Shown here in pieces: positions 1 to 64,000 of a stretch of DNA of 64,000 nt; position 1 is the stretch's first letter; each line of letters opens with the position of its first letter. The stretch is from the NCBI GenBank assembly GCA_949297765.1, contig CASFTV010000003.1, positions 62,001 through 126,000 on the forward strand, given 5' to 3'. A model generated the notes under the pieces. The model was not told the origin of the DNA and did not search any database. It worked only from the letters and a program-made list of their open reading frames with translations. Source of the DNA: an uncultured bacterium (GTDB taxonomy: Bacteria; Verrucomicrobiota; Lentisphaeria; Victivallales; UBA1829). Made by a program: the position numbers and the translations under genes.

Positions 1-2
1 CG

Positions 3-329
3 GTCAAGAATGTGTCGGCGGAAGAACCGGCGTTCCGGCGGTATGCGGACGGCTATTCCGTGCTGACCGGCACCGTCCAGCCGGAAATCCTGGCGCAGGC
101 GGGGGCGATCATCATGCTCTCCAACGAATCCAACCGCGGGAAACTCGCCTATTTCATGGCAATCGACCACGCGGAGTTTTACAGACCGGTACTTCCCGGC
201 GATCAGATGGTCCTCGAAGTGGAGATTCCGGAAACAAAATCCCGTTTCGGAAAAGGAGAAGGACGCATCAAGATCGGCGGAAAGGATGTGGCGTACATCA
301 ATATGATGTTCGCTCTTGTGGATCCCTGA
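3..329 (+). CDS. FabZ-like hotdog-fold protein, 5' truncated, catalytic His missing
   Basis: The C-terminal about 108 residues of a protein cut by the left edge; the frame is open to the edge, so the true start lies outside. The tail (GKLAYFMAID, FYRPVLPGDQ, MMFALVDP) matches the hotdog fold of 3-hydroxyacyl-ACP dehydratase FabZ, which dehydrates 3-hydroxyacyl-ACP in fatty-acid elongation. The usual segment around the catalytic His (GHFPG) reads RYADG here, so His is replaced by Tyr. The second catalytic residue, the Glu of the helix, is kept in PEILAQ. It may therefore be a non-catalytic paralogue, or act on another substrate. glgB follows 33 bases later on the same strand, but no functional link is evident. 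The fold assignment is good; activity is doubtful. Confidence 0.75.
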   Translation, partial: VKNVSAEEPAFRRYADGYSVLTGTVQPEILAQAGAIIMLSNESNRGKLAYFMAIDHAEFYRPVLPGDQMVLEVEIPETKSRFGKGEGRIKIGGKDVAYINMMFALVDP

Positions 330-362
330 TTTTCGAAATCAAACAACAGCCGGGGCGAAAGC

Positions 363-2588
363 ATGAAAAAGAAAGAGTCTGTTCTGTTGCCGGAGAAGGG
401 AAGTCTTCAAGCTCTTCTCGAAGGACGCATGACCGATCCGCATTCCATTCTCGGAATGCACGAGGGGGAGGAGGGCGTGATCATCCGCGTCTTTGATCCG
501 GAAGCGGAAGCGGTTTCCGTCCGCTTCGGGAAAAACAGCCGGACCATTCAGGCTCTGACAAAAATTCATCCGGACGGGCTTTTTGCCGCGGCGTTTCCGG
601 AAAAGAAATTTTTCCCGTATCTGGTGGAGAAACAGTTTCCGAATGGATCGGTGTTCTGTTCGCGGGATCCTTATTCCTTCCTTCCAACAATCGGAGAGAT
701 GGATCTGTATCTGTTCAACAGCGGAGAACATCACAAGGTCTATGAGGCGATGGGCGCGCATGCGATGGACGTCGACGAAGCGGCGGGAGTCCGCTTCACG
801 GTATGGGCGCCGAACGCGGAACGGGTCTCCGTGGTGGGGAACTTCAACTGCTGGGACGGACGGCGGACCCCGATGCGCCTGATGGGCAATTCCGGAGTCT
901 GGGAGCTGTTTGTACCCGGACTCGGTCCCGGCGAGGTGTACAAGTACGAGATCCGGACCCGGAGCGGAGCGGTATTCACGAAACTGGATCCGTATGCATG
1001 GCGGACAGAACTGCGGCCGGCAACCGCGGGAATCGTGGCGGATCCGGAACCGTTCGCGTGGACGGACGCCGAATGGATCAGAAAACGGGAAAAGACCGAT
1101 ATCCAGCGTTCGCCGATGAACATTTATGAAGTCCACCTCGGCTCGTGGCAGGGACCGGGAACGACCCCGATGAAGGGGCGGGACGATTTCAACAATTACC
1201 GTCAGCTTGCCCATGCGCTCGGAGACTACGTTCTCAAGATGGGGTACACGCATGTGGAGCTTCTCCCGATCTGCGAACATCCGCTGGACCAGTCGTGGGG
1301 ATATCAGGTGACGGGATTCTATGCACCGACCGCCCGGTTCGGAGCACCGGAGGATTTCGCCTATTTTGTGAATCACATGCACGAACTTGGAATCGGCGTG
1401 ATTCTCGACTGGGTTCCGGCTCATTTTCCGAAGGACGCCTTTTCGCTCGGCCGGTTCGACGGTACGGCACTCTACGAACACGAAGATCCGCGCCAGGGAG
1501 AGCAGAAGGACTGGGGAACATATATTTTCAATTTCGGGCGCGACGAAGTGCGCGGATTCCTGATCGGCAGTGCGCTCTACTGGCTCGACCGCTTCCATGT
1601 GGACGGTCTGCGGGTGGATGCGGTTGCGTCAATGCTCTATCTGGACTATTCGCGGGAACAGGGGCAGTGGATTCCGAACAAATACGGCGGCAACGAGAAC
1701 CTGGAAGCGATCGCATTTCTGAAACGGCTGAATGAGCTTGCCCACGAACTGCATCCCGGCATTGCGATGATTGCGGAAGAATCCACGGCGTGGCCGGGAG
1801 TCTCGAAGCCGACCTATCTGGGCGGACTCGGGTTCACCTTCAAATGGAATATGGGATGGATGCACGACACGCTCGAATACATGGAACTGGACCCGATCTA
1901 CCGGAGCTACAATCACGGGAAGCTGACGTTCTCGCTGCTCTATGCGTTCTCGGAGAATTTCATTCTTCCGCTGAGTCATGACGAAGTGGTCCACGGGAAG
2001 CGCTCCCTGCTGAACAAAATGCCGGGAGATTATCAGCAGAAATTCGCCAATCTGAGAGCGTTGTATGCGTACATGGCAATGCATCCCGGGAAAAAGCTGC
2101 TCTTCATGGGAGGCGAGTTTGCCCAGTGGATCGAATGGAACTCCAACGCACCGCTCGACTGGAATCTTCTGGAGTATCCGCAGCACAAGGCGATGCAGAC
2201 CATGATCCGGGATCTCAACGCATTCTATCGGGCGGAAGAGTCGCTGTGGAGCGACGATTTCACACCGAACGGTTTCCAGTGGCTTGACGGAGGAGACTAT
2301 CGCCAGTCGATTGTCTCGTTCATCCGCTGGAACCGGGAACATACGGATCCGGTTGTTGTCATTCTGAATCTGACGCCGGTGGTGCGCAACAATTATACAA
2401 GCGGAGTCCCCCTCCCCGGAGAATGGGAGGAGGTTTTCAATACCGACCGTTCCGAATATGGCGGAACGAACCTTCTGAATTCCGGAATTCTCCGGACACA
2501 GGACGGACTGTATCACGGTCAGCCCTGCCACATCACTCTGCGCCTTCCGTGGCTCGGAGCGGTGATTCTGAAGCCGAAAAAGACCTGA
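363..2588 (+). CDS. glgB: 1,4-alpha-glucan (glycogen) branching enzyme
   Basis: GlgB cuts an alpha-1,4 glucan chain and re-attaches it through an alpha-1,6 bond, making branch points in glycogen. The 741 residues are close to the usual family length. An N-terminal CBM48-type beta-sandwich (about residues 130-230, FTVWAPNAERVSVVGNFN) precedes the GH13 barrel. The GH13 catalytic residues are visible: the nucleophile Asp in GLRVDAVASM (near 419), the acid Glu in MIAEES (near 471) and the transition-state Asp in LSHDEVVHGK (near 539). The C-terminal beta domain ends in LRLPWLGAVIL. No other glycogen gene is adjacent, so it is not part of a local glg operon. The start is the first ATG of the frame; the ribosome-binding site is weak. 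Confidence 0.97.
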   Translation: MKKKESVLLPEKGSLQALLEGRMTDPHSILGMHEGEEGVIIRVFDPEAEAVSVRFGKNSRTIQALTKIHPDGLFAAAFPEKKFFPYLVEKQFPNGSVFCSRDPYSFLPTIGEMDLYLFNSGEHHKVYEAMGAHAMDVDEAAGVRFTVWAPNAERVSVVGNFNCWDGRRTPMRLMGNSGVWELFVPGLGPGEVYKYEIRTRSGAVFTKLDPYAWRTELRPATAGIVADPEPFAWTDAEWIRKREKTDIQRSPMNIYEVHLGSWQGPGTTPMKGRDDFNNYRQLAHALGDYVLKMGYTHVELLPICEHPLDQSWGYQVTGFYAPTARFGAPEDFAYFVNHMHELGIGVILDWVPAHFPKDAFSLGRFDGTALYEHEDPRQGEQKDWGTYIFNFGRDEVRGFLIGSALYWLDRFHVDGLRVDAVASMLYLDYSREQGQWIPNKYGGNENLEAIAFLKRLNELAHELHPGIAMIAEESTAWPGVSKPTYLGGLGFTFKWNMGWMHDTLEYMELDPIYRSYNHGKLTFSLLYAFSENFILPLSHDEVVHGKRSLLNKMPGDYQQKFANLRALYAYMAMHPGKKLLFMGGEFAQWIEWNSNAPLDWNLLEYPQHKAMQTMIRDLNAFYRAEESLWSDDFTPNGFQWLDGGDYRQSIVSFIRWNREHTDPVVVILNLTPVVRNNYTSGVPLPGEWEEVFNTDRSEYGGTNLLNSGILRTQDGLYHGQPCHITLRLPWLGAVILKPKKT

Positions 2589-2608
2589 CACGGAGCAGCA
2601 TCCACTGT

Positions 2609-3886
2609 ATGAGTATTACGAAACTCGCCAAAGCTCAGGCGATTTTTTGTCAGGAGTTTGTTCGGGAAGCACTGGAAGCGGTACTGAAACACGGAGAAAC
2701 GGCGGATCATTTTATTGCGGCAAAATTCCGCAGGGAAAGACGGATCGGTTCGCATGACCGCCGCTTCATTTCCAATATCCTGTTCGCGTATCTCCGATGG
2801 TACGGCTGGATTCAGAAAGCGGGAATCGGGGAAAATCTTGAATTATCTCTGGCGGCGGCATCCGTTGCGGAAGGGATCACTTCGGAAACGGCGCTCTGCT
2901 GGGCGACCGGCGCGGGGATAGACTCCGAGCGTTATCTGCGGGCGGGAAGCGCCGATGGGCCGGGGAAACGATTCGCGGAACTGCTCTCCCGGACGGAAGA
3001 ACCGAATGCGTGGGATCTGTTTCCCGAATGGTTCCGCGGAGAACTGCCGGAACATCTCCGGAATGACACGACTCTTCCGCTGTACATGCAGCGGCGTCCG
3101 CCGCTGTGGATCCGGACTCAGACGGACCATCTTTCCCTCCTGATCGCGGGACTGAACAAAAGCGGTTTTGCGGCGGAACGGATGGCGTTTTCTTCGAATT
3201 CGCTGAAGATCGCCGATGCGCGGGGAAGTCTTTACCATACGCCGGAATTTCTTGCAGGAGAGTTCGAGATTCAGGATTTTTCCTCGCAGTGCATCGGCAG
3301 GAGCTGCATGGCGAAGCCGGGCGAACGCTGGTGGGATGTCTGTGCGGGAGGCGGGGGAAAGTCGCTTCAGCTGGCCGACCAGATGGAGCGGAAGGGAACT
3401 GTGTTCGCGACGGATATCCGGGAATACAAACTGGAGGATCTCAAACGGCGTGCGGCTCGAGCGGCCTTTCCGAACATCCGCTGCGCGGGCTGGGACGGCC
3501 GCCATGTCCCGGAACGGAGAAAGGGGTCGTTCGACGGAGTTCTGGTGGACGCGCCCTGCTCCTCGTCGGGGCGGTGGAGACGTAATCCGGACGGACGCTG
3601 GACCACACCGCACACCCGGGTCGGGGAACTGGTCCGGATTCAATCGGACCTTCTGGAAACCGCGTCATCGGGAGTCCGGAAAGGGGGAGTTCTTGTCTAT
3701 GCGACCTGTTCTCTCTTTGAACGGGAGGATGAAGGAGTTGTCCGGGAATTTCTCTCGCGTCATCCGGAATTCCGTCTGGAAGCGTTTGACGCGCCGGACG
3801 GGACCCGGACCGACGGAATGCTCCGCACGCTGCCGATGCATGCGGACTGCGATGGATCATTTGCCGCAAGAATGCGATTAATTTAA
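2609..3886 (+). CDS. RsmB/NOP2-family RNA m5C methyltransferase
   Basis: A 425-residue SAM-dependent RNA cytosine-C5 methyltransferase, most like the RsmB family that methylates 16S rRNA. The N-terminal helical part (about 1-150) resembles the NusB-like domain of RsmB. The catalytic part shows the SAM loop DVCAGGGGKSLQLA, an acidic residue in ATDIRE, the motif IV cysteine in VDAPCSSSG (near 316) and the motif VI cysteine in YATCSLF (near 366). Both cysteines needed in this family are present. The ATG at 2609 is chosen because it lies 20 bases after glgB stops and begins the conserved N-terminal helix; the frame is open further upstream inside glgB, but that extension is spurious. Target base not provable from sequence. 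Confidence 0.88.
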   Translation: MSITKLAKAQAIFCQEFVREALEAVLKHGETADHFIAAKFRRERRIGSHDRRFISNILFAYLRWYGWIQKAGIGENLELSLAAASVAEGITSETALCWATGAGIDSERYLRAGSADGPGKRFAELLSRTEEPNAWDLFPEWFRGELPEHLRNDTTLPLYMQRRPPLWIRTQTDHLSLLIAGLNKSGFAAERMAFSSNSLKIADARGSLYHTPEFLAGEFEIQDFSSQCIGRSCMAKPGERWWDVCAGGGGKSLQLADQMERKGTVFATDIREYKLEDLKRRAARAAFPNIRCAGWDGRHVPERRKGSFDGVLVDAPCSSSGRWRRNPDGRWTTPHTRVGELVRIQSDLLETASSGVRKGGVLVYATCSLFEREDEGVVREFLSRHPEFRLEAFDAPDGTRTDGMLRTLPMHADCDGSFAARMRLI

Positions 3887-3901
3887 CGTAAAGGAACCGA
3901 C

Positions 3902-4606
3902 ATGTCACAGGAAGACCATGCGCTGGAGGACAAACCTCCGTCTTACATTGATTTTCACACCCACTCATTCATGCCCGACGGCAATGGCGTCATGCGGGTC
4001 CAGAATCTTTTTCCGGACGTCTCCGGAGAAGGAGAGGATCTGCCGGGATGCTTCACCATCGGCATCCATCCGAAAAACATCGACACGGAATACCTCGACC
4101 GCGATCTGAAAATCCTGGAAGATGTTCTGAAAAAAAATCCCGGCTCGGTGATCGCGGTCGGAGAGTGCGGACTGGACAAATTCGCTCTGGAACCGCAGGA
4201 GATTCAGGAAAAGGTCTTTGCCGCACAGATCCGACTTGCGCTCCAATACAATCTTCCGGTGATCGTCCACACGGTACGCAGCTGGCAGGAGATCATCCAT
4301 GTCAAAAAGCGTCTTGCGCCGGAACAGACCTGGATCGTCCACGGCTTCCGCAGTTCGCTGGAAACCGCGGAAGCGCTTCTGAAACACAAGATTCTCCTCT
4401 CCTTCGGCGAGGCAATCACGGAAGAGCAGTCGAAGGCGCGCAGCGTAATCGGCGAAATCGACGCAACCGATTTCTTTCTCGAAACCGACGAGAGCGCCCT
4501 GCCGATCGACTATATCTACAAAGTCGCCGCGGAACTGCGGGACTGCGATGTGGAAACGCTGAAAGAGCAGATCGCGGAGAACTTCCGGCGGGTCTTCGGG
4601 AAATGA
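3902..4606 (+). CDS. TatD-family metal-dependent hydrolase (nuclease)
   Basis: A 234-residue TIM-barrel amidohydrolase of the TatD family, which in characterised members is a metal-dependent deoxyribonuclease. The metal ligands are visible in order: DFHTHS near the N-terminus, the Glu of VGECGLDK, the His of IVHTVRSW, the His of VHGFRSS, and the Asp in LETDES. It is slightly shorter than E. coli TatD (about 260), as in Bacteroides-type members. The stop overlaps the start of the next gene (ATGA), so the two are translationally coupled. The substrate is unknown. Confidence 0.88.
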   Translation: MSQEDHALEDKPPSYIDFHTHSFMPDGNGVMRVQNLFPDVSGEGEDLPGCFTIGIHPKNIDTEYLDRDLKILEDVLKKNPGSVIAVGECGLDKFALEPQEIQEKVFAAQIRLALQYNLPVIVHTVRSWQEIIHVKKRLAPEQTWIVHGFRSSLETAEALLKHKILLSFGEAITEEQSKARSVIGEIDATDFFLETDESALPIDYIYKVAAELRDCDVETLKEQIAENFRRVFGK

Positions 4607-5343
4607 ACGACTCCTGGCAGTCCCGCACGGAACTTCTCCTCGGCAAGGAGGCGCTGAGCCGATTCGAATCGGCTCATGTTCTGTGCGTCGGACTCGGAGG
4701 AGTCGGCGGGATCGCCGCGGAACTGCTGGCCCGCAGCGCGATCGGAGAGCTGACCATTGTGGACGGTGATATCGTTGAAGATTCCAACCGGAACCGTCAG
4801 ATTGTCGCAACCACGCAAACCGTCGGAAGGCCGAAAGCGGAAGTTCTTGCGGAACGTCTGCTGGCCATTCATCCGGGCCTGAAACTGCATGTCCGCAATG
4901 AATTTCTGAAGGACGACTCCCTGGAGACACGGCTCGACGCGGCGCCCTACGACTGCGTACTTGATGCAATCGACACCCTCGCGCCGAAAGTCCATCTGAT
5001 CGCGGGATCGCTGAAACGGGGACTGCGGATCGTCTCCTCCATGGGATCCGGAGCGCGGAGGAATCCGGAATGCGTCCGCTGCGACAGTCTGGAAAAAACC
5101 TTCAACTGCTCTCTGGCGAAAGCGGTGCGCCGCCACCTCCGCAAACTCGGCATCGACGGCACCTCCTGCCGCGCCGTTTTCTCGACGGAACCGCCGATTG
5201 CACGGGCAGTTTTTGATCCGCAGGTCATGGAGAACAACAAACGCTCCGTCCTCGGAACGATCTCCTACATGCCGACCGTGTTCGGCTGTCACTGTGCGGC
5301 CGAGGTTCTGCGTCTTCTCGCGGAACCCCCGTTCGCACGGTAA
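4603..5343 (+). CDS. tcdA: ThiF/MoeB-like E1 enzyme, likely tRNA threonylcarbamoyladenosine dehydratase
   Basis: A 246-residue ThiF-superfamily protein resembling TcdA (CsdL/YgdL), which uses ATP to cyclise t6A to ct6A at position 37 of tRNA. The nucleotide-binding loop GLGGVGG (near 32-38), the DGDIVEDSNRNRQ segment and SSMGSGARRNPE match that subfamily, as does LAKAVRRHLRKLGI with the TEPPIA region after it. The ATG overlaps the TatD stop. In TcdA the catalytic step is adenylation of the substrate, without sulfur transfer. A different E1 role cannot be excluded. It is convergent with pyrD, 10 bases apart. Confidence 0.8.
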   Translation: MNDSWQSRTELLLGKEALSRFESAHVLCVGLGGVGGIAAELLARSAIGELTIVDGDIVEDSNRNRQIVATTQTVGRPKAEVLAERLLAIHPGLKLHVRNEFLKDDSLETRLDAAPYDCVLDAIDTLAPKVHLIAGSLKRGLRIVSSMGSGARRNPECVRCDSLEKTFNCSLAKAVRRHLRKLGIDGTSCRAVFSTEPPIARAVFDPQVMENNKRSVLGTISYMPTVFGCHCAAEVLRLLAEPPFAR

Positions 5344-5353
5344 CCGGACCTCT

Positions 5354-6277
5354 TCAGACCCGGACCGCGCCGATAATCTCCTTCACAGAGCGGCAGGAAT
5401 GGCGTTCCAGATAAGCGGAAATTCCGTCGAGGACCTTGAGCGGGGCGGTCGGGTCCGCGAAAATCGCCGTTCCGACGGCGACCGCCGAAGCGCCTGCGAG
5501 CAGGAATTCCACCGCATCCTCTCCGGAACAGATTCCCCCCATTCCGATGATCGGGATATCGACAGCCCGCGCGGTCTCATAGACCATCTTCACGGCGACC
5601 GGTTTCACCGCAGGTCCGCTCAATCCGCCGGTGACGTTGGCGATTTTCGGGCGTCGTGTCTCAATGTCGATTGCCATCGCGGGAATCGTATTGATCATGG
5701 AAACGATATCGCTTCCGCTTCCGGCGGCGGCGCGGGCGAATTCCGGCATGCTCTTCACATTCGGGCTGAGCTTGGTAATCAGCGGCAGGCGCGTTGCGGA
5801 GCGGACCGCGGAAACGACTTTTCCCATCGCGGCGGTATCGGAACTGAAGGAGATTCCGCCTTCCTTGACGTTCGGACAGGAGACATTGATTTCGAGCGCG
5901 GCGATGCCGTCGGATTCAGCGTCGAGGCGTTCGGCGACACGGCGGTAGTCATCCACGCTCTTTCCCCAGATATTGACGATGACCGTGCAGCGATGTTCCC
6001 TCAGCCACGGCAGATAGTGAGGGTCGTGCAGAAAACGTTCGACACCGGGTCCCTGAAGGCCGATTGCGTTGATCATTCCGGCGGTGACCTCGGCAACGCG
6101 CGGAGTCGGATTTCCGTGGACGGGTTCCGGAGCGACCCCTTTCACGACCACGGCGCCGAGGATGGCGGGATCGAAGAACTCCTCGTATTCGCTTCCGTAT
6201 CCGAAGGTCCCGGACGCGGTCATCACCGGATTTGCGAGTTCGAGCGGACCGAGTTTCACTGCAAGATCAGGCTTCAT
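5354..6277 (-). CDS. pyrD: dihydroorotate dehydrogenase, catalytic subunit (class 1B)
   Basis: The FMN-binding catalytic subunit that oxidises dihydroorotate to orotate, the fourth step of de novo pyrimidine synthesis. At 307 residues it has the usual 1B length. Seen in the sequence: the N-terminal NPVMTASGTFGYG, the INAIGLQGPG loop, and INVSCPNVKEGG with the active-site Cys, which is the type 1 signature (class 2 uses Ser). The C-terminal flavin phosphate site is GMGGICSGEDAVEFLLAGASAVAVG. Its start overlaps the end of pyrK by 11 bases, and the two are expected to form a heterotetramer that passes electrons to NAD+. Confidence 0.96.
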   Translation of the reverse strand: MKPDLAVKLGPLELANPVMTASGTFGYGSEYEEFFDPAILGAVVVKGVAPEPVHGNPTPRVAEVTAGMINAIGLQGPGVERFLHDPHYLPWLREHRCTVIVNIWGKSVDDYRRVAERLDAESDGIAALEINVSCPNVKEGGISFSSDTAAMGKVVSAVRSATRLPLITKLSPNVKSMPEFARAAAGSGSDIVSMINTIPAMAIDIETRRPKIANVTGGLSGPAVKPVAVKMVYETARAVDIPIIGMGGICSGEDAVEFLLAGASAVAVGTAIFADPTAPLKVLDGISAYLERHSCRSVKEIIGAVRV

Positions 6278-7055
6278 AATACACCTCGTCGGCGGAGTAG
6301 ACGGGTCCTTCCTTGCAGGTGCGCGAGTAGCGCCATCCGCCGGGCGAGGAGGGATCTTTCATTTTCACGACACAGGCGAAACATGCGCCGATTCCGCAGC
6401 ACATGTGTTCGTCGAGACTCAGATAACAGGGCAGCTGTTTTGCAACGGCGATTTTTCCGAGCGCCATCAGCATCGGCGTGGGTCCGCAGGCATAGAGGAC
6501 GGGTTTCTTTTCCGCATCGGCGAGTGCTCCGTCGAGCAGGCCGGTCACGAGGCCCTGATATCCGGCGGATCCGTCCTGGGTGGCGAGCCGGACGTCATAT
6601 CCGGCGGCTTCATACTCTTCGGCGAGGATGAGATCCGCCGAAGTGCGGGCGCCGAGCAGGAGAATTCCTTTTTCAGCGGAATTCCTTGCCAGCGGGAGAA
6701 TGGCGGCGGAACCGTACCCGCCGGCGACAAGGATCGGCGTCTCCCCTTCCGCCGGGACCGGATATCCGTTTCCGAGCGGCCCCATGATGTTGCAGGATTC
6801 TCCCGGCCGCATCTCCGCGAGTTCGGAGGTTCCCGCGCCGACGATTTTGTAAACGACGGTCAGAGTTCCCGTCTGCGTTTCGTATCCGCAGATGCTGAAC
6901 GGACGGCGGAGGATGCGGTCGCGCAGTCCGGGAATCCGGATGTGAACAAACTGTCCCGGGCGGGCTTTCGCGGCGATTTCCGGAGCGGAAAACACGATCC
7001 GGCGGTAGAGGCCCTTCAGACAGCTGTTCTCCAGAATGGTGCAGTCAGATGTCAT
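6267..7055 (-). CDS. pyrK: dihydroorotate dehydrogenase electron-transfer subunit
   Basis: The PyrK subunit carries FAD and a 2Fe-2S cluster and passes electrons from PyrD to NAD+. The ferredoxin-reductase-like N-terminal half contains LRRPFSIC (flavin binding). The NAD domain follows, and the C-terminus has the cysteine pattern CCGIGACFACVVK with a fourth Cys in SRTCKEGPVY. The start is placed at the ATG at 7055 (262 residues, normal family length): an AG-rich ribosome-binding site (GAAAGAAAG) lies just upstream, and the promoter at 7101-7129 sits in the longer open frame, so that extension cannot be translated. Confidence 0.95.
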   Translation of the reverse strand: MTSDCTILENSCLKGLYRRIVFSAPEIAAKARPGQFVHIRIPGLRDRILRRPFSICGYETQTGTLTVVYKIVGAGTSELAEMRPGESCNIMGPLGNGYPVPAEGETPILVAGGYGSAAILPLARNSAEKGILLLGARTSADLILAEEYEAAGYDVRLATQDGSAGYQGLVTGLLDGALADAEKKPVLYACGPTPMLMALGKIAVAKQLPCYLSLDEHMCCGIGACFACVVKMKDPSSPGGWRYSRTCKEGPVYSADEVYYEA

Positions 7056-7077
7056 GGTTCTTTCTTTCGTTGCAGGG

Positions 7078-7105
7078 TTGATTTTTCTTGAACTTACGGT
7101 ATTAT
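7078..7105 (+). promoter_or_regulatory. sigma70-type promoter of the suhB-like/priA pair
   Basis: TTGATT (7078-7083), a 16-base spacer and TATTAT (7100-7105) lie 42 bases before the ATG at 7147. The -10 box occupies the same bases as the pyrK -10 on the other strand. Confidence 0.6.
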
Positions 7106-7129
7106 ACAGCATAAAAGCAACTTTCACAA
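7101..7129 (-). promoter_or_regulatory. sigma70-type promoter of pyrK-pyrD
   Basis: On the minus strand a -35 box TTGTGA (7129-7124), a 17-base spacer and a perfect -10 TATAAT (7106-7101) lie about 45 bases before the pyrK ATG. The -10 overlaps the -10 of the divergent promoter on the plus strand. Confidence 0.75.
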
Positions 7130-7146
7130 ACGCACGGAGTTTTTTC

Positions 7147-7917
7147 ATGCTGAATTTTATTGAAAATCTGGCAAAAAGCGCCGGCAGACTGGCGCTGGAA
7201 GCCCGGAAGCGCCTCACCGAAGAAGAGGTTCATTTCAAAAATCCGAAGGATCTTGTCACGGATGTCGACCGGGAAGTCGAACACTTTCTCCGCGGGAAAA
7301 TCATGCAGGCATTTCCGGACCATGCGATTCTGGGAGAGGAGGAGGGAATCTCCAACACCGGAAGGTCGGAATATCAGTGGATCATTGATCCTATTGACGG
7401 GACAACCTCCTTTGTCCACGGAGCGCCGCTCTACTCCGTTTCCGTCGGGCTTTACCGGAACGGAAAGCCGTATGCGGGGGCGATTTATGTCCCGCGGCTG
7501 GACGAGCTGTATTCGGCGAGTCTCGGCAAAGGAGCGTTCTGCAACGGAAAACCGATTCACGTCTCCGGGAGATCCAAGCTGGAGAACTGCCTGGGGATCA
7601 CCGGGTTTGCGTGTCTGAGAGCGGGACTTCCGAAGAACAATCTGCCCCATTTCTGCCGGATTGCGCCGAAAATCCGCGACATTCGGCGCTACGGCTCCGC
7701 CGCCTACAATCTCTGCGCGGTCGCCTCCGGAAGCGCCGATTTCTTCTGGGAAATGCAACTCAACGCCTACGATGTTGCCGCGGGCGTCATCATTCTCTCC
7801 GAAGCGGGAGGGAAAGTCACCGACTTCTCCGGCGGGGAGAAGTATCCGGAAAATGGAATTGTGGCGTCGAACGGAGCGGTCCACGACGAGATTCTCCGTC
7901 TGCTTGCGATGGATTGA
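7147..7917 (+). CDS. inositol monophosphatase family protein (SuhB-like)
   Basis: A 256-residue Mg2+-dependent phosphatase of the inositol monophosphatase/FBPase superfamily. The metal-binding motifs are complete: Glu in GEEEG (63-67), DPIDGTTSFVHG (81-92), and the YDVAAGVIILSEAGG segment near residue 205, which replaces the usual WD pair with YD. Substrates in the family range from myo-inositol-1-phosphate to 3'-phosphoadenosine phosphate and sugar phosphates, so the substrate here is open. The start at 7147 lies downstream of the promoter at 7078-7105; longer frames would begin inside the promoter. priA begins 3 bases after the stop, an operon arrangement. Confidence 0.9.
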   Translation: MLNFIENLAKSAGRLALEARKRLTEEEVHFKNPKDLVTDVDREVEHFLRGKIMQAFPDHAILGEEEGISNTGRSEYQWIIDPIDGTTSFVHGAPLYSVSVGLYRNGKPYAGAIYVPRLDELYSASLGKGAFCNGKPIHVSGRSKLENCLGITGFACLRAGLPKNNLPHFCRIAPKIRDIRRYGSAAYNLCAVASGSADFFWEMQLNAYDVAAGVIILSEAGGKVTDFSGGEKYPENGIVASNGAVHDEILRLLAMD

Positions 7918-7920
7918 ACC

Positions 7921-10149
7921 ATGTCCGGAACCGTTGCCAGAATCGCGCTGGATCTTTCGCTTGACCGGTTTTTCGACTATCGCATTCCGGAAGCTCTGCG
8001 CGGCCGGATCAGGACCGGAAGCCGGGTGAACGTCCCGTTCGGGAAAGGACGCTTCCTGCGCAGCGGTTATGTCATGGAGATCACGGACCGATCCGACTTT
8101 CCCGATCTGCGGGAGATCGACTCCCTCTGCGCGAATTCGCCGGATCTTCCCGATCCTCTGCTGAAGCTGGCGGAATGGATGGCGCTTTACTACTGCTGTC
8201 CGCGGGAGCTGGCGGTCCGGAATCTTCTCCCGGGGGCGATCCGGAACGGGAAAATCCGTCACCGGCTCCGTCCGCACTGCCGTCTGGGCGACGCGGCGCA
8301 GGCGGCGGAATTCGTTGCGCACAGCGGGAACCGGGCGAAGGCACGGACCGCTCTTCTGAAAGTCCTGATGCTGGAACATGAACTGCCGCAGGATGTCCTT
8401 CTTCTGAAGGCGGAAGCGGGAAAAGGCGCACTCGACGCGCTTGTCAAACAGGGACTGGTTCTCCGGGAGGATGTGATTGATGAACGGGACCCGTTCAAAG
8501 GATCGCAGGTTCTTCCGACCGCCCCCCTCCCCCCGACCCCCGAGCAGGCAGAGGCTCTCCGGGTCATCTTCGACACCATGGACGGAAAAAACAGCGGACA
8601 GCATGTGGTTCTGCTCCACGGGGTCACCTGTTCCGGGAAAACGGAGGTCTATCTTCAGGCGATTGCCCGGGCGCTGGAACAGGGCGGCGAAGCCATCGTC
8701 CTCGTTCCGGAGATCTCCCTGACCCCCCAGACCGTGGAACGGTTCCGGGCCAGGTTCGGCGACATGGTCAGCGTTCTTCACAGCGGACTCTCCGAAGGGG
8801 AACGGCACGATGAGTGGATGAAAGTGCATTCGGGACGGGTTCGCATCGCGGTCGGTGCGCGGTCGGCGCTGTTCGCACCGTTCACCCGGCTGAAACTGAT
8901 CGTTGTCGACGAGGAGCACGAACAGTCGTACAAGCAGTCGGAAGCGCCCCGGTACAATGCGCGCGATGTGGCGGTCATGCGCGGAAAACTTGAAGGGGCG
9001 GCCGTAATTCTCGGTTCCGCCACGCCGTCGCTGGAATCGCACTACAACGCGATCACGGGGAAATATGCCCATGTCCGCATGCTCAAACGGAGCGATCCGA
9101 ACATTGTGCTTCCGGAGGTGAAGATCGTCGACATGCGCTGCGAGGAGAGCGACGACGGGAAACGGCCGGTTCTCTCCCGGGCGCTGATCCGCGCCGTGAA
9201 GGAACGTCTTTCGCTGGGAGAACAGAGCATCATCTTTCTGAACCGGCGCGGATTTGCCAAGCAGATGATCTGCGAGGAGTGCGGATTTGTCGCGCGCTGT
9301 CCGGACTGCTCCGCGGCATACACCTATCACCGCAAGCTGGGGATTCTGACCTGCCACCTCTGCGGTGCGATGATCTCCGCCTACGAAAAATGCCCGCAGT
9401 GCGGGACGGACCGCATCCGCTATTCCGGAACGGGAACCGAAAAGGTGGAATCCATGGTGTTTTCCGTCTTCAAGGGAGCGCGCATCGCCCGGATGGACTC
9501 CGACTCCATGACCCGTCCGAGCCTGTACGAGGAAGTTCTGGGACACTTCCGGCGCGGAGAGATCGACATTCTCATCGGCACCCAGATGATCGCCAAAGGA
9601 CTCGACTTCCCGAATGTGACGTTTGTCGGAGTGGTCAATGCGGACATGGGTCTCTTCCTTCCGGACTTCCGCGCCTCGGAACGGACCTTTCAGCTTCTGA
9701 CGCAGGTTGCGGGACGCGCCGGACGCGGCGAACACCGCGGGGAAGTGCTGATCCAGACCGGCAATCCCTTCAACTCCGCGATCACCGCGGCGGCCGAACA
9801 CGACTGCGACACCTTCTACGCCGATGAACTCCCCATCCGCAAGGAGCTGAAATTTCCTCCCTACGGCCATCTTCTGACGCTTCATTTCGACGGCGACGAT
9901 CCCCGGGCGATCGAGACCTGCGCGGCCCGTCTGATGGAGCGGATCCGTCCCTGTCTTGATCCGGAAACGGAAGTCACGGAACCGATGCCCTCTCCGATTG
10001 AACGGATCAAGGGAAAATACCGCTATCAGGCGGTCTTCCGCGCGGGGAAACTCGGGAAACTCAAGCAGGTGCTGAGAGAGGAGTGCTGCCGGAGACCCCC
10101 CAAAGGGATCTCGCTCTATCTGGATATCGACCCCGTATCCATGCTGTGA
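7921..10149 (+). CDS. priA: primosomal replication restart helicase PriA
   Basis: PriA recognises stalled forks and D-loops and reloads the replicative helicase. The 742-residue protein has the N-terminal DNA-binding domain (FDYRIPEAL near the start), the Walker A loop VTCSGKTEVYLQ (near 235), the helicase box DEEH (near 329), and SATPSLES. Two zinc sites follow at about 450-497, with eight cysteines (CEEC, CPDC, CHLC, CPQC). The helicase C-domain contains GTQMIAKGLDFPNVTFVG and the QVAGRAGRG motif VI. It follows the phosphatase gene after 3 bases. Confidence 0.97.
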   Translation: MSGTVARIALDLSLDRFFDYRIPEALRGRIRTGSRVNVPFGKGRFLRSGYVMEITDRSDFPDLREIDSLCANSPDLPDPLLKLAEWMALYYCCPRELAVRNLLPGAIRNGKIRHRLRPHCRLGDAAQAAEFVAHSGNRAKARTALLKVLMLEHELPQDVLLLKAEAGKGALDALVKQGLVLREDVIDERDPFKGSQVLPTAPLPPTPEQAEALRVIFDTMDGKNSGQHVVLLHGVTCSGKTEVYLQAIARALEQGGEAIVLVPEISLTPQTVERFRARFGDMVSVLHSGLSEGERHDEWMKVHSGRVRIAVGARSALFAPFTRLKLIVVDEEHEQSYKQSEAPRYNARDVAVMRGKLEGAAVILGSATPSLESHYNAITGKYAHVRMLKRSDPNIVLPEVKIVDMRCEESDDGKRPVLSRALIRAVKERLSLGEQSIIFLNRRGFAKQMICEECGFVARCPDCSAAYTYHRKLGILTCHLCGAMISAYEKCPQCGTDRIRYSGTGTEKVESMVFSVFKGARIARMDSDSMTRPSLYEEVLGHFRRGEIDILIGTQMIAKGLDFPNVTFVGVVNADMGLFLPDFRASERTFQLLTQVAGRAGRGEHRGEVLIQTGNPFNSAITAAAEHDCDTFYADELPIRKELKFPPYGHLLTLHFDGDDPRAIETCAARLMERIRPCLDPETEVTEPMPSPIERIKGKYRYQAVFRAGKLGKLKQVLREECCRRPPKGISLYLDIDPVSML

Positions 10150-10167
10150 TCTTCCGGCGCAAAGGGA

Positions 10168-10578
10168 TCAGAAATCCACCCGTCCCCGTCCGGATTTGAT
10201 TTCCGAACGGCGGGACTTCTCGCTCAGACGGCGCTCCTTCGACGCACGGGTCGGCTTTGTGGGTCGGCGTTTCCGGGGACTCTTCTTTGCCGACGCGATC
10301 AGTGCGGCAAGACGGAGACGCGCCGCCTCCCGGTTCTCCGGAAGACTCCGGGACTCCCGCGCCAGAAACGAGACAAACTCCGCGCCACAGAGCGTCCGGA
10401 GACGTTCTTTCACCTCTTCGGAGAGGGTCCGGCTCTCCGGAAAGCGGAAGGTCAGACGGACAGCGGTTGCGGTCTTGTTGACATTCTGTCCGCCCGGCCC
10501 GCAGGCGGATCGGACAAACTCCTCCTCCAGCTCCTCTTCGGGCGGAAGATGTTTCAGGAGTGTTTCGTTTCCGGACAC
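10168..10578 (-). CDS. arfB: alternative ribosome-rescue peptidyl-tRNA hydrolase ArfB
   Basis: A 136-residue release-factor-like protein with the GGQ motif in ACGPGGQNVNK. In ArfB (YaeJ/ICT1) this enters the peptidyl-transferase centre of stalled ribosomes and hydrolyses peptidyl-tRNA. It lacks the codon-recognition domain of RF1/RF2 and ends in the basic tail typical of ArfB (KARRPTKPTRASKERR-like, here RPTKPTRASKERRLSEK), which binds the empty mRNA channel. The GTG at 10578 is preferred because AAGGAG lies 8 bases upstream; a second GTG at 10599 lacks that. The gene starts inside the 3' end of waaP and is probably coupled to it. Confidence 0.9.
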   Translation of the reverse strand: MSGNETLLKHLPPEEELEEEFVRSACGPGGQNVNKTATAVRLTFRFPESRTLSEEVKERLRTLCGAEFVSFLARESRSLPENREAARLRLAALIASAKKSPRKRRPTKPTRASKERRLSEKSRRSEIKSGRGRVDF

Positions 10579-11366
10579 GGAGGCGGCTCCTTGTTCCACT
10601 CTTTCCGATAGAGACGGACGGCGGTTTCATGCACATCGCGCCAGAGCCGGCCGTCCAGCGGACCGCCCCGGCGGTAGACCGCCATGAAACGGAGCGCATC
10701 CCGGCGGGAAAGTCCAAGATCCATTGAGGAAAAGAAAATTCCTGCAAGGTCTTTCACCCGCAGTCTGCGCGGGATCTCATTCCGGATCTCCGCGCGGTGC
10801 AGATCCAGCACGAACAGCCGGATCTCCCCGTTCCGCTCAAACGCGGTCCGGTCCAGCAGGAAGTGGCAGATATAGCAGTCCCGGTGGTTCAGTCCGGAGT
10901 AGTGCATTCCCGCGCAGACCTCCGCCAGGCGCGTAATCAGACGCCGTTTCAACCCCTCCTCCGGCGGATGATTGTTCCATTCCCGGCAGTAATCCTCCAG
11001 AGAAATCATGTGTTCCAGTTCCGCCGTAATCAGGAAGGATTCCCGCGATGCCGGATTCCATCCGCGTTCGCCGAATGCGCAGACCCGCATGGTGTCGATG
11101 CCGAGCTTTTCCAGATGGCGAATCGCCCGGTATTCGTTCGCCGCGCCGAGCACCGGACGCTTGAGCTGAAAGATATTTTTCAGGATCTCCCGCCATCCGA
11201 CTCCGCGGTGCAGTTTGACAAAATACGGACGGCCGTTCCAGAGGAAGCGGATTGTTTTGCGATTCTTCACGCAGCGGAACACTTCGCCCTCCAGAGCGAA
11301 GGCTTTTGCGAACGGATCGCCGGCCAGCATCGGCGCGAGTTCAGGAGCGACTTCAACGGGAAGCAC
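10554..11366 (-). CDS. waaP: LPS core heptose(I) kinase
   Basis: WaaP phosphorylates the first heptose of the lipopolysaccharide inner core using ATP, at the cytoplasmic face. The 270 residues follow E. coli WaaP closely: FVKLHRGVGWREILKN, the ITAELEHMISLEDYC segment and above all the catalytic-loop NHRDCYICHFLL (about 158-169), followed by LDLHRAEIR and KDLAGIFFSSMD. The start is a GTG at 11366 with AAAGGAG 6 bases upstream, which also gives the family's usual length; upstream ATGs lie far inside waaG without such a site. It overlaps the waaG-like stop by 14 bases, so the glycosyltransferase and kinase are co-translated. Confidence 0.95.
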   Translation of the reverse strand: MLPVEVAPELAPMLAGDPFAKAFALEGEVFRCVKNRKTIRFLWNGRPYFVKLHRGVGWREILKNIFQLKRPVLGAANEYRAIRHLEKLGIDTMRVCAFGERGWNPASRESFLITAELEHMISLEDYCREWNNHPPEEGLKRRLITRLAEVCAGMHYSGLNHRDCYICHFLLDRTAFERNGEIRLFVLDLHRAEIRNEIPRRLRVKDLAGIFFSSMDLGLSRRDALRFMAVYRRGGPLDGRLWRDVHETAVRLYRKEWNKEPPPCPETKHS

Positions 11367-12492
11367 GGGAATCTCCTTTCTTTTCCAAACGGTCGACAAC
11401 CGCGTCCGCATACGCAAATGTATCGTGATGCTTCATGAAATCGAGAGCAAGCCCGGAAAGGAGACGCAGCTGCTCCCTGTTCCAGAGGAAGGAAAGCAGG
11501 GAAACATTCAGTTCCATCTGATCGAACATTTTCCCGGCGACGACCCCTCCCGCATGGGATTTCACCACACATTGCGCATATCCGCAGGTATCGGTGCAGA
11601 GAACGGGGACCCCGGCGTCGAGCGCCTCCAGCAGCATCGGCCCGGTCACCTCGACGCGGGCGGGATGAAGCAGCAGATCCGCCGCGAACAGATAGTCGCG
11701 GACATTGTGCTGAACCCCTTCGAAAAAGATCTGATGCCGGAGATGCTGTTCCGCGGCAAGCTGCCGCAGCTTCGGCAGTTCCCGTCCGACCAGACAGAGC
11801 CGCACCCGGGACCGGAGATCCTCCGGCAGCGAACTCACGGCAAGAATTGAGCGGTCAACTCCTTTCCGCATCATGTTGGTGGCGATCTGAACAACGACCA
11901 GATCGGACGGCCCGGCGGAAAAACGACGCCGCATCCTCTCTCTCCGTTCTTCGTAGTCCGGGATCCTGCGGCAGTTCTGATTCGCCGAGGGCGGAAGCTG
12001 GATGAATCGGGCATCCGGAGTGTGAAAGGTCCGGATGAACTGACTTTTCTGTTCCTCGCTGAAATGGAAAATCCTTGTCGGGGAAGCGGGAGAAAAAACC
12101 TCCTGTTCCAGAGCGGCCCGGGCGGCATATTCCCGGTTGAAGAAACGGTACACTCCGCTCCGGTCCTGCTTTTCCGTGAAGACGAAACAGTTTCCGCCGG
12201 AAAAATAAAAATCGAGTCCCGGCCCCCGGTTGAATCCCAGCACGACCTCCTGCGCATCCGTCCGGACGCACTCCTCCAGCGACCGGAAAAATTCGCGGAC
12301 CCTCTTGTGATACAGCGGAGAAAGATGGGAAAACGTCTTTACACGGAGGTAGGAAGGAACCTCTCCTTTGCTTTCGCAGGTATACACCGTCAGTTCATGT
12401 CCGCGGCGACGGGCCGCCTCCGCGATCCGCAGCAGGCAGTTGCGCATTCCGTTTTCCGGAACCAGACGGAAAATCACCATTCCGATCCGCAC
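11353..12492 (-). CDS. WaaG-like LPS core glycosyltransferase (GT4)
   Basis: A 379-residue GT-B fold, GT4-family glycosyltransferase resembling WaaG (RfaG), which adds the first outer-core hexose to heptose II of LPS. Signs are the N-terminal IGMVIFRLVPENGM, the HFSEEQKSQF segment, VVVQIATNMMRKGVD in the second domain, and the donor-site stretch HPARVEVTGPMLLEALDAGVPVLCTDTCGYA with the conserved Glu residues. Direct coupling to waaP supports a core-biosynthesis role. The sugar donor and exact position cannot be read from sequence. It begins one base after the DUF2156 gene ends. Confidence 0.88.
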   Translation of the reverse strand: MRIGMVIFRLVPENGMRNCLLRIAEAARRRGHELTVYTCESKGEVPSYLRVKTFSHLSPLYHKRVREFFRSLEECVRTDAQEVVLGFNRGPGLDFYFSGGNCFVFTEKQDRSGVYRFFNREYAARAALEQEVFSPASPTRIFHFSEEQKSQFIRTFHTPDARFIQLPPSANQNCRRIPDYEERRERMRRRFSAGPSDLVVVQIATNMMRKGVDRSILAVSSLPEDLRSRVRLCLVGRELPKLRQLAAEQHLRHQIFFEGVQHNVRDYLFAADLLLHPARVEVTGPMLLEALDAGVPVLCTDTCGYAQCVVKSHAGGVVAGKMFDQMELNVSLLSFLWNREQLRLLSGLALDFMKHHDTFAYADAVVDRLEKKGDSRASR

Positions 12493-12493
12493 G

Positions 12494-13417
12494 TTACATC
12501 TCCAAAGGTATCAGATTATAGTTCCGGAGCAGGAAAAGAGGACGGTAGGACATCTTTGCATGACGCAGTCCCTCGATTCCGAGATCCTGTTCCCGGTTGA
12601 TGTATTTTCCGAACGGCAGAAGCGCCCGGGCCGTCTCCTGATTGACGATCTGCCCCGATCCCTTGAACGCGGGATCATTCTTTTCAAAATGAACCGTGAA
12701 CTGCTCCGAATTGACCCGGCTGCAGATGGAAAACGCCGCCAGAGTCTCTCCCACGGCAACGCAGACCCCCTGAATGGAAAGATTGGCAAAGTTGTCAAAT
12801 GTGATTTCCAGCGCCTCCTGTTCCTCGACGATTCCCTCTTCATGAGGAACATGGGCTTCCGTTTTTGTCTTTCTCCATGCGTCGGCGAGCGCCCGGCACT
12901 CCGAAATCCGCTCCTGTGTGAGGGGAAACACCCGATAGTCCGGATAGAGACGCTTGAACTGCGAAATCAGATTTTTCTTTTTTGCCAGTTTTGACCCGTG
13001 CAGCTCCACAAGATCCTGCATGCTGTAAATATATTCTCCGATGTCTTCGATCACCTGTTCCGCGCGGAAGAAGGACCGGTATTCCGGAAACATCTCCAGA
13101 TAATCGGCCTTCACCTGATGGATGACGCCGTTTTTCCCATGGGCGCGCATCTCCGCGGAGACTGCGGCAAGTTCCGCGGGAACGGGACAATCAGCCCCGG
13201 CTCCACCGGGAAACAGCAGTTCGTCTTCCTCCTCCAGATAGACATACGGACGCTTTCCGCAAATCTGAAACACGGTATTGTAAATATGCCCCCAGACGAA
13301 AATATTCAGGAAATTCGATTCGCAGCTTGCCGGTTCGGACGCGAGCAGCAGAGGTTCCAGTTCTGCACGGTCCTCAATCGTGACCCGTCGAAAACGCTCG
13401 AACGCAAATGAACTCAT
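12494..13417 (-). CDS. DUF2156 (phosphatidylglycerol lysyltransferase C-domain-like) protein
   Basis: A 307-residue cytosolic protein of the DUF2156 family, whose fold is a pair of GNAT-like acyltransferase domains as in the catalytic half of MprF-type lysyl-phosphatidylglycerol synthases. Matching features are FERFRRVTIEDRAEL, NIFVWGHIYN, YLEEEDELLFP, GSKLAKKKNLISQFKRLYPDY and the QEQDLGIEGLRHAKMSYRP-like ending (REQDLGIEGLRHAKMSYRP). It has no membrane segments, so it is not a full MprF. The ATG at 13417 follows GGGAG by 6 bases. It lies inside an LPS-core operon between a GNAT gene and waaG. The acyl or aminoacyl substrate is unknown. Confidence 0.78.
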   Translation of the reverse strand: MSSFAFERFRRVTIEDRAELEPLLLASEPASCESNFLNIFVWGHIYNTVFQICGKRPYVYLEEEDELLFPGGAGADCPVPAELAAVSAEMRAHGKNGVIHQVKADYLEMFPEYRSFFRAEQVIEDIGEYIYSMQDLVELHGSKLAKKKNLISQFKRLYPDYRVFPLTQERISECRALADAWRKTKTEAHVPHEEGIVEEQEALEITFDNFANLSIQGVCVAVGETLAAFSICSRVNSEQFTVHFEKNDPAFKGSGQIVNQETARALLPFGKYINREQDLGIEGLRHAKMSYRPLFLLRNYNLIPLEM

Positions 13418-13434
13418 AACATTCTCCCGCATCG

Positions 13435-13863
13435 TTACCGGAAGCGGATCGGAGTATGACGGGCCATTGTCTCTCCGCGCTTGAGGTAGAGTTTTTCCAC
13501 GCCCGGAACCGAGATGCAGACGATCCAGTCGATTCCGAGATTCTTCAAATACGTTGTGATGCACTCCAGAATTCTGGAAGCGATGCCGTGCCCGCGGAAT
13601 TCGGTCAGCACCGCCATATCCAGCAGATAAGCGTCGCTGACGCCGTCCGAGAGCGCCCGCATCATGCCGATCATCCGTCCCCGGTAGAACGCGCCGACCA
13701 CACAGAACGAATGTTTCAGAACGGCGGGAATGAACTCCACAGAGTCCTCTTCACCGATCCATCCGGCGTCCCGGTAGAGGGCGGCCGCGTCAGCGGCATA
13801 GTCAAACGCCGGTTCCTTTTCAAGGAGCCGCACGGTGACTTCGCCATCCGGAAAAGCGTTCAC
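13435..13863 (-). CDS. GNAT-family N-acetyltransferase
   Basis: A 142-residue single-domain GNAT protein. The acetyl-CoA-binding motif A is visible as [17 protein letters not shown] (R/Q-x-x-G-x-G/A type), preceded by the beta-strand YLLDMAVL and followed by the segment [11 protein letters not shown]. The start is a GTG at 13863 that overlaps the icd stop codon, with GGAGG 5 bases before it; the longer open frame runs through icd and is not real. Acceptor substrate unknown: small YhbS/YjcF-like members act on amines or peptides. Confidence 0.82.
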
Positions 13864-15110
13864 ATCGCCTCCACGACGGCGTTCGCAAATCCGGAACAGC
13901 TCAACTCTGTCGCGCCGTCCATCAGACGGGCAAAGTCGTAAGTGACTTTTTTCGCGGAGATTGCACCCTCGATTCCCCGGATCACGAGATCCGCCGCCTC
14001 GGTCCATCCGATGTGCCGCAGCAGCATCTCTCCGGAAAGGGCCAGCGACGAAGGATTCACCTTGTCCAGTCCCGCATACTTGGGAGCGGTTCCGTGGGTA
14101 GCTTCAAAGATCGCCATTCCGGTCGTATAGTTGATGTTGGCGCCCGGCGCGATGCCGATTCCGCCCACGCACGACGCAAGAGCGTCGGAAACATAGTCGC
14201 CGTTCAGGTTCATCGTGGCGATCACGTCGTATTCCGCCGGACGGGTCAGGATCTGCTGGAGGAAGGCGTCGCAGATGCAGTCCTTGAGAATAATCTTCCC
14301 TTCCGGTGCAGCGCCTCCGCAGTCCGCCCAGGCGACGACCTGATCGGGGAATTCGCGTTTTGCCAGTTCATATCCCCAGTCCTTGAACGCTCCTTCCGTG
14401 AACTTCATGATATTGCCCTTGTGGACGAGCGTGACACTTTTGCGCTTGTTGTCGATCGCGTAGCGGATTGCGGCGCGGATCAGGCGCTCGGATCCTTCGC
14501 GGGAGATCGGTTTGATCCCGATTCCGGAGGTTTCCGGGAAACGGATTTTGGAAACCCCCATCTCCTTCTGGAGGAAATCAATGACCTTTTTTGCTTCGGG
14601 CGTTCCGGACGCCCATTCGATCCCAGCATAGATATCCTCGGTGTTCTCGCGGAACACGACCATATCGGTTTTTTCCGGCTTCTTCACGGGAGAGGGAACG
14701 CCGGCAAAATGGCGCACGGGACGCAGACAGACGTAGAGATCCAGTTTCTGCCGCAGCTGCACGTTCAGGGAACGGATTCCTTTTCCGACAGGAGTGGTCA
14801 GCGGCCCTTTGATTGCGATTCTGCACTCTTCGATGGCCTGCAGCGTTTCGTCGGGGAGCCAGACGCCCTCGCCGTATGTCCGGACGGCTTTCTCTCCCGC
14901 AAAGACCTCGGTCCATGCGATGGAGCGTTTTCCGCCGTACGCCTTCTCCACGGCGGAGTTCCAGATGTGCATGGACGCTCTGGTGATATCCGCGCCGATG
15001 CCGTCGCCTTCGATGTAGGCGATCTGCGGGTGGTCGGGAACGTTGAGTTTTCCGCCGGGAGAGACGGTGATTTTATCGCCGGCGGGAAATTTGATTTTGT
15101 CGTAGGTCAT
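13860..15110 (-). CDS. icd: isocitrate dehydrogenase (NADP+-type)
   Basis: Converts isocitrate to 2-oxoglutarate and CO2 with reduction of NADP+. The 416 residues equal the E. coli enzyme length. Visible signatures are [28 protein letters not shown], the phosphorylatable-loop region, [23 protein letters not shown] and [13 protein letters not shown]. The coenzyme region [11 protein letters not shown] is of the type found in NADP-dependent enzymes. 2-oxoglutarate made here feeds the GltBD glutamate synthase encoded further right. The ATG at 15110 has AAGGAG about 10 bases upstream and matches the family N-terminus. It leads a six-gene operon. Confidence 0.96.
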
Positions 15111-15171
15111 GGAACAGGACTCCTTCGCTTTCTCTGATGGCTTTTTCTGCTGTCGGATTTTGTGTCCGGGT

Positions 15172-15200
15172 AATATACACACCGATTGTGCAAGATAAAA
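15172..15200 (-). promoter_or_regulatory. possible icd operon promoter
   Basis: Minus-strand -10-like TATATT (15177-15172) with a weak -35 TTTTAT (15200-15195) at 17-base spacing, about 60 bases before the icd ATG. Confidence 0.4.
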
Positions 15201-15306
15201 GCCGGGATCGGTGTTTTTTTCTCAAATTCTTTGAATTTCGGTTGTTTCTCCGGGCAGTCCGGAGGAGAAGACGTAAAAAATTCTGTAAAAAAATGTTCTG
15301 CGCCGA

Positions 15307-15335
15307 TTGACAATCCGGAAATCCCATGTTATTGT
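15307..15335 (+). promoter_or_regulatory. promoter of the EF-G-like gene
   Basis: A consensus -35 TTGACA (15307-15312), exactly 17 bases, then TATTGT (15330-15335). The rest of the 305-base gap between icd and the EF-G-like gene (15111-15415) shows no open frame or other clear signal. The leader of about 75 bases has no strong hairpin that I can see. Confidence 0.65.
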
Positions 15336-15415
15336 CAGGAATGAAGCGCGGGTTCCGCGTATGGATTTCCACTGAATTTGACGAATCATGAATTCGAAAA
15401 GGAATGGAGAAGCGT

Positions 15416-17449
15416 ATGATGAAGTTTGAACCGACCAAAATCCGCAATTTCGTCGTAGCCGGTCACAGCGGCTGCGGGAAAACCTCCCTCTGTGACCTGA
15501 TGCTCTACAAGGCGAAAGCCGTCGACCGTCTGGGATCGGTGGATTCCAAGACCAGCGTCTCGGACTATACGCCGGACGAACAGGAAAAACGCTCCAGCAT
15601 CTATACGGCCTACATGAGCTGCGAATGGAACGGGTTCCGCTTCTTCTTCTCCGACACGCCCGGTTACGGTCCGTTCATCGGAGAGGTGATTCCGGCCTAC
15701 CGCGCCAGCGGAGCCGCCCTCGTCGTTCTCGACGGAGCAAACGGACTGGAAATCGGAGCAGGACGCGCATTCAAACTCGGCAAGAGTTTCGATATTCCGA
15801 AGCTGGCGTTCATCAACCGTCTGGACCGGGAGGATGCCGATTTCTTCCAGGTGGTCGATCAGCTGCAGGAGGCGTACGGGAAAAATGTGTGCGTCCCGAT
15901 GACGCTTCCCGTCGGCAAGGGGCCGAAACTGGAACGGGTCGTCAGCGTTCTGGGCGATCCCGCGCAGATTCCCGATGATCTCAAGGACTATGCCGCCCAA
16001 TGCAAGGAGGTTCTGTTCGATACAGTCGCCGAGGCCGACGAAGCGCTCATGGAACGGTATCTCGGCGGAGAACAGCTTACGGAAGCGGAAGTCATGACCG
16101 GCCTGCACGATGCGCTCAAGGCCGGAACGCTGATCCCGATCTTCGCCGGCAGCGTGGCAAAGGATATCGGCGTGGCAGAGGTGATGAACGGCATCATCAA
16201 CATCAGCCAGAATCCGCTGGAGCGCACCCGCGTGGCATCCGACGGAACAATCGTCCGGCCCGCGACGGACGGCCCGGCGGCGGCGTTTGTTTTCAAATCG
16301 GTTCTGGATCCGCATGTGGGGCAGTTCGCCTTCTTCCGGGTCCTTACGGGAAATATCCGGTCCAACAGCGATATTCTCAATCTCAACAACGGGACAAAGG
16401 AACATCTCGGGCAGCTGATTTTCCTCAACGGGAAAACTCAGATTCCGATCGACGAGGCGTGTCCGGGGTGCATCTGCGGAGTGGCGAAACTCAAGGCGAC
16501 CAAGACCGGCGATACGCTCGGAGAATCGACGAGCTGTCACATCATGTCGCCGATGGAATTCCCCAGCCCGGTCTTCTCCTATGCGATCAGCGCCGTCAAG
16601 AGCGGCGACGAAGACAAGATCATGACAGGACTTCAGAAGCTCTGCGAATGCGATCCGACGCTGCATGTCACCGTCAATCAGGAGACTCATGAAACGATCT
16701 TCAGCGGCATGGGAGAGCAGCATCTCCAGATCGCGCTGCGCCGTCTGCGCGACATTGCGAAAGTCGAGGTCAATGTGAACGCCCCGAAAATTCCGTACCG
16801 CGAAGCCATCAACGGCCGCGGCGAAGGCCATTACCGGCACAAGAAGCAGTCGGGCGGACACGGACAGTTTGCAGAGGTCTATCTGCGGATTGAACCGTGG
16901 CCGGAAGAGCGTTTCGCATTCGAAAACGCGGTGGTCGGCGGAGCGATTCCGAAGAACTTCATTCCCGCGGTGGAAAAGGGAGTTCTGGAAGCCATGGCAT
17001 GCGGCCCGCTCGCCGGATGCGTCGTCGAAAACGTGAAAGTGACGGTGTACGACGGAAAATTCCATGATGTGGACTCCTCGGAAATGGCGTTCAAGATTGC
17101 TTCGCGCAAGGCATTCCGCGAGGCGATGGAGAAGGCGAATCCGGTGCTGAAGGAGCCGGTCATGTCGGTCAGGATCTACACTCCGGCGGAGTTCATGGGA
17201 GACATTACGGGACACCTGAATCAGAAACGCGGACGCATCATCGGCATGGACGCGGAAGACGGCATGCAGATTCTGAATGCGGAAATTCCGCTTGCGGAAC
17301 TCTCCAAATACGCAACGGAACTGCGTTCGATGACGCAGGGACGCGGCACCTTCGAAATGGACTTTGCCCGTTATGAGGTGATGCCGCCGAACGTTGCAGC
17401 GGAGATCATCAACAAGTTCAAGGCGGCCCAGACCGACGACGAAGACTGA
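15416..17449 (+). CDS. EF-G-like translational GTPase (FusA paralogue)
   Basis: A 677-residue five-domain translation-factor GTPase related to elongation factor G but belonging to the EF-G-like paralogue group. G1 is GHSGCGKTS, G3 is DTPGYGPF, and G4 reads NRLDRE where NKxD is usual. Later domains are recognisable: SGMGEQHLQI (domain III), KKQSGGHGQFAEVYL (domain IV) and GRIIGMDAEDGMQIL (domain V). The start at 15416 is preferred: GGAGA precedes it by 5 bases, whereas the ATG at 15404 contains that site. Paralogues of this sort may act in recycling or stress; no canonical fusA or ribosomal operon is nearby. Role not provable from sequence. Confidence 0.85.
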   Translation: MMKFEPTKIRNFVVAGHSGCGKTSLCDLMLYKAKAVDRLGSVDSKTSVSDYTPDEQEKRSSIYTAYMSCEWNGFRFFFSDTPGYGPFIGEVIPAYRASGAALVVLDGANGLEIGAGRAFKLGKSFDIPKLAFINRLDREDADFFQVVDQLQEAYGKNVCVPMTLPVGKGPKLERVVSVLGDPAQIPDDLKDYAAQCKEVLFDTVAEADEALMERYLGGEQLTEAEVMTGLHDALKAGTLIPIFAGSVAKDIGVAEVMNGIINISQNPLERTRVASDGTIVRPATDGPAAAFVFKSVLDPHVGQFAFFRVLTGNIRSNSDILNLNNGTKEHLGQLIFLNGKTQIPIDEACPGCICGVAKLKATKTGDTLGESTSCHIMSPMEFPSPVFSYAISAVKSGDEDKIMTGLQKLCECDPTLHVTVNQETHETIFSGMGEQHLQIALRRLRDIAKVEVNVNAPKIPYREAINGRGEGHYRHKKQSGGHGQFAEVYLRIEPWPEERFAFENAVVGGAIPKNFIPAVEKGVLEAMACGPLAGCVVENVKVTVYDGKFHDVDSSEMAFKIASRKAFREAMEKANPVLKEPVMSVRIYTPAEFMGDITGHLNQKRGRIIGMDAEDGMQILNAEIPLAELSKYATELRSMTQGRGTFEMDFARYEVMPPNVAAEIINKFKAAQTDDED

Positions 17450-17453
17450 ACGT

Positions 17454-17471
17454 CCGCCCTCGCAGGGGCGG
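17454..17471 (+). terminator. weak terminator-like hairpin after the EF-G-like gene
   Basis: A 6-bp all-GC stem (CCGCCC / GGGCGG) starts five bases after the stop codon, but the T-tract is poor (TTCGGTT), so termination may be inefficient. Confidence 0.35.
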
Positions 17472-17488
17472 TTCGGTTGACAGTTTTC

Positions 17489-17526
17489 CGTGCGGACAAA
17501 TCCATTTACCAGGAGGAGTCCGCACG
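17489..17526 (+). promoter_or_regulatory. perfect 5'-UTR hairpin carrying the ribosome-binding site in its loop
   Basis: A 9-bp perfect inverted repeat, CGTGCGGAC (17489-17497) and GTCCGCACG (17518-17526), ends exactly at the ATG of the next gene. The Shine-Dalgarno sequence AGGAGG (17511-17516) lies in the 20-base loop. A TTGACA box at 17477-17482 could be a -35, but no good -10 follows. The arrangement looks like a translational control element, or a structure that presents the ribosome-binding site. Confidence 0.55.
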
Positions 17527-18699
17527 ATGAAAACCGTTATTTATTACAATGTCACCACCGGCGAATCGTTTGACGCCGACGGCAGTCCCCGTTCGCTGAA
17601 CAATCCGTTTACGGCGGCGTACGGGGAGAAACGTCTTTTTGAATGGCATCTGGTCACAGAGATTTCCGGGACCGATCCCGGAGAGTGGACTGCGCTCACG
17701 GAATTTGAATCGTTTCCCTCCATCGCGTCGCTTGCCGCCGACGACACCTACATCAATGCCTATCCCGGTGTTTTCGAATCGTACACTCCGGCCGAGGAAG
17801 AGAGTCTGCTCCGGATCCGGTTTGACGCGGAAAACGCCGTTGTTCCGGAGCAGGGAACTCTGCGCGTGCGGCAGAGGGACGGAACGGTTCTGGAGCTGGA
17901 ATACACCGTTGCATCCGGAGGACCGGACGAGTGGGAATTCCGGATTCCGGAGGATCTTTCGGCTGTTGAATTTCTTTCCGGCGGAACGGCGGAGGTCCTA
18001 AAACAGCCGATGGCAAAAAGTTCGCAGACGCTTTCCGGATCCGATCCTTCGCGCGGAATCTTTCTTTTTTCGCTGACCTTCCAGTCCGAAAAGCTCAGAA
18101 AGATGTTCGAATATTCGGATCTGGAGCAGGCGGCGTCACGGGGCCTTGAACTGCACCTTGCCGGTGTCGACGGCGCGGGGGAACGGGTTGAACTGGTCCG
18201 CGCCGTCGCGCCGCTGACAATTCTCGGGGTTCTGGACCGGAGCGACATTCCCGCCGCGGTTTCCGATCAGGAACGCAATGAGCTCCAGAGCTGGACGCTT
18301 GCGCTTCTTGCCTCGGGACTGGAAGCGGGATTTTCCAAAGACGGGAATCTCTGGACAGACGATTCAACAGGCGCCTTGTGGTTCCGTCTCCGCCCGATGA
18401 ATGTCCCGGATGCTCAATGGTGTACGCCGATCCCGATTCCCCAGCCGAAGCTGGATCCGGACCATGTGGAGTATTCCTTCTCCGTCGAGGAGGGAGCGGA
18501 AACGGAAACGGTGGAGATCCCGTATTCGGAACTGAATGTGAGCAAGCCGTTTGATTCCTCGCTGTTCGAACTTCAGGCGGATGGATCGGAGCTGAACATC
18601 ACGCACAACTCCAACCTGCAGATGTTCTATACCTCCGCACAGGTCCGGCTCTGCTGGAACGGAGCGTTTCCCGCGGGGACCTACATTCTGCGCGGATGA
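17527..18699 (+). CDS. unrecognised beta-rich protein
   Basis: A 390-residue protein I cannot assign. It has no signal peptide or membrane segment. It is acidic, rich in Ser, Thr, Glu and short alternating hydrophobic stretches, suggesting several beta-sandwich units. The first (about 1-90) starts MKTVIYYNVTTGESF and contains WHLVTEISGTDPGEWT. The last (about 300-390) has EVEIPYSEL-type strands (TVEIPYSELNVSKPF) and closes with FPAGTYILRG. Such composition recalls phage virion or adhesin modules, but no phage gene is near. A strong ribosome-binding site (AGGAGGAG) and normal codon use argue that it is expressed. It is not obviously in one operon with the next gene, which has its own candidate promoter. 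Confidence 0.7.
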   Translation: MKTVIYYNVTTGESFDADGSPRSLNNPFTAAYGEKRLFEWHLVTEISGTDPGEWTALTEFESFPSIASLAADDTYINAYPGVFESYTPAEEESLLRIRFDAENAVVPEQGTLRVRQRDGTVLELEYTVASGGPDEWEFRIPEDLSAVEFLSGGTAEVLKQPMAKSSQTLSGSDPSRGIFLFSLTFQSEKLRKMFEYSDLEQAASRGLELHLAGVDGAGERVELVRAVAPLTILGVLDRSDIPAAVSDQERNELQSWTLALLASGLEAGFSKDGNLWTDDSTGALWFRLRPMNVPDAQWCTPIPIPQPKLDPDHVEYSFSVEEGAETETVEIPYSELNVSKPFDSSLFELQADGSELNITHNSNLQMFYTSAQVRLCWNGAFPAGTYILRG

Positions 18700-18739
18700 A
18701 AAAGTTCCGCTTCTCCTTCCCCGGGACGGAAAAACCGAT

Positions 18740-18768
18740 TTGCTTTTTTTTCTGTCCCGTGCTACAGT
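18740..18768 (+). promoter_or_regulatory. possible promoter of the deoxyribosyltransferase-like gene
   Basis: TTGCTT (18740-18745), 17 bases, TACAGT (18763-18768), 25 bases before the ATG at 18794; the -10 is moderate. Confidence 0.4.
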
Positions 18769-18793
18769 TCCTGCTGAAACGGAGGACACAGCC

Positions 18794-19435
18794 ATGACAT
18801 ACCGCTACTATTTCGCCGGAGCTCTTTTCTGCCATAAGGAACTGATCGGGAACCATCTGCTTGCGGAGGCCATTCAGGAACGGTCCGGAGGGAAATATGC
18901 GGCCAATCTTCCGCAGAAGGAGGAGAATCAGCTGAGGCCGAGTCCGCAGGAGATCCGCGACAACGATTTCCGTCTGCTCCTGGAATCCGGCCTTGCGCTG
19001 TTCAACTTCGACGGAACGGAACTGGATTCGGGAACCGTTGTCGAATTCATGGCGGCACGTTTTCTTCAGATTCCCTGCGTTCTCTTCCGCACCGACTTCC
19101 GTTCCGCCGGAGATCAGAATGCCGACGGGGAACCCTGGAATCTCATGTGTTCCGGCTATCCGCGAACGAAGGTCCGCTCATTCGGAGCGATGGCGCCCTA
19201 TCAGAGAATCTTCCGCGAAGCCCCGGATACGATGAACGCCCTCCGCCGTTATTACGCGGAACTGGCGGATGCGCTGATCGGAGATTTCGATGAACTGCTC
19301 GCCCTTCCCCCGCCATTCGCCTCGGAAGAGGAAGCGCTGAAAATCTACCGCCATTTCCTGACGGTCTGCGGCGGAACGCTCCCGGAAAAATTCAGCGACA
19401 CCCGCCTCCGGGAAATCATCGCCCGCCGCGGATGA
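18794..19435 (+). CDS. nucleoside 2-deoxyribosyltransferase-like protein
   Basis: A 213-residue protein of the nucleoside 2-deoxyribosyltransferase superfamily. The N-terminal strand and nucleotide site are YYFAGALFCHKELIGNHLL. The catalytic signature is FDGTELDSGTVVEF (about 75-88), with the substrate-binding Asp and the nucleophilic Glu of the family. Members exchange bases on deoxynucleosides for salvage or hydrolyse modified nucleotides. The extra C-terminal helical stretch (about 150-213) is longer than in the minimal enzymes. GGAGG lies 8 bases before the ATG. Its end overlaps the convergent transglutaminase gene by 20 bases. Base specificity unknown. Confidence 0.8.
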   Translation: MTYRYYFAGALFCHKELIGNHLLAEAIQERSGGKYAANLPQKEENQLRPSPQEIRDNDFRLLLESGLALFNFDGTELDSGTVVEFMAARFLQIPCVLFRTDFRSAGDQNADGEPWNLMCSGYPRTKVRSFGAMAPYQRIFREAPDTMNALRRYYAELADALIGDFDELLALPPPFASEEEALKIYRHFLTVCGGTLPEKFSDTRLREIIARRG

Positions 19436-21899
19436 TCCGGAGCAGACTCTTCCGGACCGGGCGGACCTTCCCGAACAGATTCCGTACATCAAATTCATCA
19501 AACGCATACCCGCCGTACTCAAGCTGATAAAAGGCTTCGAATACGGCGGCGGTGTTCCGCGCAAGAACAGGATCCGTTTTCGTCAGCGAATCCGCATACT
19601 CCAGAAGCTCCTGATTGTGTTTTCTCGGCAGATTGGCGCGGTTCAGCAGAAGCCGTGTCCCCCAGTAGAGCGCGCGGACACGTTCTCCCGGCGTCAGGGA
19701 AAGATCCCGCGCCTTCGCAAAAAAGCTCATCGCCCTCTTCTGCAGCAGATGCTGGCGCAGGGCAACCACGAGAATCCGCAGAAGAAGCAGAATGGAAAGC
19801 AGCGGCAGAAGAAGAACCAGAAGCAGACCTCCGTTCTCCGCAGTGAAATCCATCGCATCATCAAGAAGATCCCGCAGCTTCCGGTTGCTCTCCCGGAGAA
19901 ACTGGTTGAGACGGCCCGCAAGACCTTTTTCCGGAACCGGTTTCCTGATATCAGCGGCCTTCTGTTTCTCTTCCTCCTTGAAAAGAGTTTTGGCGATGAT
20001 TTCATCGACTTTTGTCAGTTCCACGCTTTTTTCCTTCATTTTTTCCCGGTAGAGTTCTCTTGCGTAGGTCTGCGTTCTTTCCGTAAGTTCCGGCGGGGTC
20101 ATTTTCCATTCCTCGCCAAAGGGATCGCGGAGGGTTCCGATTCCGGCGGGCGTGGTCCGCGAGACCAGCTGCTGCGGCGGAGTGGCATCAAATGTCAGCC
20201 AGCCGCGGTCTTCGATGAAAATCTGGGTCCATGCGTGGGCGTGATATTCATACACCTCGAACTGATTCATCAGCGTGTTGTAATTTCCCGGAGAAAACCC
20301 GGTCGCGACCCGCGAAGGCAGCCCCGCAAGACGCGCCATCACCGCCAGCGCGGTTGCATAATACTCGCAGTGACCGGTCTTCAGCTCGAACACAAAATAA
20401 TCCGCGCACTCCCTTCCCTCCGGAATCGGGTCGGAATAGAGCTTGTACGGAATATTTTCCCGCAGGTAATCCCGCAGAGCCAGAGCTTTTTCCATACTGC
20501 TCTTCTTCTCTCCGGTCAGGCGGTCCACCAGTTTGCGCAGCCGCTCGGAAATCTTCGGAAGAGGCAGCGCCATGTAGCGGAACCTTGATACGCCTTCCAG
20601 CCAGAACGAGCATTTCCGGTTCTCCCGGGACGGCGTCTCCGCAGGCGGCGGCAGGAAAATCCGCGTGGAAACTTTATAATTGAACGGCAGAGCGGGATAC
20701 GTCCTCCCCGCAATCTCCCCGCAGAACAGATCCATCAGCTGAATCCGGGCCGAGGAGATCGATGTATTGAAGGACATCGGCAGATACGGAGCAAACAGAC
20801 GCGGCGAAATCCATTTCCGGATGGTGTAGCGCAGTTCAATATCGATGCTTTCCGGCTCCCGTTCCGAGGAGAGCAGACGGCGTCCGCCGGCCTGTTTCAG
20901 GATCGGAGAGACCCTCCAGACACTTCCGTCGTACTCGTTGTAAATCCGGGCGATGTGATACAGCTTGAGCGGAGATTTGACCGTGAACAGAAGATCCTCC
21001 CCCTGAGCGGCCCCGTCGCCGTTTCCTTCGGCTCTCTGTGTGGCGGCGGACGGTGTTTTCTTCACCTTTGTCGGAGTTCCCGAAGTACTCAGCGTATTGG
21101 GTTTTCCCGCTTTAATCAGCAGAGGCGCCTGCGGACTCATCTTCAATTCCTTCTTCTCGTTGTGCAGCCATTTCTGCATGGGGACCGGAAGCATGGAGTC
21201 CTTGTCGGTGAAGAACGAGACTTCGAATGCGCCCTCCGTCCGGGTGGGCAGCTTCGGCAGCAGCATGAAGATTCCCGCGAAGAAAATGAGAGTCAGGAAC
21301 GCGTGGATTGCAAAATAGAACCACGTCCCGGAAGGACGCAGCGCTGGATGCCGGATCTCCGGATCGCCCGCAAGATTGATCGGCCGGTTGTAATAAAAAA
21401 TCGCCAGGATGCAGATCACCGCTCCCGCAAACAGATACAGAAACAGCAGACGGGGCAGCAGCGCGCCGTAAATCAGCAGAAACGTGCTCATCAGGAAAAG
21501 ATATCCGTAATCGCGGGAGCGGCGTCCCATCAGAAAGGTGGTTCCGGCGATCCCGAGAAGCTCCAGACAGACCTTGTCCATCAGCGTTCCGCTCTTGAGC
21601 CGGTAGAAACTCCAGAGCAGAGCAAACATCACCAGAAAAAGCTGGAGGACAAACCGCGGCGTGAATCCGAGTTTCGAATAGGGGATAAAGGCCGGCAGAG
21701 AGAGCGGAAGGATCAGAGCAAGGATCAGAATCGAAATCACCGGATGACAGTGCTGCCAGAGAACGGAAACCATCGCAACGGCATACAGAAGAGTGAACAC
21801 CAGATGAATCCGGCTTCGTTCCGGGACCTTCTTCATGTGGGAGCAGTCGACGATTTTCGCCGCACGGATCTCCTTCCATCTGCGATACCACTTCAGCAT
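19416..21899 (-). CDS. membrane transglutaminase-like protein (DUF3488/TgpA-like)
   Basis: An 827-residue membrane protein. The N-terminal 200 residues form about six or seven transmembrane helices. A long periplasmic part follows, with a transglutaminase/protease-like core: Cys in GHCEYYATALAVMARLAG (near 490), VATGFSPGNYN, His in YHAHAWTQIFI (near 530) and Asp in WLTFDATPP, giving the Cys-His-Asp triad. A further transmembrane helix (LLLVLLLPLLSILLLLRI) lies near 690, then a cytoplasmic tail. It matches the DUF3488-transglutaminase architecture that is regularly encoded with MoxR and DUF58 genes, as here. The ATG lies within the DUF58 stop overlap. The substrate is unknown; an envelope or secreted protein is likely. 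Confidence 0.9.
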   Translation of the reverse strand: MLKWYRRWKEIRAAKIVDCSHMKKVPERSRIHLVFTLLYAVAMVSVLWQHCHPVISILILALILPLSLPAFIPYSKLGFTPRFVLQLFLVMFALLWSFYRLKSGTLMDKVCLELLGIAGTTFLMGRRSRDYGYLFLMSTFLLIYGALLPRLLFLYLFAGAVICILAIFYYNRPINLAGDPEIRHPALRPSGTWFYFAIHAFLTLIFFAGIFMLLPKLPTRTEGAFEVSFFTDKDSMLPVPMQKWLHNEKKELKMSPQAPLLIKAGKPNTLSTSGTPTKVKKTPSAATQRAEGNGDGAAQGEDLLFTVKSPLKLYHIARIYNEYDGSVWRVSPILKQAGGRRLLSSEREPESIDIELRYTIRKWISPRLFAPYLPMSFNTSISSARIQLMDLFCGEIAGRTYPALPFNYKVSTRIFLPPPAETPSRENRKCSFWLEGVSRFRYMALPLPKISERLRKLVDRLTGEKKSSMEKALALRDYLRENIPYKLYSDPIPEGRECADYFVFELKTGHCEYYATALAVMARLAGLPSRVATGFSPGNYNTLMNQFEVYEYHAHAWTQIFIEDRGWLTFDATPPQQLVSRTTPAGIGTLRDPFGEEWKMTPPELTERTQTYARELYREKMKEKSVELTKVDEIIAKTLFKEEEKQKAADIRKPVPEKGLAGRLNQFLRESNRKLRDLLDDAMDFTAENGGLLLVLLLPLLSILLLLRILVVALRQHLLQKRAMSFFAKARDLSLTPGERVRALYWGTRLLLNRANLPRKHNQELLEYADSLTKTDPVLARNTAAVFEAFYQLEYGGYAFDEFDVRNLFGKVRPVRKSLLRIIRGGR

Positions 21900-23119
21900 T
21901 GGCGCAGCACCTCCTGAATATCGCTCCGGCAGGAGACCACAAACGGGAGGATCTGCCGGGAACGGTCCACCGGAATCCGGGCGGGATTCAGAATCAGCGG
22001 AGTCTCGGGATCAACATGCGGGAAATTCTGCATCGGCGCGTAAATCCAGTGGATGTGGACATGCTGTTCCAGAAGAAGTTCCAGCGCATTCACCAGGGCC
22101 GGAGAATTGGAGAGCGAAAGCGTATAAAGAACGGTTCCCGGCTCCAGCTGCTCCATGATGCCGGAAACCAGCTCCGCATAATCGGAATCCGACGGACGGA
22201 TCTCGGTCAGCAGCGAAAGGATTTTTCCTTTGATTCCGGTGGCATCTCCGTGCAGCTCCACAACCCGGTCCTCCATCCGGACATAAAAACTCAGATAGCA
22301 GAAGATCGACCCCAGATATTCCACAATCGTCGCCGCAACCGAAGCAAGAAACTCAAAATTGTTCTCGTATTCGGAAATTCCGACGGCGGAACGGTTTGCG
22401 TCCAGGACGACCGCCACGCGGTCCACGGTCTGCGCCTCCATCTCCTTCACCATCAGCTGGCGCTTGGAGGCGGTCGATTTCCAGTGGATGAAGCGCATTT
22501 CATCGCCGTGACGGTAGGGCCGGACGCCGAAGAAATCCTTTCCGAGTCCGGCAAGAGCCAGCGGACGGCCCTCCTGTCCCGGCATGACCTTCCGGTTGCG
22601 GTGAAGCGGCAGGGAGTCGATCTCCACCGTCCGCGGAGACACAAGAATATCCCCGGGAAGCCGGAAAACCCGCCGGCGACGGAAAATTCCTGCCGGATCC
22701 CCTCCGCAGAGCACAATCCTGTTCAGGGTATAGTGTCCGCGATGGACAATCCGGACCGGACGCGGAAGAAACAGCGATTCTCTCGGTTTCAGGGAACGGA
22801 CCGCCACATTGAGTCTTCCGTCCGGGAACAGTCCCCCCTTCTCGCAGATGGTTACGGACTGGCGCGAAAACGGCGAATCGTTCGTAATGCGCAGCGGCAG
22901 ATTGGTCTTTGTATTGCAGGCGGTATCCACCATCGGTTCCCGCTCCACGCGAATCCGGTACAGCGAAAACTGCGCCATCAGAAAACTCGCCAGCGACACC
23001 GCGGAAAAAAACGAGGCAACCAGCGCCGAGGCCAGCCCGACGTTCACATACGCAACGCCGAGACTGATGACTGCCGCAAGAACAAAAAGCCCCCCGTGAA
23101 CCGTCGGAAAAGCGAACAT
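21893..23119 (-). CDS. DUF58 domain protein of the MoxR cluster
   Basis: A 408-residue protein with two N-terminal transmembrane helices (about 9-60), a beta-rich linker and the DUF58 signature VRPYRHGDEMRFIHWKSTASKRQLMVKEME (quoted in part: RPYRHGDEMRFIHW, about 203-216), followed by a von Willebrand A-like region starting VAVVLDANRSAVG. DUF58 proteins act with MoxR ATPases, probably as the substrate-engaging partner in assembly or activation of protein complexes at the membrane. Its ATG overlaps the FHA-MoxR stop (TGATG) and its end overlaps the transglutaminase start, so all three are translationally coupled. Confidence 0.9.
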   Translation of the reverse strand: MFAFPTVHGGLFVLAAVISLGVAYVNVGLASALVASFFSAVSLASFLMAQFSLYRIRVEREPMVDTACNTKTNLPLRITNDSPFSRQSVTICEKGGLFPDGRLNVAVRSLKPRESLFLPRPVRIVHRGHYTLNRIVLCGGDPAGIFRRRRVFRLPGDILVSPRTVEIDSLPLHRNRKVMPGQEGRPLALAGLGKDFFGVRPYRHGDEMRFIHWKSTASKRQLMVKEMEAQTVDRVAVVLDANRSAVGISEYENNFEFLASVAATIVEYLGSIFCYLSFYVRMEDRVVELHGDATGIKGKILSLLTEIRPSDSDYAELVSGIMEQLEPGTVLYTLSLSNSPALVNALELLLEQHVHIHWIYAPMQNFPHVDPETPLILNPARIPVDRSRQILPFVVSCRSDIQEVLRQC

Positions 23120-24447
23120 CAGCCCGGTGTTTCCTCATTCTCCAGTTTAATGGACTCGACAATCGAGTTCAGCACATTGCCCACCGACTTCCATTCCGCC
23201 TGATACCGCAGTTTCAGCCGGAGACGGTGACAGAACACCGCCGGCAGAATATCGCGGATATCCTTCGGCGTCACGAAACTGCGGCCGCGGTAGGCGGCGA
23301 GGCTCTGGGCGGAATGCATCAGCGCCAGCGAGGCGCGAGGACTGCAGCCGTTGGTCAGCGCAATATGATTGCGCGTCTCGTTCACAATGCGGATGATGTA
23401 ATTTTTCACCTGCTCCGACACCCGGACCGTGCGGACCAGCGCCTGGCAGTGAACCACATCCGATCCTTTGATGACATACGAAATCGAACTCAGAGGATGG
23501 GAATTGGTCTGCGATGTAAGAATATCCCGTTCGTCCTCCGGTTTCGGATAGCCGATGCGGATCTGCATCATGAAGCGGTCGAGCTGCGGTTCGGGAAGCG
23601 GATAGGTGCCGTGATAATCCTCGGAATTCTGCGTGGCGATCACAAAGAACGGCTTCGGCAGCACATGTCCTTTCCCGTCGATCGTCACGACGGATTCCGA
23701 CATGCACTCCAGGAGGCTCGACTGGGTGCGGGGTGTCGTCCGGTTGATCTCGTCCGCGAGGATCACATTGCCGAAAATCGGACCGGGGAGGAACTTGAAG
23801 GTCTGATTCTTTTCGTCGTACACGTTCATTCCGGTGATGTCGGAAGGCAGCATGTCCGGCGTAAACTGGATGCGCCGGTACTGGGCCTGGACAGATTTTG
23901 CAAGTGCCTGCGCCAGAATGCTTTTCCCGACTCCCGGCACATCTTCGATCAGCAGATGCCCGTCTGCGAACAGGCAGACGATCACATCGCGGATCACCTC
24001 CGGCTTGCCCTTGAAGACGATCGCGATGTTCTTTTCCAGATTGGTCACCGTCTGGCGCAGGAACTCGAACGTGTAGCCGGAATTTTCGTTCTTGACCTCC
24101 TCCACGACGGACTGGGACCCGAAGCCGGAATTGTCCGGATCATTGAACACCATCATGACGCTGCCGATCTGGATCACATCCAGATGTTTGATCTGTTTCT
24201 TCCGGATCGGGGAGGAATTGACAAATGTTCCATTGGCGCTGTTGAGATCCTCCACCGCCATATTGCCCGGCGCGCCGGTAATTCTCAGATGGTGGCGGGA
24301 AACATTCCGATCGTCGAGAACGATATCGCAGTCCGAATCCCGTCCGACGATCATGCCGTCGCTGTCAATCACGATTTCCCTTCCGGCGCCGTATCCCTCC
24401 TGGATGGTGAGGGTCGGCAGATTTAAATATCGGGACGTGTTGCTCAT
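23119..24447 (-). CDS. FHA domain-MoxR AAA+ ATPase fusion
   Basis: A 442-residue fusion. Residues about 18-100 are a forkhead-associated domain (IVGRDSDCDIVLDD, NVSRHHLRI, DLNSANGTFVN), which binds phosphothreonine peptides. From about 120 onward is a complete MoxR-type AAA+ ATPase with Walker A EDVPGVGKSILAQALA, Walker B VILADEINRTTPRTQSSLLE, sensor VIATQNSEDY and the lid domain. MoxR proteins are chaperone-like ATPases that usually lack an FHA domain, so phosphorylation-dependent targeting is suggested. First gene of the operon with DUF58 and transglutaminase. The promoter at 24530-24558 gives a leader of about 75 bases with GAAAGGA before the ATG. Confidence 0.92.
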   Translation of the reverse strand: MSNTSRYLNLPTLTIQEGYGAGREIVIDSDGMIVGRDSDCDIVLDDRNVSRHHLRITGAPGNMAVEDLNSANGTFVNSSPIRKKQIKHLDVIQIGSVMMVFNDPDNSGFGSQSVVEEVKNENSGYTFEFLRQTVTNLEKNIAIVFKGKPEVIRDVIVCLFADGHLLIEDVPGVGKSILAQALAKSVQAQYRRIQFTPDMLPSDITGMNVYDEKNQTFKFLPGPIFGNVILADEINRTTPRTQSSLLECMSESVVTIDGKGHVLPKPFFVIATQNSEDYHGTYPLPEPQLDRFMMQIRIGYPKPEDERDILTSQTNSHPLSSISYVIKGSDVVHCQALVRTVRVSEQVKNYIIRIVNETRNHIALTNGCSPRASLALMHSAQSLAAYRGRSFVTPKDIRDILPAVFCHRLRLKLRYQAEWKSVGNVLNSIVESIKLENEETPG

Positions 24448-24529
24448 TTGTTGTGCCGAATCCTTTCTAAAAACATTTTCGGGCGGATCTCCATCCGTCC
24501 GGAGAGTTCTTCCAAAAAAATCTCATCGA

Positions 24530-24558
24530 ACTATACCAACCATTTCCCCTTTTTTCAA
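24530..24558 (-). promoter_or_regulatory. promoter of the FHA-MoxR operon
   Basis: Minus strand: TTGAAA (24558-24553), 17 bases, TATAGT (24535-24530), about 80 bases before the ATG. Part of the -10 region is an 11-base sequence repeated at the divergent gene's promoter. Confidence 0.65.
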
Positions 24559-24703
24559 GTTTGAAGAAAAGAAAGTTAAGATTTTCTAACCGTTTTTCCT
24601 TTCCTGCGACGATTTTCCCGGTGGAATTTTCCCCTTTCCACCTCCCCTCTGAAACCGGAGAACATTTGCATTTCCTGAAATTGATGTTATTGTATACCAA
24701 CCA
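24532..24703. repeat. 11-base direct repeat flanking the divergent intergenic region
   Basis: The sequence TATACCAACCA occurs at 24532-24542 and again at 24693-24703 in the same orientation. The first copy covers the -10 of the FHA-MoxR promoter, the second overlaps or follows the -10 of the small exported protein gene. It could be an operator shared by the two units. Confidence 0.5.
24666..24693 (+). promoter_or_regulatory. possible promoter of the small exported protein gene
   Basis: TTGCAT (24666-24671), a 16-base spacer and TATTGT (24688-24693), in the context ATGTTATTGT, which is identical to the -10 region of the EF-G-like gene (15326-15335). The ATG follows 32 bases later. Confidence 0.5.
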
Positions 24704-24725
24704 CATAACATTCGAGGAAAGGACC

Positions 24726-25238
24726 ATGAAAACAAAACTCCAAGTTCTGGGAGCACTGCTGATCGCCGCGGGGATCTGCCTTCCGGCCGCCCTGCCCGCA
24801 GCCGACGCGAAAAAAGCCCCCGCTCCCGCGCCGAAGAAAGCGGCCCCCAAAAAGCCGTCCAGAGATGAAATCACCAAGCGCGTCCGCAGGGAGAATCCTC
24901 CGCCGAAACTGCCGGTCAAAACCGGTGTTCAGATCTCCTTCCAGCTGGTGTCCGGCGCAACGGTCCGGGGAAAACTGGAGAAGGTCACTCCAAACGGACT
25001 CAAAATCAATGACGGCGTTTTCACCTTCCTGCAGAGAAAAGACACCATCACGCTGAAGGACCGCGCTCGCTTCTATAAAGAGGATTACGACCTCTTCATC
25101 AAAAAAGAGGTTGACAAAATCATGAACCCGATCAAAGTGGACTCCTCGGGCAACAAAAACAGCATTGCAAAGCCCGGTGACAAACGCTTCCCGAAAACAA
25201 CCAAGAAAGCAACCTCCGAACTGAACAAGAAGGATTGA
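24726..25238 (+). CDS. small exported Ala/Pro/Lys-rich protein, unknown function
   Basis: A 170-residue protein with a clear signal peptide (MKTKLQVLGALLIAAGICL then PAALPAADA, cleavage likely after ADA near 27). A linker of Ala-Pro-Lys (KKAPAPAPKKAAPKKPSR) follows. A short beta-rich region at about 65-115 (GVQISFQLVSGATVRGKLEKV) could be a small Sm-like or KOW-like barrel. The tail is basic. I do not recognise a family. A perfect terminator follows, and it is transcribed alone, divergently from the FHA-MoxR operon. GAGGAAAGG precedes the ATG. Confidence 0.75.
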   Translation: MKTKLQVLGALLIAAGICLPAALPAADAKKAPAPAPKKAAPKKPSRDEITKRVRRENPPPKLPVKTGVQISFQLVSGATVRGKLEKVTPNGLKINDGVFTFLQRKDTITLKDRARFYKEDYDLFIKKEVDKIMNPIKVDSSGNKNSIAKPGDKRFPKTTKKATSELNKKD

Positions 25239-25264
25239 GTGCCTTCCGGTTCCGGAAAATAATG

Positions 25265-25312
25265 AAACGGGGAACGCCGATTCCTGAAATGGAACGCGTT
25301 CCCCGTTTTTTT
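25265..25312 (+). terminator. strong intrinsic terminator
   Basis: A perfect 13-bp stem (AAACGGGGAACGC / GCGTTCCCCGTTT) with an 18-base loop, followed by a run of seven T (25306-25312). It ends the small exported protein gene and separates it from the convergent SGNH gene. Confidence 0.92.
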
Positions 25313-25316
25313 GCCG

Positions 25317-26342
25317 TCAGCTGCCGGAGGGGAAAAGGAGTTTCGAGAGTTTTTCCGCCAGCTCCGCGGCACCGGATGCGTTCGGATTGATTTTATCGCG
25401 GGAAAAGAAGGTATCGGACGGAAGAAGAGTTGTGCCGTCGATCACGCGCATGCCGTTTGCCTCGCCGAACGCCCGGATGGCTTCCCGGTAGGGCGCTGTT
25501 GCGGAACCGCCCTTCAGCGGCGTCACCAGGACCACGGGAGTTTCCGGCTGCCGGCTGCGGAAAGTCTGGAAAAACCGTTCCAGATTCTTTTTGAAGACCG
25601 GAAGAGTCGTCCCGCTTTTCCAGTCGTGGGTTCCGGTCATCACGAGAAGGAGATCCATCTTCAGGGGCGCGAGAAACTCCGCATGCCACGGAGTCAGAAG
25701 TGTTTCAGGCATTGCGACATTGACGAGTTCCCAGTTTCCGGCACGGCCGAGCAGATACGGGAAAGAGTTCTGAACAGGCTGCAGCACACCGCCCTGCGCA
25801 ATGGAATCCCCGTACAGGACAATCCGTTTCCCGAGAGGTTTCGGGGTGCCGAATTTCGCGCGGTCGGAAACGGTGACGCCGAGAAGTTCCACGGAATCGC
25901 CGGAAGGGAGGATCACCTCGTATTCGTGCATGGTGCCGTCCGCCGGAATGCGGAAGGAGAGATCCCTGCGGAAATAGCGGGTGCGTTTCCGGTTGTCCAC
26001 CGTGAAGGTGTTTTCGGGCTTGAATTCACCGTCGATCAGGAAGATGCCGGTGCTTTCCATCGGGACATCGGGATGGTGGAGACCATTGTAGCGGACTTTG
26101 ATCCGGATGCTCCGGCTGTCGGTTTTGAATCGGATCCGTCCGCCGGGATTGTCGTGTTCGAGATGGTTCCGGTGCGGAATCAGACGGCTGAACACCATTC
26201 TCTGATTCCGCCGCGGCCCCTCCACAAACGTTTTCGAGACAAATCCCGCATACTCCAGACGGGGATCATCCAACGGGATCTCCAGCGCAGCCAGCGGCAG
26301 GAACACCGAAAGCAGAAGCGGGATCAGGAGTGCGCGCATCAT
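25317..26342 (-). CDS. exported SGNH/GDSL hydrolase-like protein with altered catalytic motifs
   Basis: A 341-residue protein with a signal peptide (MMRALLIPLLLSVFLPLAAL), an N-terminal beta-sandwich (about 30-160) and a flavodoxin-like SGNH domain. Block I is intact (VLYGDSIAQGG, with the Ser). Block III, normally GxND, reads GTHD, and block V, normally DxxHPN, reads DKINPN, so the catalytic His position is Asn. Secreted SGNH enzymes of this layout deacetylate polysaccharides; this one may be inactive or use a changed geometry. The ATG at 26342 overlaps the thioesterase stop; the next codon is also ATG. Confidence 0.82.
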   Translation of the reverse strand: MMRALLIPLLLSVFLPLAALEIPLDDPRLEYAGFVSKTFVEGPRRNQRMVFSRLIPHRNHLEHDNPGGRIRFKTDSRSIRIKVRYNGLHHPDVPMESTGIFLIDGEFKPENTFTVDNRKRTRYFRRDLSFRIPADGTMHEYEVILPSGDSVELLGVTVSDRAKFGTPKPLGKRIVLYGDSIAQGGVLQPVQNSFPYLLGRAGNWELVNVAMPETLLTPWHAEFLAPLKMDLLLVMTGTHDWKSGTTLPVFKKNLERFFQTFRSRQPETPVVLVTPLKGGSATAPYREAIRAFGEANGMRVIDGTTLLPSDTFFSRDKINPNASGAAELAEKLSKLLFPSGS

Positions 26343-26743
26343 GCTTTCCCATCCAGAAAATAACCGGTCATGGAGCTTTTTGCAACGATTTTTCCGGAGG
26401 CGTTGAAGATCTCCACATCGCAGACGCAGATGCTTTTCCCGGCATTGACGACCCGGGCAACCGCTTTCAGACTCTCCCCCGAACCGGGACGAAGATAGGA
26501 GATGGAACTTCCCAGCCCGACGCACGGACGCCCATAGGAGTTCGACGCGCCGGCAAACGCAAGATCGCAGAGCGTGAACAACGCGCCGCCCTGTACGATT
26601 CCAAGTCCGTTCATTGAATGCTCCGTCACCCGGAGTTCCGCCTCCGCGTATCCCTCCCGCACCTCGGTCAGACGGATTCCGTTGTACGCGCAGAACCGAT
26701 CCTCCCTGTTCAACCGTTCCATGACAGCATTGCAGTCCACCAT
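26339..26743 (-). CDS. PaaI-like hotdog-fold acyl-CoA thioesterase
   Basis: A 134-residue hotdog-fold thioesterase of the PaaI/YdiI group. The signature HSMNGLGIVQGGALFTLCDLAF (cited in part: NGLGIVQGGALFTLCD) has the helix-capping GG and the Asp that serves as general acid/base in this clade, and GLGSSISYLRPG forms the next strand. It hydrolyses acyl-CoA thioesters; the chain is unknown. The ATG at 26743 has an AAGGAAAAGG stretch upstream. The stop overlaps the SGNH start. Confidence 0.87.
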   Translation of the reverse strand: MVDCNAVMERLNREDRFCAYNGIRLTEVREGYAEAELRVTEHSMNGLGIVQGGALFTLCDLAFAGASNSYGRPCVGLGSSISYLRPGSGESLKAVARVVNAGKSICVCDVEIFNASGKIVAKSSMTGYFLDGKA

Positions 26744-26821
26744 TTTTTCACCTTTTCCTTCTGTTTCCTGAAGCTGTTCCGGCGGAGCGCGGCCGCACCA
26801 CGCGGTCTCTCCGCCGGACAT

Positions 26822-28318
26822 TCAAGCGTATTTTCGTTTCAGCATTCTGAGATACGGTGCGGGATCGGCGCACGCCTTCCCGGTCGCGATCTTCAGAAGT
26901 TCCGACGTACTGTATTTTGCTCCGTACACATGAATCCGGGTCCGGAGCCATTCCCGGAGCGGAGCATAGTTGCCCGCCGCGATCTCCTGCGGAATCTCCG
27001 GATTCTCTTTGAGCGCCGCCTCCCAGAGCTGCGCCGAAATCACATTGCCCATCGCATAGGACGGGAAGTATCCGAATTCGCCCATTGCCCAGTGGACGTC
27101 CTGAAGCACGCCTTCCGTATCGGAGCGGACCTCGATTCCCAGCAGCTCTTTCATGCCGCAGTTCCAGGCGTCGGCGAGATCCGCAACCTTCAGACGGCGT
27201 TCCAGAAGAGCCTTTTCCAGTTCATAGCGCAGAATGATATGCAGATTATAGGTCAGCTCGTCCGCCTCCACGCGGATCGGCGACGGCTCCGCGAGATTGA
27301 GCGCCGCAAGGAAACGCTCCATCGACACCCCTTCCAGCGCGGAAGCATACAGTTTCCGCACCCGCGGATACCAGAATTCCCAGAACTCCGGCGACCTCGC
27401 CACCAGATTCTCCCAGAGCCGCGACTGCGATTCGTGCATGGAAAACGAAGCCCCGTCGCCGAGCGGAGTCCGCGCATATTTTTTGTCGATTCCCTGCTCA
27501 TAGAGTGCATGGCCGCCCTCGTGGACCGAGCTGAACAGTGCGGAAAACGGCTTCCCCGGAAAGACTTTCGTTGTGACTCGCACGTCGTAGAGACCGATCG
27601 ACGTTGTAAACGGATGAACAGACCGGTCCTGGCGTCCATGCTTCCAGTCGTATCCCATCCGGGAGAGAACCTGTTCCGTCAGGGCAATCTGCTTCGAGGC
27701 GGGATAGCGCCCGTCGAAAAAGGAAAGATCGGGTTTCGTTTTTTTCAACGCGCTGCGCAGAATCGCCGTCTGCTCTTTTTTCAAACGGGAGAAGACACGG
27801 TCCAGATCGGCGCAGGTTGCCCCCTCGTCAAACCGGTCGAGCAGCGGATCGCAGGGATGCGCATACGGCTCAAAGAACGAGAGATATTCAAACTTCAGCT
27901 CCAGAAGTTCCTGCAGATGAGGGGCAAACCGGCGGAAGGACTGTTCCTCCCGGGCGCATTCCCACGCGGTATTGGCGCGGGAACAGGCTTCGGCGTTTCT
28001 GCGGACCCAGGAAGAGGGAGTCCGGCGTTCCCGTTCGAATTCCCGGCGGACCTTCCCGATCAGGCGGGCGTCGTCCGAATCGGGATCAAGGGAAGCGCTC
28101 CGGGCGTCCAGACGGTCGATCAGATGCCCGAGCTCGGAGGAGACCGACTTTGCATGCGCGACTTCCTCCAGCGTTGCAAGCTGGAAGGCGCGGGATTCGA
28201 TGGAACCGGGAGCCATGCAGGTCCGCATATCCCAGTCGAGAAGCGCCGCGGCGGCGTGGAGATCGGAAATCGTCCCGAGGAGTGTTTTCAATTTTTCCAG
28301 ATCATTTTCAAAGCTCAT
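26822..28318 (-). CDS. M32 family carboxypeptidase (carboxypeptidase Taq-like)
   Basis: A 498-residue metallocarboxypeptidase, the usual length of the M32 family, which removes C-terminal residues broadly except Pro. The zinc motif HEGGH is in SSVHEGGHALYEQGI (near 263-267), followed downstream by MHESQSRLWENLV with the third ligand Glu and the family Arg. The N-terminus (LEKLKTLLGTISDLHAAAALLDWD) and the end (ALKENPEIPQEIAAGNY) are typical. No signal peptide, so cytoplasmic. It starts 7 bases after the AsmA-like gene stops, with GGAG about 10 bases before the ATG. Confidence 0.94.
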   Translation of the reverse strand: MSFENDLEKLKTLLGTISDLHAAAALLDWDMRTCMAPGSIESRAFQLATLEEVAHAKSVSSELGHLIDRLDARSASLDPDSDDARLIGKVRREFERERRTPSSWVRRNAEACSRANTAWECAREEQSFRRFAPHLQELLELKFEYLSFFEPYAHPCDPLLDRFDEGATCADLDRVFSRLKKEQTAILRSALKKTKPDLSFFDGRYPASKQIALTEQVLSRMGYDWKHGRQDRSVHPFTTSIGLYDVRVTTKVFPGKPFSALFSSVHEGGHALYEQGIDKKYARTPLGDGASFSMHESQSRLWENLVARSPEFWEFWYPRVRKLYASALEGVSMERFLAALNLAEPSPIRVEADELTYNLHIILRYELEKALLERRLKVADLADAWNCGMKELLGIEVRSDTEGVLQDVHWAMGEFGYFPSYAMGNVISAQLWEAALKENPEIPQEIAAGNYAPLREWLRTRIHVYGAKYSTSELLKIATGKACADPAPYLRMLKRKYA

Positions 28319-28325
28319 GCGTTCT

Positions 28326-31199
28326 CTACTCCCATTGATAGGTGTTGAAATTGCCTTGCAGACGGCGTTCGAGAATCCACGAAACCGGCGTCAGGAGACG
28401 CGACATGGCGTCGAACGGAAGCGTGCTGCGGAGAAGTTCCGCCCGGACGCGGACATCGAAACTGTCATTCTGCCAGCGATAGATGCCGGAGGCGTTCAGG
28501 GAGACCAGTCCGCCGTCGCTTCTCAGATCCCGGAAGGAAAGGTGGTCGTTTTCGAGTTTGAAATCTCCGCTGATCCGGGTGATGGAGCCGAAGCTGTCCA
28601 GCGACCATACCCGTCCGATGATCCGGAGAAAACTTCCAAGGATCGGAACAGTCCAGAGATTGCTCCCCCGGACGGTCATCCCGCCTCCGCCGTTCAGAAG
28701 CAGATGTCCGCGACGGTTGTAGGAAAGGGCCGCATCCAGATCCACCGAACAGGTTGCGTTCCGGTACTCCTCCGGCGGAGCAGCGGAATCGGGATTGAAA
28801 CTTTTCAGCATGGAATAGAGATTGGCGGAGGTCAAACGCGCACTGACGTTTCCTTTCCGCGTATCGAAATCATAAAGATAGTCCATCTGCAGACGGCCTT
28901 CGCTGAAATGCGCTTCGCCGCCGCGGAAGGAGACGGTGTTGTCGGCATAATGGAGCGCCGCATCGACATCGTCGATCCGGATTCCCTGCCAGCGGCAGGA
29001 GCCGTTGGAGATCACCGCATGGAAACGGCTTTTTGTCTCGTCGGCATAATTCAGAACACCGTTTGCCTCGACACGCATCGGATACGGGAAGTCGATGTAC
29101 TCGCTGCCCCATCCCGGATACAGGGAACGGATCATGTCATTGCCGACGATCGTGCTGGAAAGCTGGAAATTCAGTATCCCGTCCGGTTTCTCGAAGGAGA
29201 GATTCCGGCGGGAGGGGACATAGTCCGCGGACATCGACATCTTTCCTTCGGCGGTTTCCAGAATCACATCCGGCAGAATCAGACGGTTCTCGGCGTCAAT
29301 GATAAACCGCGCCGCTCCGTAGCGGAACGGGATCTTCTGATATGCAAAATCCCGGATGACGACGCTGCCGCTCAGAAAGTAGAAAGGTTCGGCTCCGTAG
29401 TCGGCATAGAGATCCGCCGACAGCTCCACGGTATTCGGCGCGGACGGCCATTGAAGATTGCGCGTCAGGCTTGTGACAAACTCCTTGTGCGACTTGCCGA
29501 GCGCTTCGATCATGTATCCGGGCGATCCCGAACAGACCACGCTGGCGGAAAGCGTGCGCGCGGAAGGTTCGCAGAACAGATGCCCGGTCACGCGCGATCC
29601 GTCCGGGAGAACCGCCTCCATCTTTTCCGCGCGGATCGTGGACGTGGTGAACATCACCGTCGATTCCAGAGACTTCAGAACGATTCCCTTCACCTGAAGA
29701 TCGTTCAGGCGGACCCGGAACTCCCCGGCAAGATCGCGAACCTTGTGAAGAGGAAATGCCAGCGATCCCTGAAACGCGATATTGGTCCGGCTGGCGGGAG
29801 TCCGCAGAATCACATTTTCCCGGAGCAGTGCGGAAATTTCCGGAGAAAGGAGTTTCTCCAGTTCCGCGGCTCCCGCATTTCCGTTCAGGGTTGCCCGGAA
29901 CTGTTCATCGGAGAGGAGGAAAGTTCCCCGGATGGAGCCGCCCTCCTTCAAGGCCGCGTTCAGAAGCGAACCGGAAAACGAGCGGCCGTCGGCGATCACG
30001 TTGAGCGAAAGATCCCGGAAATCCAGATTGTGAATATTCAGGTGGGGAAAACGGACGTTCAGCCGTCCCCGGCAGCTGTGGCCGGAAAGAGAAAAATTCT
30101 CCAGCGTTCCCTCAAACGAAACGGTTTCCTTGTCGATTCTGATATTTTCCATGATGCTCTGCCGGAGGGAGTCGTCCAGCAGCAGAATCAGATCCGAAAT
30201 GCGGCAGACTCCCTTCACCTGGCCGGTGGCCGCGTTTCCGCCGCCGTCGTATGTTCCGGACGCGGCAATGAAAAATCCGTTCCCGAGATCAATCCGGACG
30301 CGGTCCAGTGAAACGATCCCGTCTTTCAGCGAGGCCTCCTCCTCGACGGATTCGATCCTCAATCCGCCGTAGCGGAATGCCGGAATCCGGAACGACGCCG
30401 TGGCCGAGGTCTGTTTGAAATCGGTCATGTTGATCCGGAATTCCAGTTTGCAGGAGGGCTCCTCATGGAATCTTTTTTCATGAATTCTCTGCAGGGAGTA
30501 GAGAACTTTTCTTCGTACCGCAAGGGGAATCGTCCGGACAAAAGAGACATAAGGGGAGAGTGCGGGTTCCGGAGCCGCATTTCCGGAACGCGGCGGATCT
30601 CCGGTTTTCTCCGAGTCCCGTTCTCCGGTAAGGGAGGCGCAGAGTTCGTTAATCCACATTGCGCCGGAATAGTGAAGCAGATTGTCGACCGTGCCGTGCA
30701 TGGAGAAACGGACTCCGTTCAGCGATCCTTCCGCCCGGGAGACCCGGATCTCGCCCGGCGCACCCGACAGAGAAGCATTCACATTGGAAATCACAAGCCG
30801 GTCGTACCGTCCCTCCATACCGGATTCCGGGAAGAGCGGAAACGCGGCATACCCCTGGGCGATTTCGAGAGCGAAGGGAAACAGGACTCCCCGGAAAACC
30901 AGCAGAGGAGCAAAATCAATCCGGACCCGTTCAGCGGAAAACTCCGGCAGTTCCGTTCCGCCCGTCAGACGGACTCCGGTGCAAACGACGCCGTTCCAGA
31001 TTCCCGCCCGGAGAGAATCCATCTCCAGACGGTATCCGTACTTCTCCGCCGACTGCTCGATTCTGCGGATCACGGACTCCGGCAGACCGCGTGTTTCAAA
31101 ACAGAAATCCGCAATGGCGAACAGCAGCAGAAACGCCGTGAACACCACCAGTGCCCAGCGGAGACGGCGGCTTTTGAAACAGGCTCGGATCAGAGACAT
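28326..31199 (-). CDS. AsmA/TamB-like envelope protein
   Basis: A 957-residue protein with one N-terminal transmembrane helix (about 15-35, WALVVFTAFLLLFAIADF) and a long beta-rich periplasmic part of repeated short strands, ending in an AsmA-like C-terminal region (about 800-940, GGMTVRGSNLWTVPILGSFL). The family includes AsmA, TamB and YhdP, bridge-like proteins that span the periplasm and move phospholipids to the outer membrane or aid its assembly. That role is inferred from family. No clear promoter was found upstream, although 31200-31370 holds a GC-rich hairpin (GTCCGC/GCGGAC). Confidence 0.8.
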   Translation of the reverse strand: MSLIRACFKSRRLRWALVVFTAFLLLFAIADFCFETRGLPESVIRRIEQSAEKYGYRLEMDSLRAGIWNGVVCTGVRLTGGTELPEFSAERVRIDFAPLLVFRGVLFPFALEIAQGYAAFPLFPESGMEGRYDRLVISNVNASLSGAPGEIRVSRAEGSLNGVRFSMHGTVDNLLHYSGAMWINELCASLTGERDSEKTGDPPRSGNAAPEPALSPYVSFVRTIPLAVRRKVLYSLQRIHEKRFHEEPSCKLEFRINMTDFKQTSATASFRIPAFRYGGLRIESVEEEASLKDGIVSLDRVRIDLGNGFFIAASGTYDGGGNAATGQVKGVCRISDLILLLDDSLRQSIMENIRIDKETVSFEGTLENFSLSGHSCRGRLNVRFPHLNIHNLDFRDLSLNVIADGRSFSGSLLNAALKEGGSIRGTFLLSDEQFRATLNGNAGAAELEKLLSPEISALLRENVILRTPASRTNIAFQGSLAFPLHKVRDLAGEFRVRLNDLQVKGIVLKSLESTVMFTTSTIRAEKMEAVLPDGSRVTGHLFCEPSARTLSASVVCSGSPGYMIEALGKSHKEFVTSLTRNLQWPSAPNTVELSADLYADYGAEPFYFLSGSVVIRDFAYQKIPFRYGAARFIIDAENRLILPDVILETAEGKMSMSADYVPSRRNLSFEKPDGILNFQLSSTIVGNDMIRSLYPGWGSEYIDFPYPMRVEANGVLNYADETKSRFHAVISNGSCRWQGIRIDDVDAALHYADNTVSFRGGEAHFSEGRLQMDYLYDFDTRKGNVSARLTSANLYSMLKSFNPDSAAPPEEYRNATCSVDLDAALSYNRRGHLLLNGGGGMTVRGSNLWTVPILGSFLRIIGRVWSLDSFGSITRISGDFKLENDHLSFRDLRSDGGLVSLNASGIYRWQNDSFDVRVRAELLRSTLPFDAMSRLLTPVSWILERRLQGNFNTYQWE

Positions 31200-31370
31200 T
31201 TTTTCCCTTGCGGTCTTTCCGGTTCAGTCGGCCCGCCCGAATCGGAGCCGTCCGCGGCGGACCCTTCCGGACGGTCTGATAATTTGCCTCCGGAAACAGG
31301 AAATTACAAATGCTTTCCCCGAAAAACAGCTTCATTTCCGGATTTTTTTTAAAACGGCCTTTTTCTCCGG

Positions 31371-31399
31371 TTGATTTCAGGAAAAAGAAGCACTATATT
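31371..31399 (+). promoter_or_regulatory. promoter of pyrH-frr
   Basis: TTGATT (31371-31376), 17 bases, TATATT (31394-31399). The ATG chosen for pyrH lies 36 bases downstream. Confidence 0.7.
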
Positions 31400-31435
31400 T
31401 CCGAACTTTAACTTTTGATGGAGTTTCAGGGAAAA

Positions 31436-32152
31436 ATGAGCGCACCGGTATACCGAAGAGTGTTGTTGAAAATCAGTGGAGAATCCCTTCAGGGGAGCAA
31501 AGGGCACGGATACGATCCGGAAGCCGTGGCCTCCGTGGCTGCGCGGATCCGGGAGGCTCTTGATTCGGGCGTTGAAATCGCCCTTGTCGTCGGAGCGGGA
31601 AACATCTGGCGCGGACTGGCGAATTCCAAAGGAGGAATGGACCGCGTCACGGCGGATCAGATGGGAATGCTCGCGACAGCAATGAACGCGCTCTGTCTGA
31701 AGGAGGCATTCCGTCAGGCGGGCGTTGCCTGTGCAGTGCACTCCGCGGTCGGAATGGAACCGTTCCTGCCGCGCTACAACCGGGATGAAGCGCTCCGCGA
31801 ACTCGCGGAACATAAACTTGTCCTGTTCGCCTGCGGAACGGGATCGCCGTTTTTCACGACCGACACCACCGCCGCGCTCCGGGCTCTGGAAATCAACGCC
31901 CAGGCGCTGCTCAAGGCGACAAAAGTCAACGGGATCTACACGGCCGATCCGAAAAAGGATCCCGCCGCGACCCGTTTTGAAACCATCTCGTTTCCGGAGG
32001 TTCTCTCCAGAAAACTGGCGGTCATGGACGCCGCCGCGTTTTCGCTCTGCTCTGAAAACGGACTGCATATTGTGGTGTTCGACTTCGATGAACCGGGCGC
32101 TCTGCTCAAAGTCCTCCACGGAGACAACTCCGTCGGAACCGTGGTTTCCTAA
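31436..32152 (+). CDS. pyrH: uridylate (UMP) kinase
   Basis: Phosphorylates UMP to UDP, the first step from UMP to UTP and CTP. The 238 residues match bacterial hexameric PyrH (E. coli 241). Visible: LLKISGESLQG, VVGAGNIWRG, DQMGMLATAMNAL, FACGTGSPFFTTDTTAALRA, and the KVNGIYTADPKKDP nucleotide site. The start at 31436 has AGGGA 4-5 bases upstream and fits the family; the ATG at 31418 has no ribosome-binding site. frr follows 34 bases later, the near-universal pyrH-frr pairing. Confidence 0.97.
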   Translation: MSAPVYRRVLLKISGESLQGSKGHGYDPEAVASVAARIREALDSGVEIALVVGAGNIWRGLANSKGGMDRVTADQMGMLATAMNALCLKEAFRQAGVACAVHSAVGMEPFLPRYNRDEALRELAEHKLVLFACGTGSPFFTTDTTAALRALEINAQALLKATKVNGIYTADPKKDPAATRFETISFPEVLSRKLAVMDAAAFSLCSENGLHIVVFDFDEPGALLKVLHGDNSVGTVVS

Positions 32153-32186
32153 ATCCGGATCAAACGATATAAAACAGGAGAAAAAA

Positions 32187-32753
32187 ATGACGGACGAAAT
32201 GCTGCTGCTCGTAGACGAAATGGAAGAAAACATGCAGAAGGCCCAGGACGCGATGAAAAACGACTTTGCGGCCATCCGCACCGGGAAAGCCTCTCCCGCC
32301 CTTGTCGAAAACATCACGGTGGAATACTACGGAGCCAAGTCCCGGATCCGCGACATTGCGGGAATCGCGACGCCGGAAGCTCGCCTGATCACCATTCAGC
32401 CCTGGGACCAGAGCGCGGTCAAATCCATTGAAAAAGCCATTCAGGAATCCAATCTCGGAATCTCTCCGGTCAGCGACGGCCGCGTGATCCGTCTTCCGAT
32501 TCCGCCGCTCTCCCAGGAACGCCGCCAGATGCTCGGCAAACAGGTCAAGAGCCGTGCGGAGGAAGCCCGCGTCGCCGTCCGCAACATCCGCAGAGACGCC
32601 AACGAAACCGCAAAGAAGGCACAGAAAGCCTCCGAAATCACCGAGGACGAACTCAAGGACATGCTCGAAAAAATCCAGAAAATCACCGACAAGAGCATCG
32701 CCCAGATCGACGCCCTGATGGAGGACAAGGAAAAAGAACTCATGGCGTTCTGA
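32187..32753 (+). CDS. frr: ribosome recycling factor
   Basis: RRF, which with EF-G splits the post-termination ribosome. At 188 residues it is the usual size (about 185). Characteristic segments are the DFAAIRTGKASPALVENI helix, YYGAKSRIRDIAGIATPEAR, the TIQPWDQSAVKSIEKAI stretch, and a C-terminal helical bundle rich in Lys and Glu. AGGAG lies 6 bases before the ATG. The next gene starts 10 bases after the stop. Confidence 0.97.
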   Translation: MTDEMLLLVDEMEENMQKAQDAMKNDFAAIRTGKASPALVENITVEYYGAKSRIRDIAGIATPEARLITIQPWDQSAVKSIEKAIQESNLGISPVSDGRVIRLPIPPLSQERRQMLGKQVKSRAEEARVAVRNIRRDANETAKKAQKASEITEDELKDMLEKIQKITDKSIAQIDALMEDKEKELMAF

Positions 32754-32763
32754 CCTCCTTTCC

Positions 32764-34551
32764 ATGAACAGGACATTGTTCAGACGCTCCTCCTTTTATC
32801 TGCCGGCGGCACTTGCCGCCGGTGCTTTTCTCCTGCGCATGATCGCGGGACTTCAACTTCTCCGCGGGGATCCCTCCGCGTTTGCGCCTCCCGCTTCAAC
32901 GGATATGGCCACCTACCGGACCATCTCCGAGCAGATTCTCAACGGGCATTTTCCTGATGTTTTTTATTATCAGCCGTTTTATTATTCTGTATTTCTGCCT
33001 CTGGCGCAATGTCTGACGGGGCCGTCCGGATTCATGGTGGTTCTGGCGCAGTCGCTCTGCGGAGCGGCGGCAGTCTGGTTTGCCGCGCTCTCCGGGTGGA
33101 TCCTCGGGGGAAAGAGGGCCGGAATCTTTGCCGGACTGCTGCTGGCGTTATCCGGACTGGCGGTTCTGTATACGCCATACCGTCTGATCGCGGTTTCCCA
33201 GCTCTGCTGGTTCACGCTGCTGCTGTATCTGACTCTGCGGGCGATGTTCCGGGGAGGAGCGGTCCGCTGGTTTGCGGCGGGAGTGGTTCTCTCCATTGCG
33301 ATTCTCTCCCGCGGAAATGCGCTGATTTTTCTGATTCCGCTGCTCCTTGCCTGTTTCTGGGGAGAGCGGAAATTCCGCCGGGCGACGCGGATGCGGACTG
33401 CCGTCTGCGCGGCATGGATTCTTCTTGGAACCTGGCTGCCCCAGATTCCGTTCATGGCGGTCAACACGATTCATACCGGAACGCTGAGCGGGCCGAGTAC
33501 GGCGGGAAGCGCGGTCCTTGCGCTCGGAAACACGAAAGAGGCGCCGCCGGGCGGACTCGAATATCCGGACTCCTTCCAGATCTGGACGGAAAATGCGGAA
33601 CAACGATCCGTTCCGATGCGGATCTTCGACTGGTTTCTGGAAGAACCTCTGGCCTTTCTGGAACTCTCCTTCCGGAAATGTTTTCTTTTCTGGAATTGTT
33701 TCGACATACCGAACAACATCAATCCGGAGTTCAGCCGGAGCCGGAGTGCGCTTCTGCGGACAGTGCCGCTGATTCCAAGCGGAATTCTCCTTGTTCTTGC
33801 GCTGGCGGGAATGGCGGTTGCCGGAGTTGCGGGACACCACCGGAAAAAAATGATGCTGTTTCTTCTTTTCCTGCTTCTCTACTGGCTTGCGACGGCGGGA
33901 TTTTACAATCTCGGACGGTTCCGCCTTCCGGCGTTCGGTTTTTTCGCCATTGCGGGAGCTCTGTTTCTGGACGAACTGATTCGCTCGTTCCGGAGGAAGG
34001 AATACAAACGGCTGTTTCTTTACGATGCCTCCGCGCTTCTCGCAGCATTTTTCCTGGTGTATCCCGGATACGACCTGTACCGGGAAACGGCGGAAGCGCC
34101 GCTGATGCGTCTGGCGCGTCCGAACGGGGTCCGGGTGGCGTTTCCGGACGGATCGTATCTGATTTACGATCACGGGCCGGCCTCCTTCGGCGGCTGGAAT
34201 GCGGTCCGCGGCGACAATTTCATAAAAACGTTCTCCGAATCCGGCATTCCCCCTTCCCGCTTCGTAACGTTTTCCATTGCGCTTCTGAAAACGGCGGAGT
34301 ATCCGCCGGCGGAACTCATTGTCAACGGAGTCCGGCAGAGTCTGGAAGGTCTTCAGCCGGGCCGGACGGCCTTTGTTTCGCTCCGTCTGCCCCGTCCGGA
34401 GAACGGCGAATACCGCATCACGCTTTCGGGCGCGGTTGCGGCGGTTGCCGATCTCCAGAGGGAATACGGACGGACCCTCTCCGCCGGACGCCCCATGCCG
34501 TATGAGCTGCTGGTCCGGATCCGGACGGAGAAGCCGGCGGCCGGTCAGTGA
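32764..34551 (+). CDS. GT-C family membrane glycosyltransferase (ArnT/PMT-like)
   Basis: A 595-residue integral membrane protein with about ten to twelve transmembrane helices over residues 10-440. The first periplasmic loop (about 45-65) holds an Asp in PASTDMATYRTISEQIL, in the position of the acidic catalytic loop of GT39/GT83 enzymes (ArnT, PMT), which use lipid-linked sugar donors. A soluble beta-rich C-terminal domain covers about 450-595. The presumed role is transfer of a sugar from a polyprenyl phosphate to an envelope acceptor; donor and acceptor are unknown. It follows frr closely, but a functional link is unlikely. Confidence 0.75.
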   Translation: MNRTLFRRSSFYLPAALAAGAFLLRMIAGLQLLRGDPSAFAPPASTDMATYRTISEQILNGHFPDVFYYQPFYYSVFLPLAQCLTGPSGFMVVLAQSLCGAAAVWFAALSGWILGGKRAGIFAGLLLALSGLAVLYTPYRLIAVSQLCWFTLLLYLTLRAMFRGGAVRWFAAGVVLSIAILSRGNALIFLIPLLLACFWGERKFRRATRMRTAVCAAWILLGTWLPQIPFMAVNTIHTGTLSGPSTAGSAVLALGNTKEAPPGGLEYPDSFQIWTENAEQRSVPMRIFDWFLEEPLAFLELSFRKCFLFWNCFDIPNNINPEFSRSRSALLRTVPLIPSGILLVLALAGMAVAGVAGHHRKKMMLFLLFLLLYWLATAGFYNLGRFRLPAFGFFAIAGALFLDELIRSFRRKEYKRLFLYDASALLAAFFLVYPGYDLYRETAEAPLMRLARPNGVRVAFPDGSYLIYDHGPASFGGWNAVRGDNFIKTFSESGIPPSRFVTFSIALLKTAEYPPAELIVNGVRQSLEGLQPGRTAFVSLRLPRPENGEYRITLSGAVAAVADLQREYGRTLSAGRPMPYELLVRIRTEKPAAGQ

Positions 34552-34946
34552 CCGCCGCAGTGACAGTTTCCGCCGCGGGAGTGTTCCTCTCCGTGTTCGT
34601 GACTGTGATGGTCGCAGGTGAACTGCGGATCGGTTTTGAGTTCGCCCTTCAGATAATCTCCGGCGGACTGGATCACATCGCCCTGCACGCCGCCGACGAA
34701 TTCAATTCCGGCGTCTTTCAGCATTTCCTGCGCGCCGGGGCCGATGCCTCCGCAGAGCAGGACCTTCACGCCGAGCTCCTTCAGGAATCCGGCGAGAGCG
34801 CCGTGACCGTGCTCGCCGGTCGGGACTTTTTTCATTCCGTTGATTCTTCCATCCACGATCTCGAAGAGCGTGAATTCCGGGGTTTTCCCGAAGTGCTGAA
34901 ACACCTGACCGTTTTCCGAGGTCACCGCCAATTTGAATTCCGTCAT
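34545..34946 (-). CDS. NifX/NifB-C-like (dinitrogenase Fe-Mo cofactor family) protein with metal-rich tail
   Basis: A 133-residue protein with the small RNase H-like fold seen in NifX, NafY, the C-terminus of NifB and archaeal MTH1175. Diagnostic segments are KLAVTSENGQVFQHFGKTPEF, VLLCGGIGPGAQEML and AGIEFVGGVQGDV. The C-terminal 25 residues are rich in His and Cys (CDHHSHEHGEEH, then CHCGGH), a likely metal-binding tail. No nif genes are near, so a role in Fe-S or metal handling is more likely than in nitrogenase. AGGAG precedes the ATG. It overlaps the convergent GT-C gene by 7 bases. Confidence 0.85.
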   Translation of the reverse strand: MTEFKLAVTSENGQVFQHFGKTPEFTLFEIVDGRINGMKKVPTGEHGHGALAGFLKELGVKVLLCGGIGPGAQEMLKDAGIEFVGGVQGDVIQSAGDYLKGELKTDPQFTCDHHSHEHGEEHSRGGNCHCGGH

Positions 34947-35019
34947 AGCAGACTCCTTTCCTGAATGTCCTCCGCGCGGGATCCGGGTCCTCCGGACGTT
35001 CCGGCGGAGACGGAATGGT

Positions 35020-36150
35020 TTATTCCAGTTCCAACTCTTTTTCCATGGTATTGAAATTCCGGCATCCGTCCTGCGTCACGACAACGAGATCCTCGAGGCG
35101 GATTCCGCCCCATGCCGGATGATACAGTCCCGGCTCCACGCTCACGACATTTCCCTTCCGGAGCGGCTTCCGGTTCAGCGGGGAGACCCGCGGCCCTTCA
35201 TGAATCTCCAGTCCGACGCCGTGTCCGAGTCCGTGAATAAAGCCGCAGGGAATTCCGTCCGCGGTATGTCCGGTCTGAAAACCGTCGGCGGCCATGGACT
35301 CCGCGGCGGCGAGATGCACTTCGGCGGCGCAGACACCCGCCCGGATCATCTTCCGGGCAATCTCTCCGGCTTTCCGGACGGAGAGGAACGCCTTCCGGAC
35401 CACGGGTTCCGCAAATCCTTTGCAGAAGGTTCGGGTCATATCGCCCCAGTATCCGGTGGAATCGGAACGGGGGAAGATGTCGACGACAATCGGCTTTCCC
35501 GCCGCGATCGGCCCCCATCCGAGATTGTGCGGCTGCGACGCATTCCATCCGCAGGCCGTAATCGTCTGCGACGCCGTATATCCGCGTTCCTTCAAAAGGC
35601 CTTCGATTTCCGATCGGAGCATTTCGCAGGTGAAGATCCGTCCCCCGTGGCGGAGAAAACCTTTTGCATTCACCTTTGCCTCCCGGATCCGGTCGCGAGC
35701 GTAGCACATAGCCTCTTCCGTCACCCGTTCCGCCTCGGCGATGTTTGCGATTTCGGACGCGGTTTTCACTTCCCGTTTCGGGAAGAAGGCCCCGGGAAGC
35801 GCCTTGACCGGAATTCCCCGGGCGCGCAGCGAATCCGCCAGAGCAAGCGGAAAGTCGGAAGGGACGTTCCAGCAGGAAATTCCGGTGCGTTCCGTCAGAT
35901 TCACCAGAAGCGCAAGATCGGAACGGTCGGGAGAATCCGCGTCGAGGAACTCCTCCCGGCTGAAGACCCGGACCTTTTTCGATGCCTCCGATTTCGCCCG
36001 TCCATATTCCAGCGGAGAGAGGATCAGTCCTTTTTCCCTTCCGGCTTCAAAATAGAGAACGCCGTCAGGAGCGTTGAATCCGCCGGCGTACAGCAGATCC
36101 GCGCAGACCGACGGCGAAGCGGCGATCAGGCGGCCGGAACGATTTTTCAT
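35020..36150 (-). CDS. M24 family metallopeptidase (Xaa-Pro aminopeptidase-like)
   Basis: A 376-residue pita-bread-fold peptidase. The five metal ligands are visible: Asp in VVDIFPRS, Asp in YWGDMTRTF, His in GLGHGVGLEIHE, Glu in VSVEPGLYHP, and Glu in GIRLEDLVVV. The N-terminal creatinase-like domain covers about 1-140. Members release N-terminal residues before proline, or cleave Met-Pro or dipeptides. The ATG at 36150 follows AGGAG with good spacing; an in-frame ATG 21 bases upstream lies before that site and is not used. Confidence 0.92.
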   Translation of the reverse strand: MKNRSGRLIAASPSVCADLLYAGGFNAPDGVLYFEAGREKGLILSPLEYGRAKSEASKKVRVFSREEFLDADSPDRSDLALLVNLTERTGISCWNVPSDFPLALADSLRARGIPVKALPGAFFPKREVKTASEIANIAEAERVTEEAMCYARDRIREAKVNAKGFLRHGGRIFTCEMLRSEIEGLLKERGYTASQTITACGWNASQPHNLGWGPIAAGKPIVVDIFPRSDSTGYWGDMTRTFCKGFAEPVVRKAFLSVRKAGEIARKMIRAGVCAAEVHLAAAESMAADGFQTGHTADGIPCGFIHGLGHGVGLEIHEGPRVSPLNRKPLRKGNVVSVEPGLYHPAWGGIRLEDLVVVTQDGCRNFNTMEKELELE

Positions 36151-36172
36151 TTCAAAAACTCCTCTGTTCAAC

Positions 36173-36201
36173 TTGCAAAACCATCAAAAAACCTGTATAC
36201 T
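36173..36201 (+). promoter_or_regulatory. promoter of plsY-gpsA
   Basis: TTGCAA (36173-36178), 17 bases, TATACT (36196-36201), followed by a leader of about 60 bases with AGGA before the plsY ATG. Confidence 0.7.
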
Positions 36202-36226
36202 ATACCGCAAAAAATGAAACAGGCAA
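36199..36226 (-). promoter_or_regulatory. promoter of the M24 peptidase gene
   Basis: Minus strand: TTGCCT (36226-36221), 16 bases, TATAGT (36204-36199). It shares three bases of its -10 with the plsY promoter on the other strand, within the near-palindrome GTATACTATAC (36195-36205). Confidence 0.55.
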
Positions 36227-36267
36227 GAGCCGTTTGAAAACCACCTCCAACAAAAACAGGAAAAAGC

Positions 36268-36921
36268 ATGTCGTTTTTATCTTCCCTCGCCGCAGTTCTT
36301 GTGATCTCCTATCTTGCGGGATCGCTTCCATTCGGGTTCATCATCGGGAAATGCCACGGTCTGGACATTCGCAGGGAAGGCAGCGGCAACATCGGAGCGA
36401 CCAATGTGACACGGGTGATCGGGCCGTGGTGGGGAAAACTCTGCTTCCTGCTGGATTTTCTGAAAGGACTGTGTCCGGCTGCTGCGGCGGTCCTGCTGGT
36501 CAAACACGGCGTTCTGGAAGATCCGCACCACCTGCTTCCGGCGGCGGCGACTCTCGCGGTCGTGCTTGGACACATCTACCCGGTGTTTCTGAAATTCAAG
36601 GGGGGGAAAGGAATCGCAACTGCGGCAGGAGCGATTTTCCCGCTCTGTCCGGCGGCGGTGATTCTCGGTTTTCTCTCCTGGGCAGTGGTCTTTCTGATCA
36701 CGCGCTATGTTTCGCTGGCGAGCATCACGGCGGCGCTTGTGCTGCCCGCAACCGCGGCGATTCTTCATTTCTTCCATCTTCCCGGAGCGACCCGTTCGCT
36801 TCCCTCGGTCATTCTTTTCATTCTGCTGGGCATTCTGGCGATTTTAAAACATCTTTCCAATATCAAACGGCTGCTGAACGGAACGGAAAGCCGGTTCAGC
36901 AAAAGCGACAAAAGGGGGTAG
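36268..36921 (+). CDS. plsY: glycerol-3-phosphate acyltransferase (acyl phosphate-dependent)
   Basis: PlsY transfers an acyl group from acyl-phosphate to sn-glycerol-3-phosphate, the first committed step of phospholipid synthesis, in the inner membrane. The 217 residues hold about five to seven transmembrane helices and the three family motifs: SGNIGATN (motif 1), KFKGGKGIAT (motif 2) and the ending ILAILKHLSNIKRLLNGTE (motif 3 region). It is followed 3 bases later by gpsA, which makes the acceptor, so the two form one functional unit. Confidence 0.96.
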   Translation: MSFLSSLAAVLVISYLAGSLPFGFIIGKCHGLDIRREGSGNIGATNVTRVIGPWWGKLCFLLDFLKGLCPAAAAVLLVKHGVLEDPHHLLPAAATLAVVLGHIYPVFLKFKGGKGIATAAGAIFPLCPAAVILGFLSWAVVFLITRYVSLASITAALVLPATAAILHFFHLPGATRSLPSVILFILLGILAILKHLSNIKRLLNGTESRFSKSDKRG

Positions 36922-36924
36922 AAG

Positions 36925-37926
36925 ATGAAAAAAATTACGATTCTCGGCGACGGCGGATGGGGAACGGCTCTTGCACTGACCACTCTGCGGAACAACGCGG
37001 AAACCACGCTCTGGGGCCCCTTCGAAGACAATATTGAAGCGATCCGCTCCACCCGCAAGAACCGTTTTCTTCCGGGAGTCGACCTTCCGGAGAATCTGAA
37101 GGCGACCTCCTCCATTGCGGAGGCGGTCCGGGATGCGGAAATTGTGATTCTTGCGTCCCCCTCCCAGTTCATGCGCGGGACGCTGAATATGTTCCGGGAA
37201 TACTTTGTTCCGGAGCAGATGGTCCTTGTGAATGTGGCGAAGGGAATTGAGACGGATACGCTGAAATGCATGCATGAAATCTGCGCGGAAATTCTCGGGG
37301 ACAACCTCAAATATGTGACACTCTCCGGACCGAGCCATGCGGAAGAGGTGGCGCGAGAAATTCCGACCGCCGTGGTTGCGGCATCGGAAAACACCGGTCT
37401 GGCCAAACTCGTGCAGGAAACCCTCATGACACGCAATTTCCGAGTCTATACCTCCCGGGATATCATCAGTGTTGAGCTTGGAGGAGCGCTCAAGAATGTC
37501 CTCGCGATCGCCGCCGGAATCCTGGACGGCATGCAGCTCGGAGACAATCCCAAAGCAGCGCTCATGACCCGGGGCATCGCGGAAATGGCGCGTCTGGGCG
37601 TCGCTCTCGGAGGGAAGCGCGAAACTTTCGCGGGCCTTTCGGGAATCGGAGATCTCATTGTCACCTGCATGAGCCGTCACAGCCGCAACCGCCATGTCGG
37701 CGAGGAGCTCGGACGGGGAAAAACGCTCGAACAGATCTCTTCGGAAATGGGAATGGTGGTTGCCGAAGGAGTCAGGACCGCCATCTCCGCACACATGCTC
37801 GCCCAGCGGAAAAGCTGCGACACCCCGATCATCAACGCAGTCTTCAACGTGCTCTACAACAATCTTTCCGCAAAGGACGCCGCATACGCCCTGATGACCC
37901 GCGAAGCCCGCGACGAAGAGGATTGA
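36925..37926 (+). CDS. gpsA: glycerol-3-phosphate dehydrogenase [NAD(P)+]
   Basis: Reduces dihydroxyacetone phosphate to sn-glycerol-3-phosphate for phospholipid synthesis. The 333 residues match the family. Seen: the dinucleotide loop ILGDGGWGTALAL (first Gly of GxGxxG at residue 7), NVAKGIETDTL with the catalytic-site Lys, LSGPSHAEEVA, and SVELGGALKNVLAIAAGILDG with the second conserved Lys, then GIGDLIVTCMSRHSRNRHVG. GGGGG lies before the ATG. Its end faces trmB, 19 bases away. Confidence 0.97.
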   Translation: MKKITILGDGGWGTALALTTLRNNAETTLWGPFEDNIEAIRSTRKNRFLPGVDLPENLKATSSIAEAVRDAEIVILASPSQFMRGTLNMFREYFVPEQMVLVNVAKGIETDTLKCMHEICAEILGDNLKYVTLSGPSHAEEVAREIPTAVVAASENTGLAKLVQETLMTRNFRVYTSRDIISVELGGALKNVLAIAAGILDGMQLGDNPKAALMTRGIAEMARLGVALGGKRETFAGLSGIGDLIVTCMSRHSRNRHVGEELGRGKTLEQISSEMGMVVAEGVRTAISAHMLAQRKSCDTPIINAVFNVLYNNLSAKDAAYALMTREARDEED

Positions 37927-37945
37927 TCCCCGCTCCCTTTCCTCT

Positions 37946-38530
37946 TCACTTCCGGGGAAACAGCGCCACATGCGGAACGGTGCGGCCGATGGCGAGCCAG
38001 TCCCGTTCGAAATCGGTTTTGAAGTCTCTCACGTCGTCGAGAACGCTCTGCGGAGCGTATTCGAAAAGGCCGGATTCCTCCAGATTGCGGCGGGTGGACG
38101 CCATATATTCCGGATCATCGGTGGCAAAATGGAGAACGCCGCCCGGTTTCAGGACACGGAACAGCTGCGCGGTGAAATCGGCCGCCATCAGACGGTTTCC
38201 CTTGTGCTTGTGCTTCGGCCACGGGTCCGGACAGAGAATGTGAATCCGGTCATAGGATCCGTCGGCGGAGATCAGCGAGATCAGATGCCGGGCCTCAACG
38301 CGCAGCAGTTCCAGATTCTCCACGCCGTTGCGGCGGGCGAGTTTTTCCACTTTGCGGAGCCGTCCCAGCATCACATCGGCGCCGAGGACCAGAGCCTCCG
38401 GCTTCGACTTTGCGAGTGCCACGGTGAATCCGCCGCTTCCGCAGCCGAGATCCAGCTCCACGCGGCGGCCGGATTCCATGGAAAGGACATCGTCCATCAG
38501 ACAGTAACGGGTATTGAGAATGTGAATCAC
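37946..38530 (-). CDS. trmB: tRNA (guanine-N7-)-methyltransferase
   Basis: Methylates G46 of tRNAs at N7 using SAM. The 194 residues include motif I ELDLGCGSGGFT, the acidic segment GADVMLGR, and the family signature PDPWPKHKHKGNRL (usual form DPWPKKRHxKRR). The C-terminal FKTDFERDWLAIGRTV is also typical. It is a little shorter at the N-terminus than the E. coli protein. AAGGGAG precedes the ATG at 38530. It is the last gene of the ABC/GldG operon, starting 11 bases after the DUF4340 gene stops. Confidence 0.93.
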   Translation of the reverse strand: MIHILNTRYCLMDDVLSMESGRRVELDLGCGSGGFTVALAKSKPEALVLGADVMLGRLRKVEKLARRNGVENLELLRVEARHLISLISADGSYDRIHILCPDPWPKHKHKGNRLMAADFTAQLFRVLKPGGVLHFATDDPEYMASTRRNLEESGLFEYAPQSVLDDVRDFKTDFERDWLAIGRTVPHVALFPRK

Positions 38531-38541
38531 GAAAAACTCCC

Positions 38542-39630
38542 TTATTTTCCCGGTCTGGAAGATTTCCGGGCAGGTTCAAACGGTGCGGCGGTCAGGATTT
38601 CGAAGACCTGAACCGGCATCTCATAGCAGACATCCTTTCCGGCGGAGAGGAAGCGGCGGACGATTCCGGCGGGATCCCCACCCTGCACGGACGGACGCCC
38701 GACAACGGCAGCATTCAGCTGAAAAACCACGGTCGAAGCATCGTTTTTCAAGCGGTGAAAAACCAGACTTCTCCGGACGCCGAAGCAGTCGGTCACGACC
38801 AGTTCTCCGAAGGGCGGTTCCATCTCCTTGTAGTGCGAACGGGGGAACGCATCCTGCGAGTAACGGTATGAGAGGGCGGAAAGCAGCGACGAGACCCCCT
38901 GCCCCGAGATCTTCCGCGTTCCGGCCGCATCCTGAAACGGCTGACGCGGATCGTTCCGGGAGATGGACCAGACCGTCCGGTCCGGAAGTTCTCTCCAGAG
39001 AATGGAAAGCGCTCCGGCGATCTGTTCAAACACCGGCGCCTTCAGCCAGGAGCCGGGAACCGGATGGTAATCTTCAAAAACGCTCGGAGTCAGGAAAACG
39101 ACCGGTTCTCCGTCGGCTCCGCGAACCGCGAGATAGCGTCCGCTCGGGACTCTCTGATCGGGCGGCGTGGTATCGTCGGGGAGGAAATGACCGCGCCCCA
39201 TCACCAGATCCAGCAGCACAGCTCCGTCCCTGTTTTTCAGTTCGACCCGGACTCCGGGCACCGCCGTTCCAAACCCTTCGGAAAACGTGCGGAGACGCAG
39301 CATGGTCTTCTCGTCGACCGGCGAGATTCTCTTCAGCGGACGGATCGTTGCAAGAGCCTCCAGAAACGAAGCGACCTTCGCCGGTTCCGCCGGCAGGCCG
39401 CGCTCCACGACCACCCAGTTCCCGTCCTGTTTTTTCAGTGTTGCGGAAACGTTGCGCCAGGAAAGGCGGAATTGTGCCGCCTCTTCGATTTTAAGTTTCG
39501 GGAGAAGATTCGCGGTCTCCACCCTCACACTCGCCAGCCGGCGCGTCTGAAGCCGATGAATCACCGCAACGGCCGCCAGCGCGCAGACCGCGGCCAGGAA
39601 CAGAATCGGAATCACTGTTTTTCGCTTCAT
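38542..39630 (-). CDS. DUF4340 domain protein of the Gld-type ABC system
   Basis: A 362-residue protein with one N-terminal transmembrane anchor (VIPILFLAAVCALAAVAVI) and a periplasmic beta-rich region of the DUF4340 kind (WVVVERGLPAEPAKVASFLEAL is typical; part quoted: GLPAEPAKVASFLEAL). DUF4340 proteins are found beside GldG-like proteins and ABC-2 transporters in many phyla. The function is unknown; an accessory subunit of the transporter is the simplest reading. Start and stop overlap the neighbours (ATGA). Confidence 0.85.
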   Translation of the reverse strand: MKRKTVIPILFLAAVCALAAVAVIHRLQTRRLASVRVETANLLPKLKIEEAAQFRLSWRNVSATLKKQDGNWVVVERGLPAEPAKVASFLEALATIRPLKRISPVDEKTMLRLRTFSEGFGTAVPGVRVELKNRDGAVLLDLVMGRGHFLPDDTTPPDQRVPSGRYLAVRGADGEPVVFLTPSVFEDYHPVPGSWLKAPVFEQIAGALSILWRELPDRTVWSISRNDPRQPFQDAAGTRKISGQGVSSLLSALSYRYSQDAFPRSHYKEMEPPFGELVVTDCFGVRRSLVFHRLKNDASTVVFQLNAAVVGRPSVQGGDPAGIVRRFLSAGKDVCYEMPVQVFEILTAAPFEPARKSSRPGK

Positions 39631-42284
39631 TTTTTACGACGTCCTGTTGAAAGTCGAATCACGGACCATGCGATTCCGATCAGAGCCAGAATCGCCGGAA
39701 CCACGACGATGTTCACTGTTTTGATCCGGGTATCGAGACGGTCCAGATCGGTTTTCAGGTTCGAGCGCATCTCCTTGAGTTCGCGCCGGGCAGCGGCCAC
39801 CTTGAGCTGGAAGGAGCGCATCTCGTTGCGGCGTTCCGCCGCGCCCGGTCCGCCCGGATCCGCCTCGGCGGCGCGTTTCAGGGTATTCAGGCGCGCCTGC
39901 GCCCGGGTGAACTCCCGTTCCAGTTCAAGAATCCGGTTTTTATAACGCAGTTCGGCTTCCGCCTTCAAGGTGTTGATTTTTGTCAGAGGACGGCTCATCG
40001 GGACGCGGTTGCGGATCGACGCAAGCATCCGGGATCCGGTCAGGCTTTCCATGACGTTCTGGAGCATCGCCACGTTGTCGTTGGAGCGGCGGTAGGCGCG
40101 CTGGCCGAACGAATCGCTGTACGCGGTCACGCAGACATCGTTGAAAAGCATGTCGGAATCGGAAAACAGGTAGACTTCCGCATCGCGTGTTCCTTTCGCC
40201 AGGTGAATCTGTCCGGCCGGGACTGCGGAGCGGTCCGGTGCGCCGGAGGGAAAGGCGGTCGGCAGTTTCCCGGTGATGCGGAGCGCCAGCGGATACTCCG
40301 TCCCGGAGGCTTTGAAATTCTTGATGATCAGCTCCGGACGGTTCCCGAGCAGAGAACTGACGATCTGCGACTCCTTCGACGAACTCAGAAGAATCTCATA
40401 TTCCATTCCTTCCCGCGGCATGAGATGGAAAAATCCGCAGAAATACATGGAAATCGCATTCAAATTTGCAAACAGCGGATTGGTCCGCGAGATCCGTGCG
40501 GGCGCAAGATTCAGCGCGGCGGGATTGGTCACCATCCGGTCCGGCAGCGTCTTGCGGTACGCGGAGACCATGTCCGCCACCATCATTGACGGATTCCAGC
40601 CGACTCCCCAGGCCGGCAGAAGCGGCTGAAGATTCGATTCGGTCTTCTCCAGAAGAGAGTAGTCCGAACGGGATTTCAGAACGGCGTAAAACGACCGGGA
40701 ATCCAGAAAAACCGCCGCTCGCCCGCCGCGGAGAAGATACTGATCTATCGCATACAGCGCCCGAGGACTCAGCTCCACCGGATTCACCAGCAGAAGCGCC
40801 TTCACCTCCGGCGGAATGGACGGAACATCGGAAGGCAGTTCCCGCAGTTCGTAGTTGCGGGCGAGTTCCGACATGGAGTACCACGGCGGTTCCATCCGGA
40901 CCGGACCGTCCGCCGCGGTCTGGCGGAGCTTGGAAAGATCCGGCCGGATCCCGAGAAGTTTGAACGGGGAAATCACTCCGATCACCGGCCGCTCATCCGA
41001 CGCGGCGCTGAGGACAATCCGCGCGATGTCGTATTCCAGCTGCATCTCCTGCTCCGGCGCAAGGAACGGAATCGCCGCGACGGAGTCCGCTCTTGTTGCG
41101 GAAACGCCGAGGAAGAGCCGGTCGCCCGCCGCGGTCTGGCGGGGCGGCACCGAATCCATCATTGCGGCTTCCTCGTCGATCGAGTCCTGTTCCGGATCAA
41201 TCACCACCAGCGAAATTTTCCCATTGGATGCGGCGGCGAACTCCTCCAGCAGCCAGCGGACGCGTTCCGCGTATTTCCGCAGAGACTCCGGCATCGCGGG
41301 ATTCGAGATCGACGCATAGAGCCGAAGCGTCACCGGCTTGCCCGGATCGGCCGCAATCCGGGCCGCCGCAGGCGAAATCGAATACGCGCGGTCGGAACTC
41401 ACATCCACACGGGTCTTCCAGGTTCCCGCGATCACATTCAACGCAATGACCAGAATCAGGGCATAGAGACTTTTTCCTGCAAGTCTTCGCAGAGCTCTCC
41501 GCAGCGCCCGGTCGGCAAACGCCCCCGGCGCGGTCAGCGTCACGAATCCCGACGACGCGAACTCCAGCACAAAACAGGTCAGAGCCAGAAACAGCCCGGT
41601 CAGCGACACGGCATAAACCGCCTCGGCACTGTCGATCAGCCCTTTCTGACACCCTTGAAAATTCGGCAGGAAGGAACACGCGGCAATCGACGCGATCAGC
41701 CACTCCGGCAGCCAGGAGGACGCCATCGACAGCAGCGACGGCAGTCCGGCAAACAGAAACACCCCGCACAGAAACACAGACAGCAGAAAACTCGCCGTCT
41801 GACTGCGCGACAGCGCCGAACAGAACGTCGACATCGCCAGATAGACCGACCCCAGCAGCAGCGCTCCCAGATAGCCGCAGAGAATCGCCCCCATGTCCGG
41901 CTCTCCGAGAATCCATGCAGTCAGCGGAATGGAGAATGTCAGCAGCAGCGCCAGTGCCAGCAGGACCATCCCTGCCAGATATTTCCCGACCACCAGCTCC
42001 CACAACGACGCCGGGAATGAAAGTGTCAGTTCAAACACACCGACCCGGCGCTCCTCCGACCACATCGGCATCGCCAGCGCCGGCACAATCAGCAGGAACA
42101 GATACGGCAGCCAGTCGAAAAACGGCGAAATATCGGCCTGTCCCGATGCGAAAACATTTCCCGCCACGAAGGCGCAGAACCCGGCCAGCACCAGAAAAAT
42201 AATCAGAAACACCCACGCCGCGGGCGAGGCGGCCGAAGCGAACAATTCTCTCAGAGCAACCGCTCCGATCCGACGGCATCTCAT
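39627..42284 (-). CDS. ABC-2 permease fused to GldG-like domain
   Basis: An 885-residue fusion. Residues about 1-250 are an ABC-2 type permease like GldF, with six transmembrane helices (for example WVFLIIFLVLAGFCAFVAG). A further helix (about 270-290) leads to a GldG-like periplasmic domain (about 300-780), seen by SPAAARIAADPGKPVTLRLY, RVRWLLEEFAAASNGKISLVVIDPE and a glutamine-amidotransferase-like fold. A coiled coil (about 790-855) precedes the last transmembrane helix. In Bacteroidota, GldF and GldG are separate and take part in gliding; homologues occur in many non-gliding bacteria as transporters of unknown substrate. Confidence 0.87.
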   Translation of the reverse strand: MRCRRIGAVALRELFASAASPAAWVFLIIFLVLAGFCAFVAGNVFASGQADISPFFDWLPYLFLLIVPALAMPMWSEERRVGVFELTLSFPASLWELVVGKYLAGMVLLALALLLTFSIPLTAWILGEPDMGAILCGYLGALLLGSVYLAMSTFCSALSRSQTASFLLSVFLCGVFLFAGLPSLLSMASSWLPEWLIASIAACSFLPNFQGCQKGLIDSAEAVYAVSLTGLFLALTCFVLEFASSGFVTLTAPGAFADRALRRALRRLAGKSLYALILVIALNVIAGTWKTRVDVSSDRAYSISPAAARIAADPGKPVTLRLYASISNPAMPESLRKYAERVRWLLEEFAAASNGKISLVVIDPEQDSIDEEAAMMDSVPPRQTAAGDRLFLGVSATRADSVAAIPFLAPEQEMQLEYDIARIVLSAASDERPVIGVISPFKLLGIRPDLSKLRQTAADGPVRMEPPWYSMSELARNYELRELPSDVPSIPPEVKALLLVNPVELSPRALYAIDQYLLRGGRAAVFLDSRSFYAVLKSRSDYSLLEKTESNLQPLLPAWGVGWNPSMMVADMVSAYRKTLPDRMVTNPAALNLAPARISRTNPLFANLNAISMYFCGFFHLMPREGMEYEILLSSSKESQIVSSLLGNRPELIIKNFKASGTEYPLALRITGKLPTAFPSGAPDRSAVPAGQIHLAKGTRDAEVYLFSDSDMLFNDVCVTAYSDSFGQRAYRRSNDNVAMLQNVMESLTGSRMLASIRNRVPMSRPLTKINTLKAEAELRYKNRILELEREFTRAQARLNTLKRAAEADPGGPGAAERRNEMRSFQLKVAAARRELKEMRSNLKTDLDRLDTRIKTVNIVVVPAILALIGIAWSVIRLSTGRRKK

Positions 42285-43219
42285 TTTCTCACCTCCCCGT
42301 CCGCGAGTTCCGCGAACACCTTTTCCAGCCGCCCCGACAGAAACTCGCAGCGGAGAATCCTAGCCCCGTTCTCCGACGCGGCGGCGGTCAGACGGCCGAT
42401 CAGCTCCGCCCGGTTCGTCTCCTTCTCCGGCCGGATCCGCACCTGTGTTCCCTCCACCGCGGGAACCGGCGGAGAAAATCGGACGAAGGGGAATCTCTCC
42501 GGCAGTCCTTCCGGAAGACGGTCGAACACCAGTTCCAGCGCTCCGTCATCGGGGTCCAGCGCCCGGAATTCCCGTGTCGTTCCGAAGAACACTTTCCGGC
42601 CTTCGCGGATCACGAGCACGTTGTCGCAGACCGCGTCGATCTCCTCCAGAATATGCGTGGAGACAATGATGGCGGATTCCTTCCGGATTTCTCCGATCAG
42701 AGTCCGGATCTCCCGTTTCTGATCGGGATCGAGTCCGTCGGTCGGCTCATCCAGCACCAGATTTTCCGGGCGGTGCAGGATTGCCTGAGCCAGGCAGACC
42801 CGTCGCCGGAAACCTTTTGAGAGAGTCTCCAGCTCCTCCCGCAGCACGCCCTGCAGCCGGCATCGCGCCACCGATTCATCCACGGCTTTCCGGAGAGCTG
42901 CACCGGAAAGGCCGTGCATTGTTCCGCAGTAGCGCAGAAAGGCCAGCACGTTCATTCCCGCGTAAAGAGGGGCGTTTTCCGGAAGATATCCGAGTTTCTC
43001 TTTGGCTTCCCGCGGATGGGCGGTCATGGAGATCCCGGAAATTTCCACCGTTCCGGAGCCGGGCGGGAGAATTCCGCAGATCATCCGCATCGCAGTGGAT
43101 TTTCCTGCGCCGTTCGGGCCGATGAAGCCGAGTACGCTGCCGTTTTCCGCCGTGAAGGAGAGATTGTCAAGAGCGAGTTTTGCGCCGTAGCGTCTGGACA
43201 AATGTTCTGCTTTGATCAT
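42281..43219 (-). CDS. ABC transporter ATP-binding protein (GldA-like)
   Basis: A 312-residue ABC ATPase with Walker A GPNGAGKST (near 37-45), signature region ETLSKGFRRRVCLAQAIL, Walker B LVLDEPTDGLDPDQK and the H-loop STHILEEI. The C-terminal about 90 residues form the extra domain common in GldA/CcmA-like exporters. It powers the downstream permease-GldG fusion, whose start overlaps this stop. The ATG at 43219 is used; a TTG at 43255 in the same frame would lie almost on the transcription start. Confidence 0.95.
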   Translation of the reverse strand: MIKAEHLSRRYGAKLALDNLSFTAENGSVLGFIGPNGAGKSTAMRMICGILPPGSGTVEISGISMTAHPREAKEKLGYLPENAPLYAGMNVLAFLRYCGTMHGLSGAALRKAVDESVARCRLQGVLREELETLSKGFRRRVCLAQAILHRPENLVLDEPTDGLDPDQKREIRTLIGEIRKESAIIVSTHILEEIDAVCDNVLVIREGRKVFFGTTREFRALDPDDGALELVFDRLPEGLPERFPFVRFSPPVPAVEGTQVRIRPEKETNRAELIGRLTAAASENGARILRCEFLSGRLEKVFAELADGEVRK

Positions 43220-43267
43220 AATGGGGGCTTGTCTGTCAATAAGTTCCGTTCTCAATATCCATGGCGT

Positions 43268-43296
43268 AATGTAGCACGGCAGACGGACCTTGTCAA
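43268..43296 (-). promoter_or_regulatory. promoter of the ABC/GldG-DUF4340-trmB operon
   Basis: Minus strand: perfect -35 TTGACA (43296-43291), 17 bases, -10 TACATT (43273-43268). The predicted start lies about 40 bases before the ATG. Confidence 0.78.
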
Positions 43297-43320
43297 CACC
43301 GGAAGTCCGGGGAAAACGCC

Positions 43321-44298
43321 CTATGGACGAAGACGGCGCGGAGAATCCGGTGTGGAAGCGGGGCCTTTCCGGACCTCCTCCATCAGATTCCGGAAATCGG
43401 CCTCCGTCGAAATATACGAGGCCGACGCCCGCAGCGCACCGTGGTATCCGCGTCCGCGCAGATACTCAAGAATACATTTGCGTCCAAGCCGGAATCCGAG
43501 TTCCTCTCCGTAAAACGCGGTCATGTCATGCAGATGGCGCTCCAGCTCATCCGCGAATTCGGCGACCGTCGGCACCTGACAGGCGGGGTTCCCGAGTTCC
43601 TCGTAGATCCACGGATTTCCCAGTGCGCCCCGGGCGACCATCACGCGAGAACATCCGGTCTTCTCCCGGAGTTCCCGGCAGCTTTCCTCTCCCATCACGC
43701 CGCCGTTGGCAATCACCGGAATATTCAGCGATTCGCGGACCGCACGGATCACCTCGAACGCGACAGGTCCCGAATAAAACGCGTTCATCACCCTCCCATG
43801 GAGTGTAAGGCACTGAATCCCGGTCTCCTCCAGGCGGCGGGCGAAACGCACCGTCGGTTCCGGGTCCGACGCATCCAGAATCCGGGTTTTGACCGTCACC
43901 GGAATCCGGGAGTTCCGCACGATCAGCTCCGTCATTTTCAGCGCCTCCTCCGGCCGCTTCAGGACAAACGAAATTCCTTCGCATTTGCGTGCGACCTTCG
44001 GAGCAGGGCATCCCAGGTTGAAATCCAGCACATCGAACCGCCATCCGTTGACGATCTCAACCGCTTTCCGCAGATGGTCCGGATCGGACCCCACCAGCTG
44101 AATGCCGAGAAACTCCTCTTCGGGAGAGCGGCGGGCGAGGGTCAGAGTTTTCCGGTTTCCGAATACGAGAGATCCCGCGTCGATCATCTCTGTGAATGCG
44201 TAGCGGCAGCCGTGACGCCGCAGGGAAAGGCGCATCGGCAAATCGGTATGCCCCGCGAGCGGAGCCTGCACCAGCGCGTTTTCCGGATAGATCGTCAT
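43321..44298 (-). CDS. dus: tRNA-dihydrouridine synthase
   Basis: A flavoenzyme that reduces uridines in tRNA to dihydrouridine. The 325 residues contain APLAGHTDLPMR at the FMN site, FNLGCPAPKVARK with the catalytic Cys, the TVKTRILD segment, CLTLHGRVMNAFYSGP, and IANGGVMGEES for the phosphate of FMN. It is closest in layout to DusB-type proteins, but the position specificity is not clear. It begins 22 bases after the KAS gene on the same strand. Confidence 0.94.
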   Translation of the reverse strand: MTIYPENALVQAPLAGHTDLPMRLSLRRHGCRYAFTEMIDAGSLVFGNRKTLTLARRSPEEEFLGIQLVGSDPDHLRKAVEIVNGWRFDVLDFNLGCPAPKVARKCEGISFVLKRPEEALKMTELIVRNSRIPVTVKTRILDASDPEPTVRFARRLEETGIQCLTLHGRVMNAFYSGPVAFEVIRAVRESLNIPVIANGGVMGEESCRELREKTGCSRVMVARGALGNPWIYEELGNPACQVPTVAEFADELERHLHDMTAFYGEELGFRLGRKCILEYLRGRGYHGALRASASYISTEADFRNLMEEVRKGPASTPDSPRRLRP

Positions 44299-44320
44299 CG
44301 GAGCAAAACGGGATCCGGAC

Positions 44321-45553
44321 TCATTTCCAGCGGGAGATCACGATGCAGGCGTTGGATCCGCCGAATCCGAAACTGTTGCTCAGCGCATGGTTCAGTTCGA
44401 CATTTTCCCGGGTTTCGCGAATCAGATCCGCCCACGCGAACTCCTCCGCCGGCTCTTCCAGATTCGCGGTCGGACAGAGGAAGGAGTGTTCCAGCATCAG
44501 CGTTGTGAAAATCGCCTCCACCGCTCCTGCCGCGCCGATCATGTGTCCGGTCATGGATTTTGTGCTGTTGATCACCACATTCCGCGACGAATCGAACACC
44601 CGGCGGATGGATTCCATCTCCACGGGATCGCCGACCGGAGTCGCTGTTCCGTGGGTGTTGATATACTGAATCTCTTCCGGTGCAAGTCCGGCCATGCGGA
44701 TGGCTTTGCGCATCAGTTCGGCGCTGGACTCCGCATTGGGGATCACCATATCGGTTGCATTGCTGTTTGCCGCGAATCCGGAGACGACGGCTTTCGGCTG
44801 GTGTCCGCGGGCGAGAGCGTGCGATTCCCGTTCCAGGATCAGGATGCCGGCCCCCTCCCCCAGCACGAATCCGTCGCGGTTCTTGTCGAACGGACGGCTT
44901 GCGCGGTGCGGGGTGTCATTGTAGGAATGCGAGAGCGCCCGCATCGCATTGAATCCGAGCGCCTGCTGCCAGCTGACCTCTTCCGATCCGCCGACCATCA
45001 CGATGTCATACTCTCCGCTCGCGATCAGGCGGGCGCCCGCAATGATCGCCTGAGCGCTGCTGGTGCATGCCGCGCTGATGTCGTACGACTCTCCGGTCAG
45101 CCCGAACACCAGCGAGAGATTGGCCACGGCCGAGGACGGCATGATCCGGGGAACGGCAAACGGAGAAACCCGCCGGATCCGTTTTGTCTCCATATACCCG
45201 GCGGCGTTGCTGTAAACTTCGGAATACGCGCTTCCGCCGCAGCCGTTGATGACGGCCATGTCATGCGGCAGCGTCTCCATTGTGAATCCCGCTTCGATGA
45301 GCGCCTCATACGCGGCGGCCACCGCCATCCGGGAGTTCACCGACATGAAACGCCTGTTCTTCTGGTTCAGGACGGGACATTCCACATCATGATTCGCGAC
45401 TCCGGCCACCTGGGCATCCAGCCCGAGGTCCCTCCATTCCGGAAGAAACACCGTTCCCGTCTTTCCCTGTCTCAGCGATTCCGTATTTTCTTCAAGCCCG
45501 ACTCCGATCGGAGTGACGAGGCCGCGTCCGGAAACAACGATTCGATCCGCCAT
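44321..45553 (-). CDS. beta-ketoacyl-ACP synthase (KAS II / FabF-like)
   Basis: A 410-residue thiolase-fold condensing enzyme that extends acyl-ACP with malonyl-ACP. The Cys-His-His triad is complete: Cys in ISAACTSSAQ, His in NTHGTATPVGD, His in SMTGHMIGAAG; the Lys of the last motif is also present (TKSMTGH). Length and motifs fit FabF. The ATG at 45553 follows AAGGAT; an upstream in-frame extension lies in the leader. It is downstream of an AraC regulator and is not in a fab cluster, so it may be a specialised KAS. Confidence 0.92.
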   Translation of the reverse strand: MADRIVVSGRGLVTPIGVGLEENTESLRQGKTGTVFLPEWRDLGLDAQVAGVANHDVECPVLNQKNRRFMSVNSRMAVAAAYEALIEAGFTMETLPHDMAVINGCGGSAYSEVYSNAAGYMETKRIRRVSPFAVPRIMPSSAVANLSLVFGLTGESYDISAACTSSAQAIIAGARLIASGEYDIVMVGGSEEVSWQQALGFNAMRALSHSYNDTPHRASRPFDKNRDGFVLGEGAGILILERESHALARGHQPKAVVSGFAANSNATDMVIPNAESSAELMRKAIRMAGLAPEEIQYINTHGTATPVGDPVEMESIRRVFDSSRNVVINSTKSMTGHMIGAAGAVEAIFTTLMLEHSFLCPTANLEEPAEEFAWADLIRETRENVELNHALSNSFGFGGSNACIVISRWK

Positions 45554-45621
45554 GAGAGATCCTTCCCCATTATTTCTGAAAAAAGCATTCCGTTCCAATG
45601 TCCAGATGAGTATTCGAGCTT

Positions 45622-45649
45622 AATATACAGCGCAATGAAGACTTTTCAA
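45622..45649 (-). promoter_or_regulatory. promoter of the KAS-dus pair
   Basis: Minus strand: TTGAAA (45649-45644), 16 bases, TATATT (45627-45622), about 70 bases before the KAS ATG and just after the AraC gene stops. Confidence 0.6.
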
Positions 45650-45679
45650 GTTTCCCCGGAAAATGAATCGGAGATCCGT

Positions 45680-46579
45680 TCAGTAGCTTGTGTTCTTCTT
45701 CCGGAAATCGCGCGGCGACATTCCGTAAATGCGGCGGAATTCGCTGGAGAAATACAGCTGGTTCCGGTATCCGACGCGGTCCGCAATGCTCTTGATCGAC
45801 GACTGCTGTTCCAGCAGCAGACAGCGCGCATGCTTCATCCGGAGATGGATCACATAATCCATCGGCGACGTCCCGAGATACTCCCGGAAAAGACGGAACA
45901 CCGTCCCCGAACTCACGCCGAATTTCCGGCTGAGCTGATCGATCGTCATCCCCCGGTCGAACTGTTCCCCGATGTAACGGATCATCCGGTTGAGAAGCTC
46001 CGGACAGCCCCGCGTGTCGCTCCGCTCGGACAACTCCAGAAGAAGACGGAAAGACTGTATCGAAAGTTCGTGCAGATAATTCTCCGGACGCTCCTCCATC
46101 AAGAGGAAAATCCTGTCGAAAATCCCGTTGACATGCTCCGGCACGTTCCGGATCACATCCACCTGAGCCAGATTCAGGGAGTTCAGAATGGAAACCAGCG
46201 AAGTTCCCGCGATGGAAATGGTCTTTTTCAGGGAATATTCGCTGATTGTCCTCATGCAGGAGTCTCCGCCGATCTGCACCAGGAAGAGATCTCCCGGCCC
46301 GCAGTTGTAGCACACTCCGTTCTGCCGGAACTCGTACTGTCCCTTCTGCACGAATTCCAGGGAGAACAGATCCGAATTTTCCCGTCTGCGCCAGACTCCG
46401 CGGACGGATTCATCCAGCCCGGAAAATCTTACCTGGAGAGCCTGATTTTCCGGAAGGACCTCCGAAACCAGATAGGTGAAATGGTGTTTCGGGAAATCCC
46501 CCACATTCTGACCATACAGCGCCCGCGGACCTTTCATCCGGAAACGGATGTTGACCACTTTTCCCGCCAGATTTTCCAT
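45680..46579 (-). CDS. AraC-family transcriptional regulator
   Basis: A 299-residue regulator. The N-terminal part (about 1-170) is beta-rich like the cupin-type sensing domain (FSLEFVQKGQYEF, CGPGDLFLVQIGG). The C-terminal two-helix-turn-helix domain (about 195-295) is clear: MTIDQLSRKFGVSSGTVFRLF, then SIKSIADRVGYRNQLYFSSEFRRIYGMSPRDFRK (quoted in part: DRVGYRNQLYFSSEFRR). Effector unknown; many such proteins in gut anaerobes sense sugars. The ATG at 46579 is chosen because the likely promoter (46636-46664) lies inside the longer frame. Confidence 0.9.
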   Translation of the reverse strand: MENLAGKVVNIRFRMKGPRALYGQNVGDFPKHHFTYLVSEVLPENQALQVRFSGLDESVRGVWRRRENSDLFSLEFVQKGQYEFRQNGVCYNCGPGDLFLVQIGGDSCMRTISEYSLKKTISIAGTSLVSILNSLNLAQVDVIRNVPEHVNGIFDRIFLLMEERPENYLHELSIQSFRLLLELSERSDTRGCPELLNRMIRYIGEQFDRGMTIDQLSRKFGVSSGTVFRLFREYLGTSPMDYVIHLRMKHARCLLLEQQSSIKSIADRVGYRNQLYFSSEFRRIYGMSPRDFRKKNTSY

Positions 46580-46635
46580 TTTTCCGCACCACTCCCGGAC
46601 CGGTCCGGCCGGTCCCGTTCTTCCATACCTCCGGT

Positions 46636-46664
46636 ACTTTATATCGGAAAACGGCATGTTGCAA
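46636..46664 (-). promoter_or_regulatory. possible promoter of the AraC-family gene
   Basis: Minus strand: TTGCAA (46664-46659), 17 bases, TAAAGT (46641-46636). Confidence 0.5.
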
Positions 46665-46702
46665 ACAGGATTTTCCGGAAAGAGGCAATTTCCGGCGGAG
46701 AG

Positions 46703-46749
46703 AAAAAACCGTCCGGAGCAGCGGCCGGTTCAGCCGCACGCCGGACGGT
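46703..46749 (-). terminator. intrinsic terminator of glnN
   Basis: A nested hairpin: outer 9-bp stem ACCGTCCGG / CCGGACGGT and inner 5-bp stem GCGGC / GCCGC, followed on the minus strand by TTTTTTCTC. It lies about 40 bases after the glnN stop. Confidence 0.9.
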
Positions 46750-46786
46750 CCGGATTGTTCCGCGGAGACCTGCGATGCGGTTTCCG

Positions 46787-48922
46787 TCAGGAAATGAACA
46801 GCATTTCCCGGTATTTCGGAAGAGGCCAGATCTCGTCGTCGATCAGCAGTTCGAGCGCATCGACATCAGCGCGGAGAGCGGCCATCGCCTTCAGGACCGG
46901 AGCCTGATTTCCGGTTTTCAGCGCGGCCTCCAGATCGTTACATTTGGCGGTGACGCTGTCCAGATAGCGGCCGAGGATCGTTGCCATCTCCCGTTTTGCG
47001 GTGAAACCGTCCGTGAGTCCGGCGGCCTGCATGCTCACGAGGCCTTCCGCAAGTTCGGCCACCTGTTTTCCCGCGGCGGGCTGAATGATCGTGCGCGCCA
47101 TGCTGAGGGAGAGCTCTCCTTCGATCTTGACCTTCTTTGCATACTCCTCCATGAAGATCTCGTAGCGGGACTCCAGTTCAGCCTCGGTAAAGACATTGTA
47201 CTTTGTGAAAAGCGCTTTGCTCTTCTCGGAAACGAATGCGCCGAGCGCTTCCGGAGTGGTGGCGGCGTTCGGGAGACCGCGTTTTGCGGCTTCTTTCTTC
47301 CATGCGGCGGTATAGCCGTCGCCGTTGAAGATGATCCGCTTATGCGCCTTGATGATCTTCTGGAGCAGGACCTGGAGCTTTTCATTGAAGTTTTTCTTCG
47401 GGAACTTCTCCAGTTCCGTGGAGATCTTGTCGAGCGCGTCGGCGACGATCGTGTTGATCACGACGTTCGCTCCGGCGCAGGAATGACTGGAGCCGGGAGC
47501 ACGGAACTCGAATTTGTTTCCGGTGAAGGCGAAGGGACTTGTCCGGTTGCGGTCGGTCGCGTCGCGGGGCAGCGGCGGGAGGGTGTCCACGCCGATCTTC
47601 ATGATGCCGCCGTGCTTGGAGGATTTCAGGCATCCCTTTTCAATCTGTTCGATCACATCGGTGAGCTGTTCGCCGAGGAAGATCGAAATGATTGCGGGCG
47701 GAGCCTCGTTTGCACCGAGACGGTGATCGTTTCCGGCGGAAGCCGTGGCGACGCGGAGGATATCCGCATTGTCGTCAACCGCCTGAATCACGGCGCAGAG
47801 CATCGTCAGGAAGATGGCGTTCTGATGCGGATCGTTCCCCGGCTCCAGCAGATTGTATCCGTTGTAGCTGACCGACCAGTTGTTGTGCTTTCCGGAGCCG
47901 TTGATTCCGGCAAACGGTTTTTCGTGCAGCAGGCAGACGAATCCATGTTCATCCGCTTTCTGACGGAGAACTTCCATGACCATCATATTGTGGTCGCAGG
48001 CGAGATTCAGCTCTTCGAAGAGGGGTGCGATCTCGTACTGAGCGGGAGCAACCTCATTGTGACGGGTCTTCGCGGGAATTCCGAGTCTCCAGAGTTCCCG
48101 CTCCACATCGGTCATGAAGGTCAGGACGCGGTGTTTGATCGCGCCGAAATAATGATCCTCCAGCTGCTGATGTTTCGGCGGAGGCGCGCCGAAGAGAGTC
48201 CGGCCGGTCTGGACAAGGTCGGGACGGGCAAAGTAGAAGTTCTTGTCGATCAGGAAATACTCCTGTTCGGGTCCGAGCGTCACTTTCGGCATGTGTTCGC
48301 CGGTTTCGCCGAAGCATTTGACAAACCGTTTGACCGCCTTTGCAAGCGCCTGCGTGGATTTCAGGAGCGGAGTCTTTTTATCGAGCGCCTCGCCGGTGTA
48401 GGAGCAGAAGGCGGTCGGGATGCAGAGTGTGGCGCCGTTCGGATGGCGCTTGATGAACGCCGGACTGGAGGGATCCCACGCGGTGTATCCGCGCGCTTCA
48501 AAGGTGGCGCGCAGACCGCCCGACGGAAAACTGGAAGCGTCCGGTTCGCCGACAATCAGATTCTTGCCGGAAAAGGAGTTGATCGCTCTTCCGTTGCTGT
48601 CGGGTTCGAGGAAGGCGTCGTGTTTTTCCGCGGTCGTTCCGGTCAGGGGCTGGAACCAGTGTGTGTAGTGGGTTGCGCCCTTGTCGATGGCCCAGCGTTT
48701 CATCGCATTGGCGACGTCGTCGGCCACGGAGGCGTCCAGCGGAGAACTTTCCGCAATCGTTTTATAGAGCGTTTTGAAAACCGCCTTCGGAAGCCGTTCG
48801 CGCATGCATTCGATTCCGAAGACATCCGTTCCGTAATCGTTGATGTCAAAACTGACCGACATCGTCTCCGGCGGACGGATGGATGCGACTTTTTCAATTG
48901 CATGAATTCTTGTCTTGTTCAT
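46787..48922 (-). CDS. glnN: glutamine synthetase type III
   Basis: Makes glutamine from glutamate, ammonia and ATP. The 711 residues, far longer than GSI (about 470), and the N-terminal [21 protein letters not shown] (part: [18 protein letters not shown]) identify the GSIII/GlnN family. Other signs are [38 protein letters not shown] and [20 protein letters not shown] (part: [11 protein letters not shown]), which form the metal, ammonium and ATP sites. GSIII is typical of Bacteroidota, Cyanobacteria and several anaerobes. Divergent from gltB, with which it forms the GS-GOGAT cycle. Confidence 0.97.
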
Positions 48923-49004
48923 GTGCCAGTCTCCTCTTTAGAATTGCACTGTTCCGAACGATGACCGGAACAATAGCAGATGGGATGCCAACTTTTCAGA
49001 ATAT

Positions 49005-49033
49005 ACTATATCCGTATTCCATGAAAAATACAA
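49005..49033 (-). promoter_or_regulatory. promoter of glnN
   Basis: Minus strand: TTGTAT (49033-49028), 17 bases, TATAGT (49010-49005), giving a leader of about 75 bases. Confidence 0.55.
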
Positions 49034-49057
49034 ATCCTCACGCGAATTTTTTAAATC

Positions 49058-49103
49058 TTACATTTTTGTAACATTTGCCTCAAAAGTATGACAAAAACGT
49101 CAT
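49058..49103. promoter_or_regulatory. two palindromes in the glnN-gltB intergenic region (candidate operators)
   Basis: TTACA-N4-TGTAA at 49058-49071 and ATGAC-N6-GTCAT at 49088-49103 lie between the divergent glnN and gltB promoters. Both have the two-fold symmetry of repressor or activator sites. The 350-base gap (48923-49272) otherwise holds AT-rich sequence and the two promoters; no open frame looks real. Neither palindrome fits the NtcA or GlnR/TnrA consensus exactly. Confidence 0.5.
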
Positions 49104-49222
49104 CTGCATTTCGTCGTCCACCTCCGGAATCGCTCCGGATCTCCCGTTTCACCCCCTTTTTCCGGAAAAATGACATTTTTTGCATTCCGGTACTTTTTCT
49201 TTTCCGCATCTGGCATGAAAGA

Positions 49223-49231
49223 TGTTAGAAT
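49223..49231 (+). promoter_or_regulatory. extended -10 promoter of gltB-gltD
   Basis: TGTTAGAAT (TG-N-TAGAAT) with no good -35, 42 bases before the gltB ATG. A small hairpin GTCCG/CGGAC (49233-49248) would sit at the very 5' end of the transcript. Confidence 0.45.
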
Positions 49232-49272
49232 GGTCCGCAGCAACGGACAATCAACAAGAGAGGTCAACAACT

Positions 49273-52200
49273 ATGGTACAGCAGAACTTTCACGGCCGCC
49301 CGGACCTGTCCCGGAATCCGGGACTCTACGATCCCGGCCAGGAACACGACGCCTGCGGAGTCGGACTCATCGCCGATCTCGACAACCGCAGATCCCACCG
49401 GATTGTGGAAATGGGAATGGAGGCGCTCCGCCGCCTCACGCACCGCGGCGCGACCGGATACGATCCGGAAACCGGAGACGGCGCGGGAATCCTTCTCCAG
49501 ATCCCCGACGAACTCTATCGGAGCGAACCGCATCTCAAGGCGCTTCTCCCGCCGCCCGGAGCGTATGCGCTTGCAATGCTCTTTCTTCCTGCGGACGCGG
49601 AGGAGCTGAAGACCGCGATCCGGCTCTTCGAGGACTCCTGCCGGGAGGAGAAACTTCCGCTTCTCGCATGGCGTGACGTGCCGGTCGATCCGGAGAAAAT
49701 CGGAAAAGCCGCCGCCGCGACCATGCCCCTCATCCGGCAGGCCTTTGTCGGAAACGGCGGAAAAACGGAACGGGCGGAATTCGAACGATCCCTTTATATC
49801 GCGCGGAAAATCTTTGAAAAAAAATGCGCGGAGCTGGAATTCAACGGCGGACGGCCTTATGTGGTCAGCTTCTCCTCCCGTTCGGTGGTTTACAAGGGAC
49901 TTCTTCTTGCCCACCAGATCTCCGGCTTTTATCCGGATCTGGCGGATGAACGGTGCCGGAGCGCACTGGCGGTCGTCCACCAGCGTTACAGCACCAACAC
50001 ATTCCCGACGTGGCCGCTGGCGCACCCCTTCCGCTATCTGGCGCACAACGGCGAGATCAACACGATCCGGGGCAACCTCAACCACATGAAAGCGCGGGAA
50101 CCGATGCTGGAATCTCCGCTGTTCGGCGACAAAATCAAACATCTTATTCCGGTAATTCCCGCGGGACAGAGCGATTCCGCCTCGCTCGACAACGCGCTGG
50201 AGCTTCTGGTCGAGGGCGGGCGCTCCCTTCCGCACGCGATGCTGATGCTCGTTCCGCAGGCATGGGGACGGGACTACCACATCGGCCGGGACGTCCGCGG
50301 ATTCTTTGAATACCATTCCGCGATCATGGAACCGTGGGACGGCCCCGCCGCGATCGCCTTTTCCGACGGCGTCAATGCGGGCGCGATGCTCGACCGTTCC
50401 GGCCTGCGCCCTGCGCGCTACACGATCTCCGCGGACCGGACCTTTGTCCTCGCTTCGGAGACCGGAGTGCTCGACATTGCTCCGGGCGCGGTTCTCGAAC
50501 ACGGCCGGCTCGGACCGGGCCAGATGATCTATCTGGATCTGGAGAACAGACGCGTCCGCTACGATGCGGAGATCAAAGCTCAGGTGGCGCGTCTTCAGCC
50601 CTACCGCCGCTGGGTTCAGGAGAACCGGATCACGATCAACGGATTTCTCGATCAGGCGACGCCGGCGGAGATCGGCGCCGATCTCTCCTTCCGCCAGAAA
50701 CTCTTCGGCTACACGCGGGAGGATCTGGACATCCTGATCACCGCAATGGCGCGCGACGGTCAGGAACCGGTCGGATCCATGGGGAACGACGCCGCGCTGG
50801 CGGTTCTGTCGGAGAAGCCCCAGTCCCTGTTCAACTACTTCAAGCAGCTGTTTGCGCAGGTCACGAATCCGCCGATCGACCCGATCCGCGAAGCCTCCGT
50901 GATGACTCTGATGACCTATATCGGCAACCACGCCAACATTCTTTCCGAATCGCCGAAGCACGCGCATCTGGTGAAGATGCAGCAGCCGATTCTCACCGGC
51001 GAGGATCTTTCCCGTCTCCGCGCGCTGAATCTTCCGGATTTCCGGACGGAGACGATCCGGATCATCTACTCGCAGGAGGAGGGACTTGCCGCCGCACTGG
51101 AACGCATCTGTTCCGCGGCGGAGACGGCGGTCCGGGAGGGACGCAACGTTGTCATTCTCAGCGACCGCGGTCCGGCGGACGGGGAGAGTCCCGTTCCGTC
51201 GCTTCTGGCGACTGCCGCGGTGAATGCGCGTCTGCTTGCGGCGGGCATCCGGAGCGGCGCGGGCATCATCCTGGAGACCGGGGAAGCGCGGGAGGTCATG
51301 CACTTCGCGCTCCTCCTCGGATACGGGGCGACGGCGATCAATCCCTATCTGGCGCTGGAAAGCGTCTCCGATCTTGTCCGCGAAGGCAAGGTCCGGACCG
51401 ATCCCGCGACCGCCGCGGGAAATTACATTCATGCGGTCTGCAAAGGACTTCGCAAGATCATGTCCAAGCAGGGCATTTCGACCCTGCGCAGCTTCCGGAG
51501 CGCGCAGCTGTTCGAGGCGGTCGGACTCAGCAGGGAACTGGTTGCGGCCTTTTTTTCCGGGACCGCCTCGCGGATCGGAGGAATCGGACTTGCGGAAATC
51601 GAACGGGAGGTTGCTCTTCGAATCGAAGCGGCCCGTTCTGCTTCGGCGGTTCTTCCCTCCGGCGGGCAGTACCGCTACCGGAAGGATGGAGAGAGCCATC
51701 TCTGGACGCCCGAGACCATCTCTCTTCTCCAGCAGGCCGTCCGGAACGGCGATTACGGAAAATTCAAAGAGTATACGAAGCTCATCAACGAACGCGAACA
51801 CGGGATCTGCACGCTGCGCGGACTTTTCCGCTTCAAGGAGCGCACACCGATTCCGCTGGAGGAGGTCGAGAGCGCGTCGGAGATCGTCAAGCGCTTTGTG
51901 ACCGGTGCGATGTCCTACGGCTCGATCAGTCCGGAGGCGCACACCACGATTGCCCGCGCGATGAACGAACTCGGCGGCATGAGCAATTCCGGCGAAGGCG
52001 GGGAGGATCCCGCGCGCTATGGGACAAAACCCGGAGAAGTGAGTCTCTGCAGTGCGATCAAGCAGGTGGCCTCCGGACGATTCGGTGTCACGGCGGAGTA
52101 TCTGGCGAACGCGAAAGAGCTCCAGATCAAAATTGCGCAGGGAGCGAAACCCGGAGAGGGCGGACAGCTTCCGGGACACAAGGTCAACGAGCTGGTCGCC

Positions 52201-53793
52201 CGGGTCCGGCATTCCACTCCCGGCGTGACGCTGATCTCTCCGCCGCCGCATCACGACATCTATTCGATTGAGGATCTTCCTCAGCTGATCTTCGATCTCC
52301 GCAATTCGAATCCGAATGCGCGAGTTTCGGTGAAACTGGTTTCGGAGCTCGGGGTCGGGACGGTTGCGGCGGGTGTCGCGAAGGGCCATGCCGACGTCGT
52401 TCTCATCAGCGGTCACGACGGCGGAACCGGGGCAAGTCCTCTTTCGAGCATCAAGCATGCGGGCCTTCCGTGGGAGATCGGACTGGCGGAAACGCAGCAG
52501 ACGCTGCGCCTCAACAAGCTCCGCGACGGAATCCGCGTTCAGGTGGACGGCCAGCTCAAAACCGGACGGGATGTTGTCATCGGCGCTCTCCTCGGCGCGG
52601 AGGAGTTCGGTTTTGCGACCACCGTTCTTGTCTCGATGGGCTGCCTGATGATGCGCAAATGCCACGACAACACCTGTCCGGTCGGCATTGCGACGCAGGA
52701 CCCGGAACTGCGCAAGCTCTTCCGCGGAAAACCGGAACACGTCAAAAATTTTCTTCTGTTCATTGCGGAAGAGGCGCGCGAAGTGCTTGCGAAACTCGGT
52801 CTGCGCTCCATTGACGAGGCGGTCGGACGCTCCGATCTTCTCGACACGGAGGAGGCGCTCAAATTCTGGAAGACCCGGAATCTGGATTTCAGCCGGATCT
52901 TTGCTTCGGTGGCGCCGGAGGACCTGCCGCGCAAATCCTCCCGCAGACAGGAAAAGCCGGTCGCGTTTGATGAAGAGAACATCATTCCCTTCGTGAAAAA
53001 TTCTCTGGAGAAGGGGGAAAAGAGTTCTCTTCAGCATCGGCTCAGCAACCGCGACCGGAGCGTCGGGACCCGTCTGAGTTATTACCTTGCCTCCCGCTAC
53101 GGACACAAGGGACTTCCGGAAGATACGATCCGGATTGAGTTCAGCGGCTGTGCCGGACAGAGTTTCGGCGCATTCCTCGCCGCGGGAGTCACGCTGATCC
53201 TGAACGGAGAGGCGAACGATTATGTGGGCAAGGGGCTTTCCGGCGGAAAGATCGTTGTCCGGCCGCCGTCCGACAGTCATTTTGCGCCGGAGGAGAGCAT
53301 CATTGTCGGCAACGTGGTCGGCTATGGCGCCACGTCGGGCAAACTGTTCGTCAACGGGCTTGCGGGAGAGCGGTTCGCGATCCGCAACAGCGGGATGACC
53401 GCCGTGGCGGAGGGGACCGGCGACCACACCTGCGAATATATGACCGGCGGCGTGGCGGTGATCCTCGGCAGAACCGGAATGAACTTCGGCGCGGGGATGA
53501 CCGGAGGGATCGCCTATGTCCTCGACGAAAGCGGCGATTTCGATCTCCGCTGCAATCTTGACACCGTGGATCTGGAATCCGTCCCGAAAGGTTCCGAGGA
53601 CGAGGATCTTCTGCTCTCGCTGATAAAAGAGCACGAGGCCGCCACCGGAAGTCCGAAAGCGGGACGCATTCTGAAAAACTGGGAGGACATGCTGCCGAAA
53701 TTCGTGAAAGTCTTCCCTGTCGAATACCGCCGCGCGCTCGGCAAAATGCGCAGGGACGATGCGGAAATCACCCGGATCGCACACAGCAATTGA
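49273..53793 (+). CDS. gltB: glutamate synthase large subunit
   Basis: GltB turns glutamine plus 2-oxoglutarate into two glutamates. The 1506 residues match the family. The N-terminal glutaminase has its nucleophile at Cys28 (EHDACGVGLIADL), so a 27-residue propeptide must be removed. The FMN-binding synthase domain contains GEGGEDPARYG, AKPGEGGQLPGHKV and GHDGGTGASPLSS. The 3Fe-4S cysteines follow the spacing C-x5-C-x4-C in CLMMRKCHDNTCPVG (about 1123-1134). The C-terminal right-handed beta-helix is seen as repeated G-x-x-x-G strands (GYGATSGKLFVNG). gltD begins 22 bases after the stop. Confidence 0.98.
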   Translation: MVQQNFHGRPDLSRNPGLYDPGQEHDACGVGLIADLDNRRSHRIVEMGMEALRRLTHRGATGYDPETGDGAGILLQIPDELYRSEPHLKALLPPPGAYALAMLFLPADAEELKTAIRLFEDSCREEKLPLLAWRDVPVDPEKIGKAAAATMPLIRQAFVGNGGKTERAEFERSLYIARKIFEKKCAELEFNGGRPYVVSFSSRSVVYKGLLLAHQISGFYPDLADERCRSALAVVHQRYSTNTFPTWPLAHPFRYLAHNGEINTIRGNLNHMKAREPMLESPLFGDKIKHLIPVIPAGQSDSASLDNALELLVEGGRSLPHAMLMLVPQAWGRDYHIGRDVRGFFEYHSAIMEPWDGPAAIAFSDGVNAGAMLDRSGLRPARYTISADRTFVLASETGVLDIAPGAVLEHGRLGPGQMIYLDLENRRVRYDAEIKAQVARLQPYRRWVQENRITINGFLDQATPAEIGADLSFRQKLFGYTREDLDILITAMARDGQEPVGSMGNDAALAVLSEKPQSLFNYFKQLFAQVTNPPIDPIREASVMTLMTYIGNHANILSESPKHAHLVKMQQPILTGEDLSRLRALNLPDFRTETIRIIYSQEEGLAAALERICSAAETAVREGRNVVILSDRGPADGESPVPSLLATAAVNARLLAAGIRSGAGIILETGEAREVMHFALLLGYGATAINPYLALESVSDLVREGKVRTDPATAAGNYIHAVCKGLRKIMSKQGISTLRSFRSAQLFEAVGLSRELVAAFFSGTASRIGGIGLAEIEREVALRIEAARSASAVLPSGGQYRYRKDGESHLWTPETISLLQQAVRNGDYGKFKEYTKLINEREHGICTLRGLFRFKERTPIPLEEVESASEIVKRFVTGAMSYGSISPEAHTTIARAMNELGGMSNSGEGGEDPARYGTKPGEVSLCSAIKQVASGRFGVTAEYLANAKELQIKIAQGAKPGEGGQLPGHKVNELVARVRHSTPGVTLISPPPHHDIYSIEDLPQLIFDLRNSNPNARVSVKLVSELGVGTVAAGVAKGHADVVLISGHDGGTGASPLSSIKHAGLPWEIGLAETQQTLRLNKLRDGIRVQVDGQLKTGRDVVIGALLGAEEFGFATTVLVSMGCLMMRKCHDNTCPVGIATQDPELRKLFRGKPEHVKNFLLFIAEEAREVLAKLGLRSIDEAVGRSDLLDTEEALKFWKTRNLDFSRIFASVAPEDLPRKSSRRQEKPVAFDEENIIPFVKNSLEKGEKSSLQHRLSNRDRSVGTRLSYYLASRYGHKGLPEDTIRIEFSGCAGQSFGAFLAAGVTLILNGEANDYVGKGLSGGKIVVRPPSDSHFAPEESIIVGNVVGYGATSGKLFVNGLAGERFAIRNSGMTAVAEGTGDHTCEYMTGGVAVILGRTGMNFGAGMTGGIAYVLDESGDFDLRCNLDTVDLESVPKGSEDEDLLLSLIKEHEAATGSPKAGRILKNWEDMLPKFVKVFPVEYRRALGKMRRDDAEITRIAHSN

Positions 53794-53815
53794 TGAGGGA
53801 AGGAGGCGATTGACG

Positions 53816-55252
53816 ATGGGAAAAAATCTGAAACGCGCATTTCTGGATCTGGAACGCCGGGAGCACAGCTACCGCCCGCTCGAAGAACGGATTCATGACT
53901 TCAAGGAAGTGGAGGTTCCGCCTTCGCCGGAGATTCTCCGGCAGCAGGCAGAACGGTGTATGGACTGCGGCATTCCGTTCTGTCATGGAACGGGCTGTCC
54001 GCTCGGCAACCAGATTCCGGAGTTCAACGAAGCGGTTGCGAACGGACGGATGGAGGAGGCGTGGAACCTGCTGTCTTCGACCAGCTGTTTTCCGGAGTTC
54101 ACGTCGCGGATCTGTCCGGCTCTCTGCGAAGGCTCCTGCACCTGCGGACTCGACTTCGAGCCGGTGACCGTCCGGCAGATTGAACGCTATATTGTGGACC
54201 GGGCATTTGCCGACGGTCTTGTGAAGCCCCGCCCGGTAACACGGCGGACAGGGAAAACGGTCGCGGTGGTCGGAGCGGGTCCGGCGGGACTGGCCGCGGC
54301 AGCTCTGCTGAATCAGGCAGGCCATCTCGTCACGGTGTATGAACGGGATCTCCGTCCGGGCGGACTGCTCCGCTACGGAATTCCGGATTTCAAACTTGAC
54401 AAGTCCATCATCGACCGGCGGATCGCTCTGCTGGAGGCCGAAGGAGTGAAATTTGAAACCGGCGTAAACATCGGAGTCGATATTTCGGGAGCGTTTCTCA
54501 AACGGAAATTTGATGCGGTCATTCTGGCGACCGGCACCCGTCAGCCGCGCGATCTCCGGATTCCGGGACGCGAACTCGACGGAATTCTGCCCGCGACCGT
54601 CTTTCTCTCGGAACAGAACCGTCTGGTCTCCGGAGAGCATACGGGAGATCATCCGTATTCCGCAAGAGGGAAACGCGTTCTCGTAATCGGCGGAGGAGAT
54701 ACCGGCTCCGACTGCGTCGGGACCTCCATCCGTCAGGGAGCGGCGTCGGTCGTTCAGATTGAGATCATGCCCTCTCCTCCGGAAAAGCGTTCTCCGTCCA
54801 CTCCGTGGCCTCTCTGGCCATATCTGCTCCGCACCTCGTCCAGCCACATGGAGGGGTGTGAACGGAAGTGGAATATCGCAACAAAGGCCTTTCTGGGAAA
54901 GGATGGAAAGGTTGCCGGCGTCCGCTGCGTCCGGACGGAATGGGAGTTTTCTCCCGAAGGCCGTCCGCTCAAATTCTCTGAAAAAGGAGAAGTGTTTGAA
55001 CTGGAAGCCGATCTGGTCCTCCTGGCAATGGGATTCACCGGAATTCCGGAGTCGGAAACGTATCCGGAGCAGTTCGGCCTTGAGCGGGAACGGGGACGGA
55101 TAAAAGCATCGCCCGGAGGAATCACATCCGAAAAAGGCGTTTTCGCCGCGGGAGATGTTCTGTCGGGTCCCTCTCTGGTCGTCCGCGCAATCGCCTCCGG
55201 ACGGCAGACCGCCGAGGCTGTCCATGCCTATCTGATGAAGATGATGGGATGA
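53816..55252 (+). CDS. gltD: glutamate synthase small subunit
   Basis: The FAD- and Fe-S-containing subunit that brings electrons from NAD(P)H to GltB. The 478 residues include N-terminal cysteines for the 4Fe-4S clusters (CMDCGIPFCHGTGCPLG, near 46-62, and the CPALCEGSCTCG segment), the FAD loop GAGPAGLAAA, and the NADPH loop GGGDTGSDC. AAGGAGG lies 9 bases before the ATG. A strong terminator follows about 50 bases after the stop. Confidence 0.97.
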   Translation: MGKNLKRAFLDLERREHSYRPLEERIHDFKEVEVPPSPEILRQQAERCMDCGIPFCHGTGCPLGNQIPEFNEAVANGRMEEAWNLLSSTSCFPEFTSRICPALCEGSCTCGLDFEPVTVRQIERYIVDRAFADGLVKPRPVTRRTGKTVAVVGAGPAGLAAAALLNQAGHLVTVYERDLRPGGLLRYGIPDFKLDKSIIDRRIALLEAEGVKFETGVNIGVDISGAFLKRKFDAVILATGTRQPRDLRIPGRELDGILPATVFLSEQNRLVSGEHTGDHPYSARGKRVLVIGGGDTGSDCVGTSIRQGAASVVQIEIMPSPPEKRSPSTPWPLWPYLLRTSSSHMEGCERKWNIATKAFLGKDGKVAGVRCVRTEWEFSPEGRPLKFSEKGEVFELEADLVLLAMGFTGIPESETYPEQFGLERERGRIKASPGGITSEKGVFAAGDVLSGPSLVVRAIASGRQTAEAVHAYLMKMMG

Positions 55253-55273
55253 GGATGGATTCATATCTCTATA

Positions 55274-55300
55274 ATGGGATGAAGATGGGATGAAGATGGA
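55274..55300 (+). repeat. short tandem repeat after gltD
   Basis: Two exact copies of the 11-mer ATGGGATGAAG (55274-55295) followed by partial ATGG units. The 3' end of gltD has similar ATGATGGGATGAGG text, so slippage duplication is likely. Confidence 0.7.
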
Positions 55301-55303
55301 TGG

Positions 55304-55369
55304 ACCCGGAGGAGTTTGCTAGTCCGTTGCTCACCGACTTCTCCACAGACTCCTCCGGGTTTGTTTTTC
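55304..55369 (+). terminator. intrinsic terminator of gltB-gltD
   Basis: A perfect 12-bp stem (ACCCGGAGGAGT / ACTCCTCCGGGT) with a 33-base loop, followed by TTGTTTTT. Confidence 0.88.
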
Positions 55370-55384
55370 TCTGCGGCTGCTGGG

Positions 55385-55530
55385 AGGTTTCGTGCTCCGC
55401 ACGACCAGCGTTTCGCCGCTGGACCGCGACAAGGGCAGCGGCCCTTGACCCGGAAAACCGCATCCGCAGTTTTCCGCTCCGGAATAAAAAACTGCCGGCT
55501 CGAATCCGAAAATTCAAAACCGGCAGAAAA
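55385..55530. repeat. gene-free array of perfect hairpins, possible ncRNA or dispersed intergenic repeat
   Basis: Five further perfect stems follow the gltD terminator in tandem: TCGTGC/GCACGA (55390-55404), CCAGCG/CGCTGG (55405-55422), CAAGGGC/GCCCTTG (55430-55447), CGGAAAAC/GTTTTCCG (55451-55476) and CTGCCGG/CCGGCAG (55492-55526). The gap 55253-55643 holds no convincing gene on either strand. The element may be a structured RNA or a copy of a dispersed palindromic repeat. Confidence 0.6.
55485..55526 (-). terminator. terminator of the PH/SHOCT gene
   Basis: The last stem of the hairpin array (CTGCCGG/CCGGCAG), read on the minus strand, is followed by TTTTTTA, about 120 bases after the PH/SHOCT gene stops. 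Confidence 0.65.
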
Positions 55531-55643
55531 AAAGGGTCGTTTTCTTTTTGCTTGAGTTCAGCACCCAAGCGGGATAAAGGTAATATAGCGGAGGTTTTCT
55601 GAATTTCAAGAGGGAATCTCAAAAAAATGGGAAAATTCCGGTT

Positions 55644-56276
55644 TCAGAGGCGGGAAAGGATGGCCTGGCGTTTGGCTTCGAACTCTCCCTGAGTGATCAG
55701 ACCGGCATCCAGCATTTCCTTGAGCTGTTTCAAGACAGCGACGCAATCGTCGCCCGCCGGAGCGGATTCCGGAGCGGCGGGTGTGCTGATGACAACGCCT
55801 CCGGCAGCGGCTCTTGTTTCTTCGATTGAGCGCTGACGCCGTTCTTCGGCGGTGCGTTCCTCCTGTTCCTGAAGGATGGCGTATGCGCGGGAAGCGGGAT
55901 CTTTCAGGAGCCAGTCCATGACTTTGTCGCCCTTCGTGGTCTGGAGGGAAATGGTTGCACGGAAGATTCCGAGCCGCAGCTGGGCGTCGGAGAGTTCCCG
56001 CCAGATGACGTCCCAGAGTTCAATGGTTCCGAAAATTCCCTGATGCACCAGAATGATCCGCCGGTTGGTCAGGACGAGTGCATCCGGAAAAATGTTGAAA
56101 AAGAGTTTTTTCTGCAGAGCGATATATTCGATTTTCTCGTTGCTGGTCAGCATCTTGGAGATTTTGCTGTAGGTGCGGCGCAAGGCGGGGCCGTTCTGAT
56201 TGTCGAGAGTCAGCCGTTCAATGAATTCGTTGATTTTGTCTTCAAAGAGTTCCGTTCTGCTTTCCGGATTGTTCAT
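55644..56276 (-). CDS. bacterial PH-domain protein with C-terminal SHOCT motif
   Basis: A 210-residue soluble protein. The N-terminal helical part (about 1-50) precedes a bacterial PH-like domain (about 50-125; IEYIALQKKLFFNIFPDALVL, then TNRRIILVHQGIFG). The Ala-rich linker (about 150-170) leads to a SHOCT motif at the C-terminus (LKQLKEMLDAGLITQGEFEAKRQAILSRL; key part LDAGLITQGEFEAKR). Such proteins are widespread and of unknown function, thought to sense or bind membranes or peptides. The start codon is followed by a normal codon pattern; promoter not clear. Confidence 0.82.
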   Translation of the reverse strand: MNNPESRTELFEDKINEFIERLTLDNQNGPALRRTYSKISKMLTSNEKIEYIALQKKLFFNIFPDALVLTNRRIILVHQGIFGTIELWDVIWRELSDAQLRLGIFRATISLQTTKGDKVMDWLLKDPASRAYAILQEQEERTAEERRQRSIEETRAAAGGVVISTPAAPESAPAGDDCVAVLKQLKEMLDAGLITQGEFEAKRQAILSRL

Positions 56277-56400
56277 TTTCCCCTCCTGGTAAAATTCTGT
56301 TTGTTGGAAATGGATTGCTTTTGCCGGGAAATATAATGATTCCAGTTTCTTATTTCAAGTCTTCGTTCCGTCTTTCCGGATTTTTCTCCGGAGCAGAAGC

Positions 56401-56443
56401 GTGTGACACGCAAGGGAGCCAATTTTGCGCCAAAGTGTCACAC
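56401..56443. promoter_or_regulatory. 9-bp inverted repeat upstream of fmdB-htpG-dnaJ
   Basis: GTGTGACAC (56401-56409) and GTGTCACAC (56435-56443) form a perfect inverted repeat with a 25-base interval. Each arm is itself nearly palindromic. It lies 115 bases before the fmdB ATG in the 282-base gap 56277-56558. It is not the HrcA CIRCE element and has no T-tract. No convincing promoter hexamers could be fixed in this gap. Confidence 0.5.
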
Positions 56444-56558
56444 CTGCCCGCCGTTTGCACCGGCTCCGCGAGTTCGGAAAGCGATTGGCATATATGTTGC
56501 TTGTATTGGTGGGATAAAACTTGTTTCAAAACATTTTTAATAGAGGAGATCAGCCGAA

Positions 56559-56783
56559 ATGCCAACGTATGATTATGTCTGCACAAGCTGCGGATATCAG
56601 TTCGAGAAATTTCAGAAGATGACGGAGGAGCATTTGAAAAACTGTCCGAAATGCCGGAAGGATGCGCTGAAACGCAAGATCGGGCGCGGAGCCGCGGTGA
56701 TCTTCAAAGGCCCCGGATTCTACTGCAACGACTATCACTCCTCCACGCACGACGCCCCGAAGGCGAAGGCGGAAGCTCATTAA
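56559..56783 (+). CDS. FmdB-family zinc ribbon protein
   Basis: A 74-residue protein. The N-terminal MPTYDYVCTSCGYQFE and the CPKC pair near residue 30 form the CxxC...CxxC zinc ribbon of the FmdB regulatory-protein family. A Lys/Ala-rich tail follows. The family is small, common and of uncertain function; some members affect expression of amidase or formamidase genes. GGAG lies before the ATG. It heads the operon with htpG and dnaJ. Confidence 0.93.
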   Translation: MPTYDYVCTSCGYQFEKFQKMTEEHLKNCPKCRKDALKRKIGRGAAVIFKGPGFYCNDYHSSTHDAPKAKAEAH

Positions 56784-56813
56784 TCCTGAACGACAGACAA
56801 GGAGACCCGGCGT

Positions 56814-58721
56814 ATGGAAAATCTGCGTTTTCAGACAGAAGTCCGAGAACTTCTGCACATGATGATTCATTCGGTTTATTCCAACAAGGAAATCTTTCTG
56901 CGGGAGCTGATTGCCAACGCGGCTGACGCGATTGACAAGGCGCGTTTTCTCTCTCTCACCAATCCCGAGGTTGCCCAGGACTGGGAGATCCGGATCACTC
57001 CGGATTCCGAGGCGGGAACACTCAGCATCTCCGACAACGGAATTGGCATGAGCCGGGAAGAGGTGATCGAAAATCTCGGCACCATCGCCCATTCCGGAAC
57101 CAAGGCATTTCTGGAGAATCTGGCGAAGAGTAAAAAAGAAGGGGAAGCGCAGGCGAATCCGGAGCTGATCGGTCAGTTCGGCGTAGGATTTTACGCGTCG
57201 TTCATGGTCGCGGACAAGGTGGTGGTCGACACGCTCAAGGCCGGCGAGAAGGAAGCGGTCCGCTGGGAGTCCAGCGGAGAGGAGGAGTTCACGCTCGGAC
57301 CCTCCGACCGGAAAACGCAGGGAACCACGGTCACGCTCCACCTCAAGGCGGATGAAAAACAGTATCTTGAGCAGTGGCGCATCTCTTCCATTGTCAAGAA
57401 ATACTCCGACTTCATCGAACATCCGGTCAAGATGCTGGAGACCCGCAAGGACAAGGACGGCAAAGAGACCACGGAAGACCGGACTCTGAATTCACAGAAG
57501 GCGATCTGGCTGCGTCCGGAATCCGAGGTCAAACCGGAAGAGTACGAGGCGTTCTACCAGCATCTGTCGGGCAACATGGGCAAACCGCTTGTCCGGATCA
57601 ATTTCAGTGCGGAGGGAACTTCCGAATTCAAGGCGCTGCTGTTCCTGCCGGAGCGGAAACCGTGGGGATTTGAGATGCCCGGAGCGAAGGCGCACAATCT
57701 GCATCTCTACATCCGGCGGGTGTTCATCACGGACGACTGCAAGGGACTGATTCCTGAATATCTCCGGTTTGTCAGCGGCGTGGTGGATTCCTCCGATCTT
57801 CCGCTGAACATCTCCCGGGAGACCCTGCAGGACAATCCGCAGATTGCGAAAATCAACAAGGCGCTGACCAAACGGGTTCTGGGCGAACTTTCCAAAATGC
57901 TCGAAAACGAGCGGGAGAAATACACGAATTTCTATCAGGAGTTCGGCCGCCAGATCAAGGAAGGCGCGCACGGCGATTATTCCAACCGGGAAAAACTCCA
58001 GAATCTTCTGATGTACGAGACGATGAACGGGAAACCGGGCGAACTGCATACGCTGAAGGAATATGTCACCGCGATGCCGTCGGAACAGAAGGAGATCTAC
58101 TACATCACCGGCGAGACCCGTGCGTTCCTGGAGAATTCGCCGCACATCGAAAGTTTCCGGAAAGCCGGATATGATGTTCTCTTCATGAGCGATCCGATCG
58201 ACGAATGGGTGCTTGAATCCATTCCCGAATTCGATGGCAAGAAACTGGTGTCGGTCTCGAAAGCCAAGCTCGACAATGAGTCGAAGGTGGCGAAGGAGCT
58301 GGAGGAGAACGCGAAAAAGGCCTCCGAGGAAAAAGGCGGAAAGGATCTGATCGGAAAACTCAAGGAGCTGCTGAAAGACAAGGTCAAGGATGTCAAATTC
58401 TCCGGAGTTCTCACAGAGAGCGCATCGCGTCTTTCCGGCGACGACTACGATCCGAGTCCGTACATGCAGCGCATCATGAAAGCGCTCGACAAAAATGCGC
58501 AGACCTTCAAGCGGATTCTGGAGCTGAATCCCGCCCATCCGCTGATCGAAGCGCTGACAAAACTCGTGGAGAAATCTCCGGACAATCCGAAACTCGGGGA
58601 ATTTGCGGAGATGCTCTACGATCAGGCGCTTCTTGCGGAAGGCAGTCCGATCGCCGATCCCGCGCTGTTTGCGAAGCGCGCGGCCGCCCTGATGACCCTC
58701 GGAGTTGAAAAAGAGATCTGA
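56814..58721 (+). CDS. htpG: Hsp90-family chaperone HtpG
   Basis: A 635-residue ATP-dependent chaperone. The GHKL ATPase domain (about 1-230) shows [16 protein letters not shown] with the catalytic Glu and Asn, [21 protein letters not shown] (key part SDNGIGM) and [14 protein letters not shown]. The middle domain holds [16 protein letters not shown] with the catalytic-loop Arg, and the C-terminal dimerisation domain ends at 635. Length equals that of E. coli HtpG (624) plus a few residues. dnaJ follows immediately, giving a chaperone operon. Confidence 0.98.
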
Positions 58722-58722
58722 C

Positions 58723-59859
58723 ATGGCCGACTATTACGCAATCCTGGGGGTGGAACGGACCGCGGAGGAAATCGAGATCAAGCGTTCCTACCGGAAGCTG
58801 GCGATCAAATACCATCCGGACAAGAACCCGAACAATCCGGAGGCGGCGGAAAAATTCAAGGAAATTTCCCGCGCCTACGAGATTCTCGGCGATCCGGAGA
58901 AGCGCGAACTCTACGACCGGTACGGGGAAGACGCCTTCCGGAACGGCGGTGCGCCGGGCGGAGGAAATCCGTTCGACATCTTCAACAGCTTCTTCGGCGG
59001 CGGGGGAGATGATCCGTTCAGCAGCTTCTTCGGCGGCGGAAGACGCCGCTCCCCGAACGCCCCCCAGGACGGCAGCGATCTCCGCTACAATCTGGAAATT
59101 GATCTTGAGGATGCGGTGCTCGGCGCGGACCGGGATATCGAATTCACCCGTGAGGAGTCCTGCCAGACCTGCAAAGGTTCCGGCTGCGCGGAAGGATACC
59201 GGAAGCAGCCGTGCAGACGGTGCGGCGGAAGCGGTCAGATCGGTGTATCTCAGGGATTTTTCACGGTCATGCACACCTGCCCGGTCTGCAACGGAGAAGG
59301 TTCCATGCCGGAGAAGAAATGCTCCGCGTGCGGAGGAGCCGGGACAACGAGGATCCGGAGAAAAGTCCATCTGCGGATTCCGCCGGGCGTCGATACCGGG
59401 ACCCGCATGCGCGTCGCCGGAGAGGGCGAACCGGGACTCCGCGGTGGACGGAACGGAGATCTCTTTGTGGTTATCGAGGTCCGCGAACACGATCTTTTCC
59501 AGCGGGAGGGCGATCACATCCACTGCGAGATTCCCATTGATTTCGTCACGGCCGCGCTCGGCGGGAAAATGGATGTTCCCACCGTCACGGGAAAAGCGGA
59601 ACTGGAGATCCCCGCCGGATCCCAGACCGGAACAACGATCACCATGCAGGGGAAAGGAATGCCTTCTCTGCGCGGAGGCAAGCGCGGGAATCAGTATGTC
59701 ACGCTGTTTGTCGAGGTGCCGAAGACCCTTTCGCAGGAACAGAAAGATCTGCTCCAGCGCTATGCGGAGACGTTTACCGGAAAGAAGCAGAAGAACGAAG
59801 CGTATCCCAAGTATGCCTCGTTTCTCGACCACGCGAAAAAATTCCTCGGAATCGACTGA
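58723..59859 (+). CDS. dnaJ: chaperone DnaJ (Hsp40)
   Basis: A 378-residue type I J-protein that stimulates the DnaK ATPase. The J domain (1-70) contains HPD in [10 protein letters not shown] Gly/Phe-rich linker (about 75-115) follows. Four zinc repeats are present ([32 protein letters not shown]), then the C-terminal substrate-binding beta domains ([21 protein letters not shown]). The ATG lies one base after the htpG stop. dnaK and grpE are not in the window. Confidence 0.97.
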
Positions 59860-59875
59860 CGCGCAGATCCGGAAT

Positions 59876-61339
59876 TCAGGAGGAGGACGGAGCCGAAGAA
59901 CCGGCTCCGTTTTCGTTTCTGCGCAGAAGTTTCCCGCTCGCGGTGCGGGGCAGCGACTCCACCGCGGAAAACGACTTCGGAACCTTGTAAAGCGCCAGAC
60001 GGGAAATACAGTACCGGCGCAGTTCCTTTTCCCATCCGCCGGGCAGCTCCCGCTCCGGAACAATTTCCGCGACGGGGAGTTCTCCGAACCCTGCGGCGGG
60101 CATGCCGCTCACTCTTGATTCGCGCACCAGAGGATGAGAATTCAGCACGGACTCCACCTCGTAGGGAAAGATCTTCATGCCGGCAAAGACGATCACATTT
60201 TTGGAACGGCCGAGGATGAAAAGGAAACGGTCGGAGTCAACGCATCCGACGTCTCCGGTACGGAACCAGGTATCCGGGCAGACCTCCGCGCGGAGGCGGA
60301 AGGGATTCAGATAGGCGTCGAACATCCCGGGTCCGCGAAGAAGAATATCCCCCTTCCCTTCGGCATCCGGATGTTCGATTTTCACTTCAAACGCCTCCTG
60401 AAGTTTCCCCACCGATGCGGCTTTCGAGGGATCTCCGGACGTCTCCACGCACGGCAGTCCGACCTCGATGATCCCATAGGCCTGAGCAAGCGGACGGCCG
60501 AATTTCCTCCGGAACGCCTCGGCATCGGCGGGATCCAGCTTCATTGCCGTTGAGACCGCAAGGCGGATCTTTTTCATACAGTCTGCGGGAAAATCGGCGG
60601 AGTGCGTCATCAGCCGGTAGTGATAAGGAGTCGCATACAGCAGAGAGAGCGGAAAATCGCGGAACGCCTCCCGCATCCGGCTTTCAACGGGACGTTCGCA
60701 GATCACGATTGCCGCCCCCCGGCGCAGGAACAGAAGAATCGTCACGACAAAATGGAACGCCATATCCAGCACCCACAGCACATGTTCTCCGCGGGTCACG
60801 CCGAGTCCGGCGGCACAGGCCGAGGTGCGTTCCAGGACCGCCTCGTGAGAAAGGACAACCCCTTTGTTCTCCCCGGTCGTCCCGGAGGAGAAGCGGATGA
60901 ACGCGGGAATGCGGCCCTCCGGCAGCGCCACCGGACGGATCTCCGGATCGCGCATCCGGAACAGAAATGCGTCACGGAAACCGTCCGGAGAAGGGAGGCG
61001 CGCATCCCCCTCCCCTCCGTGCGCCGAATCAGAGAGCAGAACATTGATTCCGACCTTCTCCGGCATGGAACGCAGTTCTTCCGCCGAGGCACGGGTGGAG
61101 AGCGGAACGATCGCCGCATTCAGAGAAAGCACCGCCAGACTGACGGCAATATATTCGAACGAGTCCTCCGCCACGATTCCGACCCGCATCCCCGGGCGCA
61201 GACCGGCGGCGGAAAGAACGGCGGCGCACTCCCGGACACTTCGCAGAAGCGACGGATAAGAGATGGAGCGTCCGCGGTCGACAACGGCAATTCCGTCATA
61301 CTCTCCAATCTCCCGGACGATCTGTTCAAAGACGTTCAT
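59876..61339 (-). CDS. AMP-dependent acyl ligase (acyl-ACP/CoA synthetase-like)
   Basis: A 487-residue ANL-superfamily enzyme that activates a carboxylic acid as acyl-AMP and passes it to a thiol. The core motifs are complete: P-loop FSSGTTGENKGVVLSH (about 150), QAYGIIEVGLPC, YRTGD-like WFRTGDVGCVD, LGRSKNVIVFAGMKI, and LPRTASGKLLRR with the catalytic Lys. Next to a dedicated ACP it probably loads the starter or a fatty/aryl acid onto that ACP, as the AMP ligase of aryl-polyene and similar clusters does. Its ATG overlaps the stop of the condensation-like gene. The Ser-rich C-terminus encodes the dnaJ terminator on the other strand. Confidence 0.9.
   Translation of the reverse strand: MNVFEQIVREIGEYDGIAVVDRGRSISYPSLLRSVRECAAVLSAAGLRPGMRVGIVAEDSFEYIAVSLAVLSLNAAIVPLSTRASAEELRSMPEKVGINVLLSDSAHGGEGDARLPSPDGFRDAFLFRMRDPEIRPVALPEGRIPAFIRFSSGTTGENKGVVLSHEAVLERTSACAAGLGVTRGEHVLWVLDMAFHFVVTILLFLRRGAAIVICERPVESRMREAFRDFPLSLLYATPYHYRLMTHSADFPADCMKKIRLAVSTAMKLDPADAEAFRRKFGRPLAQAYGIIEVGLPCVETSGDPSKAASVGKLQEAFEVKIEHPDAEGKGDILLRGPGMFDAYLNPFRLRAEVCPDTWFRTGDVGCVDSDRFLFILGRSKNVIVFAGMKIFPYEVESVLNSHPLVRESRVSGMPAAGFGELPVAEIVPERELPGGWEKELRRYCISRLALYKVPKSFSAVESLPRTASGKLLRRNENGAGSSAPSSS
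59887..59918 (+). terminator. terminator of the fmdB-htpG-dnaJ operon inside a convergent gene
   Basis: A perfect 8-bp stem (ACGGAGCC / GGCTCCGT) with an 8-base loop, followed by TTTTCGTTT, 27 bases after the dnaJ stop. It lies within the last codons of the acyl ligase gene on the other strand (the Ser/Gly-rich tail). Confidence 0.75.
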
Positions 61340-62631
61340 TCCCCGTTCCCCCGGAGATCCTTTTCCAGACTTTTGGCAAACCGTTCGACATCCGCTTCGG
61401 GAAACACGCCGCTGCGGCAGGAAACGACCGCGTTCAGACGGTTGTCGAACATATTGAAAAAGACCCCGAGCCCCGTGATCGGCGGCATGGAGGGAAGATG
61501 ATACAGATTGCTGAGTCTCCGTCCGGCGAAACGACCTTCGGAAAGCGAGCTTCCCGAAACGAATGAAAACATGAAGCTGCCCGTGGCGGCCGGTCCCATT
61601 CGGCGGACGATCTCCAGCAGCAGGAAAGGCGGAGCGATCCGGGTCAGCCGGCTGGCGGCCCGGTAGGCAAGAGCAATGCGTTCCCCGGTTCCCGTGAAAA
61701 TCTGACGGCGAGTCTCCTCAATGGTCCGGCGGGGATCGTCGAGAAGAGAACGCTTCAGCGAAACGGGAAGCATGCTCCATTGATTGAAGAAAATGGCATC
61801 GGCTGGAATTCCGTCCTGCCCGCGCATGTCAATGGACATCGGAATCAGAAGGGAGGAATCCCTCCGGTCATACGGGGAAAACACCGCGTTGTAGTGCCGC
61901 GCAGTGAGAGAAAGAAGAAACGGAGTTATCATGAACGGTCCGGCTTCGGAATCGGAGCGGCTCCGCAGGACATCGGTTTCCGATTCCGTCAGAGGGATGA
62001 CCCGGCAGGCGGAAGCGGCGGTCTCCGGAGCGCTCCGGGCGAAGGTCGGTCCCGCATTGTGCAGAGCAATCAGGCGGCGCTGGATCTGTTTTCCCGCGGA
62101 GAACTGTTTTTCCCACTCGTTCAGCATCGGGGAGCGGAGTCCCGGTTCCTGCTGCTCCAGCAGGCCGCCTCCGCCGGGGCAGAACGACTCCAGAAGAAGC
62201 TCCGCGCCGCGTCCGTCGAACAGCAGATGGCTGAACTTGAACAGCAGAGCCGAACCCGTCTTGTGGCGGATGACGTGCAGCGCCAGCGACTGATGCGCGG
62301 GAAGCGGCATGTTTCCGAATCGGTCAAGCGCATTGGAATAGTCGGAAGTGAACAGCAGCTCCTCTTCCGTGACCAGCAGGGGAGTCGGCGCTCCGGGCTT
62401 CCAGTACGGAGCCAGATGAAACGGATGACGGCGGATGCTCCCGTTCAGCAGCGGAAGATGCTTTTCCAGCCGGCTCTGAAGAAGCGCGGAGGCAAGATCC
62501 GTCGGGAACGGCTGAGCGGTTTCCAGCACGACAAGAAAATGGTTTCCCTTCCCGGGAGTCAGCCGGGACTGGTAGTTCAGCAGATTCGCCACCCAGTCGA
62601 ATCCGTCCAGATACATCCGCTTTCCGTTCAT
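61336..62631 (-). CDS. free-standing condensation/acyltransferase-like protein with HxxxDG motif
   Basis: A 431-residue protein of the CoA-dependent acyltransferase superfamily (NRPS condensation, WES/DGAT and PapA-like enzymes). The catalytic motif is HLLFDGRG in FKFSHLLFDGRGAELLLE (about 135-152). The downstream LIPMSIDMRGQDG resembles the second conserved region of the superfamily. It is not fused to other NRPS domains. Overlap with the ACP stop and the ligase start places it in the acyl-chain pathway; it may transfer the ACP-bound chain to an amine or hydroxyl acceptor. Acceptor unknown. Confidence 0.75.
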   Translation of the reverse strand: MNGKRMYLDGFDWVANLLNYQSRLTPGKGNHFLVVLETAQPFPTDLASALLQSRLEKHLPLLNGSIRRHPFHLAPYWKPGAPTPLLVTEEELLFTSDYSNALDRFGNMPLPAHQSLALHVIRHKTGSALLFKFSHLLFDGRGAELLLESFCPGGGGLLEQQEPGLRSPMLNEWEKQFSAGKQIQRRLIALHNAGPTFARSAPETAASACRVIPLTESETDVLRSRSDSEAGPFMITPFLLSLTARHYNAVFSPYDRRDSSLLIPMSIDMRGQDGIPADAIFFNQWSMLPVSLKRSLLDDPRRTIEETRRQIFTGTGERIALAYRAASRLTRIAPPFLLLEIVRRMGPAATGSFMFSFVSGSSLSEGRFAGRRLSNLYHLPSMPPITGLGVFFNMFDNRLNAVVSCRSGVFPEADVERFAKSLEKDLRGNGE

Positions 62632-62885
62632 TGATTCCGTTCCCTCGCGATCCGTTCTGCGAGGCTGTCCACCGACCCGACGTCCGCCATGCTGATTCCC
62701 GATTCGATCAGATTCACGTTCCAGTTTTTCATCGCGGTCAGCAGCAGTTCCACGAATCCCATCGAATTGATTCCGTTCTGTGCGAGCGAGCGTTTCCGGT
62801 CCAGCTCCTCCGCTTTTTTCCCGGTGATCACGGCGATCTCCTCCAGCAGTTTCCCGGCAATTTCCTCCGCATTTACTTCTGACAT
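62628..62885 (-). CDS. acyl carrier protein
   Basis: An 85-residue single-domain ACP. The 4'-phosphopantetheine serine is Ser41 in NGINSMGFVELLL, with Asn in place of the usual Asp before the Ser. Helices I-III are otherwise typical. It carries the growing chain for the adjacent ketosynthase and is the likely partner of the AMP ligase and condensation-like enzyme. It overlaps the CLF-like gene by 13 bases and the condensation-like gene by 4. Confidence 0.92.
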   Translation of the reverse strand: MSEVNAEEIAGKLLEEIAVITGKKAEELDRKRSLAQNGINSMGFVELLLTAMKNWNVNLIESGISMADVGSVDSLAERIARERNQ

Positions 62886-63562
62886 TGTACAAAACCCTTT
62901 CTTAAAACGATCTCATCCTGTTGGTTCATGGAACGGATTTTTTCCGCGACAGCGAGGGGATCCACCGGCTGATGCGGATCGGGCGGCTCCTCCGAAAACT
63001 CCACTCTCCCGTGCCGGTTCTCCTCCGGATCCGCGGAAAGCAGACATGCCATGGCGTACTCCTCCGGCATCGGAAAACCGATGTGTTCCAGGGTCGCCGT
63101 CAGCAGACCTTTATCGAAGGCGGTCACGCAGAGCATTCTCCGGCAGTATCCGGTCCGGAACATGGAATCCGCCGAAGCGAAGCCCTCATAAAAAATATCA
63201 TCTATCCCGGTCATGGAGTATTCGGGTCCCTGAAGGCCGAGCGCCATTGCGACATAGGAGGCGGCCGCGTTGAAGACCGAATGGGAAAATGCGGTCGAAA
63301 GCACCTGATCCTCCGGATAGTCGAGCAGCTCGTTCAGAAACGCTCCCGTCGTGTTGTGGGGGCCGAGAAATCCCGCAACGATCACCCCGGTCTCCTCCGG
63401 CAGAGTCCCGCAGCCGGAATCCGCGACCGCCTCCAGCGAGGCGGCGACCATCATTGCCGTATAGCGGTCCGCCCGGCGGATTCCGCACTGTTTCTTCACA
63501 GCGGCGATCCGCGCATTCATCTCCTCCCCCATCAAACATGCGGCTCCGGCAATATACAGCAT
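62873..63562 (-). CDS. chain-length-factor-like beta-ketoacyl synthase (N-terminal-like domain)
   Basis: A 229-residue protein with only the N-terminal thiolase-like half of a ketosynthase, as in the 'beta-ketoacyl synthase chain length factor' family of aryl-polyene and flexirubin clusters. FSHSVFNAAASYVAMALGLQGP (part: FSHSVFNAAASYVAMA) matches the family's SVxNA motif; the active-site Cys of true KS is absent. It probably dimerises with the upstream ketosynthase and sets chain length. The ATG overlaps the KS stop (TGATG), with AGGAGG just upstream. Confidence 0.8.
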   Translation of the reverse strand: MLYIAGAACLMGEEMNARIAAVKKQCGIRRADRYTAMMVAASLEAVADSGCGTLPEETGVIVAGFLGPHNTTGAFLNELLDYPEDQVLSTAFSHSVFNAAASYVAMALGLQGPEYSMTGIDDIFYEGFASADSMFRTGYCRRMLCVTAFDKGLLTATLEHIGFPMPEEYAMACLLSADPEENRHGRVEFSEEPPDPHQPVDPLAVAEKIRSMNQQDEIVLRKGFVQCQK

Positions 63563-64000
63563 CACTCCTCCTCCCCGACGATCAGCGCCGTATTGCATCC
63601 CCCGAATCCCAGCGACGTGGACATTGCGAAATGTCCGGAAAAGGCGGTCTCCTCCGCAACCGGCGCAAGCGGCATCTCCTCCTCTTTCCGTCGGAATCCC
63701 GGACTCGCCGGAAGCCGTTTCTCCCGGAGCATGATCATGGAGAAAATCAGCTCCAGCACCCCCGCCGCGCCGAGAGTATGCCCCGTCATTCCCTTGGTGG
63801 ACAGAAAACGGACTTCCGGGCCGAAGATCCGGGCAAACAGAGAGCTTTCACAGAAATCATTGGTCCGAGTTCCCGTTCCGTGCGCATTGAGGAATGCAAT
63901 CTCCTCCGGCCGGAGTCCCGCTCTGGCGAGAGCCTGGCGGATCGCCCGTTCCAATCCGCGTCCGTCCGAATGCGGACTGGTGATGTGATAGGCGTCCCCG
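63562..64000 (-). CDS. beta-ketoacyl synthase, 5' part beyond the window
   Basis: The C-terminal 145 or so residues of a condensing enzyme; the frame stays open to the right edge and continues as GDAYHITSPHSDGRG at the cut, a standard KS segment. The two catalytic histidines are present (NAHGTGTRTND and KGMTGHTLGAAG), and the end SLGFGGCNTALIV is typical. The active-site Cys lies outside the window. First visible gene of the right-end operon; its partner is the CLF-like protein. Confidence 0.93.
   Translation of the reverse strand, partial: GDAYHITSPHSDGRGLERAIRQALARAGLRPEEIAFLNAHGTGTRTNDFCESSLFARIFGPEVRFLSTKGMTGHTLGAAGVLELIFSMIMLREKRLPASPGFRRKEEEMPLAPVAEETAFSGHFAMSTSLGFGGCNTALIVGEEE

Follow-up and report, generated by a model that had tools for sequence, protein, structure and literature searches.

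Organization of the operon

The window analyzed here is the whole 64,000-nucleotide stretch at positions 62001–126000 of contig C3 in genome G000, a 4.23-Mb assembly of 92 contigs. As read from the open reading frames, a five-gene operon occupies window positions 59876–64000 on the minus strand. It encodes, in order, a ketosynthase (KS; 3′ part, 63562–64000), a half-length CLF that corresponds to the KS N-terminal domain alone (62873–63562, with the start codon at 63562 and an alternative ATG at 63598), an ACP (62628–62885, serine attachment site at 62763–62765), a free-standing condensation-fold enzyme of about 431 residues, hereafter COND (61336–62631), and an AMP-forming acyl ligase (59876–61339). 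KS and CLF share the sequence TGATG, a 1-nt overlap that grows to 37 nt when translation is taken from the upstream ATG; CLF and ACP overlap by 13 nt, and the ACP/COND and COND/ligase junctions by 4 nt each (ATGA). Overlaps of 1, 13, 4, and 4 nt are as would be expected of translationally coupled genes. The reading frames and junctions bear out the preliminary description of five overlapping genes on one strand. On one point it is corrected: the KS is cut merely by the window edge, the full gene spanning C3:125562–126779 (405 aa).

A divergent MFS transporter gene begins approximately 100 bp upstream of the operon and, for this reason, the operon comprises exactly five genes; at its other end it converges with a dnaJ-like gene. 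The remainder of the cluster had also been placed past the right edge of the window. This is not so: extension to the right revealed the MFS gene, then a trxB-like gene and unrelated genes, with no further pathway genes. The remaining pathway genes are instead found at three other places, one of them to the left of the window. The order of the five genes is kept in relatives down to about 28% identity; thus, the arrangement is not a chance one.

Ketosynthase, CLF, ACP, and acyl ligase

The KS matches the Pfam KS C-terminal domain within the window (E 2e-26). By reading, the complete protein retains the catalytic C-H-H residues in the motifs SNACASG, NAHGTGT, and GHTLGAAG. It is a FabF-like protein, for which the top curated match is NF006618 (270 bits versus a cut-off of 407), and an ApeO-like role is assigned to it. 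The CLF matches the KS N-terminal domain (Pfam, E 1e-5) and, in alignment, equals the N-terminal half of a KS from which the active-site Cys is absent. Its AF2 model (pLDDT 83.5) matches the ishigamide CLF Iga12, ApeC (6qsp_B, 238 aa), and 7f28_A in Foldseek, with TM scores of 0.50–0.58, i.e., at the level of fold only. Gene content and the predicted CLF fold together agree with the pairing of a KS with a half-length CLF seen in aryl-polyene systems (ApeO-ApeC type), and the type II KS/CLF/ACP logic proposed at the outset is upheld by the families and by this fold. Chains B and C of PDB entry 9s5h are the best sequence match for both the KS and the CLF profiles.

The ACP is barely recognizable (Pfam PP-binding E 0.01, below the cut-off; NCBIfam AmcB E 4e-5); its serine is invariant in 12 relatives. 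A cispentacin pathway was considered and rejected, as the ACP and KS matches to AmcB and AmcF fall far below cut-off and no other sign of it was seen. The ligase carries a strong AMP-binding match (Pfam, E 3e-52) that places it in the acyl-CoA/ACP ligase class, and its SSGTTG and PRTASGK motifs are intact by reading.

The condensation-fold enzyme

COND was assigned by Pfam, profile searches, and predicted fold. Its AF2 model (pLDDT 92.6, pTM 0.92) confidently predicts an NRPS-condensation fold; the top PDB folds are AzeD (the best, TM 0.74), NRPS C/E/Cy domains, and the TRI3 15-O-acetyltransferase. The motif HLLFDG (window 62212–62229, minus strand), located in an alignment of 19 homologues, corresponds to HxxxDG. 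H137 and D141 are invariant in 19/19 sequences, while G142 is replaced by Ala in some distant ones. Both defining features of the condensation-fold superfamily, the fold and the catalytic HxxxD, are therefore found in COND, the former in the predicted structure and the latter in the alignment.

Placement within the superfamily is less direct. Searched against the PDB as a single sequence, COND had no meaningful match; its profile matches TRI3 (E 2e-5), and Pfam detects a WS/DGAT C-terminal domain (E 4e-5; 24.3 versus a cut-off of 20.7). Over the whole protein, the wax-ester synthase model TIGR02946 scores just 19.6 bits against a cut-off of 310. The NRPS condensation domain PF00668 has no Pfam match on the COND of the window and matches 1 of the 19 homologues, at E 5e-4. 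With scores this low, both a plain wax-ester synthase and an NRPS condensation domain were rejected as identities of COND. AzeD, TRI3, and WS/DGAT, themselves free-standing condensation-fold enzymes, have the fold and the HxxxDG histidine in common with COND but are only 10–16% identical to it; unlike them, COND belongs to a KS/CLF operon in which it has an ACP of its own. No relative was found in viral contigs.

The fold does not fix the reaction, since the PDB title of AzeD describes a dehydratase and enzymes of the C-fold also epimerize and cyclize; an amide-forming, an ester-forming, and a non-transfer role are indistinguishable from sequence. COND might thus be a non-transferase that carries out dehydration, isomerization, or gatekeeping on ACP-bound chains, as the AzeD match and the Gly-to-Ala replacement after HxxxD in several distant members could suggest. 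We consider this unlikely: HxxxD is invariant, the Pfam and PDB profiles point to the WS/DGAT C-terminus and to an O-acetyltransferase, and the pathway already has dehydratases of its own.

Remaining pathway genes in the same genome

Judging from sequence, the operon is part of a putative pathway of about 22 genes at four genome loci. Block B (C40:40216–45641) encodes a thioesterase, a second KS (KS2), a second half-KS homologous to CLF (hhalign probability 96%), a TIGR04072 protein, a GT2 protein, and an LPLAT. The TIGR04072 (rSAM_ladder_B12) protein scores 466 bits against a cut-off of 360 and contains B12-binding and Radical_SAM domains.

Block C (C3:43779–54949, or L152:5280–16450) ends about 7 kb to the left of the window start. 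It contains genes for a KR, a CrtI-like protein, a third KS, an ACP, an LPLAT, a FlxY-like ligase (FlxY 391 bits versus a cut-off of 520), a radical-SAM/dehydratase fusion, LolA (LolA2_flexi 71 bits versus 125), an MMPL-DUF3261 protein, and a second dehydratase. The KR, found by motif scan and confirmed with FabG and FlxB models, is closest to FabG and next to FlxB (255 bits versus a cut-off of 340). In the fusion, a radical-SAM/SPASM protein carries a C-terminal hotdog domain, i.e., a dehydratase domain of aryl-polyene type; the top PDB match of the hotdog profile is 6qsr_B, a FabA/FabZ-type dehydratase in what we take to be the entry of the ApeI-ApeP complex. This fusion and the MMPL exporter with its fused DUF3261 tail belong to one operon. 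Block D is a methyltransferase-like gene (C1:31839–32537), recognized from a motif of the VDLCSG type and from profile searches in which SAM methyltransferases matched weakly.

The KR, dehydratases, and thioesterase of an aryl-polyene pathway are accordingly present in blocks B and C, and its export proteins LolA, MMPL, and DUF3261 in block C. Of the gene types that the preliminary description expected farther along the contig, KR, dehydratase, LolA, and glycosyl/acyltransferase genes are found in these other blocks; a phosphopantetheinyl transferase was not seen in the pathway blocks. The radical-SAM genes, all of them outside the window, could not figure in that description. Absences in this genome refer to targeted searches.

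Two other features of the window are probably housekeeping: a solitary FabF-like KS beside a dus-like gene (44321–45598, minus strand) and, where the window begins, a fragment that resembles FabZ (12–329, plus strand).

KS, ACP, KR, and dehydratase families are common to fatty-acid synthesis, and the operon could in principle be an ordinary locus of that kind. Such a locus did not emerge when the contig was extended, and we regard this explanation as very improbable: the FabF-like KS is separate, fatty-acid synthesis involves no half-CLF, COND, radical-SAM, or export genes, and COND occurs in only 26/120 related genomes.

Conservation in relatives

The named relatives, identified in a public scan with a narrower COND profile, are Victivallales/Lentisphaeria, in agreement with the early suggestion of a PVC-type anaerobe. 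In the congeners G001 and G002, the operon comes immediately after KS2, half-KS, TIGR04072 B12-radical-SAM, GT2-DUF2062, and lipid-A-type acyltransferase genes; in G003 the locus lies on short contigs. The corresponding KS2/half-KS2/TIGR04072/GT2/LPLAT set of G000 sits on C40, apart from the operon. In relatives farther removed, this neighborhood is extended by genes for a methyltransferase-like protein, for another KS and ACP, for an LPLAT and a FlxY-like ligase, and for a radical-SAM/SPASM protein together with LolA and an MMPL exporter.

Nearly the whole set is found in Victivallis vadensis DSM 14823 (G052/L095) within about 31 kb (C12:51782 to 82848), together with an extra B12-radical-SAM gene that is absent from G000. 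Its ACP (C12:72103–72339) is separated from COND by an unrelated insert of about 7 kb (C12, about 72340–79370; L040), in which AraC-type regulator, prepilin-like, GH/esterase, and beta-helix-like genes can be read.

The tightest association observed is that of COND with the ACP, which is directly upstream in 24/30 loci; beyond these, V. vadensis and L129 also have an ACP near COND. It is chiefly for this reason that COND is proposed to draw its acyl donor from its ACP. COND and TIGR04072 are each found in 26/120 relatives and occur together in 21 genomes (Fisher 2e-14, a value inflated by shared ancestry). Analogously, TIGR04072 is present in 23/27 genomes with strong COND matches versus 43/388 in a phylum sample (2e-21, likewise inflated by shared ancestry). 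TIGR04072 clusters L138, L139, and L143 have no COND adjoining KS/CLF, and in G009, G040, G047, and G053 COND is apart from the TIGR04072/KS/CLF clusters; COND is therefore not a universal step.

COND homologues distant from a KS/CLF cluster were also seen at L044, L052, L053, and L055, the last of which retains an ACP in front. Weaker COND-profile matches (E 1e-27 to 1e-52) in G164, G247, G254, and other genomes of families f22/f35, which are devoid of TIGR04072, are possibly a sister family.

Comparison with known pathways

The 18-gene ape table of Escherichia coli lists a methyltransferase, a CLF, an LPLAT, two ACPs, an acyl-ACP synthetase, two dehydratases, a glycosyl/acyltransferase, a thioesterase, a LolA-like protein, an RND exporter, DUF3261, two KSs, and a KR, with neither a condensation-type nor a radical-SAM enzyme (PMC8253772). 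Family or role counterparts of ApeB–F and ApeH–R of this cluster (apeA–R, strain CFT073) are present here, while none was seen for ApeA or, in the pathway blocks, for the membrane protein ApeG. Common to both are thus a KS with a half-length CLF, at least two ACPs, an AMP ligase, a KR, two dehydratases, a thioesterase, an LPLAT, a glycosyl/acyltransferase, LolA, an MMPL exporter, DUF3261, a second KS, and a methyltransferase-like gene. Additional here are COND, the B12-radical-SAM protein, the radical-SAM/SPASM-dehydratase fusion, the CrtI-like oxidoreductase, the FlxY-like ligase, a second KS/half-KS pair, and the spread of the genes over four loci. The suspected resemblance to aryl-polyene and flexirubin clusters is supported, most of the E. 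coli list being matched, and the condensation-type enzyme is, as first suggested, the odd one out. A characterized family already holding COND was found neither in that list (PMC8253772) nor in the main text of the flexirubin report (PMC3992019).

As described in that main text, the flx cluster of Chitinophaga pinensis shares with the present set a FlxY-like ligase, a FlxB-like KR, several KSs, LolA, an exporter, and glycosyl- and acyltransferases (PMC3992019). One might accordingly think of flexirubin proper, in which COND or the second ligase would esterify a polyene acid to a dialkylresorcinol. The FlxB, FlxY, and LolA2_flexi matches speak for it, but all three lie under the curated cut-offs, DarA/DarB-like (dialkylresorcinol) and ammonia-lyase genes were not noticed in the blocks, and COND and the radical-SAM genes are extra; in our opinion, this explanation is quite improbable.

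Candidate ladderane clusters of Kuenenia and Desulfotalea combine KS paralogues with radical-SAM, phytoene-desaturase-like, phenylacetyl-CoA-ligase-like, and glycosyltransferase genes (PMC2649909). The TIGR04072 family, CrtI-like oxidoreductase, ligase, glycosyltransferase, KS paralogues, and methyltransferase seen here resemble that mix, the Kuenenia set being compared by description, and "ladderane" clusters whose product is unknown have been called in Verrucomicrobiota (PMC9902471). Together with the TIGR04072 score above cut-off, this is consistent with a ladderane or anaerobic-PUFA-type pathway as understood by Rattray et al., in which the radical-SAM and CrtI-like enzymes would desaturate or cyclize an ACP-bound chain, so that the product would be a membrane lipid of the cyclized or polyunsaturated kind and not a polyene pigment lipid. 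Against it stand the LolA/MMPL/DUF3261 export genes, half-CLFs, thioesterase, and paired dehydratases, which are aryl-polyene/flexirubin features and, together with COND, set the present genes apart from the ladderane candidates; no indication of a ladderane product was seen. Moreover, D. psychrophila, which carries such genes, has no detectable ladderanes (PMC2649909), and heterologous expression of anammox genes yielded none, according to a later summary (PMC4790861, as summarized in PMC9821293). A ladderane or PUFA product therefore seems to us doubtful.

Proposed pathway and implications

We consider it reasonably probable that the operon is the KS/CLF/ACP/COND/ligase module of a dispersed outer-membrane lipid pathway of aryl-polyene/flexirubin type, with added radical chemistry and with COND moving the finished chain from the ACP to an alcohol or amine. 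By the family roles of the proteins, the KS and CLF pair would extend a chain on the ACP with malonyl units, the KR and dehydratases would leave double bonds, the AMP ligase would load the starter, which in aryl-polyene pathways is 4-hydroxybenzoate, or re-load a freed acid, and MMPL/LolA would transport the product to the outer membrane. The B12-radical-SAM enzyme may methylate or rearrange the chain in an O2-free manner, and COND, by means of its HxxxD histidine, may take the completed chain off the ACP dedicated to it and pass it to a lipid or sugar that offers an alcohol or amine as acceptor group. The lipid would be finished by GT2 and the LPLATs. The product is probably an unusual outer-membrane lipid, one that has not yet been looked for. 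In a more far-reaching version, which is speculative and rather improbable, the operon and its partners form an anaerobic pathway that uses the B12-radical-SAM enzyme to remodel a polyene on its ACP and a dedicated COND to release it, the acceptor being a lipid or sugar and the product a new class of outer-membrane lipids. What is new here is the presence of ladderane-type radical enzymes and COND on a known aryl-polyene/flexirubin type, not a new principle.

TIGR04072-type enzymes have no established role outside anammox bacteria; pure cultures of the anammox organisms are lacking, and their pathway is a putative one. Cultured V. vadensis DSM 14823 contains a near-contiguous, complete set of TIGR04072 genes, aryl-polyene export genes, and an ACP-linked COND, which makes the lipid directly testable. 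If the polyene is indeed remodelled as suggested, V. vadensis would offer an organism in culture in which to find out what the TIGR04072 "ladderane" enzymes do. Because one pathway is spread over four loci, cluster-based mining catches only fragments of it in such genomes. In G020 (L155, L034) the pathway is broken between KS2 and its half-KS partner, and the break points vary among genomes.
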